DNA from: Verrucomicrobiales bacterium
GTDB taxonomy: Bacteria; Verrucomicrobiota; Verrucomicrobiia; Limisphaerales; JAYPXF01
DNA: 64,000 bases
Assembly: GCA_002715965.1 (NCBI GenBank)
Contig: PBAL01000004.1
Location: 62,001 to 126,000 of the forward strand
Direction of reading: 5' to 3'
The notes under the pieces were generated by a model. It was not told the DNA's origin. It saw nothing but the letters and a program-made list of their open reading frames with translations, and searched no databases. Every line of letters starts with the position of its first letter. Position 1 is the stretch's first letter. The position numbers and the translations under genes are program-made. This document shows, one piece after another, positions 1 through 64,000 of the stretch.

Positions 1-2
1 AT

Positions 3-62
3 TCGGATGACAGCAATGGCATGTCATTCCAAATCGCCGCGGAAGCGAAAGCCATTGGATAA
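3..62 (+). CDS. Possible C-terminal tail of an upstream gene (partial)
   Basis: An open frame enters from the left edge and reads about 19 residues (ending AAEAKAIG) before a TAA at 60-62. It is followed ten bases later by a terminator-like hairpin, which is what one expects at the end of a plus-strand gene. The fragment is too short to assign to a family, and the frame could be open by chance, so only the position of the stop before the hairpin supports it. Confidence 0.3.
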   Translation, partial: SDDSNGMSFQIAAEAKAIG

Positions 63-71
63 AACAAACGC

Positions 72-108
72 AGGGAGAGAGCTGTTCCTGGTTCCCTCCC
101 TTTTTGTT
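72..108 (+). terminator. Intrinsic terminator-like hairpin
   Basis: AGGGAG (72-77) pairs with CTCCCT (96-101) and is followed by TTTTTGTT. The orientation fits a plus-strand gene ending near position 62. The facing minus-strand sialidase-like gene ends at 178. Confidence 0.5.
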
Positions 109-177
109 AAGTGAGGGGCACTGCGTTGTGAATGGGTCTCCTGACCCACAACATCGCACGCACCAAATCAACAATCC

Positions 178-1317
178 CTACTCCTCACTGATCACGTCAC
201 CCTTCTCGGATTCGGACTCTTCCTTATTGTCGTCGTCCTTTTCTTCCTTCTCTGATTCGTCGTCCTCAGGTTCAGGATCAGGTTTGCGATCAAACTTGAT
301 CTTGCCGAGGTAGATCGCGGCTTTGCCTTCGTGGGAGGAGTAGTAGGTGATCCAGAGAACGTCGTCATGAAAGAGCAATCCCGGGTAGCTGTTGTCGCCT
401 CCGCTGGGCAGTGAACTGAGGGGAATGAGCTTTCCAGTTTCGACATCAAGTTCGCAGATGACGGTGCGGTTCTTGCGTTGCTTGCCGACGTTGCGCATAC
501 GGCCACAGGCGATCCATTCGCCGGTGGGAAGCTGGATGAAATTCGGACCGCCGAAGTAGAGATTGAGGTCGAGCCATTTCCATTCGGTGTATGGGGCTTC
601 GCTGGAGCCGAGCATGGCGGATTCGATCTCGCCGTCGCGACGATGCAGGCAGAAGGCCGTTCCATCCTGGCCGAAACGAACAGTCGCCTCGGTGGGACGG
701 GATTCCTTGCCACTCAACAGTTCCGGAACGGCGACCTCGAATTCCCGTCCATCTTCGCTCTTCAACAGCATGCTGTCGTACTCGCCGGACTCGCGACTCT
801 GCGGACTGACGTCGTAAGCAACGCCCCATGCGGTGTCATCCTTCCAAGTCACCCGCCATAACCAGTAATCTTCGGGCCCGACAAAATTGATGTTCTCCCA
901 TTCCTTCCCATTCTTAGTGAACGCGGTCAGGGACAGGGTCGCGTTTGCGGCCTTGCTTTCCTCGCGAATTGCCGCGGCAGCCGTGACCATCATGCGGTCG
1001 CCTTCCGGGGTGATTGAGAGCTTCGGATCGCGCAGGTCGAAGCCCTCCATCTTCAATTTCGCAGTGGATTCCCACCAATGCCCATTGGAAGTGGACAGGA
1101 CCTGAAGGTATCCGTCCGCAGACACATGCGCCGCGCCGCAACGAAAGACACAATACCACTTGCCCTTGAAATAGGCGACATCCGTGAACGCACTATGTGG
1201 CGCCTTGTCCCAGATGCGCCTGAACTCGACGAAGTTGGGAATCAGTTTCGAACCTTCGGCCGCGGAGAGGGATACCGCCATCAGGAGGAGGCAGTGCGCG
1301 GCGAATCGTGTGATCAT
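178..1317 (-). CDS. Secreted sialidase/neuraminidase-like beta-propeller protein
   Basis: The 379-residue product starts with a signal peptide (MITRFAAHCLLLMAVSLSAA) and is probably exported. The body resembles the exo-sialidase-like proteins common in Planctomycetes and Verrucomicrobia. Near the N-terminus it has the pattern W-D-x-A-P-H-x-A-F-T-D followed by W-Y-C-x-F-R, and later DLRDPKLSITPEGD, an Asp-box-like turn around residues 96-108. The last 35 or so residues are a strongly acidic low-complexity tail rich in D, E, K and S, unusual for the family. The substrate cannot be deduced; activity on sialic acid itself is not implied. It stands alone, divergent from the Mrp ATPase gene. Confidence 0.6.
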   Translation of the reverse strand: MITRFAAHCLLLMAVSLSAAEGSKLIPNFVEFRRIWDKAPHSAFTDVAYFKGKWYCVFRCGAAHVSADGYLQVLSTSNGHWWESTAKLKMEGFDLRDPKLSITPEGDRMMVTAAAAIREESKAANATLSLTAFTKNGKEWENINFVGPEDYWLWRVTWKDDTAWGVAYDVSPQSRESGEYDSMLLKSEDGREFEVAVPELLSGKESRPTEATVRFGQDGTAFCLHRRDGEIESAMLGSSEAPYTEWKWLDLNLYFGGPNFIQLPTGEWIACGRMRNVGKQRKNRTVICELDVETGKLIPLSSLPSGGDNSYPGLLFHDDVLWITYYSSHEGKAAIYLGKIKFDRKPDPEPEDDESEKEEKDDDNKEESESEKGDVISEE

Positions 1318-1591
1318 GGGAGCACTCGTTTAAACCGCTTCCGGGACTTTGGCCAGAGAATAGAATTCACATCCCAGCGCGGAACACGGCTGATCTGAGC
1401 CGACAATAAACAAGTCACATATGTTACATGTTGTTGTCGCGGCCATTCAAGTCAATTTCGATCGAACTGGCGCCGACATTTCCCATGTGAGTCCGTTTCG
1501 GGACAATGGATTTGAACGGACACTGGCCAAAGCCACCCCCTTGCGTTATCTATCCGCGCTCGGTCGCCGTGTGCGGTCGGAACTCCCGAAC

Positions 1592-2638
1592 ATGTTGAAC
1601 GAAGCATCCATCATGGAAACGCTCAAGGGCGTGAGTTATCCGGGCTATTCCCGGGACATCGTCTCATTTGGGCTGGTAAAGAAGGTCGCGGCCAATGCCG
1701 GCGCGGTGAGCCTTGAACTCGAACTGACCACGGGCGATCGCGCAGTGGGACAGAAGATCAAGGCGGACTGTGAGGCGGCCTTGAAGGCGGTCGACGGCGT
1801 GGACATGGTCAGCATCCAGGTCAAACAGCCTCCTCCACAACAGGCCGGCGCACCGGCGCCGGAAGGCGCGACCGGCCCGGAGAAGGTTGACACCATCAAG
1901 CGCATCGTTGCGGTAGCCAGCGGCAAGGGTGGCGTGGGCAAATCCACCTGTTCGGTGAACCTCGCCTGTGGCCTGAAGCTACTTGGCGCGAAGGTCGGCC
2001 TGCTGGATTGCGACATCTACGGACCGAGCGTTCCGTTGATGATGGGCATCAAGGAACGTCCGCAGGTGAGCGAACAGGAAAAGCTCATTCCTCCTGACGC
2101 CCACGGTGTGAAGCTCATGAGCATGGGGTTCCTGCTGGACGGCGACCAGCCGGTGATCTGGCGTGGTCCGATGATCATGAAGACCATCCAGCAGTTCATC
2201 ATGCAGGTGGATTGGGGTGATCTCGACTATCTGCTCGTCGATCTGCCGCCAGGCACGGGCGACGCACAGCTCTCACTTTGCCAGACCGTTCCGCTCGATG
2301 GAGGCGTGATTGTGACCACGCCCCAGGAAGCTTCGCTCGGTGTCGTGCGCAAGGGCATCGCCATGTTTGAAAAGGTGAACGTGCCCATTCTCGGCATCGT
2401 GGAGAACATGAGCTATTTCACCGCACCAAACGGCGATCGCATCGAGATCTTTGGACACGGCGGTGGGCGGGCTGAAGCGGAACGGCAAAAGACAAATTTC
2501 CTCGGTGAAGTTCCGATCTTCACCGAGATCCGTGAAGCGGGTGATTCCGGGCAGCCGGTTGTGGTGGCCGATCCGGGCGAAGCTCCGGCTCAGTCGTTCA
2601 TCAAGGTCTGCAAAGAGTTGCGCAAGATCCTGGGCTGA
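1592..2638 (+). CDS. mrp: Mrp/NBP35-family ATP-binding Fe-S cluster carrier protein
   Basis: P-loop ATPase of the Mrp/ApbC family, thought to load Fe-S clusters onto target proteins in the cytoplasm. An N-terminal MIP18/DUF59 domain (L-K-G-V-x-Y-P-G...RDIVSFGLV) is followed by a deviant Walker A (SGKGGVGKST), the DxDIYGPS segment and the PPGTGD motif. An open frame extends back to an ATG at 1421, but family N-termini begin just before the YPG motif, so the ATG at 1592 is preferred (348 residues); 1613 is also possible. The usual CxxC after the ENMSYF segment is absent: the sequence reads YFTAPNGD, so the classical bridging cluster ligands are missing. No obvious partner lies next to it. Confidence 0.92.
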   Translation: MLNEASIMETLKGVSYPGYSRDIVSFGLVKKVAANAGAVSLELELTTGDRAVGQKIKADCEAALKAVDGVDMVSIQVKQPPPQQAGAPAPEGATGPEKVDTIKRIVAVASGKGGVGKSTCSVNLACGLKLLGAKVGLLDCDIYGPSVPLMMGIKERPQVSEQEKLIPPDAHGVKLMSMGFLLDGDQPVIWRGPMIMKTIQQFIMQVDWGDLDYLLVDLPPGTGDAQLSLCQTVPLDGGVIVTTPQEASLGVVRKGIAMFEKVNVPILGIVENMSYFTAPNGDRIEIFGHGGGRAEAERQKTNFLGEVPIFTEIREAGDSGQPVVVADPGEAPAQSFIKVCKELRKILG

Positions 2639-2706
2639 ACATCACGGATACCGGGCAACTGCGACGTCGTCGTATTCCGCAGCCTGAAGTACAGACTTTC
2701 ATCTTC

Positions 2707-3226
2707 TTCACGGATCACCGGCAAGCGTCGTGGCGGTCACCGCGCCATTAAAAGACGCCCCGACGTTCAATCGGGGAATGTTGGCTGACAGCCGTGCGGC
2801 GTTGAGGGGTGTGAGTCCACTGCCCTGGCCGCCGAAGACGTTACCGGGGTTGAGCAGGAAGACCTGTTCGGAATAGGCGCCGGAGAGTTGGGCGCTCGAC
2901 AGTGACGCGTCCAGCCCGCGCGCCCGCGCCGCATAGAGGGCTTACGGCACCTGCTGGCTCGGCACCAGCAATGTGAAGGCCGCCTGGCTGCCCGCATTGC
3001 GCACGCTGATGCCCAGCCAGCGGGCGGCGCCATTCCAGACGTTCGTTCCGAAATCCAGCGTCGCCTGGAAGATCCCGTTGGTGACACCGACGTTGTTCAG
3101 CCGCAACACAGTGCTCACCGGATTGCCTGCGGTGGCCTGGTCGCGCAGCGCAAACTGCATTCCATACGACCGTTGGCGGGTGCGCCGGCACTCACTGCAA
3201 TAATGTGGAATACGCCCGCTCACCAA
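2707..3226 (-). pseudogene. Decayed remnant of a large secreted (tail-fibre-like) protein
   Basis: Translating the minus strand gives a recognisable N-terminal module of long secreted proteins seen in Verrucomicrobia: ...GAPANG / YGMQFALRDQ...GVTNGIFQATLDFG...GAARWLGISVR...PSQQV, then ALYAARARGLDAS. Two lesions break it. A frameshift near 3166 separates GAPANG from YGMQF, and a TAA at 2942-2944 replaces the expected PAPYALYA join. The reading frame finally stops near 2707, where the intact protein would continue for hundreds of residues. No start codon or signal peptide remains. The family comparison is from memory of its sequence pattern. Confidence 0.65.
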
Positions 3227-3321
3227 TCACTGGCCGGATTACTATTGACGCCGGTGCGATCCCAATCCAGCGTGCCCGCCACCAAAACGAACGAAATTCA
3301 ACCCACCAAAGAAAACGACTG

Positions 3322-3795
3322 ATGAAATTGAAACTGATTATTCCCGCTCTCGCCATTGCCGCTGGTCTCCTGTTCACAGGATGCAAGGAAGGCGAAGGCC
3401 ACGACCACGACCACGACCACGACCACGGGAGCGAAAGCGAACATGCCAAGGGTGGTGACGGTGGCGAGCACGCCAAGGGTGAAGCCAAGGAAGGCGAAGG
3501 CCATGACAAGGATGCGAAAGGACACAAAGATGGTGAAGAAGGCAAGGGCCACGACCAAGACGGAGATGGAGAGAAGAAAGACGGTGAAAAGACCGCGGCC
3601 GCACTCCCCGCCGGTGTGAAGGCGTACCCGTTGGAGACCTGCATCGTTGCCGGAAGCAAGCTTGGATCCATGGGCGAGCCGCATGTGATCGTGCATGAGG
3701 GACAGCAGGTAAAGTTCTGCTGCGATGGCTGCCTGCCTAAATTCGAGGCCGATCCGAAGAAGTATCTGACGAAGTTGACGCCGGCTGCGAAGTAA
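3322..3795 (+). CDS. His/Asp-rich lipoprotein with a C-terminal Cys metal-binding module
   Basis: The 157-residue product starts with a lipoprotein signal (MKLKLIIPALAIAAGLLFTGC, lipobox LFTGC), so it is probably anchored in a membrane facing the periplasm. After Cys21 comes a low-complexity stretch of about 65 residues made of HD repeats and K/E/G/H/D; the DNA holds a short CACGAC tandem run at 3399-3424. The C-terminal part has a TC-x8-LGSMGEPHVI...VKFCCDGC...F-x-x-DP-K-K-Y-L pattern, resembling YHS/TRASH-type heavy-metal-binding modules. A frame extends upstream to 3205, but only the 3322 ATG gives the signal peptide. Metal binding is inferred; which metal is unknown. It is followed by its own terminator. 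Confidence 0.75.
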   Translation: MKLKLIIPALAIAAGLLFTGCKEGEGHDHDHDHDHGSESEHAKGGDGGEHAKGEAKEGEGHDKDAKGHKDGEEGKGHDQDGDGEKKDGEKTAAALPAGVKAYPLETCIVAGSKLGSMGEPHVIVHEGQQVKFCCDGCLPKFEADPKKYLTKLTPAAK

Positions 3796-3820
3796 GCTCC
3801 AAGCTGATCAAATTAACACT

Positions 3821-3861
3821 GGCCGCAGACCCTCTTATCGAGGACTGCGGCCTTCTTCTTT
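3821..3861 (+). terminator. Intrinsic terminator after the His-rich lipoprotein gene
   Basis: GGCCGCAG (3821-3828) pairs with CTGCGGCC (3845-3852), followed by TTCTTCTTT. It lies 26 bases after the stop codon and separates the lipoprotein gene from the DUF4399 gene. Confidence 0.75.
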
Positions 3862-3952
3862 ACGATGCGTCCCCGCTTCAATCCCCTGCGAAAAACATTG
3901 CGACCGAATACGCCTGCGGCAGAATCGTCCGGTCTTTGGTAACCACAACACT

Positions 3953-4405
3953 ATGAACAAACTCCACTGCATCATCGCTGCCGCCATGGTCCTGGCCCTG
4001 CCTGCGTCCGGCGCGGACAAACCCAAACGCAACAAATCTCCCAAGGGTGCCAAGGTCTACCTTGTGGGTGTAAAGGACGGCAAGAACGTGAAAAAGAAGT
4101 TCAAGGTCATTTTCGGCCTGAGCGGCATGGGAGTAAGCCCAGCTGGAATCACCGCCAGCGGCCTGCCGATCCCGAACACCGGTCATCACCACCTGCTCGT
4201 CAATGTCGACAAGCTGCCTCCGATGGATCAGCCCCTTCCCGCAGACAAGCCCGATACCATCAAGCACTTCGGCAAAGGCCAGACGGAAGTCGTGCTGGAA
4301 CTGAAGCCGGGCAAACACACGCTGCAGCTCCTCTTCGCTGACTACGCTCACGTGCCACACGATCCTCCGGTCATGTCCAAGAAGATCACGGTGACCGTGA
4401 AGTAA
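3953..4405 (+). CDS. Secreted DUF4399-family protein
   Basis: The 150-residue product has a signal peptide (ends near ALPASGA) and the DUF4399 signature: V-x-FGLSGMGVSPAG, NTGHHHLLVNVD, HFGKGQTEVVLELKPGKHTLQLLFAD, HVPHDPPV and a final K-K-I-T-V-T-V-K strand. It should be a small periplasmic or exported beta-sandwich; the clustered histidines suggest metal binding, but no function is established for the family. The gene is monocistronic, bounded by terminators on both sides. Confidence 0.87.
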   Translation: MNKLHCIIAAAMVLALPASGADKPKRNKSPKGAKVYLVGVKDGKNVKKKFKVIFGLSGMGVSPAGITASGLPIPNTGHHHLLVNVDKLPPMDQPLPADKPDTIKHFGKGQTEVVLELKPGKHTLQLLFADYAHVPHDPPVMSKKITVTVK

Positions 4406-4423
4406 CTAACCCTCTCATTTCGA

Positions 4424-4452
4424 AAGGCGGCCCAAGTGGCCGCCTTTTTTAT
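4424..4452 (+). terminator. Intrinsic terminator after the DUF4399 gene
   Basis: AAGGCGGCC (4424-4432) and GGCCGCCTT (4438-4446) form a perfect 9-bp stem with a 5-base loop, followed by a T run. Confidence 0.87.
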
Positions 4453-4493
4453 TGGTCCTTTACGTCCCTGATATCGGAACATCCAACTGATCG

Positions 4494-5408
4494 ATGTACT
4501 TTGTCCGGCGAATCCTGTTCATGATCCCACTTCTGCTCGTGGTGAGCATGCTTACCTTCGTGCTCTTGCGGATCACTCCAGGCGGTCCCTTCGACAAGGA
4601 GCGTGCGCCGGCTTCACCGGAAATCGAGCGCAACATCAAGGCGAAGTATCACCTCGATAAACCCATCCACGTTCAATACTGGATCTGGTTGTCCGGCGTA
4701 GTGAAAGGGGACTTCGGGCCATCATTGAAATACCGAAGCCATTCGGTGACGGACATCATCGCCGGCGGGTTGCCGATCACGTTGTTGATTGGATCGATGG
4801 CATTCGCGTTTGCGATGGGTGTGGGAATTCCAGCCGGGTTTATCACGTCCGTGGGGAAAGGAGCGTGGCAGGATCACCTGGTCGGAACGCTCTCGATCCT
4901 GGCGATTTGTATTCCGGCGCTCGTGGTCGGCCCGATCTTGGTGACGATCTTTGCCGTTCGGTGGCAGCTGTTTCCCGTCGCCCTGGTCGGTACGCCCATG
5001 CACCTCGTGTTGCCGGTTATTACCCTTGGCCTGTATTTCGCCGGACGCATTTCACGACTCATGCGCGAAGGAATGCTGGATACCTTGAAATCTGAGTTCA
5101 TCCGCACGGCCCGCGCGAAGGGAGTTTCGGAAAGCGCGATCATTACCCGCCATGCGTTTCGGATTGGAGTGCTGCCCGTGCTTTCCTACTCAGGTCCAAT
5201 GATTGCCGATCTCATGGTCGGATCGTTTGTGGTCGAGACCTTGTTTCGAATTCCTGGCATTGGCGTGTTCCTCGTAAACAGTTCCCTGAACCGCGATTAC
5301 ACGATGCTGATCGGACTCGTGTTGCTTTATGCAGTGGTGCTACTGCTCGCGAACATCATCGTTGATCTCACGCATGGAATCCTCGACCCGCGGGTGAAAT
5401 TCGAATGA
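4494..5408 (+). CDS. ABC transporter permease, OppB/DppB type
   Basis: The 304-residue inner-membrane permease has the N-terminal segment typical of the peptide/nickel importer family (YFVRRILFMIPLLLVVSMLTF), the ITPGGPFD element, and the cytoplasmic EAA loop around residues 200-225 (EFIRTARAKGVSESAI) that docks to the ATPase. It overlaps the following permease gene by 4 bp (ATGA), so the two are translationally coupled and should form the heterodimeric pore. No substrate-binding protein or ATPase gene lies beside them here, so the substrate (oligopeptide or other) cannot be stated. Confidence 0.93.
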   Translation: MYFVRRILFMIPLLLVVSMLTFVLLRITPGGPFDKERAPASPEIERNIKAKYHLDKPIHVQYWIWLSGVVKGDFGPSLKYRSHSVTDIIAGGLPITLLIGSMAFAFAMGVGIPAGFITSVGKGAWQDHLVGTLSILAICIPALVVGPILVTIFAVRWQLFPVALVGTPMHLVLPVITLGLYFAGRISRLMREGMLDTLKSEFIRTARAKGVSESAIITRHAFRIGVLPVLSYSGPMIADLMVGSFVVETLFRIPGIGVFLVNSSLNRDYTMLIGLVLLYAVVLLLANIIVDLTHGILDPRVKFE

Positions 5409-6358
5409 GCGACGTCCCCACCAATCTGAGTCCGAACCAGCGGGCGCTGCGACGCTTCCTGAAGAATCGCCTGGCCGTGCTCGGTCTTTTGATGACGGCT
5501 TGTGTGGTAGGCGCCGTGTTCCTCTGGCCGCTTGTCGTTCCGGACGCTCATTCCGAGATGCAGGGCTGGGTCCATCATCCCGACGCCCATTCCGATGAGC
5601 AATTCGCGGCTCCAACGGGTGGCAACCTGATGGGTACGGATATTCACGGCCGCGATCTACTAAGCCGCGTCCTGTCCGGGACACGGATCTCGCTCATCGT
5701 TGGCGCAATCGGCGCACTGGTCAGCCTTGTCATCGGCGTCAGCTGGGGAGCGATTGCAGGATTCAAAGGCGGGCGAACAGATGCCGTGATGATGCGGACG
5801 GTGGATGTCCTTTACACCTTGCCGTCGATTATTTTCGTGATCGTGTTTATGACCACGTTGGACGGATTCCTGCCGCGCTTTGTGAAGTCCGGAACGATCA
5901 ACGCCGAGTGGGTTCCATTCTTGAAATTCGCGGCCTTGTTCGTCGGTCTCGGCGGCATCTCATGGCTGACGATGGCGCGCATCGTTCGTGGCCATGTCTT
6001 GAGTCTTCGATCGCGCCCGTTCATCGAAGCCAGTCGCGCCTTGGGGATATCGAATCTGCGGATTCTCAAACGGCATATCCTCCCCAATTCACTTGGCCTG
6101 ATCATCGTCTACCTCACGCTCACGATTCCCGCGATCATCCTCTACGAATCCTTCCTCAGCTATCTCGGGCTCGGCATTCAACCGCCACAGGCCAGCCTCG
6201 GCACGCTCATCGCCGATGGCGCGATGCAGATCAATTCAATTCGAATCTACTGGTGGTTGCTGACATTTCCCGCAGGAATGCTGGTGACAACCCTCCTCGC
6301 CTTGAACTTCGTTGGGGACGGCCTGCGTGATGCATTCGATCCGAAGGCGGAGGGTTGA
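5405..6358 (+). CDS. ABC transporter permease, OppC/DppC type
   Basis: The 317-residue second permease of the pair begins with the cytoplasmic OppC N-terminal helix (LSPNQRALRRFLKNRLAVLG) and has the GTDIHGRDLLSRVLSGTRISL segment and an EAA loop (SRPFIEASRALGISNLRILK). Five to six membrane segments are visible. An insertion of about 30 residues between the fourth and fifth conserved blocks (FLPRFVKSGTINAEWVPF) carries charged residues and is longer than in typical DppC. The 184 bases between this stop and xseA hold no gene or clear terminator. Confidence 0.93.
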   Translation: MSDVPTNLSPNQRALRRFLKNRLAVLGLLMTACVVGAVFLWPLVVPDAHSEMQGWVHHPDAHSDEQFAAPTGGNLMGTDIHGRDLLSRVLSGTRISLIVGAIGALVSLVIGVSWGAIAGFKGGRTDAVMMRTVDVLYTLPSIIFVIVFMTTLDGFLPRFVKSGTINAEWVPFLKFAALFVGLGGISWLTMARIVRGHVLSLRSRPFIEASRALGISNLRILKRHILPNSLGLIIVYLTLTIPAIILYESFLSYLGLGIQPPQASLGTLIADGAMQINSIRIYWWLLTFPAGMLVTTLLALNFVGDGLRDAFDPKAEG

Positions 6359-6542
6359 GCTGGTGAAAGGTTAAAGGGTTGAAGCGGTGAAGGGCATGCA
6401 ACTCACCTCCGTCCAACCAAACAACCTCATCCTACTCATCATAACGCCTCACCCACTCTATAACAGAAACCCTTTAAAACCCGTAGACCCGGCATGTGCA
6501 TGCCACTAATCTGACGCGCCATCCGCCCGGACCGGTTACAAG

Positions 6543-7952
6543 ATGCCGCGCAAATCCAAATCGATTTCACAATGGGACTTCGGCGAACTCTTCGAGCCCG
6601 AGGAGACGCGCAAGGTGCATTCGGTTTCGGAGATCACCTCGCTCATCAAGCAACTCCTCACGCGGCAAATCGGGCAGGTGTGGATCTCCGGCGAGATCAC
6701 CAATCTCCGCACCCAGTCGAGCGGACACATTTACTTCAGTTTAAAGGACGCCGGCTCGCAGCTGAACTGCGCGCTGTTCCGTTCCCAAGCGATTGCCCAT
6801 CGCGAATACCTGGAGGACGGCCAGAAAGTCCTCATCAGTGGCGACGTCACAGTCTATGAGGCGCGCGGTCAATACCAGCTCATCGTCACTGACGTCGAAC
6901 TTCAGGGTGTGGGCGCACTCCAACTGAAGTTCGAGAAACTGAAGCAGAAACTCCAGGCGGAAGGGCTGTTCGATTCGGAACCCAAGCTACCGATCCCGAT
7001 GTTCCCCGAACGAATCGGCCTTGTGACGTCTGCGACCGGCGCCGCGATTCAGGACGTCATCCATGTCCTTGAGCGGAGACATCCAGCTCTGGAAATCATC
7101 CTCGCTTCCTGCCGCGTTCAAGGCGACGGAGCGGGTCGCGAAATCGCACGACAGATTGCCGCGCTCAACCACCTCCACGAACAACTGCCGTTGGACCTGA
7201 TTCTCGTTACCCGCGGTGGTGGCAGCATCGAAGACCTTTGGGCTTTCAACGAAGAGATCGTCGCCCGCGCCGTCCATCGATCGCAGATTCCGATCGTCTC
7301 GGCCATCGGACACGAAATCGATTTCACCATCTCCGACTTCGTCGCTGATCTACGCGCTGCGACTCCAAGTGCTGCCGCCGAACAGATCAGTGAAGGCATG
7401 TTCAGCAGCCGGCAGTTCATTGCCACCGCACGAGCACGGCTCGATCAACTAATCGATCAAGCCCTCGTCGATCGGGAGCAGCAAACAGGTGAGAAACGCC
7501 ATCGGTTATCGCTGGCACATCCGTTGAAGCGTGTGAATGAACTGCATCAGCGGCTGGATGATCTGCGGGACGAGTTGAACAGCGAGGCAGGCGGTCGTCT
7601 CCAAACGGAACGCCTGAGACTAAACCATCTGGAACAACGTTTGCGTTCCATCCGGCTCTCACAGTTCGTCGACGCGCGACAACAACAGCTTCAATCCGTC
7701 GCGCGACAATTCCGCCAGTGTGCGTCCCGTCAAGTCGAGCAACAGGCCCAGATGCTGAAGGAACTTGAAACGCGCCTCCGTCTCCTCTCGCCGCAAGCCA
7801 CTCTCGATCGCGGTTATTCCATCACAACGGACGACAAGACCGGCAAGATCATCCAGAATGCTTCGAAAGTGAAGAAAGGTGCGGAGCTCAACACGCGAGT
7901 CTCCAGAGGCGAGTTCAAGAGCACCGTACACCGTAAGCGGCTAGGAACGTAG
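6543..7952 (+). CDS. xseA: Exodeoxyribonuclease VII large subunit
   Basis: The 469-residue catalytic subunit of exonuclease VII degrades single-stranded DNA to oligonucleotides in repair. The N-terminal OB fold (QVWISGEITNLRTQSSGHIYFSLKD, roughly residues 40-65) is followed by the nuclease core with RIGLVTSATGAAIQDV, TRGGGSIEDLWAFNEE and the SAIGHEIDFTISDFVADLRA block, then a long coiled-coil arm and the end motif RGYSITTD. The expected small-subunit gene xseB does not follow it; the next gene is rpoC on the opposite strand. The subunit may be encoded elsewhere. Confidence 0.95.
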   Translation: MPRKSKSISQWDFGELFEPEETRKVHSVSEITSLIKQLLTRQIGQVWISGEITNLRTQSSGHIYFSLKDAGSQLNCALFRSQAIAHREYLEDGQKVLISGDVTVYEARGQYQLIVTDVELQGVGALQLKFEKLKQKLQAEGLFDSEPKLPIPMFPERIGLVTSATGAAIQDVIHVLERRHPALEIILASCRVQGDGAGREIARQIAALNHLHEQLPLDLILVTRGGGSIEDLWAFNEEIVARAVHRSQIPIVSAIGHEIDFTISDFVADLRAATPSAAAEQISEGMFSSRQFIATARARLDQLIDQALVDREQQTGEKRHRLSLAHPLKRVNELHQRLDDLRDELNSEAGGRLQTERLRLNHLEQRLRSIRLSQFVDARQQQLQSVARQFRQCASRQVEQQAQMLKELETRLRLLSPQATLDRGYSITTDDKTGKIIQNASKVKKGAELNTRVSRGEFKSTVHRKRLGT

Positions 7953-8152
7953 GAACGGATACCTCGGGCGCCTCGACACCCCCTATTACTCATGTCGCCA
8001 GATATGAACAGTAGCCAGCCAATCGGGTCTGTATTGCCCGCCGCTGCAACACTGGCCGTTTTCCTGATGAACGTCGTGGCCAAAGTGGGGATTGATACAA
8101 TTTGCTTGGATTGCACAGGTTCGAAGTAGTCGATTCGGCGTTCACACAAATA

Positions 8153-8178
8153 AAAGCCGGCCCTTTCGGACCGGCTTT
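8153..8178. terminator. Bidirectional terminator between xseA and rpoC
   Basis: AAAGCCGG (8153-8160) pairs with CCGGCTTT (8171-8178). Read on the minus strand it is followed by TTTTATTTG, so it most clearly ends the rpoBC transcript, whose stop lies at 8200. Confidence 0.75.
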
Positions 8179-8199
8179 CGCAATTGATGTTTGAGTCTG

Positions 8200-12381
<4,182 letters not shown>

Positions 12382-12383
12382 GT

Positions 12384-16289
<3,906 letters not shown>

Positions 16290-16450
16290 ATGCGCTTTTG
16301 CTCGTCCGGTTTGTCAAGCCGGACTGGTTTAATTATGACAAAACCAGACACGCCCCCGGCACCGCACCGGGAACCTGCCTGAAAATTTTCTGTAAACTAA
16401 AAACAATCAACAAATCTGCGTTGAGTAGAACCGAAACCAACCGGAGCGGA

Positions 16451-16471
16451 GTGGCGGGAATCGCCCGCCAC
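16451..16471 (-). promoter_or_regulatory. Stem-loop in the rplL-rpoB gap
   Basis: GTGGCGGG (16451-16458) and CCCGCCAC (16464-16471) form an 8-bp stem with a 5-base loop, 14 bases after the rplL stop. There is no T run on the minus strand. By analogy with other bacteria it could be an attenuator or an RNase processing site that sets the ratio of ribosomal protein to polymerase synthesis; this is inference. Confidence 0.55.
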
Positions 16472-16484
16472 CCCGACAAAGGTC

Positions 16485-16871
16485 TTACTTGACCGAGACT
16501 TTCGCGCCCGCTTCTTCGAGCTTCTTCTTGGCCTCTTCGGCTTCGTCCTTGGACACACCTTCAAGCAAGGGCTTGGGTGCGCCTTCGACAAGAGCCTTGG
16601 CTTCGGCGAGGCCGAGTCCAGCCTTGGCGGCACGAACGGCCTTGATGACCGCGATCTTGTTGCCACCGAAGTCTTCAAGGATGACGTCGAATTCGGTCTT
16701 TTCTTCGGCGGGAGCAGCATCGCCACCAGCGGCTGCACCGCCGGCTGCAGCGACAGCAACAGGTGCTGCGGCACTCACGCCCCATTTTTCTTCCAGTGAT
16801 TTCACGAGATCAGCTGCTTCCAAAACGGTCAGCGTGCTGAGCTCATCCACGATTTTGTCGAGGTCTGCCAT
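16485..16871 (-). CDS. rplL: 50S ribosomal protein L7/L12
   Basis: The 128-residue stalk protein recruits elongation factors to the ribosome. It has the N-terminal dimerisation helix ([20 protein letters not shown]), an Ala/Gly-rich hinge (about residues 36-55) and the C-terminal domain ([25 protein letters not shown]...[12 protein letters not shown]...K). It lies 137 bases after rplJ in the minus-strand operon and 195 bases before rpoB. Confidence 0.98.
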
Positions 16872-17008
16872 GTCTTTCTTCTTTCTTCTATTAGTCTCGA
16901 CGTTCCCGGGAGCTCCCGGTGTTTTGAGGCGACTGCCAGCCGCCCGTCGATTTGCTCTTTGGTTTCGGTTAACTCACTCCCGACTCGCCGGGAATGAAAT
17001 CGTTCAAA

Positions 17009-17518
17009 TTATTCGCCTTTCTCCGCCTTGGCCTTGAGCACCTGGGCCAACTGCGTGCCCGGGGTGTTGATGAGGGTGGCGAGCTTCTGGGCCGGCGCGT
17101 TGAGCACGCCGAGGATCTTGGCACGGAGCACGTCTAGCGAAGGCAGTTCGGCAATCGCCTTGACCTGATCTTCCTCCAAGCGTTCCTCGCCCATGTAGCC
17201 AAATCGCAACTTCGGCTTCTCAAATTCCGACTCAAAGGTCTTCAGGATCTTGGCCGCACCGGCAATGTCCTGGGCACCGGTCACAACCGCAAGCTGGCCT
17301 TTCATGGCTCCGGTGAGTTCGACACCGGATTCCTTGGCGGCCACCTTGAAGATCCGATTCTTGACCACGTGTGCTTCCGCCTGCACGCCTCGGAGGCGGG
17401 TGCGGAGTTCGCTGAAGTGATCAACGGTCAGGCCGGTGTAATCGACGACGATGAAGTAGGGAGAATTCTCGAGTCGATCGAGATACTCAGCCGTAATGAA
17501 TTTTTTTGCTTCGCGCAT
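17009..17518 (-). CDS. rplJ: 50S ribosomal protein L10
   Basis: The 169-residue stalk base protein anchors L7/L12 dimers to 23S rRNA. Recognisable blocks include the N-terminal VDYTGLTVDHFSELRTRLR and HVVKNRIFKVA segments and the C-terminal helices for L12 binding. Only 25 bases separate it from rplA, so there is little room for the long L10 leader known from E. coli, and autoregulation, if present, must use a different site. Confidence 0.97.
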   Translation of the reverse strand: MREAKKFITAEYLDRLENSPYFIVVDYTGLTVDHFSELRTRLRGVQAEAHVVKNRIFKVAAKESGVELTGAMKGQLAVVTGAQDIAGAAKILKTFESEFEKPKLRFGYMGEERLEEDQVKAIAELPSLDVLRAKILGVLNAPAQKLATLINTPGTQLAQVLKAKAEKGE

Positions 17519-17543
17519 TCTAACTAAATCTTTCTGGTTGGGG

Positions 17544-18242
17544 TTATTCGGCGGATGCGACTTCTTTCAAGTCAACCGCAATGCCGGGGCTCATGGTGGC
17601 GGACACCGCAGCGCTCTTGACGTAGGCGCCCTTGGTGCTGTCCGGCTTTGCCTTCACAATGGCGTCGAAAATCGTGCGGATGTTCTCCTCCAACTGGTCG
17701 GCGGAGAAGGAACGTTTGCCGGCGACAACGGCTAGATTGGAGGTCTTGTCGACCTTGAATTCAACGCGTCCGGCCTTCACGGCTTTGACCGCGGCTCCGG
17801 TGTCGTCGGTGACCGTGCCGGTCTTTGGATTGGGCATCAGTCCGCGGGGACCGAGCACACGGCCGAGCTTCCGGACTTCCGCCATGGCTTCGGGCGTCGC
17901 AACTGCGACATCGAATCCGGTCCAACCGCCTTCGCACTTCTTGATCATGTCATCGAATCCGACGTGTTCGGCACCGGCTTCCTTCGCTGCATCTGCCGCA
18001 GGTCCGGGCTTGGCAAAAACGACGACGGTCACGCTCTTGCCGCTTCCATGAGGGAGGGGAACCGTTCCACGGACCATCTGATCGGATTGACGGGGATCGA
18101 CGCCGAGCTTGAGGGAGACCTCAACGGTTTCGTCGAATTTGGTTTTCGGCATCTTGCCGAGGACATCGAGCGCTTCCTTCAACGGATACTTCTTTTCAGC
18201 GTCGATCTGTTCGAGTGCTTGTTTGTAGCGTTTGCTGGGCAT
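17544..18242 (-). CDS. rplA: 50S ribosomal protein L1
   Basis: The 232-residue large-subunit L1-stalk protein. It starts with KRYKQALEQIDAEKKYPLKEAL and has the rRNA-binding signatures TKFDETVEVSLKLGVDPRQSDQ and LGPRGLMPNPKTGTV. Its length is standard. It follows rplK by 46 bases in the secE-nusG-rplKAJL-rpoBC order that is conserved across bacteria. Confidence 0.98.
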   Translation of the reverse strand: MPSKRYKQALEQIDAEKKYPLKEALDVLGKMPKTKFDETVEVSLKLGVDPRQSDQMVRGTVPLPHGSGKSVTVVVFAKPGPAADAAKEAGAEHVGFDDMIKKCEGGWTGFDVAVATPEAMAEVRKLGRVLGPRGLMPNPKTGTVTDDTGAAVKAVKAGRVEFKVDKTSNLAVVAGKRSFSADQLEENIRTIFDAIVKAKPDSTKGAYVKSAAVSATMSPGIAVDLKEVASAE

Positions 18243-18288
18243 TTTTCTTTGCGGTGCAAGCGAACCGTGGGGCTCTCCCGCTTTTGGG

Positions 18289-18714
18289 TTAGTCTGCGAC
18301 TTCGATGCCCATGCTGCGGGCGGTCCCGGCGATCACCTGGATCGCGGCCTCATCATCGAAAGCGTTCAAGTCTTCCATCTTGGTCTTGGCGATCTCCAGC
18401 AACTGCGCGCGGGTGACCTTGCCAACCTTCTTCTTGTTCGGCGTGCCCGAACCCGATGCGATGCCAGCGGCCTTCTTCAAGAGCACGGCCGCAGGGGGCG
18501 ACTTGGTGATAAAAGTGAAGCTCTTGTCCTGATAGACGGTGATCACCACGGGGATCACCAGGCCGGCCTTGTCCTTGGTCTTGGCGTTGAACTCCTTGCA
18601 GAAGCCCATGATGTTCACGCCGTGCTGACCGAGTGCCGGACCCACCGGAGGCGCAGGGTTCGCCTGTCCGGCCGGGATCTGAAGCTTGATTTGTCCAGTT
18701 GCTTTCTTCGCCAT
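18289..18714 (-). CDS. rplK: 50S ribosomal protein L11
   Basis: The 141-residue protein of the GTPase-associated centre. The N-terminus [20 protein letters not shown] is the classic L11 signature, followed by [19 protein letters not shown] and the C-terminal rRNA-binding domain with [10 protein letters not shown]. It lies 28 bases after nusG. Confidence 0.98.
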
Positions 18715-18742
18715 TTCTCTAAGCTGTTTCTAAATTCTCCGG

Positions 18743-19309
18743 TCAGGTCTTCTCGACCTGCCAGTATTCGAGTTCCACCGGAGTCTTCCGGCCAAAAATA
18801 TCCACCGTGATCTTCAACTTGCCGCGCTCCGGATCGATCTCCTCGATCACACCGCTGAAGTTGAGGAACGGGCCGTCGTTGATCTTGACGGTCTCGCCGA
18901 CGTCGAAATTGACTCGCGGACGCTCGACGTCCTCGGAATCGGCTATCTGGGCCTTGATTCCGTCAATCTCGGCAACGTCCAGGGGAATCGGGCGCTCACC
19001 ACCGACGAAGCCGATGATACCCTGGGTGTCCTTGATGAAGTACCAGGGCTTGTCCATGATCCGGTTGTTCTCATCAAGCAGGGCGATGTGGATGTAAACG
19101 TAACCGGGATGGAGTTTGCGTTGCGAAACCGTTTTCTTCTGGTTGCGCACTTCCACGACCTTCTCCATCGGGACGAGCACTTCCTCGATGTAGCTCTGCA
19201 TCTCCTCCGCCTTGAGGCGTTTCATGATGCTGTCCCGCACCTTCATCTCCTGGCCGGAGAGGGTTTGCAGGGCGAACCACTGAGGTTTGGCTGAAAGTTC
19301 TTCGCTCAT
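18743..19309 (-). CDS. nusG: Transcription termination/antitermination protein NusG
   Basis: The 188-residue NusG couples RNA polymerase to ribosomes or Rho. The NGN domain begins at PQWFALQTLSGQEMKVRDSI and includes HPGYVYIHIAL and IIGFVGGERPIPL; the KOW domain lies near the C-terminus (GETVKINDGPFLNFSGVIEEI, residues about 135-155). One base separates it from secE, indicating tight coupling. Confidence 0.97.
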   Translation of the reverse strand: MSEELSAKPQWFALQTLSGQEMKVRDSIMKRLKAEEMQSYIEEVLVPMEKVVEVRNQKKTVSQRKLHPGYVYIHIALLDENNRIMDKPWYFIKDTQGIIGFVGGERPIPLDVAEIDGIKAQIADSEDVERPRVNFDVGETVKINDGPFLNFSGVIEEIDPERGKLKITVDIFGRKTPVELEYWQVEKT

Positions 19310-19310
19310 G

Positions 19311-19565
19311 TTACATCAGGGCCTGGACGACTTGCGCGAACAGCCAGTCTATCCCAAAGGTCAAGAAGCCAATGAAGATCACCGAGACCATCACCAGCAC
19401 GGTCGAACTCTTGAGTTCATCGGTGGAGGGCCAGTTGCACTTCTTCAGCTCGACGTTGGTCTCACCGACATACTTGGCGAGCTTCAACAATCCACCTTTG
19501 CGCCATGCGACGATCAGGACGATCGCCGCGATGACCAACAGAACGATTTGCGTTGTACTTAGCAC
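19311..19565 (-). CDS. secE: Preprotein translocase subunit SecE
   Basis: The 84-residue SecE is the essential clamp of the SecYEG channel. The conserved amphipathic helix and hinge (ETNVELKKCNWPSTDELKSS) is followed by the core membrane segment (VLVMVSVIFIGFLTFGIDWLF). An extra hydrophobic segment occupies residues 5-21, so it has two membrane spans, intermediate between the one-span and three-span forms. Context (tRNA, then secE, then nusG) supports the call. Confidence 0.95.
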   Translation of the reverse strand: MLSTTQIVLLVIAAIVLIVAWRKGGLLKLAKYVGETNVELKKCNWPSTDELKSSTVLVMVSVIFIGFLTFGIDWLFAQVVQALM

Positions 19566-19587
19566 GTTAACTTTCTAATTCCGGTCC

Positions 19588-19677
19588 TGGCGGAGGGGGA
19601 GGGATTCGAACCCCCGTTCCAGTTTCCCGGAAAGCGGTTTTCAAGACCGCCGCATTCGACCACTCTGCCACCCCTCC
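19588..19677 (-). tRNA. tRNA-Ser(UGA)
   Basis: A 90-nt tRNA with CCA encoded. The acceptor arm GGAGGGG pairs with the CCCCTCC next to the 3' end. The anticodon loop CTTGAAA gives anticodon TGA, reading UCA. A long variable arm typical of class II serine tRNAs follows the anticodon stem, and the T loop is GGGTTCGAATCCC. It sits between tRNA-Trp and secE, which is not the usual place for a serine tRNA. Confidence 0.96.
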
Positions 19678-19691
19678 GCTCGAACTTGGAC

Positions 19692-19768
19692 TGGCAGGGC
19701 AGGAGGGACTCGAACCCCCAACCGACGGTTTTGGAGACCGCAACTCTAGCCAATTGAGCTACTGCCCT
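19692..19768 (-). tRNA. tRNA-Trp(CCA)
   Basis: A 77-nt tRNA with CCA encoded. The acceptor AGGGCAG pairs with CTGCCCT, the D arm is TAGCTCAATTGGCTAGAG, the anticodon loop CTCCAAA gives CCA, and the T arm is GGGGGTTCGAGTCCCTCC. Its place between tuf and secE is common in bacteria. Confidence 0.97.
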
Positions 19769-19841
19769 AACCAAATTGTGTCTTTCGGCGGAAAGAGGGA
19801 GACGGGCAAAACCCGCCTCCCTCACTGCCTAAATAGCGGGG

Positions 19842-21032
19842 TTATTCAATGACTTCAGTGACCTGGCCGGCACCGATTGTCTTGCCACCTTCACGGATGG
19901 CGAATCGTTGCCCCTTCTCCATGGCCACCGGAGCGATGAGCTTGACGTCCACGGAGACGTTGTCACCGGGCATCACCATTTCAGTTCCTTCTTCGAGCGT
20001 GATCTGACCGGTCACGTCCGTGGTGCGGAAGTAAAACTGCGGGCGATAATTTCCGAAGAACGGCGTGTGACGGCCGCCTTCTTCCTTGGACAGAACGTAA
20101 AGCTGAGCCTTGAACCCGGTATGCGGAGTGATGGAACCGGGCTTGGCGAGCACCATGCCGCGCTCCACCTCCTCCTTCTTCACGCCGCGCAGGAGAACAC
20201 CGACGTTGTCACCGGCTTCTGCGGAATCGAGGAGCTTGCGGAACATCTCGATGTCGGTCGCGGTGGTCTTGCGGGTTTCCTTCAGACCAACGATTTCGAT
20301 TTCTTCCATCTTCTTGAGGATTCCGCGCTCGACGCGACCGGTAAGAACCGTGCCGCGACCTTCAATGTTGAACACGTCTTCCACGCACATCAGGAACGGA
20401 AGTTCCGTGTCACGCGGGGGCAGGGGCACGTGCTCGTCAATCGCGGTGAGCAGTTCCTGAATTGCCTCTTCGCCTTTCGCGTCGCCTTCGAGCGCAGCAG
20501 AGGCAGAGCCGCGGATGACGGGAATGTCGTCACCGGGAAATTCATACTTGTTCAGGAGATCGCGAACTTCCATCTCGACGAGGTCGAGCAGTTCGTCGTC
20601 GTCCACAAGGTCGCATTTGTTCATGTAGACCACGATCGCGGGAACGCCAACCTGACGGGCGAGGAGGATGTGCTCACGGGTCTGGGGCATGGGCCCGGAA
20701 TCTGCAGCGACAACCAGGATCGCACCATCCATCTGGGCAGCACCGGTGATCATGTTCTTCACGTAATCGGCGTGGCCGGGGCAGTCGACGTGAGCGTAGT
20801 GGCGCGTTTCACTTTGGTATTCCACGTGTGAAGCAGCGATCGTCACCGTCTTTGATTCGTCACGCACGGTGCCACCTTTGGTGATATCCGCGTATGAGAT
20901 GGTCTCAGCCAAATCACGGCGAGACTGGGTTGCGACGATTGCGGCAGTCAGGGTCGACTTGCCGTGGTCAACGTGTCCGATAGTACCAACGTTTACGTGC
21001 GGTTTGGTCCGTTGAAACGCTTCTTTTGCCAT
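19842..21032 (-). CDS. tuf: Elongation factor Tu
   Basis: The 396-residue GTPase delivers aminoacyl-tRNA to the ribosome. G-motifs are GHVDHGKST (about residues 19-27), DCPGHADY and NKCDLVDD. Domain 2 contains [13 protein letters not shown] and the C-terminal domain contains [16 protein letters not shown] and [15 protein letters not shown]. It lies between tRNA-Thr and tRNA-Trp and is likely co-transcribed with them. Confidence 0.99.
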
Positions 21033-21095
21033 TCTAGTGTGTCCTGTTTATCTGTTCTGTTCTGTTATTAGTCTTTCCGGCGGTCAGGCCGAAAA

Positions 21096-21171
21096 TGGAG
21101 CCCATGACCGGGCTTGAACCGGTGACCTCATCCTTACCAAGGATGTGCTCTACCAACTGAGCTACATGGGC
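21096..21171 (-). tRNA. tRNA-Thr(GGU)
   Basis: A 76-nt tRNA with CCA encoded. The acceptor GCCCATG pairs with CATGGGC, the D arm is TAGCTCAGTTGGTAGAGC, the anticodon stem-loop CATCC-TTGGTAA-GGATG gives GGT, and the T arm is CCGGTTCAAGCCCGG. Together with tuf it recalls the thrT-tufB arrangement of E. coli. Confidence 0.97.
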
Positions 21172-21307
21172 AAAAGCCCGGGTCACTTACCGCTTCAGGC
21201 CCGCCGAATGAGACGAAAAAAAGAACGCTACAACCTGTGTTCTGCTCCAGCAAATCACTGGGTTGAGCGGTCTGTCCAACTCGGTTCCGGCACTTAAGCG
21301 GAGCGGG

Positions 21308-21335
21308 AAGATATAAAAGCGCAAGAGGAAGTCAA
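21308..21335 (-). promoter_or_regulatory. Sigma70-like promoter for the tRNA-Thr/tuf/rpoBC cluster
   Basis: On the minus strand TTGACT (21335-21330) is followed after 16 bases by TATCTT (21313-21308). It sits about 135 bases before tRNA-Thr in an AT-richer stretch and faces the cluster. The match is good but untested. Confidence 0.55.
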
Positions 21336-21457
21336 CGAAATACTGAAAAATCTTTGCTGTTTTTCGCTTTTCGGCACCAATCCTGCCGTTTTGCCATAAT
21401 CAGCCAAAAAACACTCATTTGCGCACGTTTCCATCGCGGTCTCCACGCACATGGTTC

Positions 21458-21830
21458 TTAAATCCACGTCTCCGGCACGAAAATCACATCGCCCGCCCGA
21501 ACCTTGAAATCGTCGGCCTTTTCATCCGAGAGGATCTTCTTCGCATTGACCTCGATCGTTTTTGATTTCCACTTCGGCTTCGCGAACGGTCATTCCCGCG
21601 AGAGAAATGGGTCCGACCAGATGAGGATTAATCTTTCCATCGGACGCGACCTTCGATTCCAAGTTCAGGTCGGGCTCTCGATAGACGCTCAGCTTCACGT
21701 CATCGCCTGGCAGAATCACATCCACTGCCATCGGCTTTTGTGGAGACATGTCCGGTTGCGGTGCGGCAGGTGCCGGGCCGACAAATAGAATGACGACGAA
21801 CAGCAGGGCGATGGTGAAGGTGATTTTCAT
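21458..21830 (-). pseudogene. Polysaccharide export (Wza-like) protein, internally deleted and frameshifted
   Basis: The N-terminal part has a signal peptide (MKITFTIALLFVVILFVGPA) and the start of a Poly_export domain (ILPGDDVKLSVYREPDLNLE, then DGKINPHLVGPISLAGMTVREAE). After about residue 90 the frame runs out at a TGA near 21524, but the +1 frame continues as EVNAKKILSDEKADDFKVRA, then GDVIFVPETWI and a TAA at 21458. That second piece is the typical end of an SLBB domain. The join therefore looks like an in-gene deletion that removed the middle (about 100-150 residues in a normal homologue) and changed the frame. It cannot make a working export channel protein. Confidence 0.75.
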
Positions 21831-21887
21831 GGCGACTCCGTTTCGAGAGGCATGGAGGAACTCAACTGCTAGGTCGATCCAATTCAG

Positions 21888-22256
21888 CTACGCATCTTCG
21901 TCGAGTGCGTGTTGCTGGAGAGCTTCGAGGTCAACGAACTCCAAGGCGGATGCATGACTGGCTTCGAGATAAACGGGCGGAGCGACGCCGGCATCGAAGG
22001 CTTCACCCCAGCGCTGCACGCAGAGGCACCATCTGTCACCGGGATTGAGTCCCGGGAAACCCCAGGCCTCATTGGGTGTGCTCAGGTCGTTGCCACGCAG
22101 TTGGCTGAACTCGAGAAACTCGCGGGTCATAACCGCACAAACGGTGTGCACGCCGTAATCACCAGGCCCGGTTCGGCAATAGCCATCGCGATAGAATCCG
22201 GTGAGCGGATCGGTGCAGCAGCATTTCAAGTCGGAGCCGAGAACGTTTGAAGGCAT
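21888..22256 (-). CDS. DUF2237-family protein
   Basis: A 122-residue cytoplasmic protein of unknown function. It matches the family pattern closely: NVLGSDLKCCCTDPLTGFYR, CRTGPGDYGVHTVCAVMT, EFLEFSQLRGNDLSTP, GFPGLNPGDRWCLCVQRW and GVAPPVYLEATH-like segments. Several cysteines are conserved. The open frame extends to 22412, but homology begins at the 22256 ATG, 11 bases after the bcp stop, so it is the last gene of the serA-ppi-bcp run. Confidence 0.88.
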   Translation of the reverse strand: MPSNVLGSDLKCCCTDPLTGFYRDGYCRTGPGDYGVHTVCAVMTREFLEFSQLRGNDLSTPNEAWGFPGLNPGDRWCLCVQRWGEAFDAGVAPPVYLEASHASALEFVDLEALQQHALDEDA

Positions 22257-22267
22257 GGCGTGGAGAG

Positions 22268-22741
22268 TCAGAGTTCGGCGAGGACTTCCGCGGCGTGCGT
22301 CTCGGCCTTCACCTTGGGCCAGATCTTCTGAATCCTGCCATTGGGATCGATGAAGAAGGTCACGCGATGGGTGCCGTCGAATTCGCGGCCCATGAATTTC
22401 TTGCGTCCCCACACTCCGTAAGCGTTCACGATCTTCTTGTCCTCATCCGAAAGGAGCGTGAAGGGGAGATTGAACTTCTCGACGAACTTGTCGTGTGATT
22501 TCACCGGATCGATGCTGACTCCGATAACGACCGCGTCCTTCTTCTCAAACTTCTTATGCAGATCGCGAAAGCCGCAGGCTTCCTTGTTGCAACCGGGCGT
22601 GTTGTCCTTGGGGTAGAAATAGAGGATGACGTGTTTGCCCTTGAAATCCTTGAGGGCAACGTTTCCACCACCTTGCGTGACCGCGGAAAACGCGGGCGCC
22701 TTGTCACCTTCCTTGAGCGTAATGTTCGGCCCCAATGCCAT
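22268..22741 (-). CDS. bcp: Thioredoxin-dependent peroxiredoxin (Bcp/PrxQ)
   Basis: The 157-residue PrxQ-type enzyme reduces hydrogen and organic peroxides. The peroxidatic Cys51 is in YPKDNTPGCNKEAC and the resolving Cys56 is five residues later, as in 2-Cys PrxQ proteins; the common T after the first Cys is N here. The region GVSIDPVKSHDKFVEKFNLPFTLLSDEDK is typical. Eight bases separate it from the parvulin gene upstream, and it is part of the serA-led operon. Confidence 0.95.
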   Translation of the reverse strand: MALGPNITLKEGDKAPAFSAVTQGGGNVALKDFKGKHVILYFYPKDNTPGCNKEACGFRDLHKKFEKKDAVVIGVSIDPVKSHDKFVEKFNLPFTLLSDEDKKIVNAYGVWGRKKFMGREFDGTHRVTFFIDPNGRIQKIWPKVKAETHAAEVLAEL

Positions 22742-22749
22742 GCCTCAAC

Positions 22750-23772
22750 TCAACGCTTGTACTTGTCGTCTAGGATCTCGACATTGTACAGCGACTTCAA
22801 ATCGGCAGTGAACTTGGGCATGAGTTCATTGGCCTTGTCGTTGATAAGCGACTGTTTGATGCGCTCCTTGGATTGATCGAACGTGATCTTCTTCGCAGGT
22901 GTCCGGTCAAGCAGCTTGATGATGTGATACCCATAGGCGGTTTCCACAACCGGGCTGATTTCTCCAATCCGAAGAGCGAATGCTGCCGTTTCAAATTCCA
23001 CCGCCATCTGACCCTTGGCGAAGACATACGTGCCTCCTCGCTCCTTCGAAGCGGGATCCTCCGAATACTCCTTGGCCAGCTCCTGAAAATCGGCGCCCAA
23101 CACGGCACGCCGGCGAATGGTTCCGATACGCGTGCGCCGGCTTTCCTTGTCCGATTTCGGATAAGGACGCTTGGTCTGCAGGTCCATGGTGGCAATGAGA
23201 ACGTGGGAGACGCGCAATCGTTCGGGCTGCGTGAACTTCTCGGGATTGTCGTTGTAGTACTTCTGGACCTCACTGTCCTCAATCGGGATCTTCTTGTGAA
23301 GTTCACGGATCAGCACTTCTTCAACCACGGCTTGATCGACAAATTTTGCGCGGAAGTCATCATAGTTCAGCCCCATCGACTTGAGATAGCGGCTGAACGC
23401 AGCATCTGAACCCGTCCCATCCCGAAACTTGGCGATCAGCTTTTCCGCACGCTGAATTCCCTTGGCGTGATCTTCTGATGTCGCCCGCTGGGTCATGATT
23501 TTCAGGAAGATCTGTTTTTCCAGCAATCGCTTGAGGAGATCGGGGCGTTCGGCTTCGGAGACGACTTGTCTGTTGGCCGCCGAAGCGGACTTGAACTCCA
23601 GATAGGCCTTGTCGATCTCGCTTTCCTTGACCTCAAAGCCCTTGCCCTTGGCGACGGTCTTGTCCGGGAACAACTGGTCGATCGGGACCTTCTTCGTTGC
23701 CGCGGATGAAGCCAGGCAAAGCGCGAAAACCGCAAGGCCGGACACGATGGGTTCGGTCGGAAAGAGGCGCAT
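22750..23772 (-). CDS. Exported parvulin-type peptidyl-prolyl isomerase (SurA-like)
   Basis: The 340-residue product has an N-terminal signal peptide (through about residue 25) and a SurA-N-like helical region with conserved KRLLEKQIFLKIMTQRA. The parvulin domain (about residues 190-300) carries VSHVLIAT, DFQELAKEYSEDPASKERGG, GQMAVEFETAAFALRIGEIS and TAYGYHIIKLLDR. It should assist folding of exported proteins in the periplasm. It lies 7 bases after serA, a link with no obvious metabolic sense. Confidence 0.9.
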   Translation of the reverse strand: MRLFPTEPIVSGLAVFALCLASSAATKKVPIDQLFPDKTVAKGKGFEVKESEIDKAYLEFKSASAANRQVVSEAERPDLLKRLLEKQIFLKIMTQRATSEDHAKGIQRAEKLIAKFRDGTGSDAAFSRYLKSMGLNYDDFRAKFVDQAVVEEVLIRELHKKIPIEDSEVQKYYNDNPEKFTQPERLRVSHVLIATMDLQTKRPYPKSDKESRRTRIGTIRRRAVLGADFQELAKEYSEDPASKERGGTYVFAKGQMAVEFETAAFALRIGEISPVVETAYGYHIIKLLDRTPAKKITFDQSKERIKQSLINDKANELMPKFTADLKSLYNVEILDDKYKR

Positions 23773-23779
23773 GTTTGAA

Positions 23780-25372
23780 TCAGAATGTCACAATTCTGAC
23801 GTTGCTGATATCAGTATCGTTCTCCATTTCTGCGAGCGCAGTGTCAGGAGGGATGCTGTCGAGATTGAGCACGGTCAAAGCCTGTCCACCCGCACAATCA
23901 CGCGCAAGGGTCATGTTGGCAATGTTGACCTGGTGGCTGGCCATCAGCGAACCGATCTGGCCGACGACACCAGGACGGTCCTTGTTGTTCATCATGAACA
24001 CGACGCCTTCAGGCATGATTTCAACCGGCTGGCCATTGAGTCTTACGATGCGCGGCTGACTGCTCTTGCCGAAGATCGTACCACCCGCTGAAACCTTCGT
24101 GTCGCCGGAATGCACCGCCACGTGCAGCCATTCATTGAAGTCCACGTCTTCGCTCGACTTCACCGCGTCCACCTGGATTCCAAGTCCTTCGGCCAAACTC
24201 ATTACGTTGACCAGATTGACATCCTTGCCGCCCGCGTGTTCGAGAAACGCCCGCAGGACGTATCGAAGCACGGGGTCATTGGGAATATCAGCCGCCTTGC
24301 CGCCGAAGGATATGACGATGCGATCATTTCGGTTAGGAGCCAACTGTCCGAGCAGACGGCCCAGCTTCTCCCCGAGTGTGAGGTATGGCTTAACCGACTC
24401 GTAGGTCTGTGCATCCAAGCTCGGCATGTTGATCGCCGTTCGCACAACGCTATGCAGCAGGAAATCCGTGATCAACTCGGCGACTTCGATTCCGCACTGA
24501 TCCTGCGCCTCCGAGGTGCTCGCCCCCAGATGCGGGGTCATAATGATCTTGTCGCACGAGCGCAACTTGTGGTCTTCGGGCAATGGTTCGGTTTCGTAAA
24601 CGTCAAGGGCCGCACCAGCGCACTTGCCACTGTCGATAGCATCGATCAAGGCGTCCTCGTCGACGATACCACCTCGAGCGCAGTTCAGAATCCGCACACC
24701 GTCTTTCATTTTTGCGAAGGCATCGGCGTCGACCATTCCGCGCGTCTCGTCGGTGAGATGCAGGTGGAATGTGATGAAGTCCGAAACGGCATAGAGATCT
24801 TCAACCTTCTCAAACAATTCCACGCCCAATGCCTTTGCCCGGGCGAGTGAGAGAAACGGATCGTAGGCAACCACCTTCATTCCGAAGACCTGTGCCCGCT
24901 TGGCAACCTCTGCACCGATGCGACCCAGTCCGAGAATACCCAGCGTCTTGTTACAGACCTCGGTGCCCTTGAAATTCTTCCGGGCCCAATGCCCATCCTT
25001 CATCGACGAATGCGCCTGGGGTATCTTCCTCGCAAGCGCCATCAACATTGAGAAAGTCAATTCGGCGGTGGAAATTGTATTACCACCCGGGGTGTTCATC
25101 ACGACGACACCGGCGGAGGTCGCAGCATCGATATCCACATTGTCGACTCCCACGCCAGCACGGCCAACAACCCTCAATGCCGGAGCAGAATCGATGACGT
25201 TCTTGCGGATCTTGGTCTCAGAACGAACCACCATCGCAGACGCGGTCTTGGCCAATTCGGCGAGTTCCTCGTCACTTGGCGGCTTGGGCAGGACGTTTAC
25301 ATTGAATGCCGATTGAGCCTTAAAATGCTCGATTCCTTTCGGCGAAATTGGGTCACAAATCACTATGTTCAT
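23780..25372 (-). CDS. serA: D-3-phosphoglycerate dehydrogenase
   Basis: The 530-residue long-form enzyme carries out the first step of serine synthesis, oxidising 3-phosphoglycerate with NAD. The substrate domain is interrupted by the Rossmann fold (LGILGLGRIGAEVAKRAQ, residues about 143-160). Catalytic segments are NCARGGIVDEDAL, the Glu in YETEPLPEDH and the His in MTPHLGASTSEAQ. An intervening domain (about 320-450) and a C-terminal ACT domain (DRPGVVGQIGSLMASHQVNIANM) suggest serine feedback. It leads a minus-strand run of four genes. Confidence 0.96.
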   Translation of the reverse strand: MNIVICDPISPKGIEHFKAQSAFNVNVLPKPPSDEELAELAKTASAMVVRSETKIRKNVIDSAPALRVVGRAGVGVDNVDIDAATSAGVVVMNTPGGNTISTAELTFSMLMALARKIPQAHSSMKDGHWARKNFKGTEVCNKTLGILGLGRIGAEVAKRAQVFGMKVVAYDPFLSLARAKALGVELFEKVEDLYAVSDFITFHLHLTDETRGMVDADAFAKMKDGVRILNCARGGIVDEDALIDAIDSGKCAGAALDVYETEPLPEDHKLRSCDKIIMTPHLGASTSEAQDQCGIEVAELITDFLLHSVVRTAINMPSLDAQTYESVKPYLTLGEKLGRLLGQLAPNRNDRIVISFGGKAADIPNDPVLRYVLRAFLEHAGGKDVNLVNVMSLAEGLGIQVDAVKSSEDVDFNEWLHVAVHSGDTKVSAGGTIFGKSSQPRIVRLNGQPVEIMPEGVVFMMNNKDRPGVVGQIGSLMASHQVNIANMTLARDCAGGQALTVLNLDSIPPDTALAEMENDTDISNVRIVTF

Positions 25373-25571
25373 CGCACAGAGCGGGGGAGTGTAGGGAAGG
25401 CCCCTGTGCGGGTCAATGGGTCAGAGCAATTCAGTCGCGATCAACCACGCTCGCCCTGAGCTGTACGCATTCTGGCGCTTTCCTCCCCGAGACTTCGTCG
25501 TATGATCTGAGCATCAACGGCACGGTACCAGATTCGACTCCAACAGAAAAAGCAGGCTGCTCGCGACCGCC

Positions 25572-26864
25572 ATGATCGTCGCGGTGATTGCGCTTCTGTT
25601 CCTCGTGTCACTGCAATTCCTGGTCTACCCGTGGCAGAAACTCTCCCCATTCACTGAAGTCACTCACACCGGCACGAACGTCCTCGTCACGGTCGAAGGA
25701 ACGTCCTTTCTTCTAAAATCGATCAACGACGTCCCTACATCGGCCCTCATCGCCCACTGTCAGAAACGCGACAGTTGGCGGAAACGCTTTGCAGAAGATC
25801 TTCCAGCCATGCTCTGCGGTCAGGCTTTCGTGCCCTTTGTCCCGTTGCAAATCAAGCTCGGGCTTGCCAATCCCGAGACCGGAAGCGAGGAAACGCGACG
25901 CGTCCGCATGACTTTTGCGAATCGCAGTTCCGTCTATGCCGCGAGGCGGGAGTGCAGCGAGATCATTGACACGCACGCCTTGGATGAAATGCATGCGGCG
26001 CTGCGCGAACAATGGTCCTACTACCACGCGCCTTTGCCGGGTGGAACCAACGCAGCCGATTTTGACTCGGCCATCGCCGAGTTGCACGGTCGAATGCCGA
26101 ACGGAATGCCCGCCGACGAGTTCCGATTCAAATTCCAAGAAATCATCGCGATGGGGATCGACGGGCACGCCAGAGTGGATTTCAAACTGCCCGGCGGGTT
26201 CACGCCTTTCCTCGTCAAACCCGCGGGGACCGATTTCGTGGCCTTCAAGCAGGATCGCAGCGGCTTTCTCAAGCCGGGCTTCCCGTACCTCGAATCGATC
26301 GATGGACTCCCGCTGACGAACTGGTTCGAAACCACCCAGACCGTGGTGTGCAAAGGCTCACCGCAATATCGAGCCCATCACAACCTCCGCTATCTCCGCT
26401 ATCTCCGCTACATCTCATGGCTGCGTTCCGAACGCAGCAGCACAAACGCCGGTGACGTCGTCGTCGTAGTGCGTTCACCAACAGGAAAGACGAACAAACT
26501 TGCTATGCCGGTGGCCAAGCAGTTCCCGACTTATGGAACGTGGCCTCGGACGAAGTCCAAATTGCTCGCAGAAAACATCGGCTACCTCCGCCTCCCGCGC
26601 ATGAACGACCGGGCCACGCGTGAGATTCGAGATTGGATGCCGAAGTTCAAGGACGCGCGTGGATTGATCGTGGATGTGCGGGGAAATGGAGGTGGTTCCC
26701 GTGAGGCACTTCTCCATCGGCACGCCTGCTTTCATTCACCGGATGATCCACCTCGGGTCATGAACGCAACCGTCTTTCGAAAGGGTTTTCCGGACGATCA
26801 ATTGAAAGCACGGTTCATGTATCGAAAGACCTGGAAGGGATGGAAGCCGCGATCGAGCGGTTGA
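25572..26864 (+). pseudogene. S41-family (C-terminal processing) peptidase, truncated
   Basis: The product would be 430 residues, with one N-terminal membrane anchor (IVAVIALLFLVSLQFLVYPW). It has the S41 features GHARVDFKLPGG, a PDZ-like region around LESIDGLPL, and GLIVDVRGNGGGSREAL near residue 365. The region that should follow, including the catalytic Ser/Lys block, is missing. The frame shifts near 26840 (another frame reads MEAAIERLMR before a TAG) and coding ends where the inverted-repeat element at 26869 begins. It is most likely inactive. No good upstream start other than 25572 exists. Confidence 0.7.
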
Positions 26865-26868
26865 TGCG

Positions 26869-27070
26869 GTAGGATGGCCAATCTGGCCGTCCAGTTACGC
26901 GTGGTGGCCACCGGAGTTCCTCCGATCTCCCGCGGCAGCGTCACATGCGGTTTCAGTTGGACGATCTTTGTAGAACGAAGGCGACGCTATCGCAGAAGAG
27001 ACGCTTGAGTCACATCCGACGACTCAATAACTCGCAACCCGTATCCGGACGGCCAGATTGGCCATCCTAC
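26869..27070. repeat. 202-bp element with perfect 24-bp terminal inverted repeats
   Basis: The left end (26869-26892, beginning GTAGGATGGCCAATCTGGCC) is the exact reverse complement of the right end (27047-27070, ending GGCCATCCTAC). The 154-bp interior has no ORF of note. It lies between a truncated S41 gene and the 3' end of a sulfatase gene. It has the shape of a MITE or REP-like element; no clear target-site duplication was seen. Confidence 0.75.
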
Positions 27071-27091
27071 TTCGTGCGCTCTTCGCGCCGC

Positions 27092-28624
27092 TTAACGGCT
27101 GCGGCCGTCGTCGAGGATCTTCTGCAGGCGGGCTTGCAGGCGCTTGGCGACCTGGGGATTCGCTCCGATGACATTGCGCGTCTCGCCGGGGTCTGCGGCA
27201 AGGTCGAAAAGCTGGTATTGATCCACCGGTCGGTTGGCGAGTTTCTGTTCGACCACGAGGTTGCGGGTGCGCTTGGAGTCGTGCCGTTGCAACTTCCAAT
27301 TGCCGACCCGGAATCCGTAATTGTTTCCGCGTCCGTTATCCTGTTGAACAAGATGATCACGCCCTTTCGCGCCTTTGCGACCGAGCAACGCGCCCATGAC
27401 GTCCAGGCTGTCGACGCAGGCATCATTCTTGAGCCGCGCGCCGGTGAGTTTCGCAAAGCTGGTGGGCAGATCGATGGTGCAAACCACCTCGTCTGACACG
27501 CCGGGTTTGATGCGGCCCTTCCATCGCGTGATGAACGGAGTCCGCGTGCCTCCTTCGAATACGCTGTACTTGCCACCACTGAACGGTCCGCCGGCTCGAT
27601 GGCCGCCGAGTTTCTCCAGGGCGTCATCCTTGTAGCCGTCATCCATCACGGGACCGTTGTCCGAGCAGAAAACGATCATGGTTTTCTCCGCGATCTTGAG
27701 GCGATCGAGAGCTTTCATCAGTTCGCCGACGCACCAGTCGAGTTGAATGATGCAATCACCGCGATAGCCCAGTGTCGTTGCGCCCCGGAACCGCTCGTGC
27801 GGAATGCGCGGAACGTGAATGTCGTGCGAGGAGAAGAAGAGGAAGAAGGGGCGATCCTTGTTCTTCGTCATGAAATCGACGGATTGGTCGACCCATTTGT
27901 CAGCGAGATCCTCGTCGCGGAATCGCGCGGAAAGCCCACCGGTGTAAAATCCGATTCGGCTGATGCCGTTGTGAATCGTCGCATTGTGACCGTGGGTCCA
28001 GTCCATCTTCAAGAGATGGCGATGGCTCTTCCCCGTCCAGTGTTCGGGACCGGGCGATTTGTTTCCGACCCAGAGCGGATCCTTCGGATCGAGGTTCAAC
28101 ACGCGATGATTGCGAACGTAGACCTGGGGCACGCGATCGTTGGTGGTGGGCAGCAAGTGGCAGAAGTCGAATCCGATTTCCAGCGGACCGGGTTTCAATT
28201 CGTTGTTCCAATCCGGCCCCTTGGGTCCACCGAGCCCAAGATGCCATTTCCCGATGACCGCAGTCTTGTATCCAACCGATCGGAGCAGCGAGGCGATGGT
28301 CTCCGTACCGGGCTGGATGATCGCCGGGCTGTTTGGTGGGGCGATGCCCGTGCCCTTCTTGCGAAAAGCGTAGTTGCCAGTGAGAAACGAATAGCGGGTC
28401 GGCGTGCAGGTTGACGCGGAACAATAACCGCTTGTGAAACGGATTCCCTCTGCAGCAAGGCGATCGATGTGAGGCGTCTTGAACGAATCCGCACCGTAGC
28501 AGGAAAGGTCTCCGTAACCGAGATCGTCGGCCATGACGACGATGATGTTCGGTTTTTCAGCCGCGGAAACCTGTGTGTGGGCAAGCGCGGCAAGCAGCAG
28601 GAGCAGAATGCGTGAGAGCTTCAT
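27092..28624 (-). CDS. Secreted sulfatase (arylsulfatase family)
   Basis: The 510-residue product starts with a signal peptide (MKLSRILLLLLAALAHTQVSA); the frame runs to 28687, but only this start gives a clean signal. Metal-binding IIVVMADDLGYGD is at residues 27-39 and the formylglycine motif C73-T-P-T-R is followed by SFLTGNYAFR, so it is a Cys-type sulfatase needing a maturase, none of which is in the window. Further motifs are AVIGKWHLG and FCSDNGP. The substrate is probably a sulfated polysaccharide, but cannot be specified. Confidence 0.95.
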   Translation of the reverse strand: MKLSRILLLLLAALAHTQVSAAEKPNIIVVMADDLGYGDLSCYGADSFKTPHIDRLAAEGIRFTSGYCSASTCTPTRYSFLTGNYAFRKKGTGIAPPNSPAIIQPGTETIASLLRSVGYKTAVIGKWHLGLGGPKGPDWNNELKPGPLEIGFDFCHLLPTTNDRVPQVYVRNHRVLNLDPKDPLWVGNKSPGPEHWTGKSHRHLLKMDWTHGHNATIHNGISRIGFYTGGLSARFRDEDLADKWVDQSVDFMTKNKDRPFFLFFSSHDIHVPRIPHERFRGATTLGYRGDCIIQLDWCVGELMKALDRLKIAEKTMIVFCSDNGPVMDDGYKDDALEKLGGHRAGGPFSGGKYSVFEGGTRTPFITRWKGRIKPGVSDEVVCTIDLPTSFAKLTGARLKNDACVDSLDVMGALLGRKGAKGRDHLVQQDNGRGNNYGFRVGNWKLQRHDSKRTRNLVVEQKLANRPVDQYQLFDLAADPGETRNVIGANPQVAKRLQARLQKILDDGRSR

Positions 28625-28706
28625 GTGATTCGAATAACGGTGCATGAATTGGGCCGCCGATTGTGCTGCCTGGCCGGGGCAATTCAAGCCCGCGCTTCGA
28701 ATCTGC

Positions 28707-28735
28707 TTGCGGACGAAAGTGGCGATCTCTTTACT
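28707..28735 (+). promoter_or_regulatory. Putative promoter of the SRP RNA gene
   Basis: TTGCGG (28707-28712) and TTTACT (28730-28735) are separated by 17 bases, placing a start about 7-8 bases later, exactly where the SRP RNA 5' stem begins. Each hexamer is a moderate match only. Confidence 0.4.
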
Positions 28736-28742
28736 TCCGCAC

Positions 28743-28840
28743 GCCAGGACCCGTGGAGCGCGGACTTACGAATCCCGTCAGGGCCGGAAGGCAGCAGCGG
28801 CAGTTTGCTTCGTGTCTGCTGCGGTGTTCCTGGCATTTTT
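28743..28840 (+). ncRNA. ffs: Signal recognition particle RNA, small bacterial type
   Basis: The apical hallmark GTCAGGGCCGGAAGGCAGCA with AGCAGC (28777-28798) matches the domain IV loop of 4.5S RNA, including the GGAA tetraloop and asymmetric loop. The ends pair as GCCAGGA (28743-28749) with TCCTGGC (28828-28834), and a run of five T follows (28836-28840), giving a transcript of about 95 nt. It binds Ffh for co-translational targeting. Several apparent ORFs across it are not real. Confidence 0.9.
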
Positions 28841-28915
28841 GCTTCCCGCCTACACATCGAGTTTCGCTGAGGCGTCTGCATCCGATCCAAGCCCGTTGGG
28901 CCTCCGATCTTCCGA

Positions 28916-29316
28916 CTACTTCTTCTCTTCCTTCACCCTGTCCCGAGCCATTGCGGGTGTCGACCAGTAGAGATTGCTGACCACCAAACGCGCCCCAGCT
29001 GGGAGCCAGGTCTCGTGGGACACGGACATGAACGTGCTGCCACGAAAAACTTCATCGCCCTTGATGGCCACATTGAACACCAGGTTCTCACGGGTTGGAT
29101 TGTGGATGATGGAAGTATCCGGATGGGTGCTGCGGGAGACGCCGAGTTCATTTGGCCTGGCTTTTCTGACGGTGTATTTCTCGCCGAGTTCCGCTACCAG
29201 ATCGTTTTTCTTCAACGGGCCCAGAGAGGGCCCACCAGCGAGACTTTCCCGCTCCAGGCAACTGTCTGAAACGCAGTGGCGAGAAAAACGATCTGACAGA
29301 GAATCCGGATATTCAT
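28916..29316 (-). pseudogene. Small secreted protein gene with a frameshift, family unknown
   Basis: From the ATG at 29316 the minus strand reads a signal-peptide-like start (MNIRILCQIVFLATAFQTVA) that runs into a TGA after about 34 codons. The neighbouring frame, open over the same region, then gives a coherent sequence: LKKNDLVAELGEKYTVRKAR, HPDTSIIHNPTRENLVFNV, GDEVFRGSTFMSVSHETWLP and a Lys-rich end. A one-base change near 29220 would join the two into a protein of about 130 residues. Either the gene is broken or there is an assembly error. I do not recognise the family. Confidence 0.5.
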
Positions 29317-29418
29317 TGCTGTCATTCCAAGACACTGGACACCGATGAATCTTGGAATTCATTTCCGCTGCGGCAATGAGAATCGTGGGCGGCCGCGTCG
29401 TTGGGCCCAACGCTTGCA

Positions 29419-29458
29419 ACTACCCAATCATGTAACATATGCCACATGATTGGGTAGT
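29419..29458. promoter_or_regulatory. Perfect 15-bp palindrome upstream of the nucleoside transporter gene
   Basis: ACTACCCAATCATGT (29419-29433) is exactly repeated in reverse complement at 29444-29458 with a 10-base AT-rich centre (29434-29443). It lies about 120 bases before the CNT transporter start. No T run follows in either direction, so an operator for a dimeric regulator or an RNA hairpin is more likely than a terminator. Confidence 0.6.
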
Positions 29459-29576
29459 GCGTCTGGAATCGCGCGAATTGGTCCGCGCTCCCGGTTTAGG
29501 GACTTCTTCGGCATCTCGAATACTCGCCGGATTCGGGCATTTACAACACGCAGCCCCTGCTCAATTCTCCCGGCCC

Positions 29577-30821
29577 ATGGGACTCAAACTGCTCAGCCTG
29601 CTTGGGCTGGCCGCGTTTCTCGCGGTTGCCTGGGCCATCTCCGAACACCGCAAGAAGTTCCCTTGGAAGACCGTGTTGCCGGGCATTGGCCTGCAGATCC
29701 TCATCGGCTTCCTGCTGCTGAAAACCGCCTGGGGTAAGGCACTCTTCACCAAGTTTCACGAAGCCGCCACCAAGCTATTGTCCTTCGCCAATGAAGGAAC
29801 GAATCTCGTTTTCGGTCCCCTCGGACAATTTGATCTGATGGCCGAACCTTTCGGACCGGAAAACGCGTTTGTCTTCGCTGTAATCGTCACCGGAACAATC
29901 ATCCTCGTCGCGACGGTATCCGGCCTGCTCTACCACTACGGCATATTGCAGAAGATCGTCCAGGCGATGGCGTGGGTGATGCAGCGGGTGATGCACACCA
30001 GCGGCAGTGAAAGCCTGGCGGCCGCATCGAACGTGGTCATGGGCCAGACGGAAGCGCCCATGGTGGTCAAGCCTTACCTGAACACAATGACACGCAGCGA
30101 ATTGATGGCGCTGATGACAGGCGGCATGGCGACGATCGCCGGTGGAGTGCTGGCAGCCTATGTGGGTATGGGCATTGATGCGGGGCATCTGCTCACCGCG
30201 TCGCTGATGAGTGCGCCCGCCACACTTGTGATCGCGAAAATCATGATTCCTGAAACGGAGAATAGCGAAACTGCCTCCGGGGCAACCGCATCCGCTGAGC
30301 GAGAATCCATCAATGGATTGGAAGCGATGTGTCAGGGCGCCAGCGATGGCATGAAGCTCAGCATGAACGTCATGGCCATGCTGATCGGCTTCACGGCGGT
30401 GGTTGCCCTGGCGAACTACCTGTTCTCCGGGGTGTTTGGCTGGTTCGGTTGGGAAACCGAACGCCCGATCCAGACGATCATCGGTTGGGTGAACAGTCCG
30501 TTTGCGTTCCTCATGGGCGTGCCCATGCAGGATTGCGTCTCGGTTGGTCAGGCGATGGGCGAGCGCATCGTGCTGAACGAATTCATCGGCTACCTCTCGC
30601 TCGGCGGGATGAAGGAAACGCTCGATCCGAGAAGTTACATCCTGGGAACGTATGCGCTGTGCGGCTTTGCAAACTTTGCGAGCATCGCGATTCAGATTGG
30701 CGGCATCAGCGCGCTCGCTCCGAAACGTCGCAAGGATCTCGCTCAACTCGGGCTGCGTGCGATGGTCGGTGGCGTTCTCGCCAGTTACACCACCGCGACC
30801 GTGGTCGGGATGCTCATCTGA
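29577..30821 (+). CDS. Concentrative nucleoside transporter (NupC/CNT family)
   Basis: The 414-residue inner-membrane symporter imports nucleosides with Na+ or H+. The N-terminal helices (LLSLLGLAAFLAVAWAISEH and VLPGIGLQILIGFLLLKTAW) and the conserved core VVMGQTEAPMVVKPYL with MTGGMATIAGGVLAAYVGMG are diagnostic. The C-terminal half has GCxF-like NEFIGYLSL and GTYALCGFANFASIAIQIGG. The frame starts at 29439, but homology and membrane topology favour the ATG at 29577. It is followed four bases later by mutM. Confidence 0.95.
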   Translation: MGLKLLSLLGLAAFLAVAWAISEHRKKFPWKTVLPGIGLQILIGFLLLKTAWGKALFTKFHEAATKLLSFANEGTNLVFGPLGQFDLMAEPFGPENAFVFAVIVTGTIILVATVSGLLYHYGILQKIVQAMAWVMQRVMHTSGSESLAAASNVVMGQTEAPMVVKPYLNTMTRSELMALMTGGMATIAGGVLAAYVGMGIDAGHLLTASLMSAPATLVIAKIMIPETENSETASGATASAERESINGLEAMCQGASDGMKLSMNVMAMLIGFTAVVALANYLFSGVFGWFGWETERPIQTIIGWVNSPFAFLMGVPMQDCVSVGQAMGERIVLNEFIGYLSLGGMKETLDPRSYILGTYALCGFANFASIAIQIGGISALAPKRRKDLAQLGLRAMVGGVLASYTTATVVGMLI

Positions 30822-30825
30822 TCGC

Positions 30826-31683
30826 ATGCCCGAGCTCCCCGAAGTCGAGGTTCTCGCGCGGCATCTCGATCCCCTGCTGAAGCGGAAGACGATTCGCGAA
30901 GTAAGGGTGTATCGCGAACGGGTCATTCGTCCCTACTCTGAGGGAGAACTTCAGCAAGAACTGACGGGCGCACGATTCAAAGGAGTAAAACGTCGGGGGA
31001 AGTTCCTCCTGTTCCAATTGAAGCAAGGTCGCAGGCCCTTCGAACTGCTCGGCCATCTGGGCATGACCGGACGGATGTTCGTTCAACCCGCGAAGAAGGA
31101 CCTGCCCAAGCATACGGCTGTTTCCATGTCTTTGGGCAAACACCAATTCGTCTTTCAGGATACACGCTACTTCGGCCGCTTGACTCTGGATCTGTCATCC
31201 ATTGCATGGCTTGGTCCCGAACCTCTTGGTAATGAATTTACCATCGACGGTTTTCGCGAGGCATTGAAGCGTTCGTCTCAGGCGATCAAAGTCAAGCTAC
31301 TCGATCAGACGCTGATAGCGGGCGTCGGAAATATCTATGCCAGTGAGGCGTTGCATCGCGCGGGGATATCACCGCAGAAGGCATCCAAGCGGCTTAGCGG
31401 CAGGGAGACAGAACGGTTATATCACGCCGTTCGTGATACCTTGTCCAATGCCATCGATACAGGCAGTACGATCCCGCTGGACTTTGATGGCGGGTCTGAC
31501 GGGTTGTTCTACTTCGGCAGCTCGGATGGTTCTGAGTATCAGCACGAAGAACTGCTGGTTTATGATCGGGCGGGGGAACCGTGCGGCGCGTGCGGTGAGC
31601 CGATTCGGCGGATCGTGCAGGCTGCGCGAAGCACGTTTTATTGCCGGGTGTGCCAGCGTGGCAACAGCGCGCCAGCGAATTAA
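30826..31683 (+). CDS. mutM: Formamidopyrimidine-DNA glycosylase (Fpg/MutM)
   Basis: The 285-residue base-excision repair enzyme removes 8-oxoguanine and formamidopyrimidines. The N-terminus PELPEVEVLARHLDPLL gives the catalytic Pro2 and Glu3. Further family segments are HLGMTGRMFV and LLDQTLIAGVGNIYASEALH, and the C-terminal zinc finger is C-G-A-C...C-R-V-C (about residues 250-275). The start at 30826 is set by the MPELPE motif; an upstream in-frame ATG at 30652 lies inside the transporter gene. It is 4 bases after the transporter stop and may be co-transcribed with it. Confidence 0.96.
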   Translation: MPELPEVEVLARHLDPLLKRKTIREVRVYRERVIRPYSEGELQQELTGARFKGVKRRGKFLLFQLKQGRRPFELLGHLGMTGRMFVQPAKKDLPKHTAVSMSLGKHQFVFQDTRYFGRLTLDLSSIAWLGPEPLGNEFTIDGFREALKRSSQAIKVKLLDQTLIAGVGNIYASEALHRAGISPQKASKRLSGRETERLYHAVRDTLSNAIDTGSTIPLDFDGGSDGLFYFGSSDGSEYQHEELLVYDRAGEPCGACGEPIRRIVQAARSTFYCRVCQRGNSAPAN

Positions 31684-31697
31684 GGCCCGATATTCAA

Positions 31698-31724
31698 CCC
31701 AGGCCTTCCTGCGGTCGGCCTGGG
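31698..31724. terminator. Hairpin between convergent mutM and the sugar isomerase gene
   Basis: CCCAGGCC (31698-31705) pairs with GGCCTGGG (31717-31724). There is no strong T run, so termination is likely but weak. Confidence 0.45.
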
Positions 31725-31766
31725 CTATTATGGGTCGGCCCGTTGGGCCTCAATTGAGGCCAGCAC

Positions 31767-32702
31767 TCACACGTCGCACACCTTCGCGGAATGGCGGAGG
31801 GCGGAGATCTTGTCGTCCCAGGTAGGGATGAACTCCTGGGCAACAAAGTCCTTGTAGCCGGTCTTGACGATTTCCTTCATTACGGCCGGGTAGTTGATTT
31901 CCTGGAAACCATCGAGCTCGGCGCGGCCAGGATTGCCGGCGGTGTGGTAGTGGCCGATGTAATCCTTGTACTTGCGGATCCGGCGGATGATGTCGCCGTT
32001 CATGATGGAAACGTGGTAGACGTCGAAGAGGAGTTTCATGTTGGGTGAACCCACCTTCTTGATCATGTCGACGCAATGATCGACGTCATCGCCAAAGTAA
32101 CCGGGATGTCCCTTCATCGGATGCGAATCGTCGACCGAATTCAGGTGTTCCAGTACCAGGTTCACCTTCTTCTTTTCCGCGTGGCCGATGACCTTCTTCC
32201 ACGCCTCGATGCAATTGCGCTCGCCTTCGGCATCCGAGATGCCTGCTTCCTTCATACCCGTGAACGTGATGACGCTCCTGGTGCCAATCTCGGCCGCGAG
32301 ATCGATGGACTTGGTCAGACCGGTAATGACCGCCTCGTGATTCGCCCGATTGAAGGGGCCGTTCTTGAAACCATGTCCTCCACTGACGAGCGAAATCTTC
32401 AGGCCCATGTCGAGGACCATCTTGTAGTCGCTGTGCGAGATGCCTTCCATCGCGGGAATACCGATATCCATACAAGCCTTGGCCAGTTCGAGCGTACTCA
32501 TCGGATTGGGCTTCTGCTTGAAGCACCAGCCCATCACGGATTGGCGGATGCGGCCCTTCTTGATCTTCCAGTTCGGATCGATCTGGGCGGTCGCCTTGCG
32601 GGCGAAACCGATCTGGGTGATTTGTGAAAGGGCGGCTCCAACTGCGGCAACGGCGCCAACCTTGAGCAGGCCCCGACGGGTGAAATGGGATGATCGATTC
32701 AT
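31767..32702 (-). CDS. Tat-exported sugar-phosphate isomerase/epimerase-like TIM barrel (hydroxypyruvate isomerase family)
   Basis: The 311-residue product has a twin-arginine signal (HFTRRGLLKVGAVAAVGAAL). The body is an AP endonuclease-type TIM barrel close to hydroxypyruvate isomerases: GISHSDYKMVLDMGLKIS, CIEAWKKVIGHAEKKKVNLV, LEHLNSVDDSHPMKGHPGYF, MKLLFDVYHVSIMNGDIIRR and YIGHYHTAGNPGRAELD. Metal-ligand Glu and His residues are conserved. Planctomycete and verrucomicrobial genomes hold many exported members whose substrates are unknown, so the assignment stops at the family. Confidence 0.85.
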   Translation of the reverse strand: MNRSSHFTRRGLLKVGAVAAVGAALSQITQIGFARKATAQIDPNWKIKKGRIRQSVMGWCFKQKPNPMSTLELAKACMDIGIPAMEGISHSDYKMVLDMGLKISLVSGGHGFKNGPFNRANHEAVITGLTKSIDLAAEIGTRSVITFTGMKEAGISDAEGERNCIEAWKKVIGHAEKKKVNLVLEHLNSVDDSHPMKGHPGYFGDDVDHCVDMIKKVGSPNMKLLFDVYHVSIMNGDIIRRIRKYKDYIGHYHTAGNPGRAELDGFQEINYPAVMKEIVKTGYKDFVAQEFIPTWDDKISALRHSAKVCDV

Positions 32703-32782
32703 AATTCGTTCTGGGAACTGGCGGCATTGAAAACACGCTGGAAGGCCTCTGCAAGAACGAAGCTCGCACTTGTTCGACCAAA

Positions 32783-32807
32783 AAAGCCGGGCATTTTGCC
32801 CGGCTTT
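32783..32807 (-). terminator. Terminator of the two-gene membrane protein operon
   Basis: An 11-bp perfect stem (32783-32793 with 32797-32807, core AGCCGGGCA) with a 3-base loop is followed on the minus strand by a T run. It lies 21 bases after the stop at 32828. Confidence 0.87.
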
Positions 32808-32827
32808 CGAATCAGTATGAGGAAAGG

Positions 32828-33571
32828 TTATTCCTTCGTCTCCTGGATCAGGTTGATTGTGTGCAGCTGCTCGGAGATCGCCTCGGCGATGACAGCCAAT
32901 GCGTAACGGGTCTTCTTCTCCGCCCGAGACAAGTCCTTGTTGACGGTAAGATAGTCGATCTTTGTTTCCGCCTGTTTCAAGGCGAGCAGGCTCTTGTCGA
33001 ACTTTTCGGTGAGCGGTTCACCGTTGGGCGGGCCACTGCGGAGATAATCCATGATGGCGTTCAACAGGTCTTCCTTGAACACCTCATTGATCGGCTCGTT
33101 CTCGGTGGATTCGAGGAACTTCTTGATCTCGGGTTCGTGCCCGTCAAAGAAGGCCTGCAAGGTGGCTTCGAGGTGTTCTCCGGTGCTTTTGGCATGCCGC
33201 TCGAGGTTGATGATCACGGTGTTTTCCAAGGTCTCGCGATAGGTGGGGATCTGCTCCAGAGCGTGATCGGGCAGTCCAGCCACCAGACGCGGAACTTCGC
33301 TCTTGATCATTTCGGCGAGCAGATCCGTGCGGGTGGATACCTGATCGTTCACAAAGCCCGTGGTCATTTCGGCAGCCTTCTTGGGCTCCATGAATTCGGT
33401 GAGCCCGGTGGTGATATACCCCATGTAGGAGAGGACGGCGACGATCAGGATGAATCCCGTCACGCGGGTGCGCCGGAGAGAGTCCTGAGTCTTGAGGATC
33501 TCGTCCTCAAGGAAGCTTTCGAGCGTTGCTGCTGACTTGTCGCTGCTGGTATTTGATTCTTCGTTTGCCAT
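32828..33571 (-). CDS. Uncharacterised single-pass membrane protein
   Basis: A 247-residue product with no recognised domain. Residues 1-35 are polar and cytoplasmic-looking, a membrane segment follows (TGFILIVAVLSYMGYITTGL, about 39-58), and the remaining 190 residues are mostly helical and charged. It includes PRLVAGLPDHALEQIPTYRE, HLEATLQAFFDGHEPEIKKF and a C-terminal helix ending HTINLIQETKE. It is 18 bases after the gene at 33590-34447, with which it shares topology and length, and has a strong terminator behind it. The two probably act together. No function can be given. Confidence 0.8.
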   Translation of the reverse strand: MANEESNTSSDKSAATLESFLEDEILKTQDSLRRTRVTGFILIVAVLSYMGYITTGLTEFMEPKKAAEMTTGFVNDQVSTRTDLLAEMIKSEVPRLVAGLPDHALEQIPTYRETLENTVIINLERHAKSTGEHLEATLQAFFDGHEPEIKKFLESTENEPINEVFKEDLLNAIMDYLRSGPPNGEPLTEKFDKSLLALKQAETKIDYLTVNKDLSRAEKKTRYALAVIAEAISEQLHTINLIQETKE

Positions 33572-33589
33572 GGTATGAGCGGGTTGAAA

Positions 33590-34447
33590 TTACTGCTTCT
33601 TGGTTTCGGCGGATTTGGACTTGGCCGGGGCGGCTTTTTTTGCAGGAGCTTTTTCAGCTGGTTTCTCAGCCGGTTTTTCGTCCGCTTTCTCCGCAGGCTT
33701 TTCATCCGCCTTCTTTTCTGCCGGTTTCTCGCCAGGAGTTTCCTCCGCGGCCTTGTCTTCCGCGGGCCTGACATCATCGAACTCATGACGAAGGAGATCG
33801 AGGATGATCAGGGCCATGTCCCATGAAGCGATGGAATCAGGACCCTCGACGTTCTCCGTCCGCCGGATGTGGTGGAGGTCTTCGATGATGTTGTTGATGC
33901 TCACCAAATGCGGGTCGAACATTTTTTCACCAACATAGGAGCATTGTTCCTCGACAGCTTCAGCAAGCTTGAGAACGACGTCGGCAACTTTCTTCTCGTC
34001 CACTTCCGGGAATTTCTCTCGCAGGGCCAGCTCCTGCTTGGCCAATGCATCGGCAAATGACGTTGCCACGATCTTCTCCGTCTTTTCTGGAATGCTTGTC
34101 GCCAGCTTCTCGACTTCCGCGTGAAGGGCTGCCGCAAATTCAGGCGTCCTCGCGTTGATCTTCTGGAATTCATCCGCAACGGCGGTCTTGGTTTCGAGGT
34201 AGGTCTGCTTGGCGATCAACTCGATGATCGGCTTCACGTCCTGCTGGAGACCTTGTTGAACGCTGGCGATGTACTCATCGCGTCCCGGTCCGGGAACAGC
34301 AAGGTTTTGCCCCGCACTGTAGATCTTGAACATGCAGACGAACACAATGATCAAGATGATCAGGGGGATGACTGCTCGCCAGCAGCTGAGTTGGGAACGG
34401 AGTGCTTTTAACTCCGCAATTTTATTTGAGGTGACTTCAGGTGTCAT
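33590..34447 (-). CDS. Uncharacterised single-pass membrane protein with a Lys/Ala/Pro/Glu-rich tail
   Basis: A 285-residue product. A short cytoplasmic N-terminus is followed by a membrane segment (VIPLIILIIVFVCMFKIYSA, about residues 27-46), then about 190 residues of helical sequence (DEYIASVQQGLQQDVKPIIE, AALHAEVEKLATSIPEKTEK, DVVLKLAEAVEEQC). The last 50 residues are near repeats of EKPAEKKADEKPAEKADEKP ending in AKKAAPAKSKSAETKKQ, a tail suited to binding acidic or envelope polymers. It is the first gene of a two-gene operon with the gene ending at 32828. I do not recognise the family. Confidence 0.8.
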   Translation of the reverse strand: MTPEVTSNKIAELKALRSQLSCWRAVIPLIILIIVFVCMFKIYSAGQNLAVPGPGRDEYIASVQQGLQQDVKPIIELIAKQTYLETKTAVADEFQKINARTPEFAAALHAEVEKLATSIPEKTEKIVATSFADALAKQELALREKFPEVDEKKVADVVLKLAEAVEEQCSYVGEKMFDPHLVSINNIIEDLHHIRRTENVEGPDSIASWDMALIILDLLRHEFDDVRPAEDKAAEETPGEKPAEKKADEKPAEKADEKPAEKPAEKAPAKKAAPAKSKSAETKKQ

Positions 34448-34591
34448 AAGGAACCCGTGGTTAGGGGAGTGGCTATAATTTCGGAGGCAGTGCCTTGTAG
34501 CCGAAGATTTGCGCCGGTGTCAACGGCTGCGAAGCACTTTCTCGGGCTTGTCCGGTTGACAGATCGGGGCCTTTCAAAAAAAGATCCGCGG

Positions 34592-35020
34592 ATGAGCGAG
34601 GAACGAATCTTTCCACGCAGCCCATTGGAGTCCATGGCCGGATGGCTTCACCTGCCGCGCCTGATTGACAAGATCCGTCTGCACGAGGCGGGCAAACTGC
34701 CGGAGGCCTACCAGCCCAACTATCTGCATAAAGGCTTTGACGCCAAGTGGTTGGAAACTGCGGACGTGTCACCGGCGAAGTTTGTCGAAGTGGTGAAGTC
34801 CTCCATTACGGACGGCGAAGTATGCGATTGGGTCGTGAAGAATGTGAAGAAACCAACGGGCGCAAAAGAGCGATTCAAGGAGCATCTCATGCACCACGGC
34901 CGAGAAGGAGAAGAGCTTCGAGCACGGTTGGCACAGCGAAAAAAAGAATCGGGAATGGAAGATCGCGAAGACATTCAGTGCTTCGTCGACTACATCGACG
35001 CAGACGAAGGCAGGATCTGA
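34592..35020 (+). CDS. DUF5069-family protein
   Basis: A 142-residue cytoplasmic protein with the family pattern FPRSPLESMAGWLHLPRLID, KIRLHEAGKLPE and Y-x-x-NYLHKGFDAKWLE. The C-terminal half has VCDWVVKNVKKPTGAKERF and a final acidic segment with Y-I-D-A-D-E-G-R. The function of DUF5069 is unknown. The open frame begins at 34457, but homology supports the ATG at 34592. It is divergent from the membrane-protein operon. Confidence 0.87.
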   Translation: MSEERIFPRSPLESMAGWLHLPRLIDKIRLHEAGKLPEAYQPNYLHKGFDAKWLETADVSPAKFVEVVKSSITDGEVCDWVVKNVKKPTGAKERFKEHLMHHGREGEELRARLAQRKKESGMEDREDIQCFVDYIDADEGRI

Positions 35021-35063
35021 ACGCGGGCGTGCGAACGCGCCACTGCCGCTCCTGTTACCCGGT

Positions 35064-35362
35064 TTAATTGGTCTTCTTGGTTTTGATCCCAAAGAATCGG
35101 ACGAGGTCTCCAATCGTCATGATCTGCTCTGCCTCTTCGTCGGTGATCGTGATCTCAAACGCTTCTTCAATTGCCATTACGATTTCCACCGCATCGAGGT
35201 CGCCCATGCCCAGGTCTTCGGATCGCCCGGCTGAACCGAGGGCTTGGAACTGACCTGGGGCGGGCTGGGCGGGCTTGTGTGATTCCCGGAATCACAGGCG
35301 GTCAAAGCCAATACGAGCGCGAGAATCGTTGCTGCTCCTAACTTCGTCTTCACCAGCGCCAA
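35064..35362 (-). pseudogene. Lipoprotein/acyl-carrier-like fusion, apparently frameshifted and lacking the carrier serine
   Basis: From the ATG at 35362 the minus strand reads a lipoprotein signal with lipobox (MALVKTKLGAATILALVLAL, then TAC) and a Pro/Ser-rich linker, stopping at 35177. The alternative frame is open over the same stretch and continues as GRSEDLGMGDLDAVEIVMAI, EEAFEITITDEEAEQIMTIG and DLVRFFG, the last two-thirds of an acyl carrier protein fold, to a TAA at 35064. This frame has no usable start, so one indel in the C-rich linker (about 35240-35262) would fuse both. The usual DSL phosphopantetheine site reads GDL, so the attachment Ser is replaced by Asp. Confidence 0.6.
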
Positions 35363-35397
35363 GCTTAGCTGATGGATCGAACAATTTCAGGTTCTAT

Positions 35398-37425
35398 TCA
35401 ATTGACCGCTTGCCGCGGTAGTTCGAGACGATCGTTGCCACGAGTTGCGATCAGATTCGAATCTGTGACTTCGACGCGCACCACACCTTCAGGAGTTTCA
35501 ATCATCCAAGAGTGCCCATCCCTTTGCCAACTTGCCCGGCGCTCGTCAGGTCCACTGACACAAAACAGCGACAGCAGTTGAAGTTCGCTCGAACGTATCC
35601 GGGCTTGGATGAAAGGCTCGTGTCGCTGGGGATAGGGATTGCCGAGTCGTCCTTTGTCATAGGGAGGAAGATACTCATGATGACCAGCTGAGATTTCCAA
35701 CGCTTTGGCAGGACTTGTCACGCAAGCGGCCAGACTCACGCCTCGACGTTCGACTTTGAAACGACCTTTTGCGTCAAGGGAGGCGGGTTGGATGGTATGC
35801 CAGCGAAGGCGGACGCGTTCGGGTTGAGGAAGCGTCGCCTCGTCGAGTACAACGACAACTCTTGGAAGCAGATGGATGACATGTCGGCGGACCTTTCTAT
35901 TGCTGGAATAGACTTCGCTCAAATCGAACGACCACGCCGCACCGAGCTTGTCGTTGAATGATGTCCGGGTCGTCTTGCCCTGACGGCGAACGCGCCAATC
36001 GACGTCGTATTCATCGTCTCCGATCGCCAACACGTTGTGACCTGATTGCTGGTAGTTGTAATAGTGGCGCTTGCCGGTTTTCGGATAGACCGGCGGGGAG
36101 CCGAGATCGACGATCAATCGTTCCCCCAAGCCGTCGATGCACACCTGTCCCCAATCCGCGTGCCGGTGCACGTCCTCGGTGCGTGCCTTCGTCCACACGG
36201 CGGACACGGGCACTTCCGGGTCCCAGCTGCTCCGGCTGGTGACGATCCCGGATTGAGCAGGGAAATTACGTGCGAGGGGCAGACGCCCGGCAGGCGACAT
36301 CGGCTGGACTGCCGGATCGAAACACAACAACTCCTGCGCACGCGGCCGTGCATCCTCGGCACTAAACTCGACGTATTTGAGGTAGGTCCATTGAATGACC
36401 GGATCGCGGAGAACGGCCGCCAATGCGCCGAAGTAGGCAAGGTTGGGCGCGGCAGTGGTCTGGGCATCACCGAAAGCCAGAATTCGTCGGGGCGGAGCGA
36501 TGCTGTAGAGGATCCATTGGCTGAAGGCACGCAGTTGCTCGAGTTGCGCGGGCTTCTGCCGTCCGCCACTCGCGTAGAACTTCGCCAGATAATGATCCAC
36601 GATGAAACGCACCGAAGAGGCATAGCCGGGGTTTTCGTTGAACTCGCCGTCGGGGCCAAAGACGTCCATGTACTTGTCCATCAACGGATCGGCAAACTCG
36701 ACGAGCCACTTTCCTTCGGGATGATCGTCTCCGAGGGACATGCCCAGGATGGCGAATCCACCCACCACGCTGGTCTTCCAGTTCGACTGCCGGCGAATCC
36801 ACTTTTCATTGGCAGCGATGGAGGCCTTGAACGGCTGGATCGCGCATCGATCCAGTCCGGCCACAATGCGGGCGCGTTCTCCCGGCGTAAGCAGCTGATA
36901 CATCCAGTCGTAAGCAAAGCCGATCGCCCGAGCAAACTGCCCGTGGCGCAAATCGCTCTTGAGTCCGGCATCCAGATGCGCCTGATCCGACCACTCCGGC
37001 CATTTCTCCGTGTCGAACAAGACCTCGATCTGCGCGAGGGATGCCTGGGCATACCTGCGCTCGTTCGTGATCAACGCCACCAGGGCTGCATCGGCAATTC
37101 GATTGCAGGTGAGCGCCACGAAGTTGTAGCTCCGGTTGTGTTTGTTGCCGGCAACGATAAGGGGCTTCTTGATGTCTCTTTCCACATTCGCCAGCAGTTC
37201 CACCCAGAGTTTCGCAGAACGCCCCTTCCTGATGTCCTTGCGCACCGCCTCAAGCGATCGCAGACCTTGAACGGGCTTGGCAGTAACCAGCAGGTAAGGG
37301 TGGTTGAGCGTCGCCCGACAGGGATACCCGGCGATCAGCGGGAAAGCAGCACAGAGCGCCAACAGCACAAGGCGAATCCGCGGTGAACGGATGATGGTCG
37401 AAGGTCGGTTGAGCACGATTCGCAC
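35398..37425 (-). CDS. Heparinase II/III-like polysaccharide lyase-family protein
   Basis: A 675-residue exported protein with an N-terminal hydrophobic signal (RLVLLALCAAFPLIAGYPC, residues about 19-37). The first half is an all-helical toroid typical of alginate lyase/heparinase II-III families (WSDQAHLDAGLKSDLRHGQF, FAYDWMYQLLTPGERARIV, W-K-T-S-V-V-G-G). The second half has the beta-sandwich with HADWGQVCIDGLGERLIVDL, GSPPVYPKTGKRHYYNYQQS and GHNVLAIGDDEY. It should act on acidic glycans outside the cytoplasm, but the substrate is not evident. It stands alone, without a transporter or regulator. Confidence 0.85.
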   Translation of the reverse strand: MRIVLNRPSTIIRSPRIRLVLLALCAAFPLIAGYPCRATLNHPYLLVTAKPVQGLRSLEAVRKDIRKGRSAKLWVELLANVERDIKKPLIVAGNKHNRSYNFVALTCNRIADAALVALITNERRYAQASLAQIEVLFDTEKWPEWSDQAHLDAGLKSDLRHGQFARAIGFAYDWMYQLLTPGERARIVAGLDRCAIQPFKASIAANEKWIRRQSNWKTSVVGGFAILGMSLGDDHPEGKWLVEFADPLMDKYMDVFGPDGEFNENPGYASSVRFIVDHYLAKFYASGGRQKPAQLEQLRAFSQWILYSIAPPRRILAFGDAQTTAAPNLAYFGALAAVLRDPVIQWTYLKYVEFSAEDARPRAQELLCFDPAVQPMSPAGRLPLARNFPAQSGIVTSRSSWDPEVPVSAVWTKARTEDVHRHADWGQVCIDGLGERLIVDLGSPPVYPKTGKRHYYNYQQSGHNVLAIGDDEYDVDWRVRRQGKTTRTSFNDKLGAAWSFDLSEVYSSNRKVRRHVIHLLPRVVVVLDEATLPQPERVRLRWHTIQPASLDAKGRFKVERRGVSLAACVTSPAKALEISAGHHEYLPPYDKGRLGNPYPQRHEPFIQARIRSSELQLLSLFCVSGPDERRASWQRDGHSWMIETPEGVVRVEVTDSNLIATRGNDRLELPRQAVN

Positions 37426-37647
37426 AGTGCGTGTTTAAGTGCGACTGCGCGGGGAAACAAGGAATCAGTGTCCCGAGCCGTGCCCGGATTTCAGAGCGCT
37501 ATCCACGACACCTACACCAAAATCCGTAGTTCCCAGCCTCTCCAAGAACCGACACGCTGCTTCGAGTCGAACAAGGTTTTCGCTGGAGATGAGTGGGAAA
37601 GAGTTGAGAGATGTTGACAGCAGCGCCAGTCCGGCGCCTGCCCGTCG

Positions 37648-37925
37648 CATTTTCGTTACGGCAACCTGGCCTGGCGGATTGCCTCGGGTGCGACCAAGGC
37701 ATTTGAGGTGGAAATCCTGGTGACCGAGGCATGGCGATCCACTTTGAGCGGAGTCGGCTCCGTCCAATACGGCTTCGGGGACGGAACGACCAACCGTTTC
37801 ACCACCGACGGCGCAACCAATATCGCGGCTCTCAAGGAACTTGCCGGCGAGGAATACGACATCTACACGAAGACCATCCGATCGATATACCTATCCCGGC
37901 AACGGGGTGTTCACCGTGAGCGGTG
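37648..37925 (+). pseudogene. Remnant of a secreted PKD/choice-of-anchor-like protein
   Basis: The plus strand reads HFRYGNLAWRIASGATKAFE, VEILVTEAWRSTLSG, VQYGFGDGTTNRF and YDIYTKTIRS. A one-base shift near 37890 then restores YTYPGNGVFTVSGG in another frame. This order (HFRYG-x-x-W, FGDGT, YTYPG-x-G-x-F) is a module found at the start of long secreted verrucomicrobial proteins. There is no start codon or signal peptide in frame and the rest is absent. It overlaps the 3' end of eda. The 220 bases between 37426 and 37647 hold nothing I recognise. Confidence 0.5.
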
Positions 37926-38553
37926 GGGCCGCTGCCGCATCAGCAGCGAGGGCCACGGCTTCGACCGCGAGTCGTTGGACTTCATCGAATCGTCCCGCTT
38001 TCAACAGGTCGGGCTTCACCATCCAACTGCCCCCACAGGAAAGCACGCAAGGAAGCGCCAGGTAATCCTTCACGTTGCCCGGACCAATTCCGCCGGTCGG
38101 TATGAAGCGCATCCCACCGTAAGGCCCACTGAACGCCTTCAGGGTTTTCACTCCGCCGATCGTCTCCGCGGGAAAAAACTTCACCACATCCAATCCGTGT
38201 TCGAGCGCCATCTCCAAGTCCGTCGGGCTGGAGGTGCCCGGGAACACCGGGATCTTGTTCTCCACGCACCAATTGACCGTTCGCGGATTGAATCCGGGTG
38301 AGACAACGAACTTCGCGCCGGCATCGATGGCGGCCTGCGCCTGGTCGGGATTGTGGACGGTCCCGACACCAAGCAGCAATTCGGCGCGCCGGGACATCAC
38401 CTTGATTACATCAAGCGCGGCATCGGTCCGCATGGTGACTTCCGCACAAGGCAATCCGCCCGCGCAAAGTGCATCTGCGAGCGGTTCGGCTTTCTCCGCC
38501 GAATCGATCGCCACGACCGGCACGATTTTGATTTGTTCGAGTTTGTCGATCAT
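37891..38553 (-). CDS. eda: Bifunctional 2-keto-3-deoxy-6-phosphogluconate / 4-hydroxy-2-oxoglutarate aldolase
   Basis: The 220-residue KDPG/KHG aldolase. It has the family pattern IVPVVAIDSAEKAEPLADAL, GGLPCAEVTMRTDAA, GVGTVHNPDQAQAAIDAGAK, VSPGFNPRTVNWC and FPGTSSPTDLEMALEHG. The Schiff-base lysine is in VVKFFPAE (about residue 125), and PTGGIGPGNVKDYLALP is the phosphate site. The enzyme cleaves KDPG to pyruvate and glyceraldehyde-3-phosphate in the Entner-Doudoroff or uronate pathways. The start is placed at 38553 by homology. The Ala-rich C-terminus runs over a decayed gene and may be an extension. Confidence 0.93.
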   Translation of the reverse strand: MIDKLEQIKIVPVVAIDSAEKAEPLADALCAGGLPCAEVTMRTDAALDVIKVMSRRAELLLGVGTVHNPDQAQAAIDAGAKFVVSPGFNPRTVNWCVENKIPVFPGTSSPTDLEMALEHGLDVVKFFPAETIGGVKTLKAFSGPYGGMRFIPTGGIGPGNVKDYLALPCVLSCGGSWMVKPDLLKAGRFDEVQRLAVEAVALAADAAAAPPLTVNTPLPG

Positions 38554-39216
38554 CGGTAGCGACGGCAGTTTACGAATCCGATCAACAGGAGCAAGACGGA
38601 GACGCAACCTGAAAACACGCACCGTTATGGTAACGAATCGGAGATTATTCTGGCCTCCGGAAATCGTTTGCGGGCAGGTTGAAGAAAACGTAACCAGGGC
38701 AGTCGCAATACCGGTCTGAAGAAGTGAATTTCATATGAGTTGTCGTAGAGGGTGCGCGGTGTGAACGGAGTGCGGGTTCGCTGAGTTGAATGAATTTGGA
38801 GAGCGTCAATTTGCGCATCGAACCAAAGGGTGAACCGCCCTTGTTCCTGGAGTTGGGCGCGAGGTCGTTTCTCTTCGGTCGCAGCGATCAGTGCGAGATC
38901 AGTGCCGGGTCTGATCAAGAGCTGATGGAGGAAAACATCGCCCTGGGCGAACAGCTCTCCGAGATGGCACGATCTGGGGCCCGGCGCCCAACGACTTCTG
39001 GGCCGCGTATGACAAGACCTGGGGCCGGGCATTCAACCGCTGAACTATGAACTGGACTATCGGCATCGACTCATTCAATGCGTCGAGCTGAGAGAAGACA
39101 TACGGTTTCAGTTGAAGCATCTCTTACGATTGCCACCACTTTTAATCACGCACGATTCATCCCTCGCCGTAGCTCCATCCTTGCGCGGGCAAGTTCGAAT
39201 TCTCTAGCCTCCTGCC
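38554..39216. other. 663-bp gap without an intact gene; degenerate fragments
   Basis: No ORF here looks like a whole gene. Short protein-like strings appear in different plus-strand frames: one at 38790 (86 residues, FLELGARSFLFGRSDQCE), one near 38972 (IWGPAPNDFWAAYDKTWGRA then a stop) and one near 39019 (NYELDYRHRLIQC, LREDIRFQLKHLL). The frame changes and the near-duplicated GAYCTGGGGCC segments at 38971 and 39016 suggest a decayed coding region, but I cannot name it. Confidence 0.45.
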
Positions 39217-39519
39217 ATGTTTTCACATGTTGTGATTTTTTGGATGAAGCAGGGCGTGCCCGACGCCGAAGACAAGCTCATTGCCGGCGCAAAGGAATTC
39301 CTCGAACCAATTCCCGGAGTGCTTCACTTCCACATTGGAAAGATGGCGCCGAGCCATCGGGATGTGGTGGATCAGTCCTACCAGGTGGCGTTGAATCTCG
39401 TATTTCCGGACAAGGCAACACAGGACGCCTACCAGCAAGATCCCTCGCATCTGGAATTTGTGGAGAAGGCGTTCAAGCCCAACTGCGAGCGGGTGGTTGT
39501 CTACGACTTTCAGTCCTGA
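39217..39519 (+). CDS. Dabb (stress-responsive alpha/beta barrel) domain protein
   Basis: A 100-residue single-domain protein. The pattern F-S-H-V-V-I-F-W-M-K near the start, PGVLHFHIGK, DVVDQSYQVALNLVFPDKAT and AYQQDPSHLEFVE fits Dabb proteins, small dimeric ferredoxin-like folds of varied and often unknown role. It precedes thiG by 70 bases in the same direction, but no functional link is established. Confidence 0.92.
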   Translation: MFSHVVIFWMKQGVPDAEDKLIAGAKEFLEPIPGVLHFHIGKMAPSHRDVVDQSYQVALNLVFPDKATQDAYQQDPSHLEFVEKAFKPNCERVVVYDFQS

Positions 39520-39589
39520 ATCGATCCGCCGGCATCCGCGACCAAAGGTCGTTGCTACACCGCGACTCACACACTAACGTCTGCACCGA

Positions 39590-40405
39590 ATGAGTTTGAA
39601 AAATCAACCGCTGAGCATCGCCGGGCGCGAGTTCAAGTCGCGGCTCATGCTGGGCACGGGGAAGTTCCCGGCGCCCGAGGCGATGCGTTCGGCCCTGGCG
39701 GCATCGGGCACGGAGATTGTGACCGTTGCCCTGCGCCGTGCGGACCTGAGCGGTGAGAAGGATCCTTTTGCAAACATCCTGGAATTCATCGATCCGAAAA
39801 AATACCTGCTCTTGCCGAACACCAGCGGCGCGATGAACTCCGATGAGGCGGTTCGCCTGGCACGATTGGCCGTGGCGGCCGGGTTGCCGAACTGGGTGAA
39901 GCTGGAAATTCATCCGGATCCCCGCTATCTGCTTCCCGATCCAATCGAGACGCTGGCCGCAGCGGAAGTGCTGGTGAAGGAAGGCTTTACCGTTTTGCCA
40001 TACATCAACGCGGACCCCGTTTTGGCCAAGCGACTGCAAGATGTGGGCACGGCGACAGTCATGCCCTTGGGTGCACCCATTGGTTCCAACCGCGGCGTGC
40101 GCACCCGCGACCAGATCGAGATCATCATCGACCAGGCGACCGTGCCGGTCGTGGTGGATGCCGGAATTGGCGCGCCGAGCCAGGCTGCAGAAGCGATGGA
40201 GATGGGAGCCGATGCCGTGTTGGTGAACACCGCGATTGCCGTTGCCTCGGACGCGGACCGCATTGCGCGCGCCTTTGCTACGGCAGTTGAAGCAGGCAGG
40301 GCTGCCTACGAAATCGGACTGGCCGAATCGCAGACAATGGCAAACGCCACAAGTCCCCTGACCGCATTTCTCGACGACGAACCGGCGCTATCAGAGAAGC
40401 AATGA
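39590..40405 (+). CDS. thiG: Thiazole synthase
   Basis: The 271-residue enzyme builds the thiazole phosphate moiety of thiamine from 1-deoxy-xylulose 5-phosphate, dehydroglycine and ThiS thiocarboxylate. Typical segments are [50 protein letters not shown], the catalytic Lys in WVKLEIHPD (about residue 104), [17 protein letters not shown] and [20 protein letters not shown]. ThiS, ThiE and ThiH are not adjacent and no TPP riboswitch motif precedes it. The stop overlaps the next start by 4 bp, linking it oddly to heptose genes. Confidence 0.96.
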
Positions 40406-41418
40406 AGCGCGTTCCCATCATCAAACCGCGTCGCGCCCGGCAGATCGTGAAGAAGTTTGCCAACACACGGACGCTCGTGGTCGGGGATTTGATGCTGGAT
40501 CACTACCTGTGGGGCAGCGTCTCCCGCATCTCGCCGGAAGCGCCCGTTCCAGTTGTGGATTTTCAACGCGAGAGCTGGATGCCCGGTGGCGCGGCAAACG
40601 TTGCCCGCAATCTCTCGGAGTTTGGTGCAACCACCGGCGTTTTTGGGGTGGTGGGCAAAGATCCCGCAGCGAATCAGCTGCGGCGTTTGTTGAAGGAACA
40701 GGGTATCGAGCATCGCGGTCTGGTGGCCACTTCCACCCGGCAGACGATTCGCAAGATCCGCGTGGTGGCCGATCGCCAACAACTCGTGCGAGTTGATCGC
40801 GAAAACAAGGAGCCGATCGACGACCGGACGACGCGACGGCTGCTCAACGCGATCGACGAGCAACTCGTAGGCGTCGATGCGCTGGCGGTTGGCGATTACG
40901 GGAAGGGCGTCATCACCGAGGAACTGCTCGATGGATTGCGCGAACGTTGTCGAGCGCGGGGTGTCTGGTTGAGCTTCGATCCCAAGCCCGTTCATCGATT
41001 GCGCCTGGAACGGCTGTCGCTGATCACCCCGAACCGGAAGGAAGTCTTCGCGCTCTCGGGACTTGAAGACGAAACGAGATCGGACAACCCCCTGAAAGAC
41101 TGCAACCTCATGCAGGCAGTGGAAATCCTGATGAACTCGCTCCAACCGGCCCTGTTGTTGGTCACACTGGGCGAACTGGGCATGCTTCTCTGCCAACGAG
41201 GCGACAAACCCTTCCACATCCCGACGATGGCGCAGGAAGTCTTCGACGTTTCCGGAGCGGGTGACACGGTGATCAGTTCGTTCACCATGGCGATTGCCGC
41301 AGGGGCATCGCCGGTCGAAGCCGCGATCATTTCAAACCACGCAGCGGGCATCGTCGTCGGCAAGGTGGGCACGGCGACGGTTTCGCCGAAAGAGCTGCTG
41401 GCGAGTTTCGGGGCTTGA
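40402..41418 (+). CDS. rfaE1: D-glycero-beta-D-manno-heptose-7-phosphate kinase (PfkB family)
   Basis: The 338-residue kinase phosphorylates heptose-7-phosphate at C1 in ADP-heptose synthesis. It contains only the kinase domain of HldE; the adenylyltransferase domain is separate or elsewhere. Motifs are [44 protein letters not shown], and the PfkB end signature [15 protein letters not shown] with the catalytic Asp in GAGD. It overlaps thiG and gmhB by 4 bp each, so the three are translationally coupled. The neighbouring gmhB supports the heptose role. Confidence 0.92.
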
Positions 41419-41963
41419 TGAAGCGCAGGGCGATCTTCTTCGATCGGGATGGAACGCTCAATGGCGAGTGCCGTTATCTGGCCGATCCCGATCTGCTGGA
41501 ACTCCTCCCCGGCGTCATCGACGGTCTGAAGCGTTTGATGGCCGCCGACTATCTGCTTTTCGTGGTGACGAACCAATCCGGCATCGGACGCGGATACTAC
41601 ACCGAAGAGGCGATGCACTGCGTGAACTTCCGGCTGTTGGAACTGCTGGAACCCCAGGGCATCCGCATCGAGAAGATCTACTACGCGCCGGAAGCACCGG
41701 ACGAACCCAGCCGCGGCCGCAAACCCTCACCACAGTTCCTGCTCGATGCGGCGGAGGAATTCCAACTCGACCTCAGCCAAAGCTACATGATCGGTGACAA
41801 GCTCAGCGACCTGGAATGCGGATGGAACGCCGGAGTGAAACGCAGCATCCTTGTCCGGACGGGTTTCGGTTCCGAATTGGAAGAAAAAGATCCCCAAGCC
41901 GTCGAGAACGCCGAAATCGTGGACGGAATCGGAGACGCGACCGACCTGATTCTCGGTGATTGA
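41415..41963 (+). CDS. gmhB: D-glycero-D-manno-heptose-1,7-bisphosphate 7-phosphatase (HAD family)
   Basis: The 182-residue HAD phosphatase removes the C7 phosphate in ADP-heptose synthesis. The nucleophile and acid are in FFDRDGTLNGE (Asp residues 10 and 12), motif II is VTNQSGIGRGYY and motif IV is MIGDKLSDLECGWNAGVKRS. The zinc-binding Cys cluster of typical GmhB (C-x-H-x...C-x-C) is absent: the region reads YYAPEAPDEPSRGRKPSPQF. It overlaps the kinase gene by 4 bp. A histidinol-phosphatase role is less likely given the neighbour. Confidence 0.88.
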   Translation: MMKRRAIFFDRDGTLNGECRYLADPDLLELLPGVIDGLKRLMAADYLLFVVTNQSGIGRGYYTEEAMHCVNFRLLELLEPQGIRIEKIYYAPEAPDEPSRGRKPSPQFLLDAAEEFQLDLSQSYMIGDKLSDLECGWNAGVKRSILVRTGFGSELEEKDPQAVENAEIVDGIGDATDLILGD

Positions 41964-42062
41964 TTCCCGTGGGGCTGCCATGGCACTTCAAACTCGCCGA
42001 ATTCCCAAGTTACTTCTGTTCAACCGGCGCAGCCCGGTTATGCTGAATCAAGTTTCAGGCTT

Positions 42063-42335
42063 ATGATCGAGTTCAAAGATTTTGCGCCGGAAGTGAGAAA
42101 GGAGGGCAATCTGTTCAGTCAGCCCAGCTTTGAGGAGTTCTCCGAATCGCTCAAGCGGGCCAACGAGTGGGTGGAGAGCGACAACGTCGATGTCGTGAAC
42201 ATTGAGACCGTCGTAGTGCCAAACATCCATCGCCCCAACGAGGAAGGCACCACCGACGTGGATCTCCAGACCTACGGCGGTTCGCATTGGCATCAGTTCA
42301 TCCGCGTCTGGTATCGCGCCGAATCCGATGAGTGA
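42063..42335 (+). CDS. Small conserved hypothetical protein
   Basis: A 90-residue acidic protein with no signal peptide or membrane segment. The sequence is well ordered (FKDFAPEVRKEGNLFSQPSF, ANEWVESDNVDVVNIETVVV and a C-terminal WHQFIRVWYRAE). The last part reads like the end of a small alpha/beta protein. No cofactor motif is visible. It stands 99 bases after gmhB and is not clearly part of that operon. Confidence 0.7.
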   Translation: MIEFKDFAPEVRKEGNLFSQPSFEEFSESLKRANEWVESDNVDVVNIETVVVPNIHRPNEEGTTDVDLQTYGGSHWHQFIRVWYRAESDE

Positions 42336-42418
42336 GAAACCGGCGGGGATCCCGGGGCTGTCACTGCCTGTTCTCCAATCCGCGAATCCCGAAAGGAGCC
42401 CGGTTTTTTATGCCCGGA

Positions 42419-42958
42419 TCAGGATGCCAGATGGGCCAGCACCACGTCGGTTTCTGACCGTTGAATCTGCTTCAATAGCTGGTGGCGTTCTGAATCTTCC
42501 GGTTCACGAATTCCGCGCGAAACCGCGTCCGTGAACCCGAACGCATCCCAATAGCCCCCGCCAAGGATCTGATCCGCCAGTTCCGATTCTCCCTCCACCA
42601 AAGGAGCAACAGCTTCGGCAAGATCTGGGAAACACACATGATCACCGGTGGAACGCCACCAGTACTTCGCATTCGAATAATCCGGCTCCCGGCGATGCAT
42701 GATCGCATGCACTAAGCTGCCATCCGGGTTGTATTCACTCTGCGAAATGCTGTGCGATGCATCAAGATGGTCGTGCCATAACATCACCAGGCTGCTGATC
42801 AGCTCGGCTTTTGGGGGTTTTCCGTGTTGTGCGAAAATGTCGTCGAGTTGTTCGTTCAGCGCGGCTTCACTGGTCACGCTGGAGCGCGGACCGGGTCCCA
42901 GCGGAGCGAGACCGGGAACATCGAGCAGATCGGAAACAGCGGAAATCAAGTCGGACAT
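42419..42958 (-). CDS. Conserved hypothetical protein
   Basis: A 179-residue soluble protein. Central segments are LISSLVMLWHDHLDASHSIS, DGSLVHAIMHRREPDYSNAK, YWWRSTGDHVCFPDLAEAV and GGGYWDAFGFTDAV. The conserved His and Asp residues (LWHDHLDAAH-like, H-A-I-M-H-R-R-E-P-D) look like a catalytic or metal site. I recall similar sequences in Verrucomicrobia and Planctomycetes but know of no named function. It is monocistronic and convergent with the 90-residue gene. Confidence 0.75.
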   Translation of the reverse strand: MSDLISAVSDLLDVPGLAPLGPGPRSSVTSEAALNEQLDDIFAQHGKPPKAELISSLVMLWHDHLDASHSISQSEYNPDGSLVHAIMHRREPDYSNAKYWWRSTGDHVCFPDLAEAVAPLVEGESELADQILGGGYWDAFGFTDAVSRGIREPEDSERHQLLKQIQRSETDVVLAHLAS

Positions 42959-43033
42959 GTGCGGAGCGTACGCACGGGAAAGTTCGGCTTCAACCTGAAT
43001 TCAGTCATCGCTTCCGTTACCTGGCTAGAGCCT

Positions 43034-43142
43034 GTTGTGGAGCGGTCTCCCGACCGCTTCACCCGCTGGACCACAGGGCTCCAGCATTTCGGTGAGACCT
43101 TCGGTCCAGCAGGTGAGCGGGGCAGGAAACCCGTCCCACAAC
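43034..43142. repeat. Intergenic element of nested inverted repeats
   Basis: GTTGTGG (43034-43040) and CCACAAC (43136-43142) bound the element. Inside are a 7-bp hairpin AGCGGTC/GACCGCT (43041-43058) and an 8-bp pair GCTGGACC (43065-43072) / GGTCCAGC (43103-43110). It resembles REP-like intergenic palindromes and lies between two minus-strand genes. Confidence 0.55.
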
Positions 43143-43152
43143 CATACAGGAT

Positions 43153-44106
43153 TTACATGTCTCCCGTTTCCCAAACCGGACTCAACGCATCTACATCCAT
43201 GGGTCGCGCTTCCTCATCCGAGTCATTCCGCAAAATGGACGTAAAACCGCCGGCTCCCAATCCCTGCTGCGGCCACATCCGATAGCAGGGAAACTCAGCA
43301 AGATGCGATTGAAGTTGCTTCAGCGCGGGAACCTCTTCCGGGACCAGTTGGGGGAAGTTTTTCATGAGCCAACGCAGATTCCCTTCGTTCTCTTTCTCCG
43401 CGTAAGTGCAGGTCATGTAGGCAATACGACCGCCCGGTTTCACCATCTTTGCGGCATTGGAGAGGATGCGTCGTTGCCGGTTGCGATTGTGGTTGATCAC
43501 GTGATTGTGAAAACACGCGGTCACATGCTTGCCCTTGGCGATGAGGGATTGGCCTGAACAGGGCGCATCCACCACCACCAGATCAACGGATGCCGGGCAA
43601 CGTTCGACGAACACCGCGCTGTCCAGTGACGTCACCCACGAGGGATGGATGCCACATCGTTTCACATTGGCGAGCAACTGCGCAGTGCGCTTGCCGATGA
43701 CCTCGTTACAGATGAGCACGCGCGGCTTCAAGGTCCGCCACGCCATCACGGTCTTCCCTCCCGGCGACGCGCACAAATCCACAACCACTTCCGGTTTCGC
43801 GGGGACGTTCTCAAACACACACGATTCGAAGACCGACGAGAACGTCATGCAGTAGAATCGCCCTTCCTCGTGCCATGCGTGTTGACCGGGTCGCTGATCG
43901 CGAATCAATCGATCCACGAATCCAGGTTGCCACTCGCGTCTCTCTTCGACCTTGAACGGCGAATCCTCCGGTCGAAAGTCCATCCATACCAAGGCCGGCT
44001 TGTAGGGATGGCGCTTGAGGACGGAGTTCACAAACGCGTCCTGATCCTCCGGATTCTCGAAAAGATCCGCGGCCAGTTTCAGCAGCTTGGGTGGTTTGTC
44101 CCGCAA
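43153..44106 (-). CDS. NOL1/NOP2/Sun-family RNA m5C methyltransferase
   Basis: The 317-residue SAM-dependent methyltransferase of the RsmB/RsmF type methylates cytosine C5 in rRNA or tRNA. The SAM-binding motif is VVDLCASPGGKTVMAW (about residues 105-120). Motif IV with the release Cys is VVVDAPCSGQSLIAKG, and the nucleophile Cys is in MTCTYAEKENEGN, where the usual TCS is TCT. It lacks the N-terminal NusB domain of RsmB and the C-terminal PUA-like domain of RsmF, so the target is open. Confidence 0.9.
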   Translation of the reverse strand: MRDKPPKLLKLAADLFENPEDQDAFVNSVLKRHPYKPALVWMDFRPEDSPFKVEERREWQPGFVDRLIRDQRPGQHAWHEEGRFYCMTFSSVFESCVFENVPAKPEVVVDLCASPGGKTVMAWRTLKPRVLICNEVIGKRTAQLLANVKRCGIHPSWVTSLDSAVFVERCPASVDLVVVDAPCSGQSLIAKGKHVTACFHNHVINHNRNRQRRILSNAAKMVKPGGRIAYMTCTYAEKENEGNLRWLMKNFPQLVPEEVPALKQLQSHLAEFPCYRMWPQQGLGAGGFTSILRNDSDEEARPMDVDALSPVWETGDM

Positions 44107-44221
44107 GCCCGATTAATTGCCGGGTTGCGGAATCATTATCAAGTCTTCGACGCCTGGACATCCGAAGAATTACGTAGAAACGCGTGAATTCCCTGATACT
44201 CTCCCAATCAAATCACTGATC

Positions 44222-46963
44222 ATGAGAACCACCCTTTGCGCACTCCTTGTCGGTCTGCTGCCCGCGCTCGCAGTGAGCCCCGTTTTCGCGAAGCCAGTCG
44301 GGGAACTGAAGACGCCCAGTCAACGTTACGCATCTGCGGACACGACTGAGGAAGTCAGCTTCCGGCGTCATGTGATCCCGCTTTTCAGTCGCGCAGGCTG
44401 CAGCGGTCGTGAATGCCACGGTGCCTTTGCCGGCCAGGGTGGGTTCAGCCTTTCGCTCTTCGGATACGACTTCGACAAGGACCACAAGGAAATCGTTGCC
44501 GATGAAGCCGACGGCATTCGTGTGGAACTCGACTCCCCCACCGACAGCCTTATTCTTCTCAAGCCCACCATGCAGGAACGCCACAAGGGCAAGGAACGCA
44601 TCAAGCTTGGCAGCTGGGAATACAACCTCGTGCTCAAGTGGATCAAGGACGGCGCCAAGATCGATGTGAAGGAGACCGGCGCGTTTGGCCGTTTGGAAAT
44701 CCTCCCGAAGGAAATTGTGTTCTCAAAGGCGAACCAGGAGGTGCAACTCAAGGTGCTCTGCCACTGGGAAGACGGCACGGTTGAAGACGTCACACAACTC
44801 ACCCGCTTTCGCACAAACGACGAGTCCGTCGCCGAAGTCAGTGACACCGGAGTTGTGAAATCCCTTTCCGGAGGCGACACGCACATTGTCGCGTTCTACG
44901 ACAATGGCGTTCAGCCAATTCCCGTCATGCTTCCCGTTTCCGAAAAGGTCGGCGATCGCTTTCCAAAGATTACCACGAACACAAAGATCGACGAACTGGT
45001 CGTCAATAAGCTCCGCAAGGTCGGCATTATTCCTTCCGAGCTTTGCACGGACCTGGAATTCCTCCGCCGCGTGACGCTCGACATGACGGGCACCTTGCCC
45101 TCGCCGGAAGAAGTCAAAGCCTTCCAGGCCAATCCCTCTGCGAATAAACGAACCGCCAAGATCGAAGAACTTCTCGAACGCGACACCTACGCGGCCTGGT
45201 GGGCAACCAAGCTCAACGATTTCACCGGCAACAACGCCCAACAAATCGGCGACCGTTACTATCGCAACGAACAAAGCCGCCAATGGTACGACTGGGTTCG
45301 CGCGCGGATTGCGAAGAATGAGCCCTACGACAAGATGGTCGCCGGAATCGTTCTGGCCACCAGCCGCCAGGGCAATCAGTCCTATCTTGATTACGCACGG
45401 CAGATGAGCACCTATTACAAGAAGAGCAATCCCAGGGATTTTTCGAAGCGCGAAACCATGCCGCATTACTGGTCGCGTCGGAACATCCGCAAACCGGAAG
45501 AGAAGGCGCTTAGCTTTGCCCACGCCTTTCTCGGTGTGCAGATCCAATGCGCCCAGTGTCACAAGCATCCCTTTGATCAGTGGACTCAGCAGGACTTCAA
45601 TCAGTTCCAGGCCTTCTTCACCGGCATCCAATACGGCAATCGTACGGACATCAAGGAAGACGTGAACTACCGGACCATGTCGGCGCAGATCGAGAAGGAT
45701 ATCGGTTATGATCGGAAGAAGACCGAGTCGCGCCGGAAGTTGCAGAACGAGATCAAGAAGCGCGTCTCCATGGGACGGCCAGTGCCGTGGCAGGAACTCT
45801 ACGTCCGCAAGACTGCTGCCAGGAAACCCAACAATCGAAAGAAGAAGACCAACACCGGATCCAGCCGCGTCCTCACGCCGAAGATCCTTGGCGGGGACGA
45901 AGTGCACCTCACCGAATACCCCGACCCGCGTGCCCCGCTGATGGAATGGATGCGCTCGAAGGAAAACCCCTACTTCGCGCGCGCCTTCGTGAATCGTGTT
46001 TGGGCCAACTACTTCGGGCGCGGCATTGTCGAACCCGCGGATGACATGAACCTCGCCAATCCACCGAGCAACGGCGAACTCCTTGATTACCTTGCCGATG
46101 GATTCGTCGAGAACGGTTACGACATGAAGTGGCTCCACAAGACGATTGCCTCCAGCGACACCTATCAACGCAGCTGGCGTCCCAACGACACCAACAAGCT
46201 CGACGAAAAGAACTTCAGCAAGATGAAGTTGCGCCGACTTCCGGCCGAAGTCGTGGCCGATGCAATCAACATGGCAGTCGCTGGCGAGAAACGCGTCGAG
46301 AAGTTTGTCGAAGACATGGAAGAGCGCATGATCGGCCCCATGCTCACCGGAGGGAACAACGGTCGCGCCAACTACGCCTTGAGCCTCTTCGGAAAGCCTG
46401 TACGCCTGACCAACTGCGACTGCGAACGGACGTCCGATCCCACGCTCCTGCAGACCCTCTACACGCGGAACGACTACGACATGCTTGGCAAGATCGACAG
46501 CAACAGCGGCAAATCGATGAGCTGGATCGGTGAGCTTCGCAAGCAGACCGCGCCGGACAGGAAGCTCGTGTCGAAATTCGCGTCAATCGCTTCGCTGAAG
46601 AAACGTGTGAAGCAATTCGAAACGAGACAGGCCGGCTACCAGCGCACACGGGACAAGGTCAAAAGCGAACAGCAGAAGAAACGCTATGGGCAGCAGGTCA
46701 AATCGATGCAGAAGCAAATCGATCGAACCCAAAAGCAAATCAATGACCTTGAGAAAGAGCGGCGTGCCCATGCCGAGGCCAACAAGCTCGACACCGATGA
46801 CTTGATCGAACAGACCTTCCTGCGAACCGTCAGTCGGCCGCCAACCAAAAACGAACTCACCATGGCGAGAGAGGACATTGCCGGCGCGAAGACCCAGCTC
46901 GACGGGGTTCGCGACCTCCTGTGGGCCATGCTCAATACCAAAGAATTCATCATCAACCACTAA
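44222..46963 (+). CDS. Secreted DUF1549/DUF1553 protein with an N-terminal cytochrome-like segment
   Basis: A 913-residue protein with a signal peptide (TTLCALLVGLLPALAVSPVFA). Near residue 57 a haem-like segment reads GCSGRECHGAFAGQGG: the cysteines are spaced CX4CH rather than CX2CH. An Ig-like (BIG2) region follows (about 150-240), then DUF1549 (LDMTGTLPSPEEVKAFQANP) and DUF1553 (EWMRSKENPYFARAFVNRVW, WANYFGRGIVEPADDMNLAN). A Gln/Lys-rich coiled coil of about 70 residues splits the C-terminal part. Such proteins are abundant in Planctomycetes and Verrucomicrobia and are almost always next to DUF1501 genes, as here. The start is moved from 44117 to the signal peptide. Confidence 0.9.
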   Translation: MRTTLCALLVGLLPALAVSPVFAKPVGELKTPSQRYASADTTEEVSFRRHVIPLFSRAGCSGRECHGAFAGQGGFSLSLFGYDFDKDHKEIVADEADGIRVELDSPTDSLILLKPTMQERHKGKERIKLGSWEYNLVLKWIKDGAKIDVKETGAFGRLEILPKEIVFSKANQEVQLKVLCHWEDGTVEDVTQLTRFRTNDESVAEVSDTGVVKSLSGGDTHIVAFYDNGVQPIPVMLPVSEKVGDRFPKITTNTKIDELVVNKLRKVGIIPSELCTDLEFLRRVTLDMTGTLPSPEEVKAFQANPSANKRTAKIEELLERDTYAAWWATKLNDFTGNNAQQIGDRYYRNEQSRQWYDWVRARIAKNEPYDKMVAGIVLATSRQGNQSYLDYARQMSTYYKKSNPRDFSKRETMPHYWSRRNIRKPEEKALSFAHAFLGVQIQCAQCHKHPFDQWTQQDFNQFQAFFTGIQYGNRTDIKEDVNYRTMSAQIEKDIGYDRKKTESRRKLQNEIKKRVSMGRPVPWQELYVRKTAARKPNNRKKKTNTGSSRVLTPKILGGDEVHLTEYPDPRAPLMEWMRSKENPYFARAFVNRVWANYFGRGIVEPADDMNLANPPSNGELLDYLADGFVENGYDMKWLHKTIASSDTYQRSWRPNDTNKLDEKNFSKMKLRRLPAEVVADAINMAVAGEKRVEKFVEDMEERMIGPMLTGGNNGRANYALSLFGKPVRLTNCDCERTSDPTLLQTLYTRNDYDMLGKIDSNSGKSMSWIGELRKQTAPDRKLVSKFASIASLKKRVKQFETRQAGYQRTRDKVKSEQQKKRYGQQVKSMQKQIDRTQKQINDLEKERRAHAEANKLDTDDLIEQTFLRTVSRPPTKNELTMAREDIAGAKTQLDGVRDLLWAMLNTKEFIINH

Positions 46964-46982
46964 TCCCTGAAAGACTGATACT

Positions 46983-48278
46983 ATGGCTAACCACATGTTC
47001 TGTGACGGAGTCGCCCGCCGCGACTTTTTGAAAGTTGGTGCGCTCGCCGGCGCCGGATTCAGCCTCGCCGACTACATGGCGCTCGCCCATGCCGGCGAAC
47101 TCAAGGACAACGCCAAGGGCAAGGCCGCAATCTTCGTTCGCCTCGCCGGCGGCCCGAGCCACATGGACACGTTCGACCTGAAACCGAACGCGCCCGACAC
47201 CCATCGCGGTGAGTTCAAGGAGATCAAGACCAACGTGCCCGGTGTCCGTTTCTCCGAGCATCTGCCCAAACTTGCCAAGTGCGCCGACAAATTCGCCATC
47301 CTTCGCGGAGTCAGCCACACGCTCGCAGCTCACGCCCTCGGCACCACCTATCTCGCGACCGGCAATCGTCCGCTTCCGTCCATCCAGTTTCCGTCTTACG
47401 GATCCGTGGTCAGCAAGCTGAAGGAAGCACCGAAAGATATTCCTCCCTACGTTTCCATTCCGCGCGACATCAACAACACCACCGGTTTCCTTGGTCTGGA
47501 GTACGGCCCCTTCGAGACTGGCGGGTCCCCGCGCGCCAACCGACGGATGGACGTTCGCGGACTTACACTTCGCGGCATCACGCTGGAGGATGTGGAACGT
47601 CGTCAGAACATGCTTCAGCGTTACGACAATGCCTTCGCCTCGCTCGGCAGCTCCGACCAGACCGTCGCCGGCATGGACAAGTTCAGCCAACGCGCCTACG
47701 ACATGATTCGTTCCAACCGCACGCGCGACGCCTTTGACCTCACCAAGGAGTCGGCCGCCATCACGAGGAACTTTGACGACCAGAGTTTCAGCCAGAGCTG
47801 CCTGCTCGCCACCCGATTGGTTGAAGCCGGATCCAAGTTCGTCACCATCCAACTCGGCGGTTGGGATACACACAATGACAATTGGAACCGGCTGAAGACC
47901 CGCAATCTTCCCGCTCTCGACGCCGGTCTGGCCGGCCTCTTCAACACCCTCGAAGATAAGGGCCTTCTGGGATCCACCACCGTATTCGTCACCGGCGAAT
48001 TCGGTCGCACGCCGAAGATCAATCAACGCACCGGCCGCGACCACTATCCCCGCGCCATGTTCTGCCTGCTCGCGGGTGGTGGCATTCAGGGCGGACAAGT
48101 CGTCGGCGAATCCGACGCCAAGGGCGAAGGACCCAAAGATCGCAAGATCACTCCGGACGACGTGGCAGCCACCTTCTATCACACCCTCGGCATCAACCAC
48201 CGCCAGGAGTTCCACACCCCGACCGGCCGACCGGTTATGATCACCCGCTACGGCAACGTCATCAGAGAATTGGTTTAA
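46983..48278 (+). CDS. DUF1501-family protein
   Basis: The 431-residue partner of the DUF1549/1553 protein, 19 bases downstream. The N-terminus has a Tat-type signal (ARRDFLKVGALAGAGFSLAD). The domain has an alkaline-phosphatase-like fold pattern: AIFVRLAGGPSHMDTFDLKP, RGVSHTLAAHALGTTYLATG, VTIQLGGWDTHNDNWNRLKT and FVTGEFGRTPKINQRTGRDH with YPRAMFCLLAGGGIQGGQVV. Metal-binding His and Asp residues are conserved. Its role is unknown; a link to envelope polysaccharide or sulfated substrate metabolism is often suggested but not proven here. Confidence 0.95.
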   Translation: MANHMFCDGVARRDFLKVGALAGAGFSLADYMALAHAGELKDNAKGKAAIFVRLAGGPSHMDTFDLKPNAPDTHRGEFKEIKTNVPGVRFSEHLPKLAKCADKFAILRGVSHTLAAHALGTTYLATGNRPLPSIQFPSYGSVVSKLKEAPKDIPPYVSIPRDINNTTGFLGLEYGPFETGGSPRANRRMDVRGLTLRGITLEDVERRQNMLQRYDNAFASLGSSDQTVAGMDKFSQRAYDMIRSNRTRDAFDLTKESAAITRNFDDQSFSQSCLLATRLVEAGSKFVTIQLGGWDTHNDNWNRLKTRNLPALDAGLAGLFNTLEDKGLLGSTTVFVTGEFGRTPKINQRTGRDHYPRAMFCLLAGGGIQGGQVVGESDAKGEGPKDRKITPDDVAATFYHTLGINHRQEFHTPTGRPVMITRYGNVIRELV

Positions 48279-48300
48279 GGTCCGCAACAGCAATGCTTCG

Positions 48301-48325
48301 AAGCCCGGCCGACCGGCCGGGCTTT
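48301..48325 (+). terminator. Terminator of the DUF1549/DUF1501 operon
   Basis: AAGCCCGGCC (48301-48310) and GGCCGGGCTT (48315-48324) form a perfect 10-bp stem with a 4-base loop, followed by TCTTATT. It lies 23 bases after the stop codon. Confidence 0.87.
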
Positions 48326-48413
48326 CTTATTGCGTGGCGCACGGGACCATGCCGATTGGGAACTGTCCCTGCACAAGTAGGGGAACAGAACGTTCCTGCC
48401 GTGAAATTCAACC

Positions 48414-51881
<3,468 letters not shown>

Positions 51882-51955
51882 CCAATTGGCTGCCCGATGA
51901 ACTTTGACAATTCCATGCGGTTCGGAAGAATCCGCTTCCGGTAACATCGGGCGCA

Positions 51956-52294
51956 ATGAAGAGTATTCGGCCAATGGCATGGACCCTTTTGGCAGTTGCC
52001 TGGCTGGGTCACCATCCAGCCAGAGGGCAGGATTTTCCAGGGGACTTGTCCTTGGCCAAGCTCATGATTCCTGGCGAGGAGTGGGTGCAAGCTGAGAAGG
52101 ACTTGGCAGTTGCCATCTCCAAACCCGGCTTTGACGCAGCCATCTGCATGACGAACGTGAGCGGACTTGGTGGAGATCGAGCAGTTCTGGATTCGGAGGA
52201 AATCGGTTGCGGGCCGGTCATTCTGATCTCTGAGGCAGTGGATGAGGAGACACAGACGAGTTCCGTAGGCGCTGGAGGAGGATTCGAAATTTGA
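51956..52294 (+). CDS. Small secreted hypothetical protein, possibly a fragment
   Basis: A 112-residue product with a signal peptide (AWTLLAVAWLGHHPARGQ). After cleavage it begins DFPGDLSLAKLMIPGEEWVQ, which recalls the start of secreted SMP-30/gluconolactonase-like or PQQ-type proteins, but the characteristic loop motifs do not follow and the product ends in GAGGGFEI. It may be a truncated remnant or a small protein in its own right. It is divergent from mfd and upstream of the histidine kinase. Confidence 0.4.
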   Translation: MKSIRPMAWTLLAVAWLGHHPARGQDFPGDLSLAKLMIPGEEWVQAEKDLAVAISKPGFDAAICMTNVSGLGGDRAVLDSEEIGCGPVILISEAVDEETQTSSVGAGGGFEI

Positions 52295-52395
52295 AGAACT
52301 GCGCCGGATCGGAGTAATATCGTTCCTCGAAAAACCTTACACGGCCGGTCGCCTGTTGACGAACATCAGGACGATCTTGGGCAGCTAACGCACGA

Positions 52396-53976
52396 ATGGA
52401 AAAAGGCAACACAACACTGCTGCGCCGTCGGCAAGTCAGCCGGCATCGCTGGCACTATCTCTATTATCTTCTCGCCACCTTCAACCTGCTGACGGTCACT
52501 TACTCGCTTTACCTGAACCACCAGTTGCACACGGCGTACCAGAAGTCGGTCGAAAGCGGTCACAACTGGCATGCGCGAACGGAGGACTTCAGCGAACTGT
52601 TCCGCATGGCCAACAACATCAAGGCGCCGGTGGATGATGTTTTCATCGAGAACAACGTGGAAAAACGACGCGTTGAACTGGTGGAGGCGTACGACGCGTT
52701 CCAGGAGTTTCTAGGGCAGAAGATTCGGGGGCTGTCAGAGGAAGCCGAACTCATCCAGGCGGATCAATTGCTCAATGAGGTCAATCGAGCGCGGAAGACC
52801 ATGCACGAAGTCTTCGAAACGTCGGAGGCCTTCCTCCAAAGCTATCGCGAACTTTCTCCCGAGGTGGCGGCTCGCAAGAAATCCGAGATCGACCAGAAGA
52901 TGCGTGACTTTTACTCCGCGATTTCCGGCGTGAACATCATGATTGGAACAATCCAGATCCGCAGCTTCGACAAGCAGCTGGAAGTTTCCGAGGCCTTACG
53001 CAAGAACCAATACTTCGTCGTCATTCTCGTCCTCGTCATGCTTGCGTTGGCAGTTTTCTACGGCCGCCGGATCACTGAACGCATGGACGACGACGCCTAC
53101 CGGCTGGACGAGGCGCATCGCGAACTGGTGGGCACAGCGCGCCAGGCCGGCATGGCAGAGATCGCCACGGGCGTTCTCCACAACGTCGGAAACGTGCTCA
53201 ATAGCGTCAACGTCTCCGCCAACGTCGTCACCGACAAGATCAAGCGTTCCAAGTCGGCCAACGTCGCTCGCGTCGCCAAACTGATCGAGGACAATAGCGA
53301 CAAACTCGGCGAATTCTTCACCGACGATTCAAAGGGGAAACAGATCCCGGGCTTCCTCAACACGCTTGCCGAGCACCTGGAAACCGAACAACACGAACTC
53401 TGCGCCGAAATGGCTTCGTTGACCAAGAGCCTGGACCACATCAAGTCGATCATCGCCATGCAACAGGGCTTTGCGAAGGTCGCCGGTGTGTCCGAGACGA
53501 TGTCCTGCGTCGATATTGTCGAGGACGCCATCCGCCTCAATGCCGTCTCCCTGCAACGCCACGAGATTGATCTGGTCCGCCGGTTCAATTACAAGCCCGA
53601 CATCACCCTCGAGTGCCACAAGGTGCTGCAGATCCTCGTCAATCTCATGCGCAATGCGAAGGACGCCCTCGACAAGACGGACAAAAAACACAAACGCATG
53701 ACCATTTCCATTGATCGTGGCGAAGACGATCGGGTGAGGATCACGGTCAGCGACAACGGGGTTGGCATGAGCGAAGAGACGCAGAAGCGGCTGTTCCAAC
53801 ATGGCTTTACCACCCGCAAGGAAGGCCACGGGTTCGGACTTCACAGCGGTGCCCTCGCTGCGAAAGAAATGGGCGGATCGCTCTCTGCGCAAAGCGGGGG
53901 TGAAGGAACGGGTTCCACCTTTACCCTGGAAATCCCGCTCGAACCGCCGGCAGTGCAGGAAGACGACAGCGCATGA
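52396..53976 (+). CDS. Membrane-bound sensor histidine kinase (orphan)
   Basis: The 526-residue kinase has two membrane segments (LYYLLATFNLLTVTYSLYLN, about 20-40, and YFVVILVLVMLALAVFYGRR, about 208-227) enclosing a helical periplasmic sensor of about 170 residues (a four-helix bundle like those of chemoreceptor ligand domains). The phosphoacceptor His, near residue 260, is in GVLHNVGNVLNSVNV, an H-box variant. The ATPase domain has the N-box LVNLMRNAKDALDK, DNGVGM and GHGFGLHSGALAAKEMGG. No receiver domain and no response regulator gene is adjacent, so the output is unknown. Confidence 0.93.
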   Translation: MEKGNTTLLRRRQVSRHRWHYLYYLLATFNLLTVTYSLYLNHQLHTAYQKSVESGHNWHARTEDFSELFRMANNIKAPVDDVFIENNVEKRRVELVEAYDAFQEFLGQKIRGLSEEAELIQADQLLNEVNRARKTMHEVFETSEAFLQSYRELSPEVAARKKSEIDQKMRDFYSAISGVNIMIGTIQIRSFDKQLEVSEALRKNQYFVVILVLVMLALAVFYGRRITERMDDDAYRLDEAHRELVGTARQAGMAEIATGVLHNVGNVLNSVNVSANVVTDKIKRSKSANVARVAKLIEDNSDKLGEFFTDDSKGKQIPGFLNTLAEHLETEQHELCAEMASLTKSLDHIKSIIAMQQGFAKVAGVSETMSCVDIVEDAIRLNAVSLQRHEIDLVRRFNYKPDITLECHKVLQILVNLMRNAKDALDKTDKKHKRMTISIDRGEDDRVRITVSDNGVGMSEETQKRLFQHGFTTRKEGHGFGLHSGALAAKEMGGSLSAQSGGEGTGSTFTLEIPLEPPAVQEDDSA

Positions 53977-54819
53977 ACGTTTCGTCGCCAGCGGCCGGTC
54001 AAATCCATGCGCGAGGTGTGAACACGCACCGTCAACCGTCAGCACGAGCGACGCCCTGGAGACCAAGTGCATGTAAGCCTTGAGATTCGTACGGCCCACC
54101 AGGTCGATTAGCTTGACCTCCGTGGCGGACTGTATCTCCGCAACGTGTTCCTTCACCCATTCATCTCCCTGCCCCGCAACGACAACCGGTAGTCCGGTGG
54201 CGCTTGCCAGCTCATCGACAACGTGGTGCCAGTCCTCAATCGCCCAACATTTGCGCTTTGTCGAGGCCGCCGGGTTGATCAGCACATACTTGTCCGGCAA
54301 CTCGCATCCGACCCGCCACAAATCGCTGGGTGCCAGCAATCTTGGCGACGTAATGTCTTCGTTATCCGAGCCGGTCAAAAGCCGGCGAAAGAACTCCGTC
54401 CCATACGTATCCGGAAGATGCAGGTAGTCAATCTCATCAAAGATCCACGGATGAAAGGCCCGCCGGTTCGTGAGTTTCCGAAGTCCGAGACGACGCTCAT
54501 CAGCAAGCACACCCCACGCAATGCGCGCCGCCTTGGATCCGCGCTAGAAGCAGAATACACGCTCGAATGACCTGCCCGTCGGATCTGCAATGGCCTCGGT
54601 GTTCGGCATCAGTTCGAGCAATGGATCCAACCCAGGTTTCACGTGAAGATACACCGGCCCGCCTTGTTCCTTCGCCAAGGCTGAAATGCCGGGCTCAAGG
54701 AGGACGGTGTCGCCCAATTGCTTGAGACTGATGATGAGGGATTGCGCGCGAGGACGGCGACCCAAGCGGCGCGGCAACGATCCCAACTGTCGACAAATCC
54801 TGGCTGGCAGTTCCAACAT
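53977..54819 (-). pseudogene. Glycosyltransferase family 9 (heptosyltransferase-like), stop-interrupted and truncated
   Basis: The N-terminal part (AQSLIISLKQLGDTVLLEPG, LHVKPGLDPLLELMPNTEAI) ends at a TAG at 54543-54545. The same frame then continues as a clear GT9 sequence: WGVLADERRLGLRKLTNRRA, LPDKYVLINPAASTKRKCWA, HHVVDELASATGLPVVVAGQ and LTVDGACSHLAHGFDRPLA. The homology stops near 53985, nine bases from the stop codon of the convergent histidine kinase gene, so the C-terminal 60 or so residues (including TLFGPT-type sequence) are lost. GT9 enzymes add heptose or other sugars to LPS cores. The in-frame stop and the truncation both argue for a dead gene. Confidence 0.82.
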
Positions 54820-54927
54820 CAGCAGCGCGAGCGTAGGCAGAAAGCGCGTTGGATTTCACGCAATTGCGATCGGCCAATAACAAGGCAGGCTCCACGTCTT
54901 CATGGTGATGCAGAAACCTGATTGCGT

Positions 54928-55524
54928 TCAGCGGGCGAGTGAGTCCAGTCCGAGGTTCCCGACGTCGGTATCCGACGGACGCACCCGGAACAGGCTTGAA
55001 GACAGCACGCCGGCAAGAATGCCTATGGCGTGCGCCAGAGGCACGCTACGGAATGTAGCCGTGTCTCCGGCCAGCAGGGGTTGCGGTTGAAGGAATTCCA
55101 TTGTGATCTTGCTGATCAACAGGAAGGCCACGATCAACCAGATCGTCCGATTTGCCCGGTCGATAACGCCGCGGTAAGCCACACTCGCGATGCAGGCTGC
55201 GCCGATGCCGGATAATCCGCAATAGGTGCCCAGACCGGGATCGCCAAGAATCAGCCCAGGGCCGATGGCGATTATTGACACGCCAACCGTGATCACAAAT
55301 TCACGCGACGATCTCTGCTCCAAGAGTGTGCCTGCGACTGCAAATACGAGACAGTTCCAAAACAGGTGCGCGGTGTTGAAGTGCACCAGATGACAGGCGA
55401 ACAGCCTCCACGGTTCGTCATCCATCAGCAAGCGCTCGAAGCGAAGCGCGTCAGCGAGCGGGGTGATCACGTGGACGGCCAACGCCGCTGTGACCATGCC
55501 AATCGTTATCCAAGACGGTCTCAT
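54928..55524 (-). CDS. Rhombosortase (rhomboid-family intramembrane serine protease)
   Basis: A 198-residue membrane protein with about six membrane segments. The pattern WRLFACHLVHFNTAHLFWNC, GLSGIGAACIA (catalytic Ser in GLSG) and AHAIGILAGVL (catalytic His) fits the rhombosortase subfamily, which cleaves proteins bearing GlyGly-CTERM-type tails. It overlaps the rhombotarget lipoprotein gene by 4 bp, with that gene upstream. The last 25 residues are polar. The call rests on the motif order and on the neighbour. Confidence 0.87.
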   Translation of the reverse strand: MRPSWITIGMVTAALAVHVITPLADALRFERLLMDDEPWRLFACHLVHFNTAHLFWNCLVFAVAGTLLEQRSSREFVITVGVSIIAIGPGLILGDPGLGTYCGLSGIGAACIASVAYRGVIDRANRTIWLIVAFLLISKITMEFLQPQPLLAGDTATFRSVPLAHAIGILAGVLSSSLFRVRPSDTDVGNLGLDSLAR

Positions 55525-56363
55525 GACCTGCGGGCTCGATGTCCGCCGATCAGCATAAGCGCAGCAATGGCAATTCCACCCAACGCGCCGAAGTTCCCTC
55601 CACCGATATAGCCCCGTGCGTGGGTGATCTTGTACTTATCTGGCTTCTCCTTCACCCGCATCTTGAATTCGCTCAGCTCGCGATCGAGGTTCGCAATCAT
55701 CTTCGTGTTGGCGCCGGCCATTCCCTTGTCCGAATCCAGTCGCAGGCGTTCGGAGTGATTCACCAACGTCGACCTCGCCTTCACGTGACTCGTCCCCGGC
55801 GCACGAAACAGCAGCTTTCGACTGGGGATGTGAAACACGGCCGTGTCCATCATCGTGCTGGTATCGTTCTTCTCGCCCTGAATGAGAAATGCGCCGACGA
55901 CAGTCAGGTAAGACATCGTCAACCAATCCTCGTCCGTATGCTGGATCTGGTCGTAGGCGACCAGCGCGATGACCTCGACGTCAAACATCGTTCGAAGCTG
56001 CTCCAAATTATCGAAGCCCCCGCCGGGCTTCAGGTAGGTGGTGGGAATGATCTCGATGTTCTTGATGAACGGACGATCCTTGAATTGCTCGGCAACTTTC
56101 TTGAGGAACTCCTCCTTGCGTTTCTCTGAAGGCCCGGAGCCGCGAGAATACTTCTGTTTCTTCTCAGGCACGAAGGCGATGCCGACGTTCAACGGGAGTT
56201 CCATATGGGGAATGCGCGGCTGCTCCGTTCTCGCCTCACGATTCGGGTAAAGAAACTCCGTGACACTGGATCGCTGGTGGTTCTGACGGCCTTGATGAAC
56301 GGACATGCAGCCGCTTCCGAGCAGGGACAAAACCACGACGGTGGAGAGAACAGGTTGCTTCAT
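55521..56363 (-). CDS. Rhombotarget lipoprotein
   Basis: A 280-residue lipoprotein with signal and lipobox (PVLSTVVVLSLLGSGC, Cys near residue 19). The middle is an ordered domain (LPLNVGIAFVPE, FLKKVAEQFKDRPFIKNIEI, AYDQIQHTDEDWLTMSYLTV, MMDTAVFHIPSRKLLFRAPG). The C-terminal 25 residues are a GlyGly-CTERM-like signal: GGGNFGALGG, a hydrophobic stretch, then GGHRARRS. It is the presumed substrate of the rhombosortase next to it, an arrangement already defined in protein family models. An upstream ATG at 56459 is rejected because the signal starts at 56363. Confidence 0.87.
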   Translation of the reverse strand: MKQPVLSTVVVLSLLGSGCMSVHQGRQNHQRSSVTEFLYPNREARTEQPRIPHMELPLNVGIAFVPEKKQKYSRGSGPSEKRKEEFLKKVAEQFKDRPFIKNIEIIPTTYLKPGGGFDNLEQLRTMFDVEVIALVAYDQIQHTDEDWLTMSYLTVVGAFLIQGEKNDTSTMMDTAVFHIPSRKLLFRAPGTSHVKARSTLVNHSERLRLDSDKGMAGANTKMIANLDRELSEFKMRVKEKPDKYKITHARGYIGGGNFGALGGIAIAALMLIGGHRARRS

Positions 56364-56492
56364 GTCTCCACGAGTAACAAACGCACCTCGCATCGGGTAA
56401 TCGATGAAAATGATTTCAACATCGCTTCGACCGATGCCGATGTGCATGGAAGCAGGCACGATTCTGATGAATTCGGCTCTTCAGGCCTCAAC

Positions 56493-56822
56493 TCAGTGAA
56501 TCTTCGCGCTGGAAAACACGTTGAGGATCACCACGCCCACAATGATCACCGCGATCCCCAGCCAGCCAGCCGAGTCGATCTTCTGGTTGTGCAGGATCAT
56601 CCCGGCGATGGAGATCAGCACGATGCCCACGCCACTCCATATCGCGTAGACCATCCCCGTCTTGAGTTCCTTGAGGCAAAGGGAAAGGAAGTAGAACGCG
56701 CTGCCATAGCCAAGCACAACGAGCACACTCGGCAGTGTTCGTGTAAATCCATCCGAGGATTTTAACGCCAACGTTCCGACCACCTCGGAGAAAATGGCGA
56801 TGGCGAGATAGGCGAAACTCAT
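56493..56822 (-). CDS. Small multidrug resistance (SMR) family transporter
   Basis: A 109-residue protein with four membrane segments. Glu13 in AIFSEVVGTLALKSSDGFT is the essential proton and drug-binding residue, and the segment FYFLSLCLKELKTGMVYAIW followed by SGVGIVLIS is diagnostic. It works as an antiparallel dimer exporting quaternary cations or guanidinium. It starts 2 bases after the sulfatase stop, so the two are probably co-transcribed, an unusual pair. Confidence 0.93.
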   Translation of the reverse strand: MSFAYLAIAIFSEVVGTLALKSSDGFTRTLPSVLVVLGYGSAFYFLSLCLKELKTGMVYAIWSGVGIVLISIAGMILHNQKIDSAGWLGIAVIIVGVVILNVFSSAKIH

Positions 56823-56824
56823 GA

Positions 56825-58342
56825 TTACTCGACGGCTTCGATCTCAGGATTGTCAAAATACTTGGCGGGAATCCTGGCCGCTCTCTCAGGCACACGCCGG
56901 GCACCACGGTAAGACGGCCACTCGATGCGCTGGCTTTCATACCCCGCAAACTCCCAGTCGGGCCAAGTCGGGCTTTCTGCCTGAACCTCCCGATATTTCT
57001 TTCTCAGCTTGTCGGCCATGCGGGCAAAGCGGGTTGGCTCGGAAGACCTCAGGTCGGTGGTCTCGGCGATGTCGTTCTTCAGATCATACAATTCCATCTT
57101 GCCCAAACCGGCAGTCTTGATGGTCTGCTGATCTTCCTGGGCGATGCCGGCGCGATTCTTCGGCCGACCGGCAACCATCTCCGCACTCAACTTCCAGTCA
57201 CCTTCTCGGATGGCCACCTTCTGTGCACCGCTCGCCGCATAAAAGTGCCAATACATCGGCGTCGTCCGCTTGATGGGTTTGCCCTCAAACAAAGGAAGAA
57301 AACTGGCTCCGTCCAGGACGCGATCCTTGGGCGGTTCAATCTTCGCAATTTCACAAAGCGTCGGCAGAAGATCCGTGCCGATGATCGGCGTGTCCGAGAC
57401 CGTTCCCGCCTCGGTCTTGCCGGGCCAACGCATAATGCCCGGCACGCGAATCCCGCCATCGGCAATGTAGCCCTTCTTGTCCCGCAACGGACCGGACGAT
57501 CCGTTGGGATGAAAACTCGTCTTGGCCGGACCATTGTCACTCGTGAAAAAGACCAACGTGTTATCACGCAGTCCCAACTCGTCAACCGACTTCATCAATC
57601 GGCCAAACGCGTCGTCCATCTGCGTGATGTTCCCGTGATGCGGGGCATAACTTGGATCTTCCGATGGATAGAGATTTTCATACTTCGGATCCGTGGCAAT
57701 GGGCTCATGCGGTTCGTGATAGGACACGAAGAGGAAGAACGGTTTCTTCTGATCGCGCAATTCGCGCAACCAATACGCGGCTTCATCCGTGACCAGATGC
57801 GCCGCATAACCCCTAAGCGGGCCAACCGGGATTGCATTGCGCACGAAGTTGTACGGATTGCGATGATTCGGCAGGCAATTGTTCTGCGTGGCAAACCAGT
57901 GATTGAAGCCGTGGTCATTGGGCTGCGGTTGGCCGGTCAGGTTGAAGCGGCCATTCAGGTGCCATTTGCCGCTCAATGCCGTGTCATATCCCGAGTCGCG
58001 CAACAGTGTCGCGATGGTGATCTCGCTCGTCTTCACGTGCATCGGTGAAAGCATCGGGATCCAGTCGTGAATCCCGGCGCGAAACGGTGTGCGCCCGGTC
58101 ATCAAGCCCGTGCGTGACGGCGAACAATTTGGATGCGAGGAATAACAGCTTGTCAACCGAAGGCCCTCCTTTGCGAATGCGTCCAGGTTGGGCGTGTGGA
58201 GTTCTTCGTTTCCGTAACAACGCAGGTCGCCGTATCCGAGATCGTCACAGAGAACGACGATGAAGTTCGGTCGATTGTCTGCGCCCAAGGCAAGGCTCAG
58301 GGTGCAGATCAGGTACAAGAGGGACGAGGCGGACTTCAGCAT
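56825..58342 (-). CDS. Secreted sulfatase
   Basis: A 505-residue protein with a signal peptide (SASSLLYLICTLSLALGA). Metal-binding FIVVLCDDLGYGDLRCYG and the formylglycine motif C73-S-P-S-R-T-G-L-M-T-G mark a Cys-type sulfatase needing a maturase. LSGKWHLNG, FTSDNGPAKTSF and DLLPTLCEIAK are further family segments. It likely acts on sulfated polysaccharides outside the cytoplasm. It is followed by an SMR transporter gene 2 bases later. Confidence 0.95.
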   Translation of the reverse strand: MLKSASSLLYLICTLSLALGADNRPNFIVVLCDDLGYGDLRCYGNEELHTPNLDAFAKEGLRLTSCYSSHPNCSPSRTGLMTGRTPFRAGIHDWIPMLSPMHVKTSEITIATLLRDSGYDTALSGKWHLNGRFNLTGQPQPNDHGFNHWFATQNNCLPNHRNPYNFVRNAIPVGPLRGYAAHLVTDEAAYWLRELRDQKKPFFLFVSYHEPHEPIATDPKYENLYPSEDPSYAPHHGNITQMDDAFGRLMKSVDELGLRDNTLVFFTSDNGPAKTSFHPNGSSGPLRDKKGYIADGGIRVPGIMRWPGKTEAGTVSDTPIIGTDLLPTLCEIAKIEPPKDRVLDGASFLPLFEGKPIKRTTPMYWHFYAASGAQKVAIREGDWKLSAEMVAGRPKNRAGIAQEDQQTIKTAGLGKMELYDLKNDIAETTDLRSSEPTRFARMADKLRKKYREVQAESPTWPDWEFAGYESQRIEWPSYRGARRVPERAARIPAKYFDNPEIEAVE

Positions 58343-58396
58343 GGCCGGAGTCTAAGCGCAACACCCGACGACACAAGGAGGATGGAAGCTGAGAAC

Positions 58397-59671
58397 TCAG
58401 CAGTGTGCCCGCAACACCTCACCCAGACTCCGAATGCCATCACGAATGTTCTTCTCCTTGGCACTGCCAAAACTGATCCGCATCTCGTTGTCCGGCTTGC
58501 GGCGCGTCGGATCGTCGGCGTAGCAGAGTGAACCTGGAACGTAGATCACGTCGTTGGCCAAGGCGGTATTGAAGACCTTGGATTTGGTTCCGGTCTTCGC
58601 GTGCTTCGGCGTGCTGGCCCAGTAGTAGAGTCCGCCACGCGTCTCCGGCCATTCGATCGATTCAGGGAAGTGTTTGCGCATGGCGCGCTCCATGATACCG
58701 GCCTTTTTCGCATAGCGTTTGCGGAGCTGAACGAGATGCATTTCGTAACGGCCGGATTGGATCGCCCGCACAAGGACGCGTTGAACGAGATTGGCCGTTC
58801 CGAAGTCGTGATTGCCCTTCACCCGCGCGACGATTTCCATGATGTCCTTGGGCAGAACACCGAAGCCGGCGCGGATACCGGTCGCGAACGGCTTGCTGTA
58901 GGTGCTGGTGTAAAGGAGGCGGTCGCGGGAATTCCGATCGATGAGCGCAGACGGCGTGTCCTCTCCTGAAAAACGAAGCTCGCGATAAGCCGCGTCCTCC
59001 AACAGGTAGAGCGGATGACCGGCGGCCTTTTCGTAAGCGCGCAGGAGTTTCAATGCCGCGCGTTTCTTCTTCAGTGAAGTCGTGAGGCAGGCGGGATTCT
59101 GATAATATGAAACCAGGTAGAGCATCTTCACCCGCTTCAACTCGCCAGATTTCTTCAGCGCCTTGAGCGTGTTCTCCAGGTGATCGAGATCGATGCCATC
59201 CGATTCAAGCTTCACTCCGCGGCATCGGATGCCGTGGCTCTGCGCGATGCCGAGGTAGACGAAGTACGTCGGATCTTCCACCAGCACAATGTCGCCGGGA
59301 TCACACAACACTTCGCTGATCATATAGAGCAGTTGTTGGGAGCCGTTGGTGATGATCACGTCATCCGCGGAATAGGCCCGCCGTCGTCCCGGCGCGCAGG
59401 CCGCATCGAGATCAGTGAGGCGCCGGGCGGTGAGTTCGCGCAGTTCCGGATCACCGGGCGTCGGACCGTATTGCAGAGCCGACTGACCGCTGCGGGGACG
59501 GCGCATCACCTCCTCCACGATCTCCAGCGTGAAGTCGGTAGGAAGAGATTCGTTGTCCGTAAATCCCGCGGCAAGGGAGATGAGCTGTGGACGCGACAAG
59601 GCCAGGTTCATCAACCACGAGATCGGGGGCGGTTCCGTGCGCCGGCCCAATTGTGAAAGCGCGCTCTTCAT
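58397..59671 (-). CDS. PLP-dependent aminotransferase, class I/II (2-aminoadipate/MocR-like)
   Basis: A 424-residue fold-type I aminotransferase. Segments include LISLAAGFTDNESLPTDF, LQYGPTPGDPELRELTARRL, IITNGSQQLLYMISEVLCDP, PGDIVLVEDPTYFVYLGI and the PLP Lys in LYTSTYSKPFATGIRAGFGV. The R-I-S-F-G end is present. It lacks the GntR domain of MocR regulators. The substrate is not evident; LysN-type 2-aminoadipate transaminases are the closest pattern. Its start overlaps the hydrolase stop by 4 bp. Confidence 0.87.
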   Translation of the reverse strand: MKSALSQLGRRTEPPPISWLMNLALSRPQLISLAAGFTDNESLPTDFTLEIVEEVMRRPRSGQSALQYGPTPGDPELRELTARRLTDLDAACAPGRRRAYSADDVIITNGSQQLLYMISEVLCDPGDIVLVEDPTYFVYLGIAQSHGIRCRGVKLESDGIDLDHLENTLKALKKSGELKRVKMLYLVSYYQNPACLTTSLKKKRAALKLLRAYEKAAGHPLYLLEDAAYRELRFSGEDTPSALIDRNSRDRLLYTSTYSKPFATGIRAGFGVLPKDIMEIVARVKGNHDFGTANLVQRVLVRAIQSGRYEMHLVQLRKRYAKKAGIMERAMRKHFPESIEWPETRGGLYYWASTPKHAKTGTKSKVFNTALANDVIYVPGSLCYADDPTRRKPDNEMRISFGSAKEKNIRDGIRSLGEVLRAHC

Positions 59672-60561
59672 TTCGCCTTCTGATCCGACATCAGTTTCAA
59701 TGCGGCCCTCAGTCCTTCCTTGAACTTCTCCGGCGCGGCAAACACACCATCGTTGTGGCCACCTTCCTGTTCGACAAAGATCTTGGGTTCATTGGCTGCC
59801 GCGAAATTCTTCTCCGAATGATGAAAGGGGATGATGTTGTCGTCCTTGGCGTGCATGACCACCACTGGACACTTGATTTCGGGCAGGCGCGAATGCGTGT
59901 CGTAGTGAATCGAGGCAAGGTAACGCACGGGCAGGAACGGGAACCACTCCGCTCCGACGTCCGGTGTGCTGGTGAAGGAACAATTAAGGATGAGTGCGCC
60001 GACCTTGCGATCCAACGCAACCCTGCTGGCGACCCCGCCACCCAACGACTCGCCCCACGCGATGATTTGCTGCCCGGTAAAACCGCGCTCGATCACCCAG
60101 TCGTAAGCCGCAAACGCGTCGTGGTAAGTCCCGTCCTCATCCACTTCACCTTCACTCTGACCATACCCTCGATAGTCGAAGGTCATGATGTTTACACCCA
60201 GTTCCAGGAGCAGGCGATAGTGCGGACCGCGGCTCGTCAGGTTCCCGCCATTGCCGTGGCAATAGAGCACGACGCAGTCAGAATTCTCAGAGTCTCCCTT
60301 CGCCGGAATAAACCAGGCATGAAGTTTCGTATCGTCCGCGCTGACCAAGAACAGATCTTCACCGTCGTTGCTCAAATCGGTAATCGCCGAATCCGCCTGC
60401 CGGCTCGGGTGGTAGACATTGGCGTATTCGAATTTGCGGAGCATCAGCTTGGCGACGACCAGTCCGGCCAAGACTAGGAGCAGCACTCCCAATAGGCCAG
60501 CGCGTTTGGCCTTTGGCGAAGGTCCGGGTCTATTGTCCGCGGTTTTTTCTGCGCCGCTCAC
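59668..60561 (-). CDS. Membrane-anchored alpha/beta hydrolase
   Basis: A 297-residue protein with one N-terminal membrane segment (GLLGVLLLVLAGLVVAKLML) followed by an alpha/beta hydrolase domain. DCVVLYCHGNGGNLTSRGPH is the oxyanion region, GVNIMTFDYRGYGQSEGEVD follows, and the nucleophile Ser is in IAWGESLGGGVASRVAL. The acid and His are in PVVVMHAKDDNIIPF and EGGHNDGV. It resembles BEM46/YfhR proteins, whose substrates are unknown. It is in an operon with the aminotransferase (4-bp overlap) and a small gene upstream. Confidence 0.92.
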   Translation of the reverse strand: MSGAEKTADNRPGPSPKAKRAGLLGVLLLVLAGLVVAKLMLRKFEYANVYHPSRQADSAITDLSNDGEDLFLVSADDTKLHAWFIPAKGDSENSDCVVLYCHGNGGNLTSRGPHYRLLLELGVNIMTFDYRGYGQSEGEVDEDGTYHDAFAAYDWVIERGFTGQQIIAWGESLGGGVASRVALDRKVGALILNCSFTSTPDVGAEWFPFLPVRYLASIHYDTHSRLPEIKCPVVVMHAKDDNIIPFHHSEKNFAAANEPKIFVEQEGGHNDGVFAAPEKFKEGLRAALKLMSDQKAK

Positions 60562-60573
60562 GGGATGCTTCGA

Positions 60574-60807
60574 TCAAGGTGCGTCTTGGGAATCATCAAG
60601 TTCCAGCTGCACGCGATTGGAGTAATCGGCGACGATTTGTTGGATGCCCCCCGCACGGTTCGGAAGACCGGAGAACAGTGCACGAAACTGCTCTTGATGC
60701 TGTCCGATCAACTGCTTCATGGACGCTTCCAATTCGGCGTCACCGGCATTGGAGTGCTTCACCATGTTTCGAAGAGTGGAGATCTCCGCCTGCATAAAAA
60801 GGGCCAA
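60574..60807 (-). CDS. Small hypothetical protein
   Basis: A 77-residue soluble, mostly helical protein (AEISTLRNMVKHSNAGDAEL, IGQHQEQFRALFSGLPNRAG, then an acidic end). It starts 12 bases upstream of the hydrolase in the same direction and may be translated with it. No domain is recognised, and the start could lie further upstream within the 136-base gap to the sulfatase gene. Confidence 0.5.
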   Translation of the reverse strand: MALFMQAEISTLRNMVKHSNAGDAELEASMKQLIGQHQEQFRALFSGLPNRAGGIQQIVADYSNRVQLELDDSQDAP

Positions 60808-60943
60808 TGGATCAATAATTCCAGATGTCGCGCCCTGGCTTCCAGCGCATCGGACGTGGTCGAACTCACGCTCGCGATCATCCGTCCATGCACGAAATTA
60901 GGCAATCTTTGCAGGCCGCGCAATGTTGGGACAATTGCTGTGG

Positions 60944-62329
60944 TCAATTTCCCCAGTTCCCCTGAATCAATTTCTTCAGCCGCGCCATCGTGCCGGCGTG
61001 TTGCTTCACGCCCGCCAAATTGTTCATCTCCAATGGGTCGTTTTCCTGATCGTAAAGTTCGACACCCTGATCACCGCCATGCGCACCCCACTCAACATAA
61101 CGCCAACGCGGTGTGCGAACGCTGTATCCGGGCGCCGTCCGAAACTTGGTCTGGATGAACGCCGGGCGATTCCATTCGGCTTTGGGATTCTTCAGCAGCT
61201 TCACCAGGCTGACGCCGTCTAGATTCTCGGGTCTTGTCAATCCGGCGAGTTCGGCAAGTGTGGGATAGATGTCCACGAACTCCACGATGCGTTTGCAATC
61301 GGACGTTCCCGGTTCGATCCCGGGTGCATCGATGATGAGTGGTGCGCGGGCGGATTCTTCAAAGAGACTGTTCTTTCGCCAAAGACCGTGTTCGCCGAGG
61401 TGGTAGCCATGATCGCCCCACAGAACGACGATCGTGTTGCCGCGCAATCCGAGTCGATCGACTGCGGCCATCAGACGCCCGATCTGGACATCGACGAAGG
61501 AAACACAGGCGTCGTAAGCAAGGATGCATTCGCGCGCTTCGCGTTCCGTCGTTCCGAAATTTGGCCATTGGGACGTGGAGGCCAGGGAGGCCGAAGGCAC
61601 AGTTTCGCGGTAGTTCTCCGGCAGCGGGGATAGGGGCGTTTTATCAATGTCGTAGAAGCCGAAGTATTTCTTGGGCGCGATGTAGGGAATGTGAGGCCGA
61701 TACAAACCCGCAGCGATGAAGAACGGTTCGTCCTTGTGCTCTTCCAGAAGCTTGATGGTTTCATCGACCACCTTGCCATCGGTTTGTTCGGCATCCGTCC
61801 CTTCCGCCTTCAGGAAACACATCTGGTCGGGCAAGGGGAGCTGAGGTGTGTAGACGGTGAGCAGATGTTCCTCGTCCTTGTCGCGGCCCCGCGGATTCAC
61901 CACATGTTGCCAGGATGCGGGATCGTCCGGACCGCTCCTGCCGATGTGGGGCGGATTGGCCTGGTGATAAATCTTCCCGACCCGCGCAACGTAATAGCCG
62001 TTCTGCATGAACAATTGCGGCAGGGTGACGGCGTGTGGAACGAAGTTGCGGAAGAAGGCATGGTTGCTCAGCACGCCGGTCGTGTTCGGACGCAGGCCGG
62101 TCATTACCGAGGTCCGGCTCGGACCGCAGCTCGGGTATTGGCAATAGGCGCGATCAAAACGAACGCCCTGCCGCGCGAGTTTGTCAATGTGCGGTGAGAC
62201 GATGTGGTCGAAGCCGTAACAACCCAGACGCGTGTTAAGATCGTCGATCGCAATAAACAGGACGTTCGGGCGCTTTGCCTGAGTGGAGAGAGCAAGCAGG
62301 CAGAGCAGCAGGAAAACGCGTGGAATCAT
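60944..62329 (-). CDS. Secreted sulfatase (iduronate-2-sulfatase type)
   Basis: A 461-residue protein with a signal peptide (MIPRVFLLLCLLALSTQA). The metal site is PNVLFIAIDDLNTRLGCYG and the formylglycine motif C68-G-P-S-R-T-S-V-M-T-G follows YCQYPSC. The YRPHIPYIAPKKYF, LWGDHGYHLGEHGLWRKNSL and FVDIYPTLAELAGL segments are those of IDS-like sulfatases. Substrates are probably glycosaminoglycan- or fucoidan-like glycans, but this is inference. The start at 62329 is chosen for the signal peptide over 62422. Confidence 0.95.
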   Translation of the reverse strand: MIPRVFLLLCLLALSTQAKRPNVLFIAIDDLNTRLGCYGFDHIVSPHIDKLARQGVRFDRAYCQYPSCGPSRTSVMTGLRPNTTGVLSNHAFFRNFVPHAVTLPQLFMQNGYYVARVGKIYHQANPPHIGRSGPDDPASWQHVVNPRGRDKDEEHLLTVYTPQLPLPDQMCFLKAEGTDAEQTDGKVVDETIKLLEEHKDEPFFIAAGLYRPHIPYIAPKKYFGFYDIDKTPLSPLPENYRETVPSASLASTSQWPNFGTTEREARECILAYDACVSFVDVQIGRLMAAVDRLGLRGNTIVVLWGDHGYHLGEHGLWRKNSLFEESARAPLIIDAPGIEPGTSDCKRIVEFVDIYPTLAELAGLTRPENLDGVSLVKLLKNPKAEWNRPAFIQTKFRTAPGYSVRTPRWRYVEWGAHGGDQGVELYDQENDPLEMNNLAGVKQHAGTMARLKKLIQGNWGN

Positions 62330-62382
62330 GGGAAGGATGTTTCTGGAAGTGGGTGGAGATGCAAGCCAGCAATGCGGAAGTT

Positions 62383-62448
62383 GTAGCAGCGAGCGTGAGC
62401 GAGCAGATACACCGCAGCCCAATTCTGCTCGCTCACGCTCGCTGCTAC
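62383..62448. repeat. Perfect 25-bp inverted repeat between a sulfatase gene and moxR
   Basis: GTAGCAGCGAGCGTGAGCGA with five more bases (62383-62407) is reverse-complemented exactly at 62424-62448, with a 16-base loop. The two genes are divergent, so it is not an ordinary terminator. It looks like a REP/ERIC-type palindrome. Confidence 0.75.
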
Positions 62449-62510
62449 GTTGGCGCCTCAGAATGAGGCTGGGGTTTTGAAGCTTGGAATCTCCTCCCTG
62501 ATTTCCCCCA

Positions 62511-62539
62511 TCGACACACTTTTGGCGCGTCGCTATCTT
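62511..62539 (+). promoter_or_regulatory. Sigma70-like promoter for moxR
   Basis: TCGACA (62511-62516) and TATCTT (62534-62539) are separated by 17 bases and lie 38 bases before the moxR ATG. The match is good but untested. Confidence 0.45.
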
Positions 62540-62577
62540 CCGCGCACCCAGATCGGGAAATTTTCAGGCCAATACTT

Positions 62578-63615
62578 ATGTCTACCCAAACCACGGAAAA
62601 ACCGCCCGCAGCGAGCGAAGCGGATGTCGCGGCGATTGATGAATTGCGCGACTTGTATCAGAAGCTGAGAGAGGAAATCGCGAAGGTCATTGTCGGACAG
62701 GAAAAAGTCGTCGAACAGCTCCTGATCGCCGTGCTTTCCAAGGGGCATGCGCTGCTGATGGGCGTGCCCGGTCTTGCAAAGACGACGATGGTCCACGCGC
62801 TCGCCGACGTCATGTCGCTGGACTTCAATCGGATTCAATTCACGCCAGACCTCATGCCCAGTGACATCACGGGCACGGACATTCTCCAGGAAACCGATAC
62901 GCCGGGCAAACGCGAGTTCCAGTTCGTGAAGGGCCCGCTCTTCGCCAACATTGTTCTCGCCGACGAAATCAACCGCACTCCGCCCAAGACCCAGTCGGCG
63001 CTTCTCGAAGCGATGCAGGAGCACAAAGTGACAGCGAGCGGCAAGGTGTTCGGGTTGCCGAGTCCCTTCTTCGTGTTGGCCACGCAGAACCCGATCGAGC
63101 AGGAAGGCACGTATCAGCTTCCCGAAGCGCAGTTGGATCGTTTCATGTTCTTTATCCAGGTTGGTTACCCGAGCGCGGAAGAGGAGAAGCAGATTGCACG
63201 TTCGACCACCGGCGGTTCGCAGGCGGACCTCAACAAGTTGATCTCCGGTGAAAAAGTCTTGGAGTTTCAGGAACTGATCCAACGCGTTCCCGTTCCCGAT
63301 CACATCTATGATGCAGCGGTTGAACTCGTGCGTCGCACGCGTCCTGATGCCGAGGAAGCGCCGGAGTGGATCAAGCGCTGGGTAACCTGGGGCGCAGGTC
63401 CGCGCGCGGTGCAATACCTGATTCGCGGCGCCAAGGCCCATGCCGTCCTGCACGGCAGTTACCTCGTGCGCATGGAGGACATCGAAGCCGTCGCCCAACC
63501 CGTGTTGAGGCATCGAATCCTGACGAATTTCCAGGCGCAGACCGAAGGCGTAACCAGCACGGACATCATCGATCGTCTGGTGGAGGAGTTGCGCAAGGAA
63601 GAACTCCGTGGCTGA
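62578..63615 (+). CDS. MoxR-type AAA+ ATPase
   Basis: A 345-residue cytoplasmic ATPase. Walker A is LLMGVPGLAKTTMVHALAD (about residue 60), Walker B is IVLADEINRTPPKTQSALL, and the sensor segments ATQNPIEQEGTYQLPEAQLD, RFMFFIQVGYPS and the AAA lid follow. MoxR proteins act with a DUF58/von Willebrand-type partner, often in activating membrane complexes. Here the DUF58 gene follows with an 8-base overlap, the usual order. Confidence 0.97.
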   Translation: MSTQTTEKPPAASEADVAAIDELRDLYQKLREEIAKVIVGQEKVVEQLLIAVLSKGHALLMGVPGLAKTTMVHALADVMSLDFNRIQFTPDLMPSDITGTDILQETDTPGKREFQFVKGPLFANIVLADEINRTPPKTQSALLEAMQEHKVTASGKVFGLPSPFFVLATQNPIEQEGTYQLPEAQLDRFMFFIQVGYPSAEEEKQIARSTTGGSQADLNKLISGEKVLEFQELIQRVPVPDHIYDAAVELVRRTRPDAEEAPEWIKRWVTWGAGPRAVQYLIRGAKAHAVLHGSYLVRMEDIEAVAQPVLRHRILTNFQAQTEGVTSTDIIDRLVEELRKEELRG

Positions 63616-64000
63616 GGAACAAGCCAGAGCGTTCCTCGATCCACAGGTGCTTGGCCGACTCATGCACCTGCCCTTGGTGTCGCGCTTTGCGATGGAGGGA
63701 TCGGTGTCCGGCCAGCACAAGAGTCCCCATCGCGGTTCGAGTGTGGAGTTTGCGGAGTATCGCGGGTATGTGCCCGGCGATGACCTGCGCCGATTGGACT
63801 GGCGCGTGTTGGGCCGAACCGACCGGTTTTTCATCAAGGAGTTTGAAGCGGACACCAATCTGCGCATGCAGGTGGTCCTGGATTGCAGCGCGTCCATGGC
63901 TTTCTCCGGCGGTGAGGAAACCCGATTTGATTACGCACGAAAGATTGCCGCGACCCTGGGTTACCTTGCCGCCCGCCAGGGTGATGCGGTGGGCTTGAAT
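63608..64000 (+). CDS. DUF58-domain protein (partial, runs off the window)
   Basis: A GTG at 63608 starts 8 bases before the moxR stop and reads 131 codons to the window edge. The sequence matches the N-terminal part of DUF58 proteins: VLGRLMHLPLVSRFAMEGSV, SGQHKSPHRGSSVEFAEYRG, YVPGDDLRRLDWRVLGRTDR and FFIKEFEADTNLRMQVVLDC with SASMAF. This last segment is the start of a vWA-like MIDAS (DCSASM). It is the usual partner of MoxR ATPases. The rest lies beyond the window. Confidence 0.92.
   Translation, partial: MAEEQARAFLDPQVLGRLMHLPLVSRFAMEGSVSGQHKSPHRGSSVEFAEYRGYVPGDDLRRLDWRVLGRTDRFFIKEFEADTNLRMQVVLDCSASMAFSGGEETRFDYARKIAATLGYLAARQGDAVGLN

Follow-up and report, generated by a model that had tools for sequence, protein, structure and literature searches.

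On the minus strand of the window, that is the whole stretch of 64,000 nucleotides analysed here, two genes follow each other directly. The first (55521..56363) codes for a rhombotarget lipoprotein of 280 aa; it starts with an ATG, preceded by a GGAG. The second (54928..55524) codes for a rhombosortase of 198 aa, a rhomboid-family intramembrane serine protease. Both are minus-strand reading frames and, as a previous sequence-only reading of this stretch had described, they overlap by 4 bp: the stop codon of the lipoprotein gene and the start codon of the protease gene share an ATGA at 55521..55524. Judged from this arrangement, the two genes are likely to be translationally coupled. If opened at a GTG, the lipoprotein frame reaches up to 56459; since the lipobox fits the ATG start, this extension is superfluous. 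Just downstream of the rhombosortase gene, at 53990-54819 (-), lies a glycosyltransferase family 9 (heptosyltransferase-like) gene with an in-frame stop near 54544-54546, from which it appears to be a broken gene or an assembly error. Two sulfatase-family genes are found nearby (56825-58342 and 60944-62422 (-)).

In hmmscan against NCBIfam the protease reached 103.2 bits with the rhombosortase equivalog model TIGR03902, for which the curated cut-off is 84, and it matches Pfam Rhomboid PF01694 as well. The GLSG and AHAIG motifs reported before are both there, at residues 103–106 and 164–168, and hold the rhomboid catalytic Ser/His dyad (Ser105, His165). AHAIG corresponds to the AHxxG motif and HLFWN (H53-N57) to HxxxN. 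The lipoprotein matches TIGR04179 at twice the cut-off (308.6 against 150 bits) and over its full length, profile positions 2–257 of 259 being aligned with residues 17–276 of 280; no difference from the family was found. Thus, both proteins pass the family models against which the sequence-only reading had proposed to score them.

The lipoprotein begins with a signal peptide (MKQPVLSTVVVLSLLGSGC, 56307..56363, -) which ends in LLGSGC, and the lipidation cysteine, Cys19, is invariant across an alignment of 66 family members. At the other end, residues 251–280 (55524..55613, -) form a GlyGly-CTERM-like tail, GYIGGGNFGALGGIAIAALMLIGGHRARRS, which could be aligned with 39 tails of the family. The C-terminus reads GYIGGGNFGALGG-IAIAALMLIGG-HRARRS, so that sequence and family alignment agree on a tripartite tail of Gly-rich motif, hydrophobic helix and basic end. 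Both anchor signals are conserved: of 94 TIGR04179-type sequences, 90 showed a lipobox and 89 a Gly pair ahead of the helix; behind it, every one has basic residues. The sequence failing most of these checks (L062) is cut off by a contig end. The generic GlyGly-CTERM model TIGR03501 gave no match anywhere in the genome at E<=10, not to the lipoprotein tail either; the tail is slightly divergent from the generic form. According to PMC5300114, TIGR04179 is a full-length family with a model of its own whose members end in a variant GlyGly-CTERM signal, and for this reason the lipoprotein is assigned to TIGR04179 and not to TIGR03501. Records of the family span Verrucomicrobiota, Planctomycetota, Nitrospirota, Desulfuromonadales-type bacteria and Proteobacteria. 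Pfam yielded nothing coherent for the lipoprotein or over the 66 family members, and a search of PDB sequences with the lipoprotein profile gave nothing significant. Vibrio cholerae VC1485 was considered as a studied homologue and set aside; the literature describes it as a protein of unknown function, and we take it to be an unrelated DUF3466 protein.

The genome to which the window belongs (6.08 Mb in 101 contigs, 92.7% complete) contains exactly one TIGR04179 protein and one TIGR03902 protein above the cut-offs, besides three further rhomboids at 47, 32 and 27 bits. When the window's 55 non-overlapping reading frames of 100 aa or more were screened by a mechanical rule for a C-terminus of Gly pair, hydrophobic stretch and basic residues, the lipoprotein alone fitted, which bears out the earlier claim that the window has no other GlyGly-CTERM protein. 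Being the sole such C-terminus among these frames, and with both proteins passing dedicated NCBIfam cut-offs, the pair is beyond chance. A genome-wide search for further tails of this type, as had also been proposed, was carried out by profile searches. Since TIGR03501 misses even the known tail, two tail models were built: A3 on 40 tails taken from lipoprotein family members, and A5 on 16 taken from metalloprotease and VIT/VWA targets. With A3 the lipoprotein tail came up at E 3e-4, and there was no other match below E 1.5; with A5 there was none below E 0.05. A5 did not list the lipoprotein's own tail and is therefore a narrow model. Weak tail matches on contigs C58, C44 and C92 are not C-terminal tails, and a second weak A5 match, on C78 (E 1.55), has a stop codon within it. 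TIGR03867 was negative in this genome; such genome-wide negatives with TIGR03501 and TIGR03867 are uninformative alone, because TIGR03501 misses the known tail, too. With A3 and A5, no tail besides that of the lipoprotein was found. From these searches of a 92.7%-complete genome, this looks like a rhombosortase with a single target, that is, a dedicated pair.

This is a genuine pair, and it has been well conserved. In a sample of 388 Verrucomicrobiota genomes, TIGR04179 was above its cut-off in 14, and in all 14 the lipoprotein gene is followed by a rhomboid matching the rhombosortase described here. TIGR03902 was above its cut-off in 38 of the 388, including every one of the 14 lipoprotein genomes, against 1.4 expected if the two were independent and kinship is disregarded. 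Within the order to which the genome belongs, 17 out of 196 genomes have TIGR04179, and the pair was present at nine out of nine loci read. A scan of named genomes showed 181 places encoding a relative, of which 80 were kept; 78 of these were informative and 2 unjudgeable. At 46 of the 78 the lipoprotein gene lies directly before a rhombosortase gene (45 scored, plus L079 with an over-long reading frame). The remaining 32, without an adjacent rhombosortase, come chiefly from gammaproteobacteria, in several of which one rhombosortase serves many targets (PMC3237569), plus two Opitutaceae; adjacency is therefore not required for the lipoprotein. At these two Opitutaceae loci (L094 and L095) there is a lipoprotein gene with the tail, yet no rhomboid-like sequence within 4 kb. 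No other convincing conserved neighbour was found within 4 kb on either side of the 80 loci. Lipoprotein and rhombosortase have also diverged together: for 37 adjacent pairs, the two distance matrices are correlated with a Mantel r of 0.70, a value reached in none of 2000 permutations. This correlation shows shared descent of both genes, by itself not interaction. Summing over family models, gene overlap, single copies, the lack of any other tail and the conservation of the pair, the reading as a rhombosortase with its own target lipoprotein is supported.

Some Opitutaceae-like genomes have two or three rhombosortases above the TIGR03902 cut-off. We read 20 regions (L132-L151) from the genomes G331, G122, G088, G373, G060, G143, G018, G045, G358, G182, G275, G155, G346, G361, G091, G114 and G239. 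In 16 of the 20 regions a target gene is adjacent or one gene away, ten times coding for a metalloprotease whose tail is G-rich and of the APSLWF type, and six times for a VIT/VWA-type protein. In Pfam, four of these targets were confirmed as matrixin M10 and three as VIT/VWA; the rest were classed by eye according to their N- and C-terminal sequences. In L132, L134, L137 and L141, rhombosortase-type genes above the cut-off have no recognisable GlyGly-CTERM gene adjoining. In two of the ten metalloprotease regions (L138:3059-4849 and L139:3567-4879) the single target gene is directly followed by a tandem of two rhombosortases, of which the second belongs to a different branch and has no visible target. 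A quick rhombosortase tree sorts by type of target, with SH-aLRT support of 99% for the VIT group and 100% for the metalloprotease group, the latter including two target-less members; the same quick tree has 7 changes of target label, compared to 23.9 in shuffles. Six genomes (G122, G155, G182, G275, G331 and G358) hold both the lipoprotein pair and a metalloprotease pair.

What the lipoprotein might do is suggested by its predicted fold. AlphaFold2, run on the 66-sequence alignment, gave a mean pLDDT of 86.9 for the full length and of 82.4 for the domain alone. In the model, the mature part (residues 28–245, 55629..56282, -) is an alpha/beta domain of the order strand-helix-strand-helix-strand, to which a long hairpin and a helix of 40 residues are added, and the tail forms a separate helix (260–279). 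Foldseek against the PDB returned PelC, LptE, FlgT, HpaA, GNA1162, XCC0632 and CsgG for this model. The mature domain alone gave much the same list with lower E-values, down to 2.4e-5, and 40 matches reached E<=0.001. These matches are weak, the TM-score by target being at most 0.58 (at most 0.53 for the mature domain alone), at an rmsd of about 6–15 Å and an identity of about 10%. In predicted domain order and Foldseek matches, the lipoprotein bears a weak resemblance to the solved structures of PelC, CsgG, LptE, GNA1162 and HpaA, and it is unlike them in sequence, at the level of both Pfam and PDB, and in the low TM-score. To our knowledge none of the five has a GlyGly-CTERM tail. The comparison weakly suggests that the mature lipoprotein belongs with other envelope lipoproteins in one broad fold class, from which we infer a possible role as accessory subunit of an outer-membrane complex.

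Taken together, we propose the following course of events, which as a whole (dedicated pair, export, tail cleavage, release and envelope role) we consider quite probable. The lipoprotein would be exported by Sec and receive a lipid on Cys19, while the hydrophobic helix of its tail would hold the C-terminus in the inner membrane, its basic residues lying on the cytoplasmic side. The rhombosortase, translated together with the lipoprotein, would then cut at or near the Gly-rich stretch before the helix, so that the protein comes free of the segment spanning the membrane. The glycine exposed by the cut may receive a glycerophosphoethanolamine lipid, on the pattern of Vibrio cholerae VesB. Once mature, the protein would go to the outer membrane or the surface, where its PelC/CsgG/LptE-like domain would most likely serve an envelope or export complex in an accessory role. 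By analogy to VesB, anchoring at both ends until cleavage, as the sequence-only reading had suggested, is a fair inference, and going by the Vibrio precedent the protein may be anchored at both ends afterwards as well; if true, a lipid at both ends of one protein would be an unusual double anchor. For the way to the outer membrane, a Lol route and a T2SS- or pilus-like route appear equally possible, the latter because GspD- and GspE-type genes lie close together on contigs C23 and C68 of this genome. A 3597-residue frame on another contig (C79:85132-95550) matches the N-terminal part of GspD, the secretin model, many times over, which gives it the look of a series of tandem N-domain repeats.

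Alternatively, the rhombosortase may remove the tail by simple hydrolysis, releasing the protein from the inner membrane with a free C-terminus that receives no lipid; Lol would then bring it to the outer membrane on the strength of the N-terminal lipid. This departs from our proposal in the last chemical step only, and we give it a serious chance, somewhat short of even. The N-terminal lipid already provides membrane anchorage, and the +2 residue after the cysteine is a Met. Asp at this position is the enterobacterial Lol-avoidance signal, which is absent here. In the model put forward for VesB in 2018, moreover, either water or ethanolamine may resolve the acyl-enzyme (PMC6219818). Against hydrolysis speaks that the one characterised rhombosortase yields VesB modified with GroPEtn (PMC6219818), and that the lipoprotein family has kept the Gly-rich signature. 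The most specific version of our proposal, a mature lipoprotein with diacylglyceryl-Cys at one terminus and glycerophosphoethanolamine lipid on Gly at the other, serving as an outer-membrane export or assembly subunit and being the sole client of the protease, is tentative and, in all its parts at once, rather improbable.

Two further explanations concern the pairing itself. The rhombosortase could have unseen targets elsewhere in the genome, as do those of several Gammaproteobacteria with many targets per enzyme (PMC3237569). A second target could be missing because the assembly is incomplete, and the failure of TIGR03501 on the known tail points in the same direction. Neither the lipoprotein-tail nor the metalloprotease/VIT-tail model, however, gave any other C-terminal match, and adjacency goes along with a single target in the survey of Haft & Varghese (PMC3237569), so we regard additional targets as unlikely. 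Still less credible is a permanent anchor, where the tail stays in place, the rhomboid encoded next to it has another substrate and the two genes are paired only because they are co-regulated. In the literature found, cleavage has been shown for no member of TIGR04179, which leaves room for this explanation; yet different phyla have conserved the Gly-rich-helix-basic tail, the lipoprotein occurs and diverges together with the rhombosortase, and elsewhere rhombosortase neighbours of unrelated families bear the same type of tail. Our preferred reading thus stays that of a dedicated pair with cleavage of the tail by the rhombosortase.

A two-gene system with a single target offers a simple natural setting for testing the action of a rhombosortase on a protein. 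TIGR04179 is a widespread family, and the interest lies in the job of the lipoprotein and in the genomes with several pairs. In the latter, most of the rhombosortases read have their own neighbouring target, and comparing paralogues within one cell would map target specificity. We found no paper on several rhombosortase/target pairs in Opitutaceae; in the study by Haft & Varghese, only Cupriavidus metallidurans CH34 is known to have two rhombosortases, each beside a target (PMC3237569). What is added here are these multi-rhombosortase Opitutaceae-like genomes and the predicted PelC/CsgG/LptE/HpaA/GNA1162-like fold.

The gene pair itself is of a kind already described, as both adjacent single-target pairs and the variant tail of TIGR04179 have been published (PMC3237569, PMC5300114). 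In 2011, Haft & Varghese counted 21 genomes in which a single rhombosortase goes with a single target; in 16 of them no more than one gene separates the two, and the adjacent pairs listed include that of Opitutus terrae PB90-1 (Table 3 in PMC3237569). The novelty implied by the sequence-only reading is smaller by this. Their single-target pairs share with ours the adjacent genes, the one rhombosortase, the one target and, once, the phylum; their text makes no mention of lipoproteins, and there is no other difference that matters (PMC3237569). The best studied comparison is Vibrio cholerae RssP/VesB, which likewise has a rhomboid-type rhombosortase and a tripartite C-terminal tail (PMC6219818, PMC13393428). 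There, VesB is cleaved at the second glycine, the new end bears glycerophosphoethanolamine, and surface location depends on both the tail and the T2SS (PMC6219818). A 2026 study showed that the tail can be transferred as a signal for RssP and is enough to bring about RssP-dependent membrane association (PMC13393428). Unlike the lipoprotein described here, VesB is a protease without an N-terminal lipid, is one of six rhombosortase targets and is exported by the T2SS.
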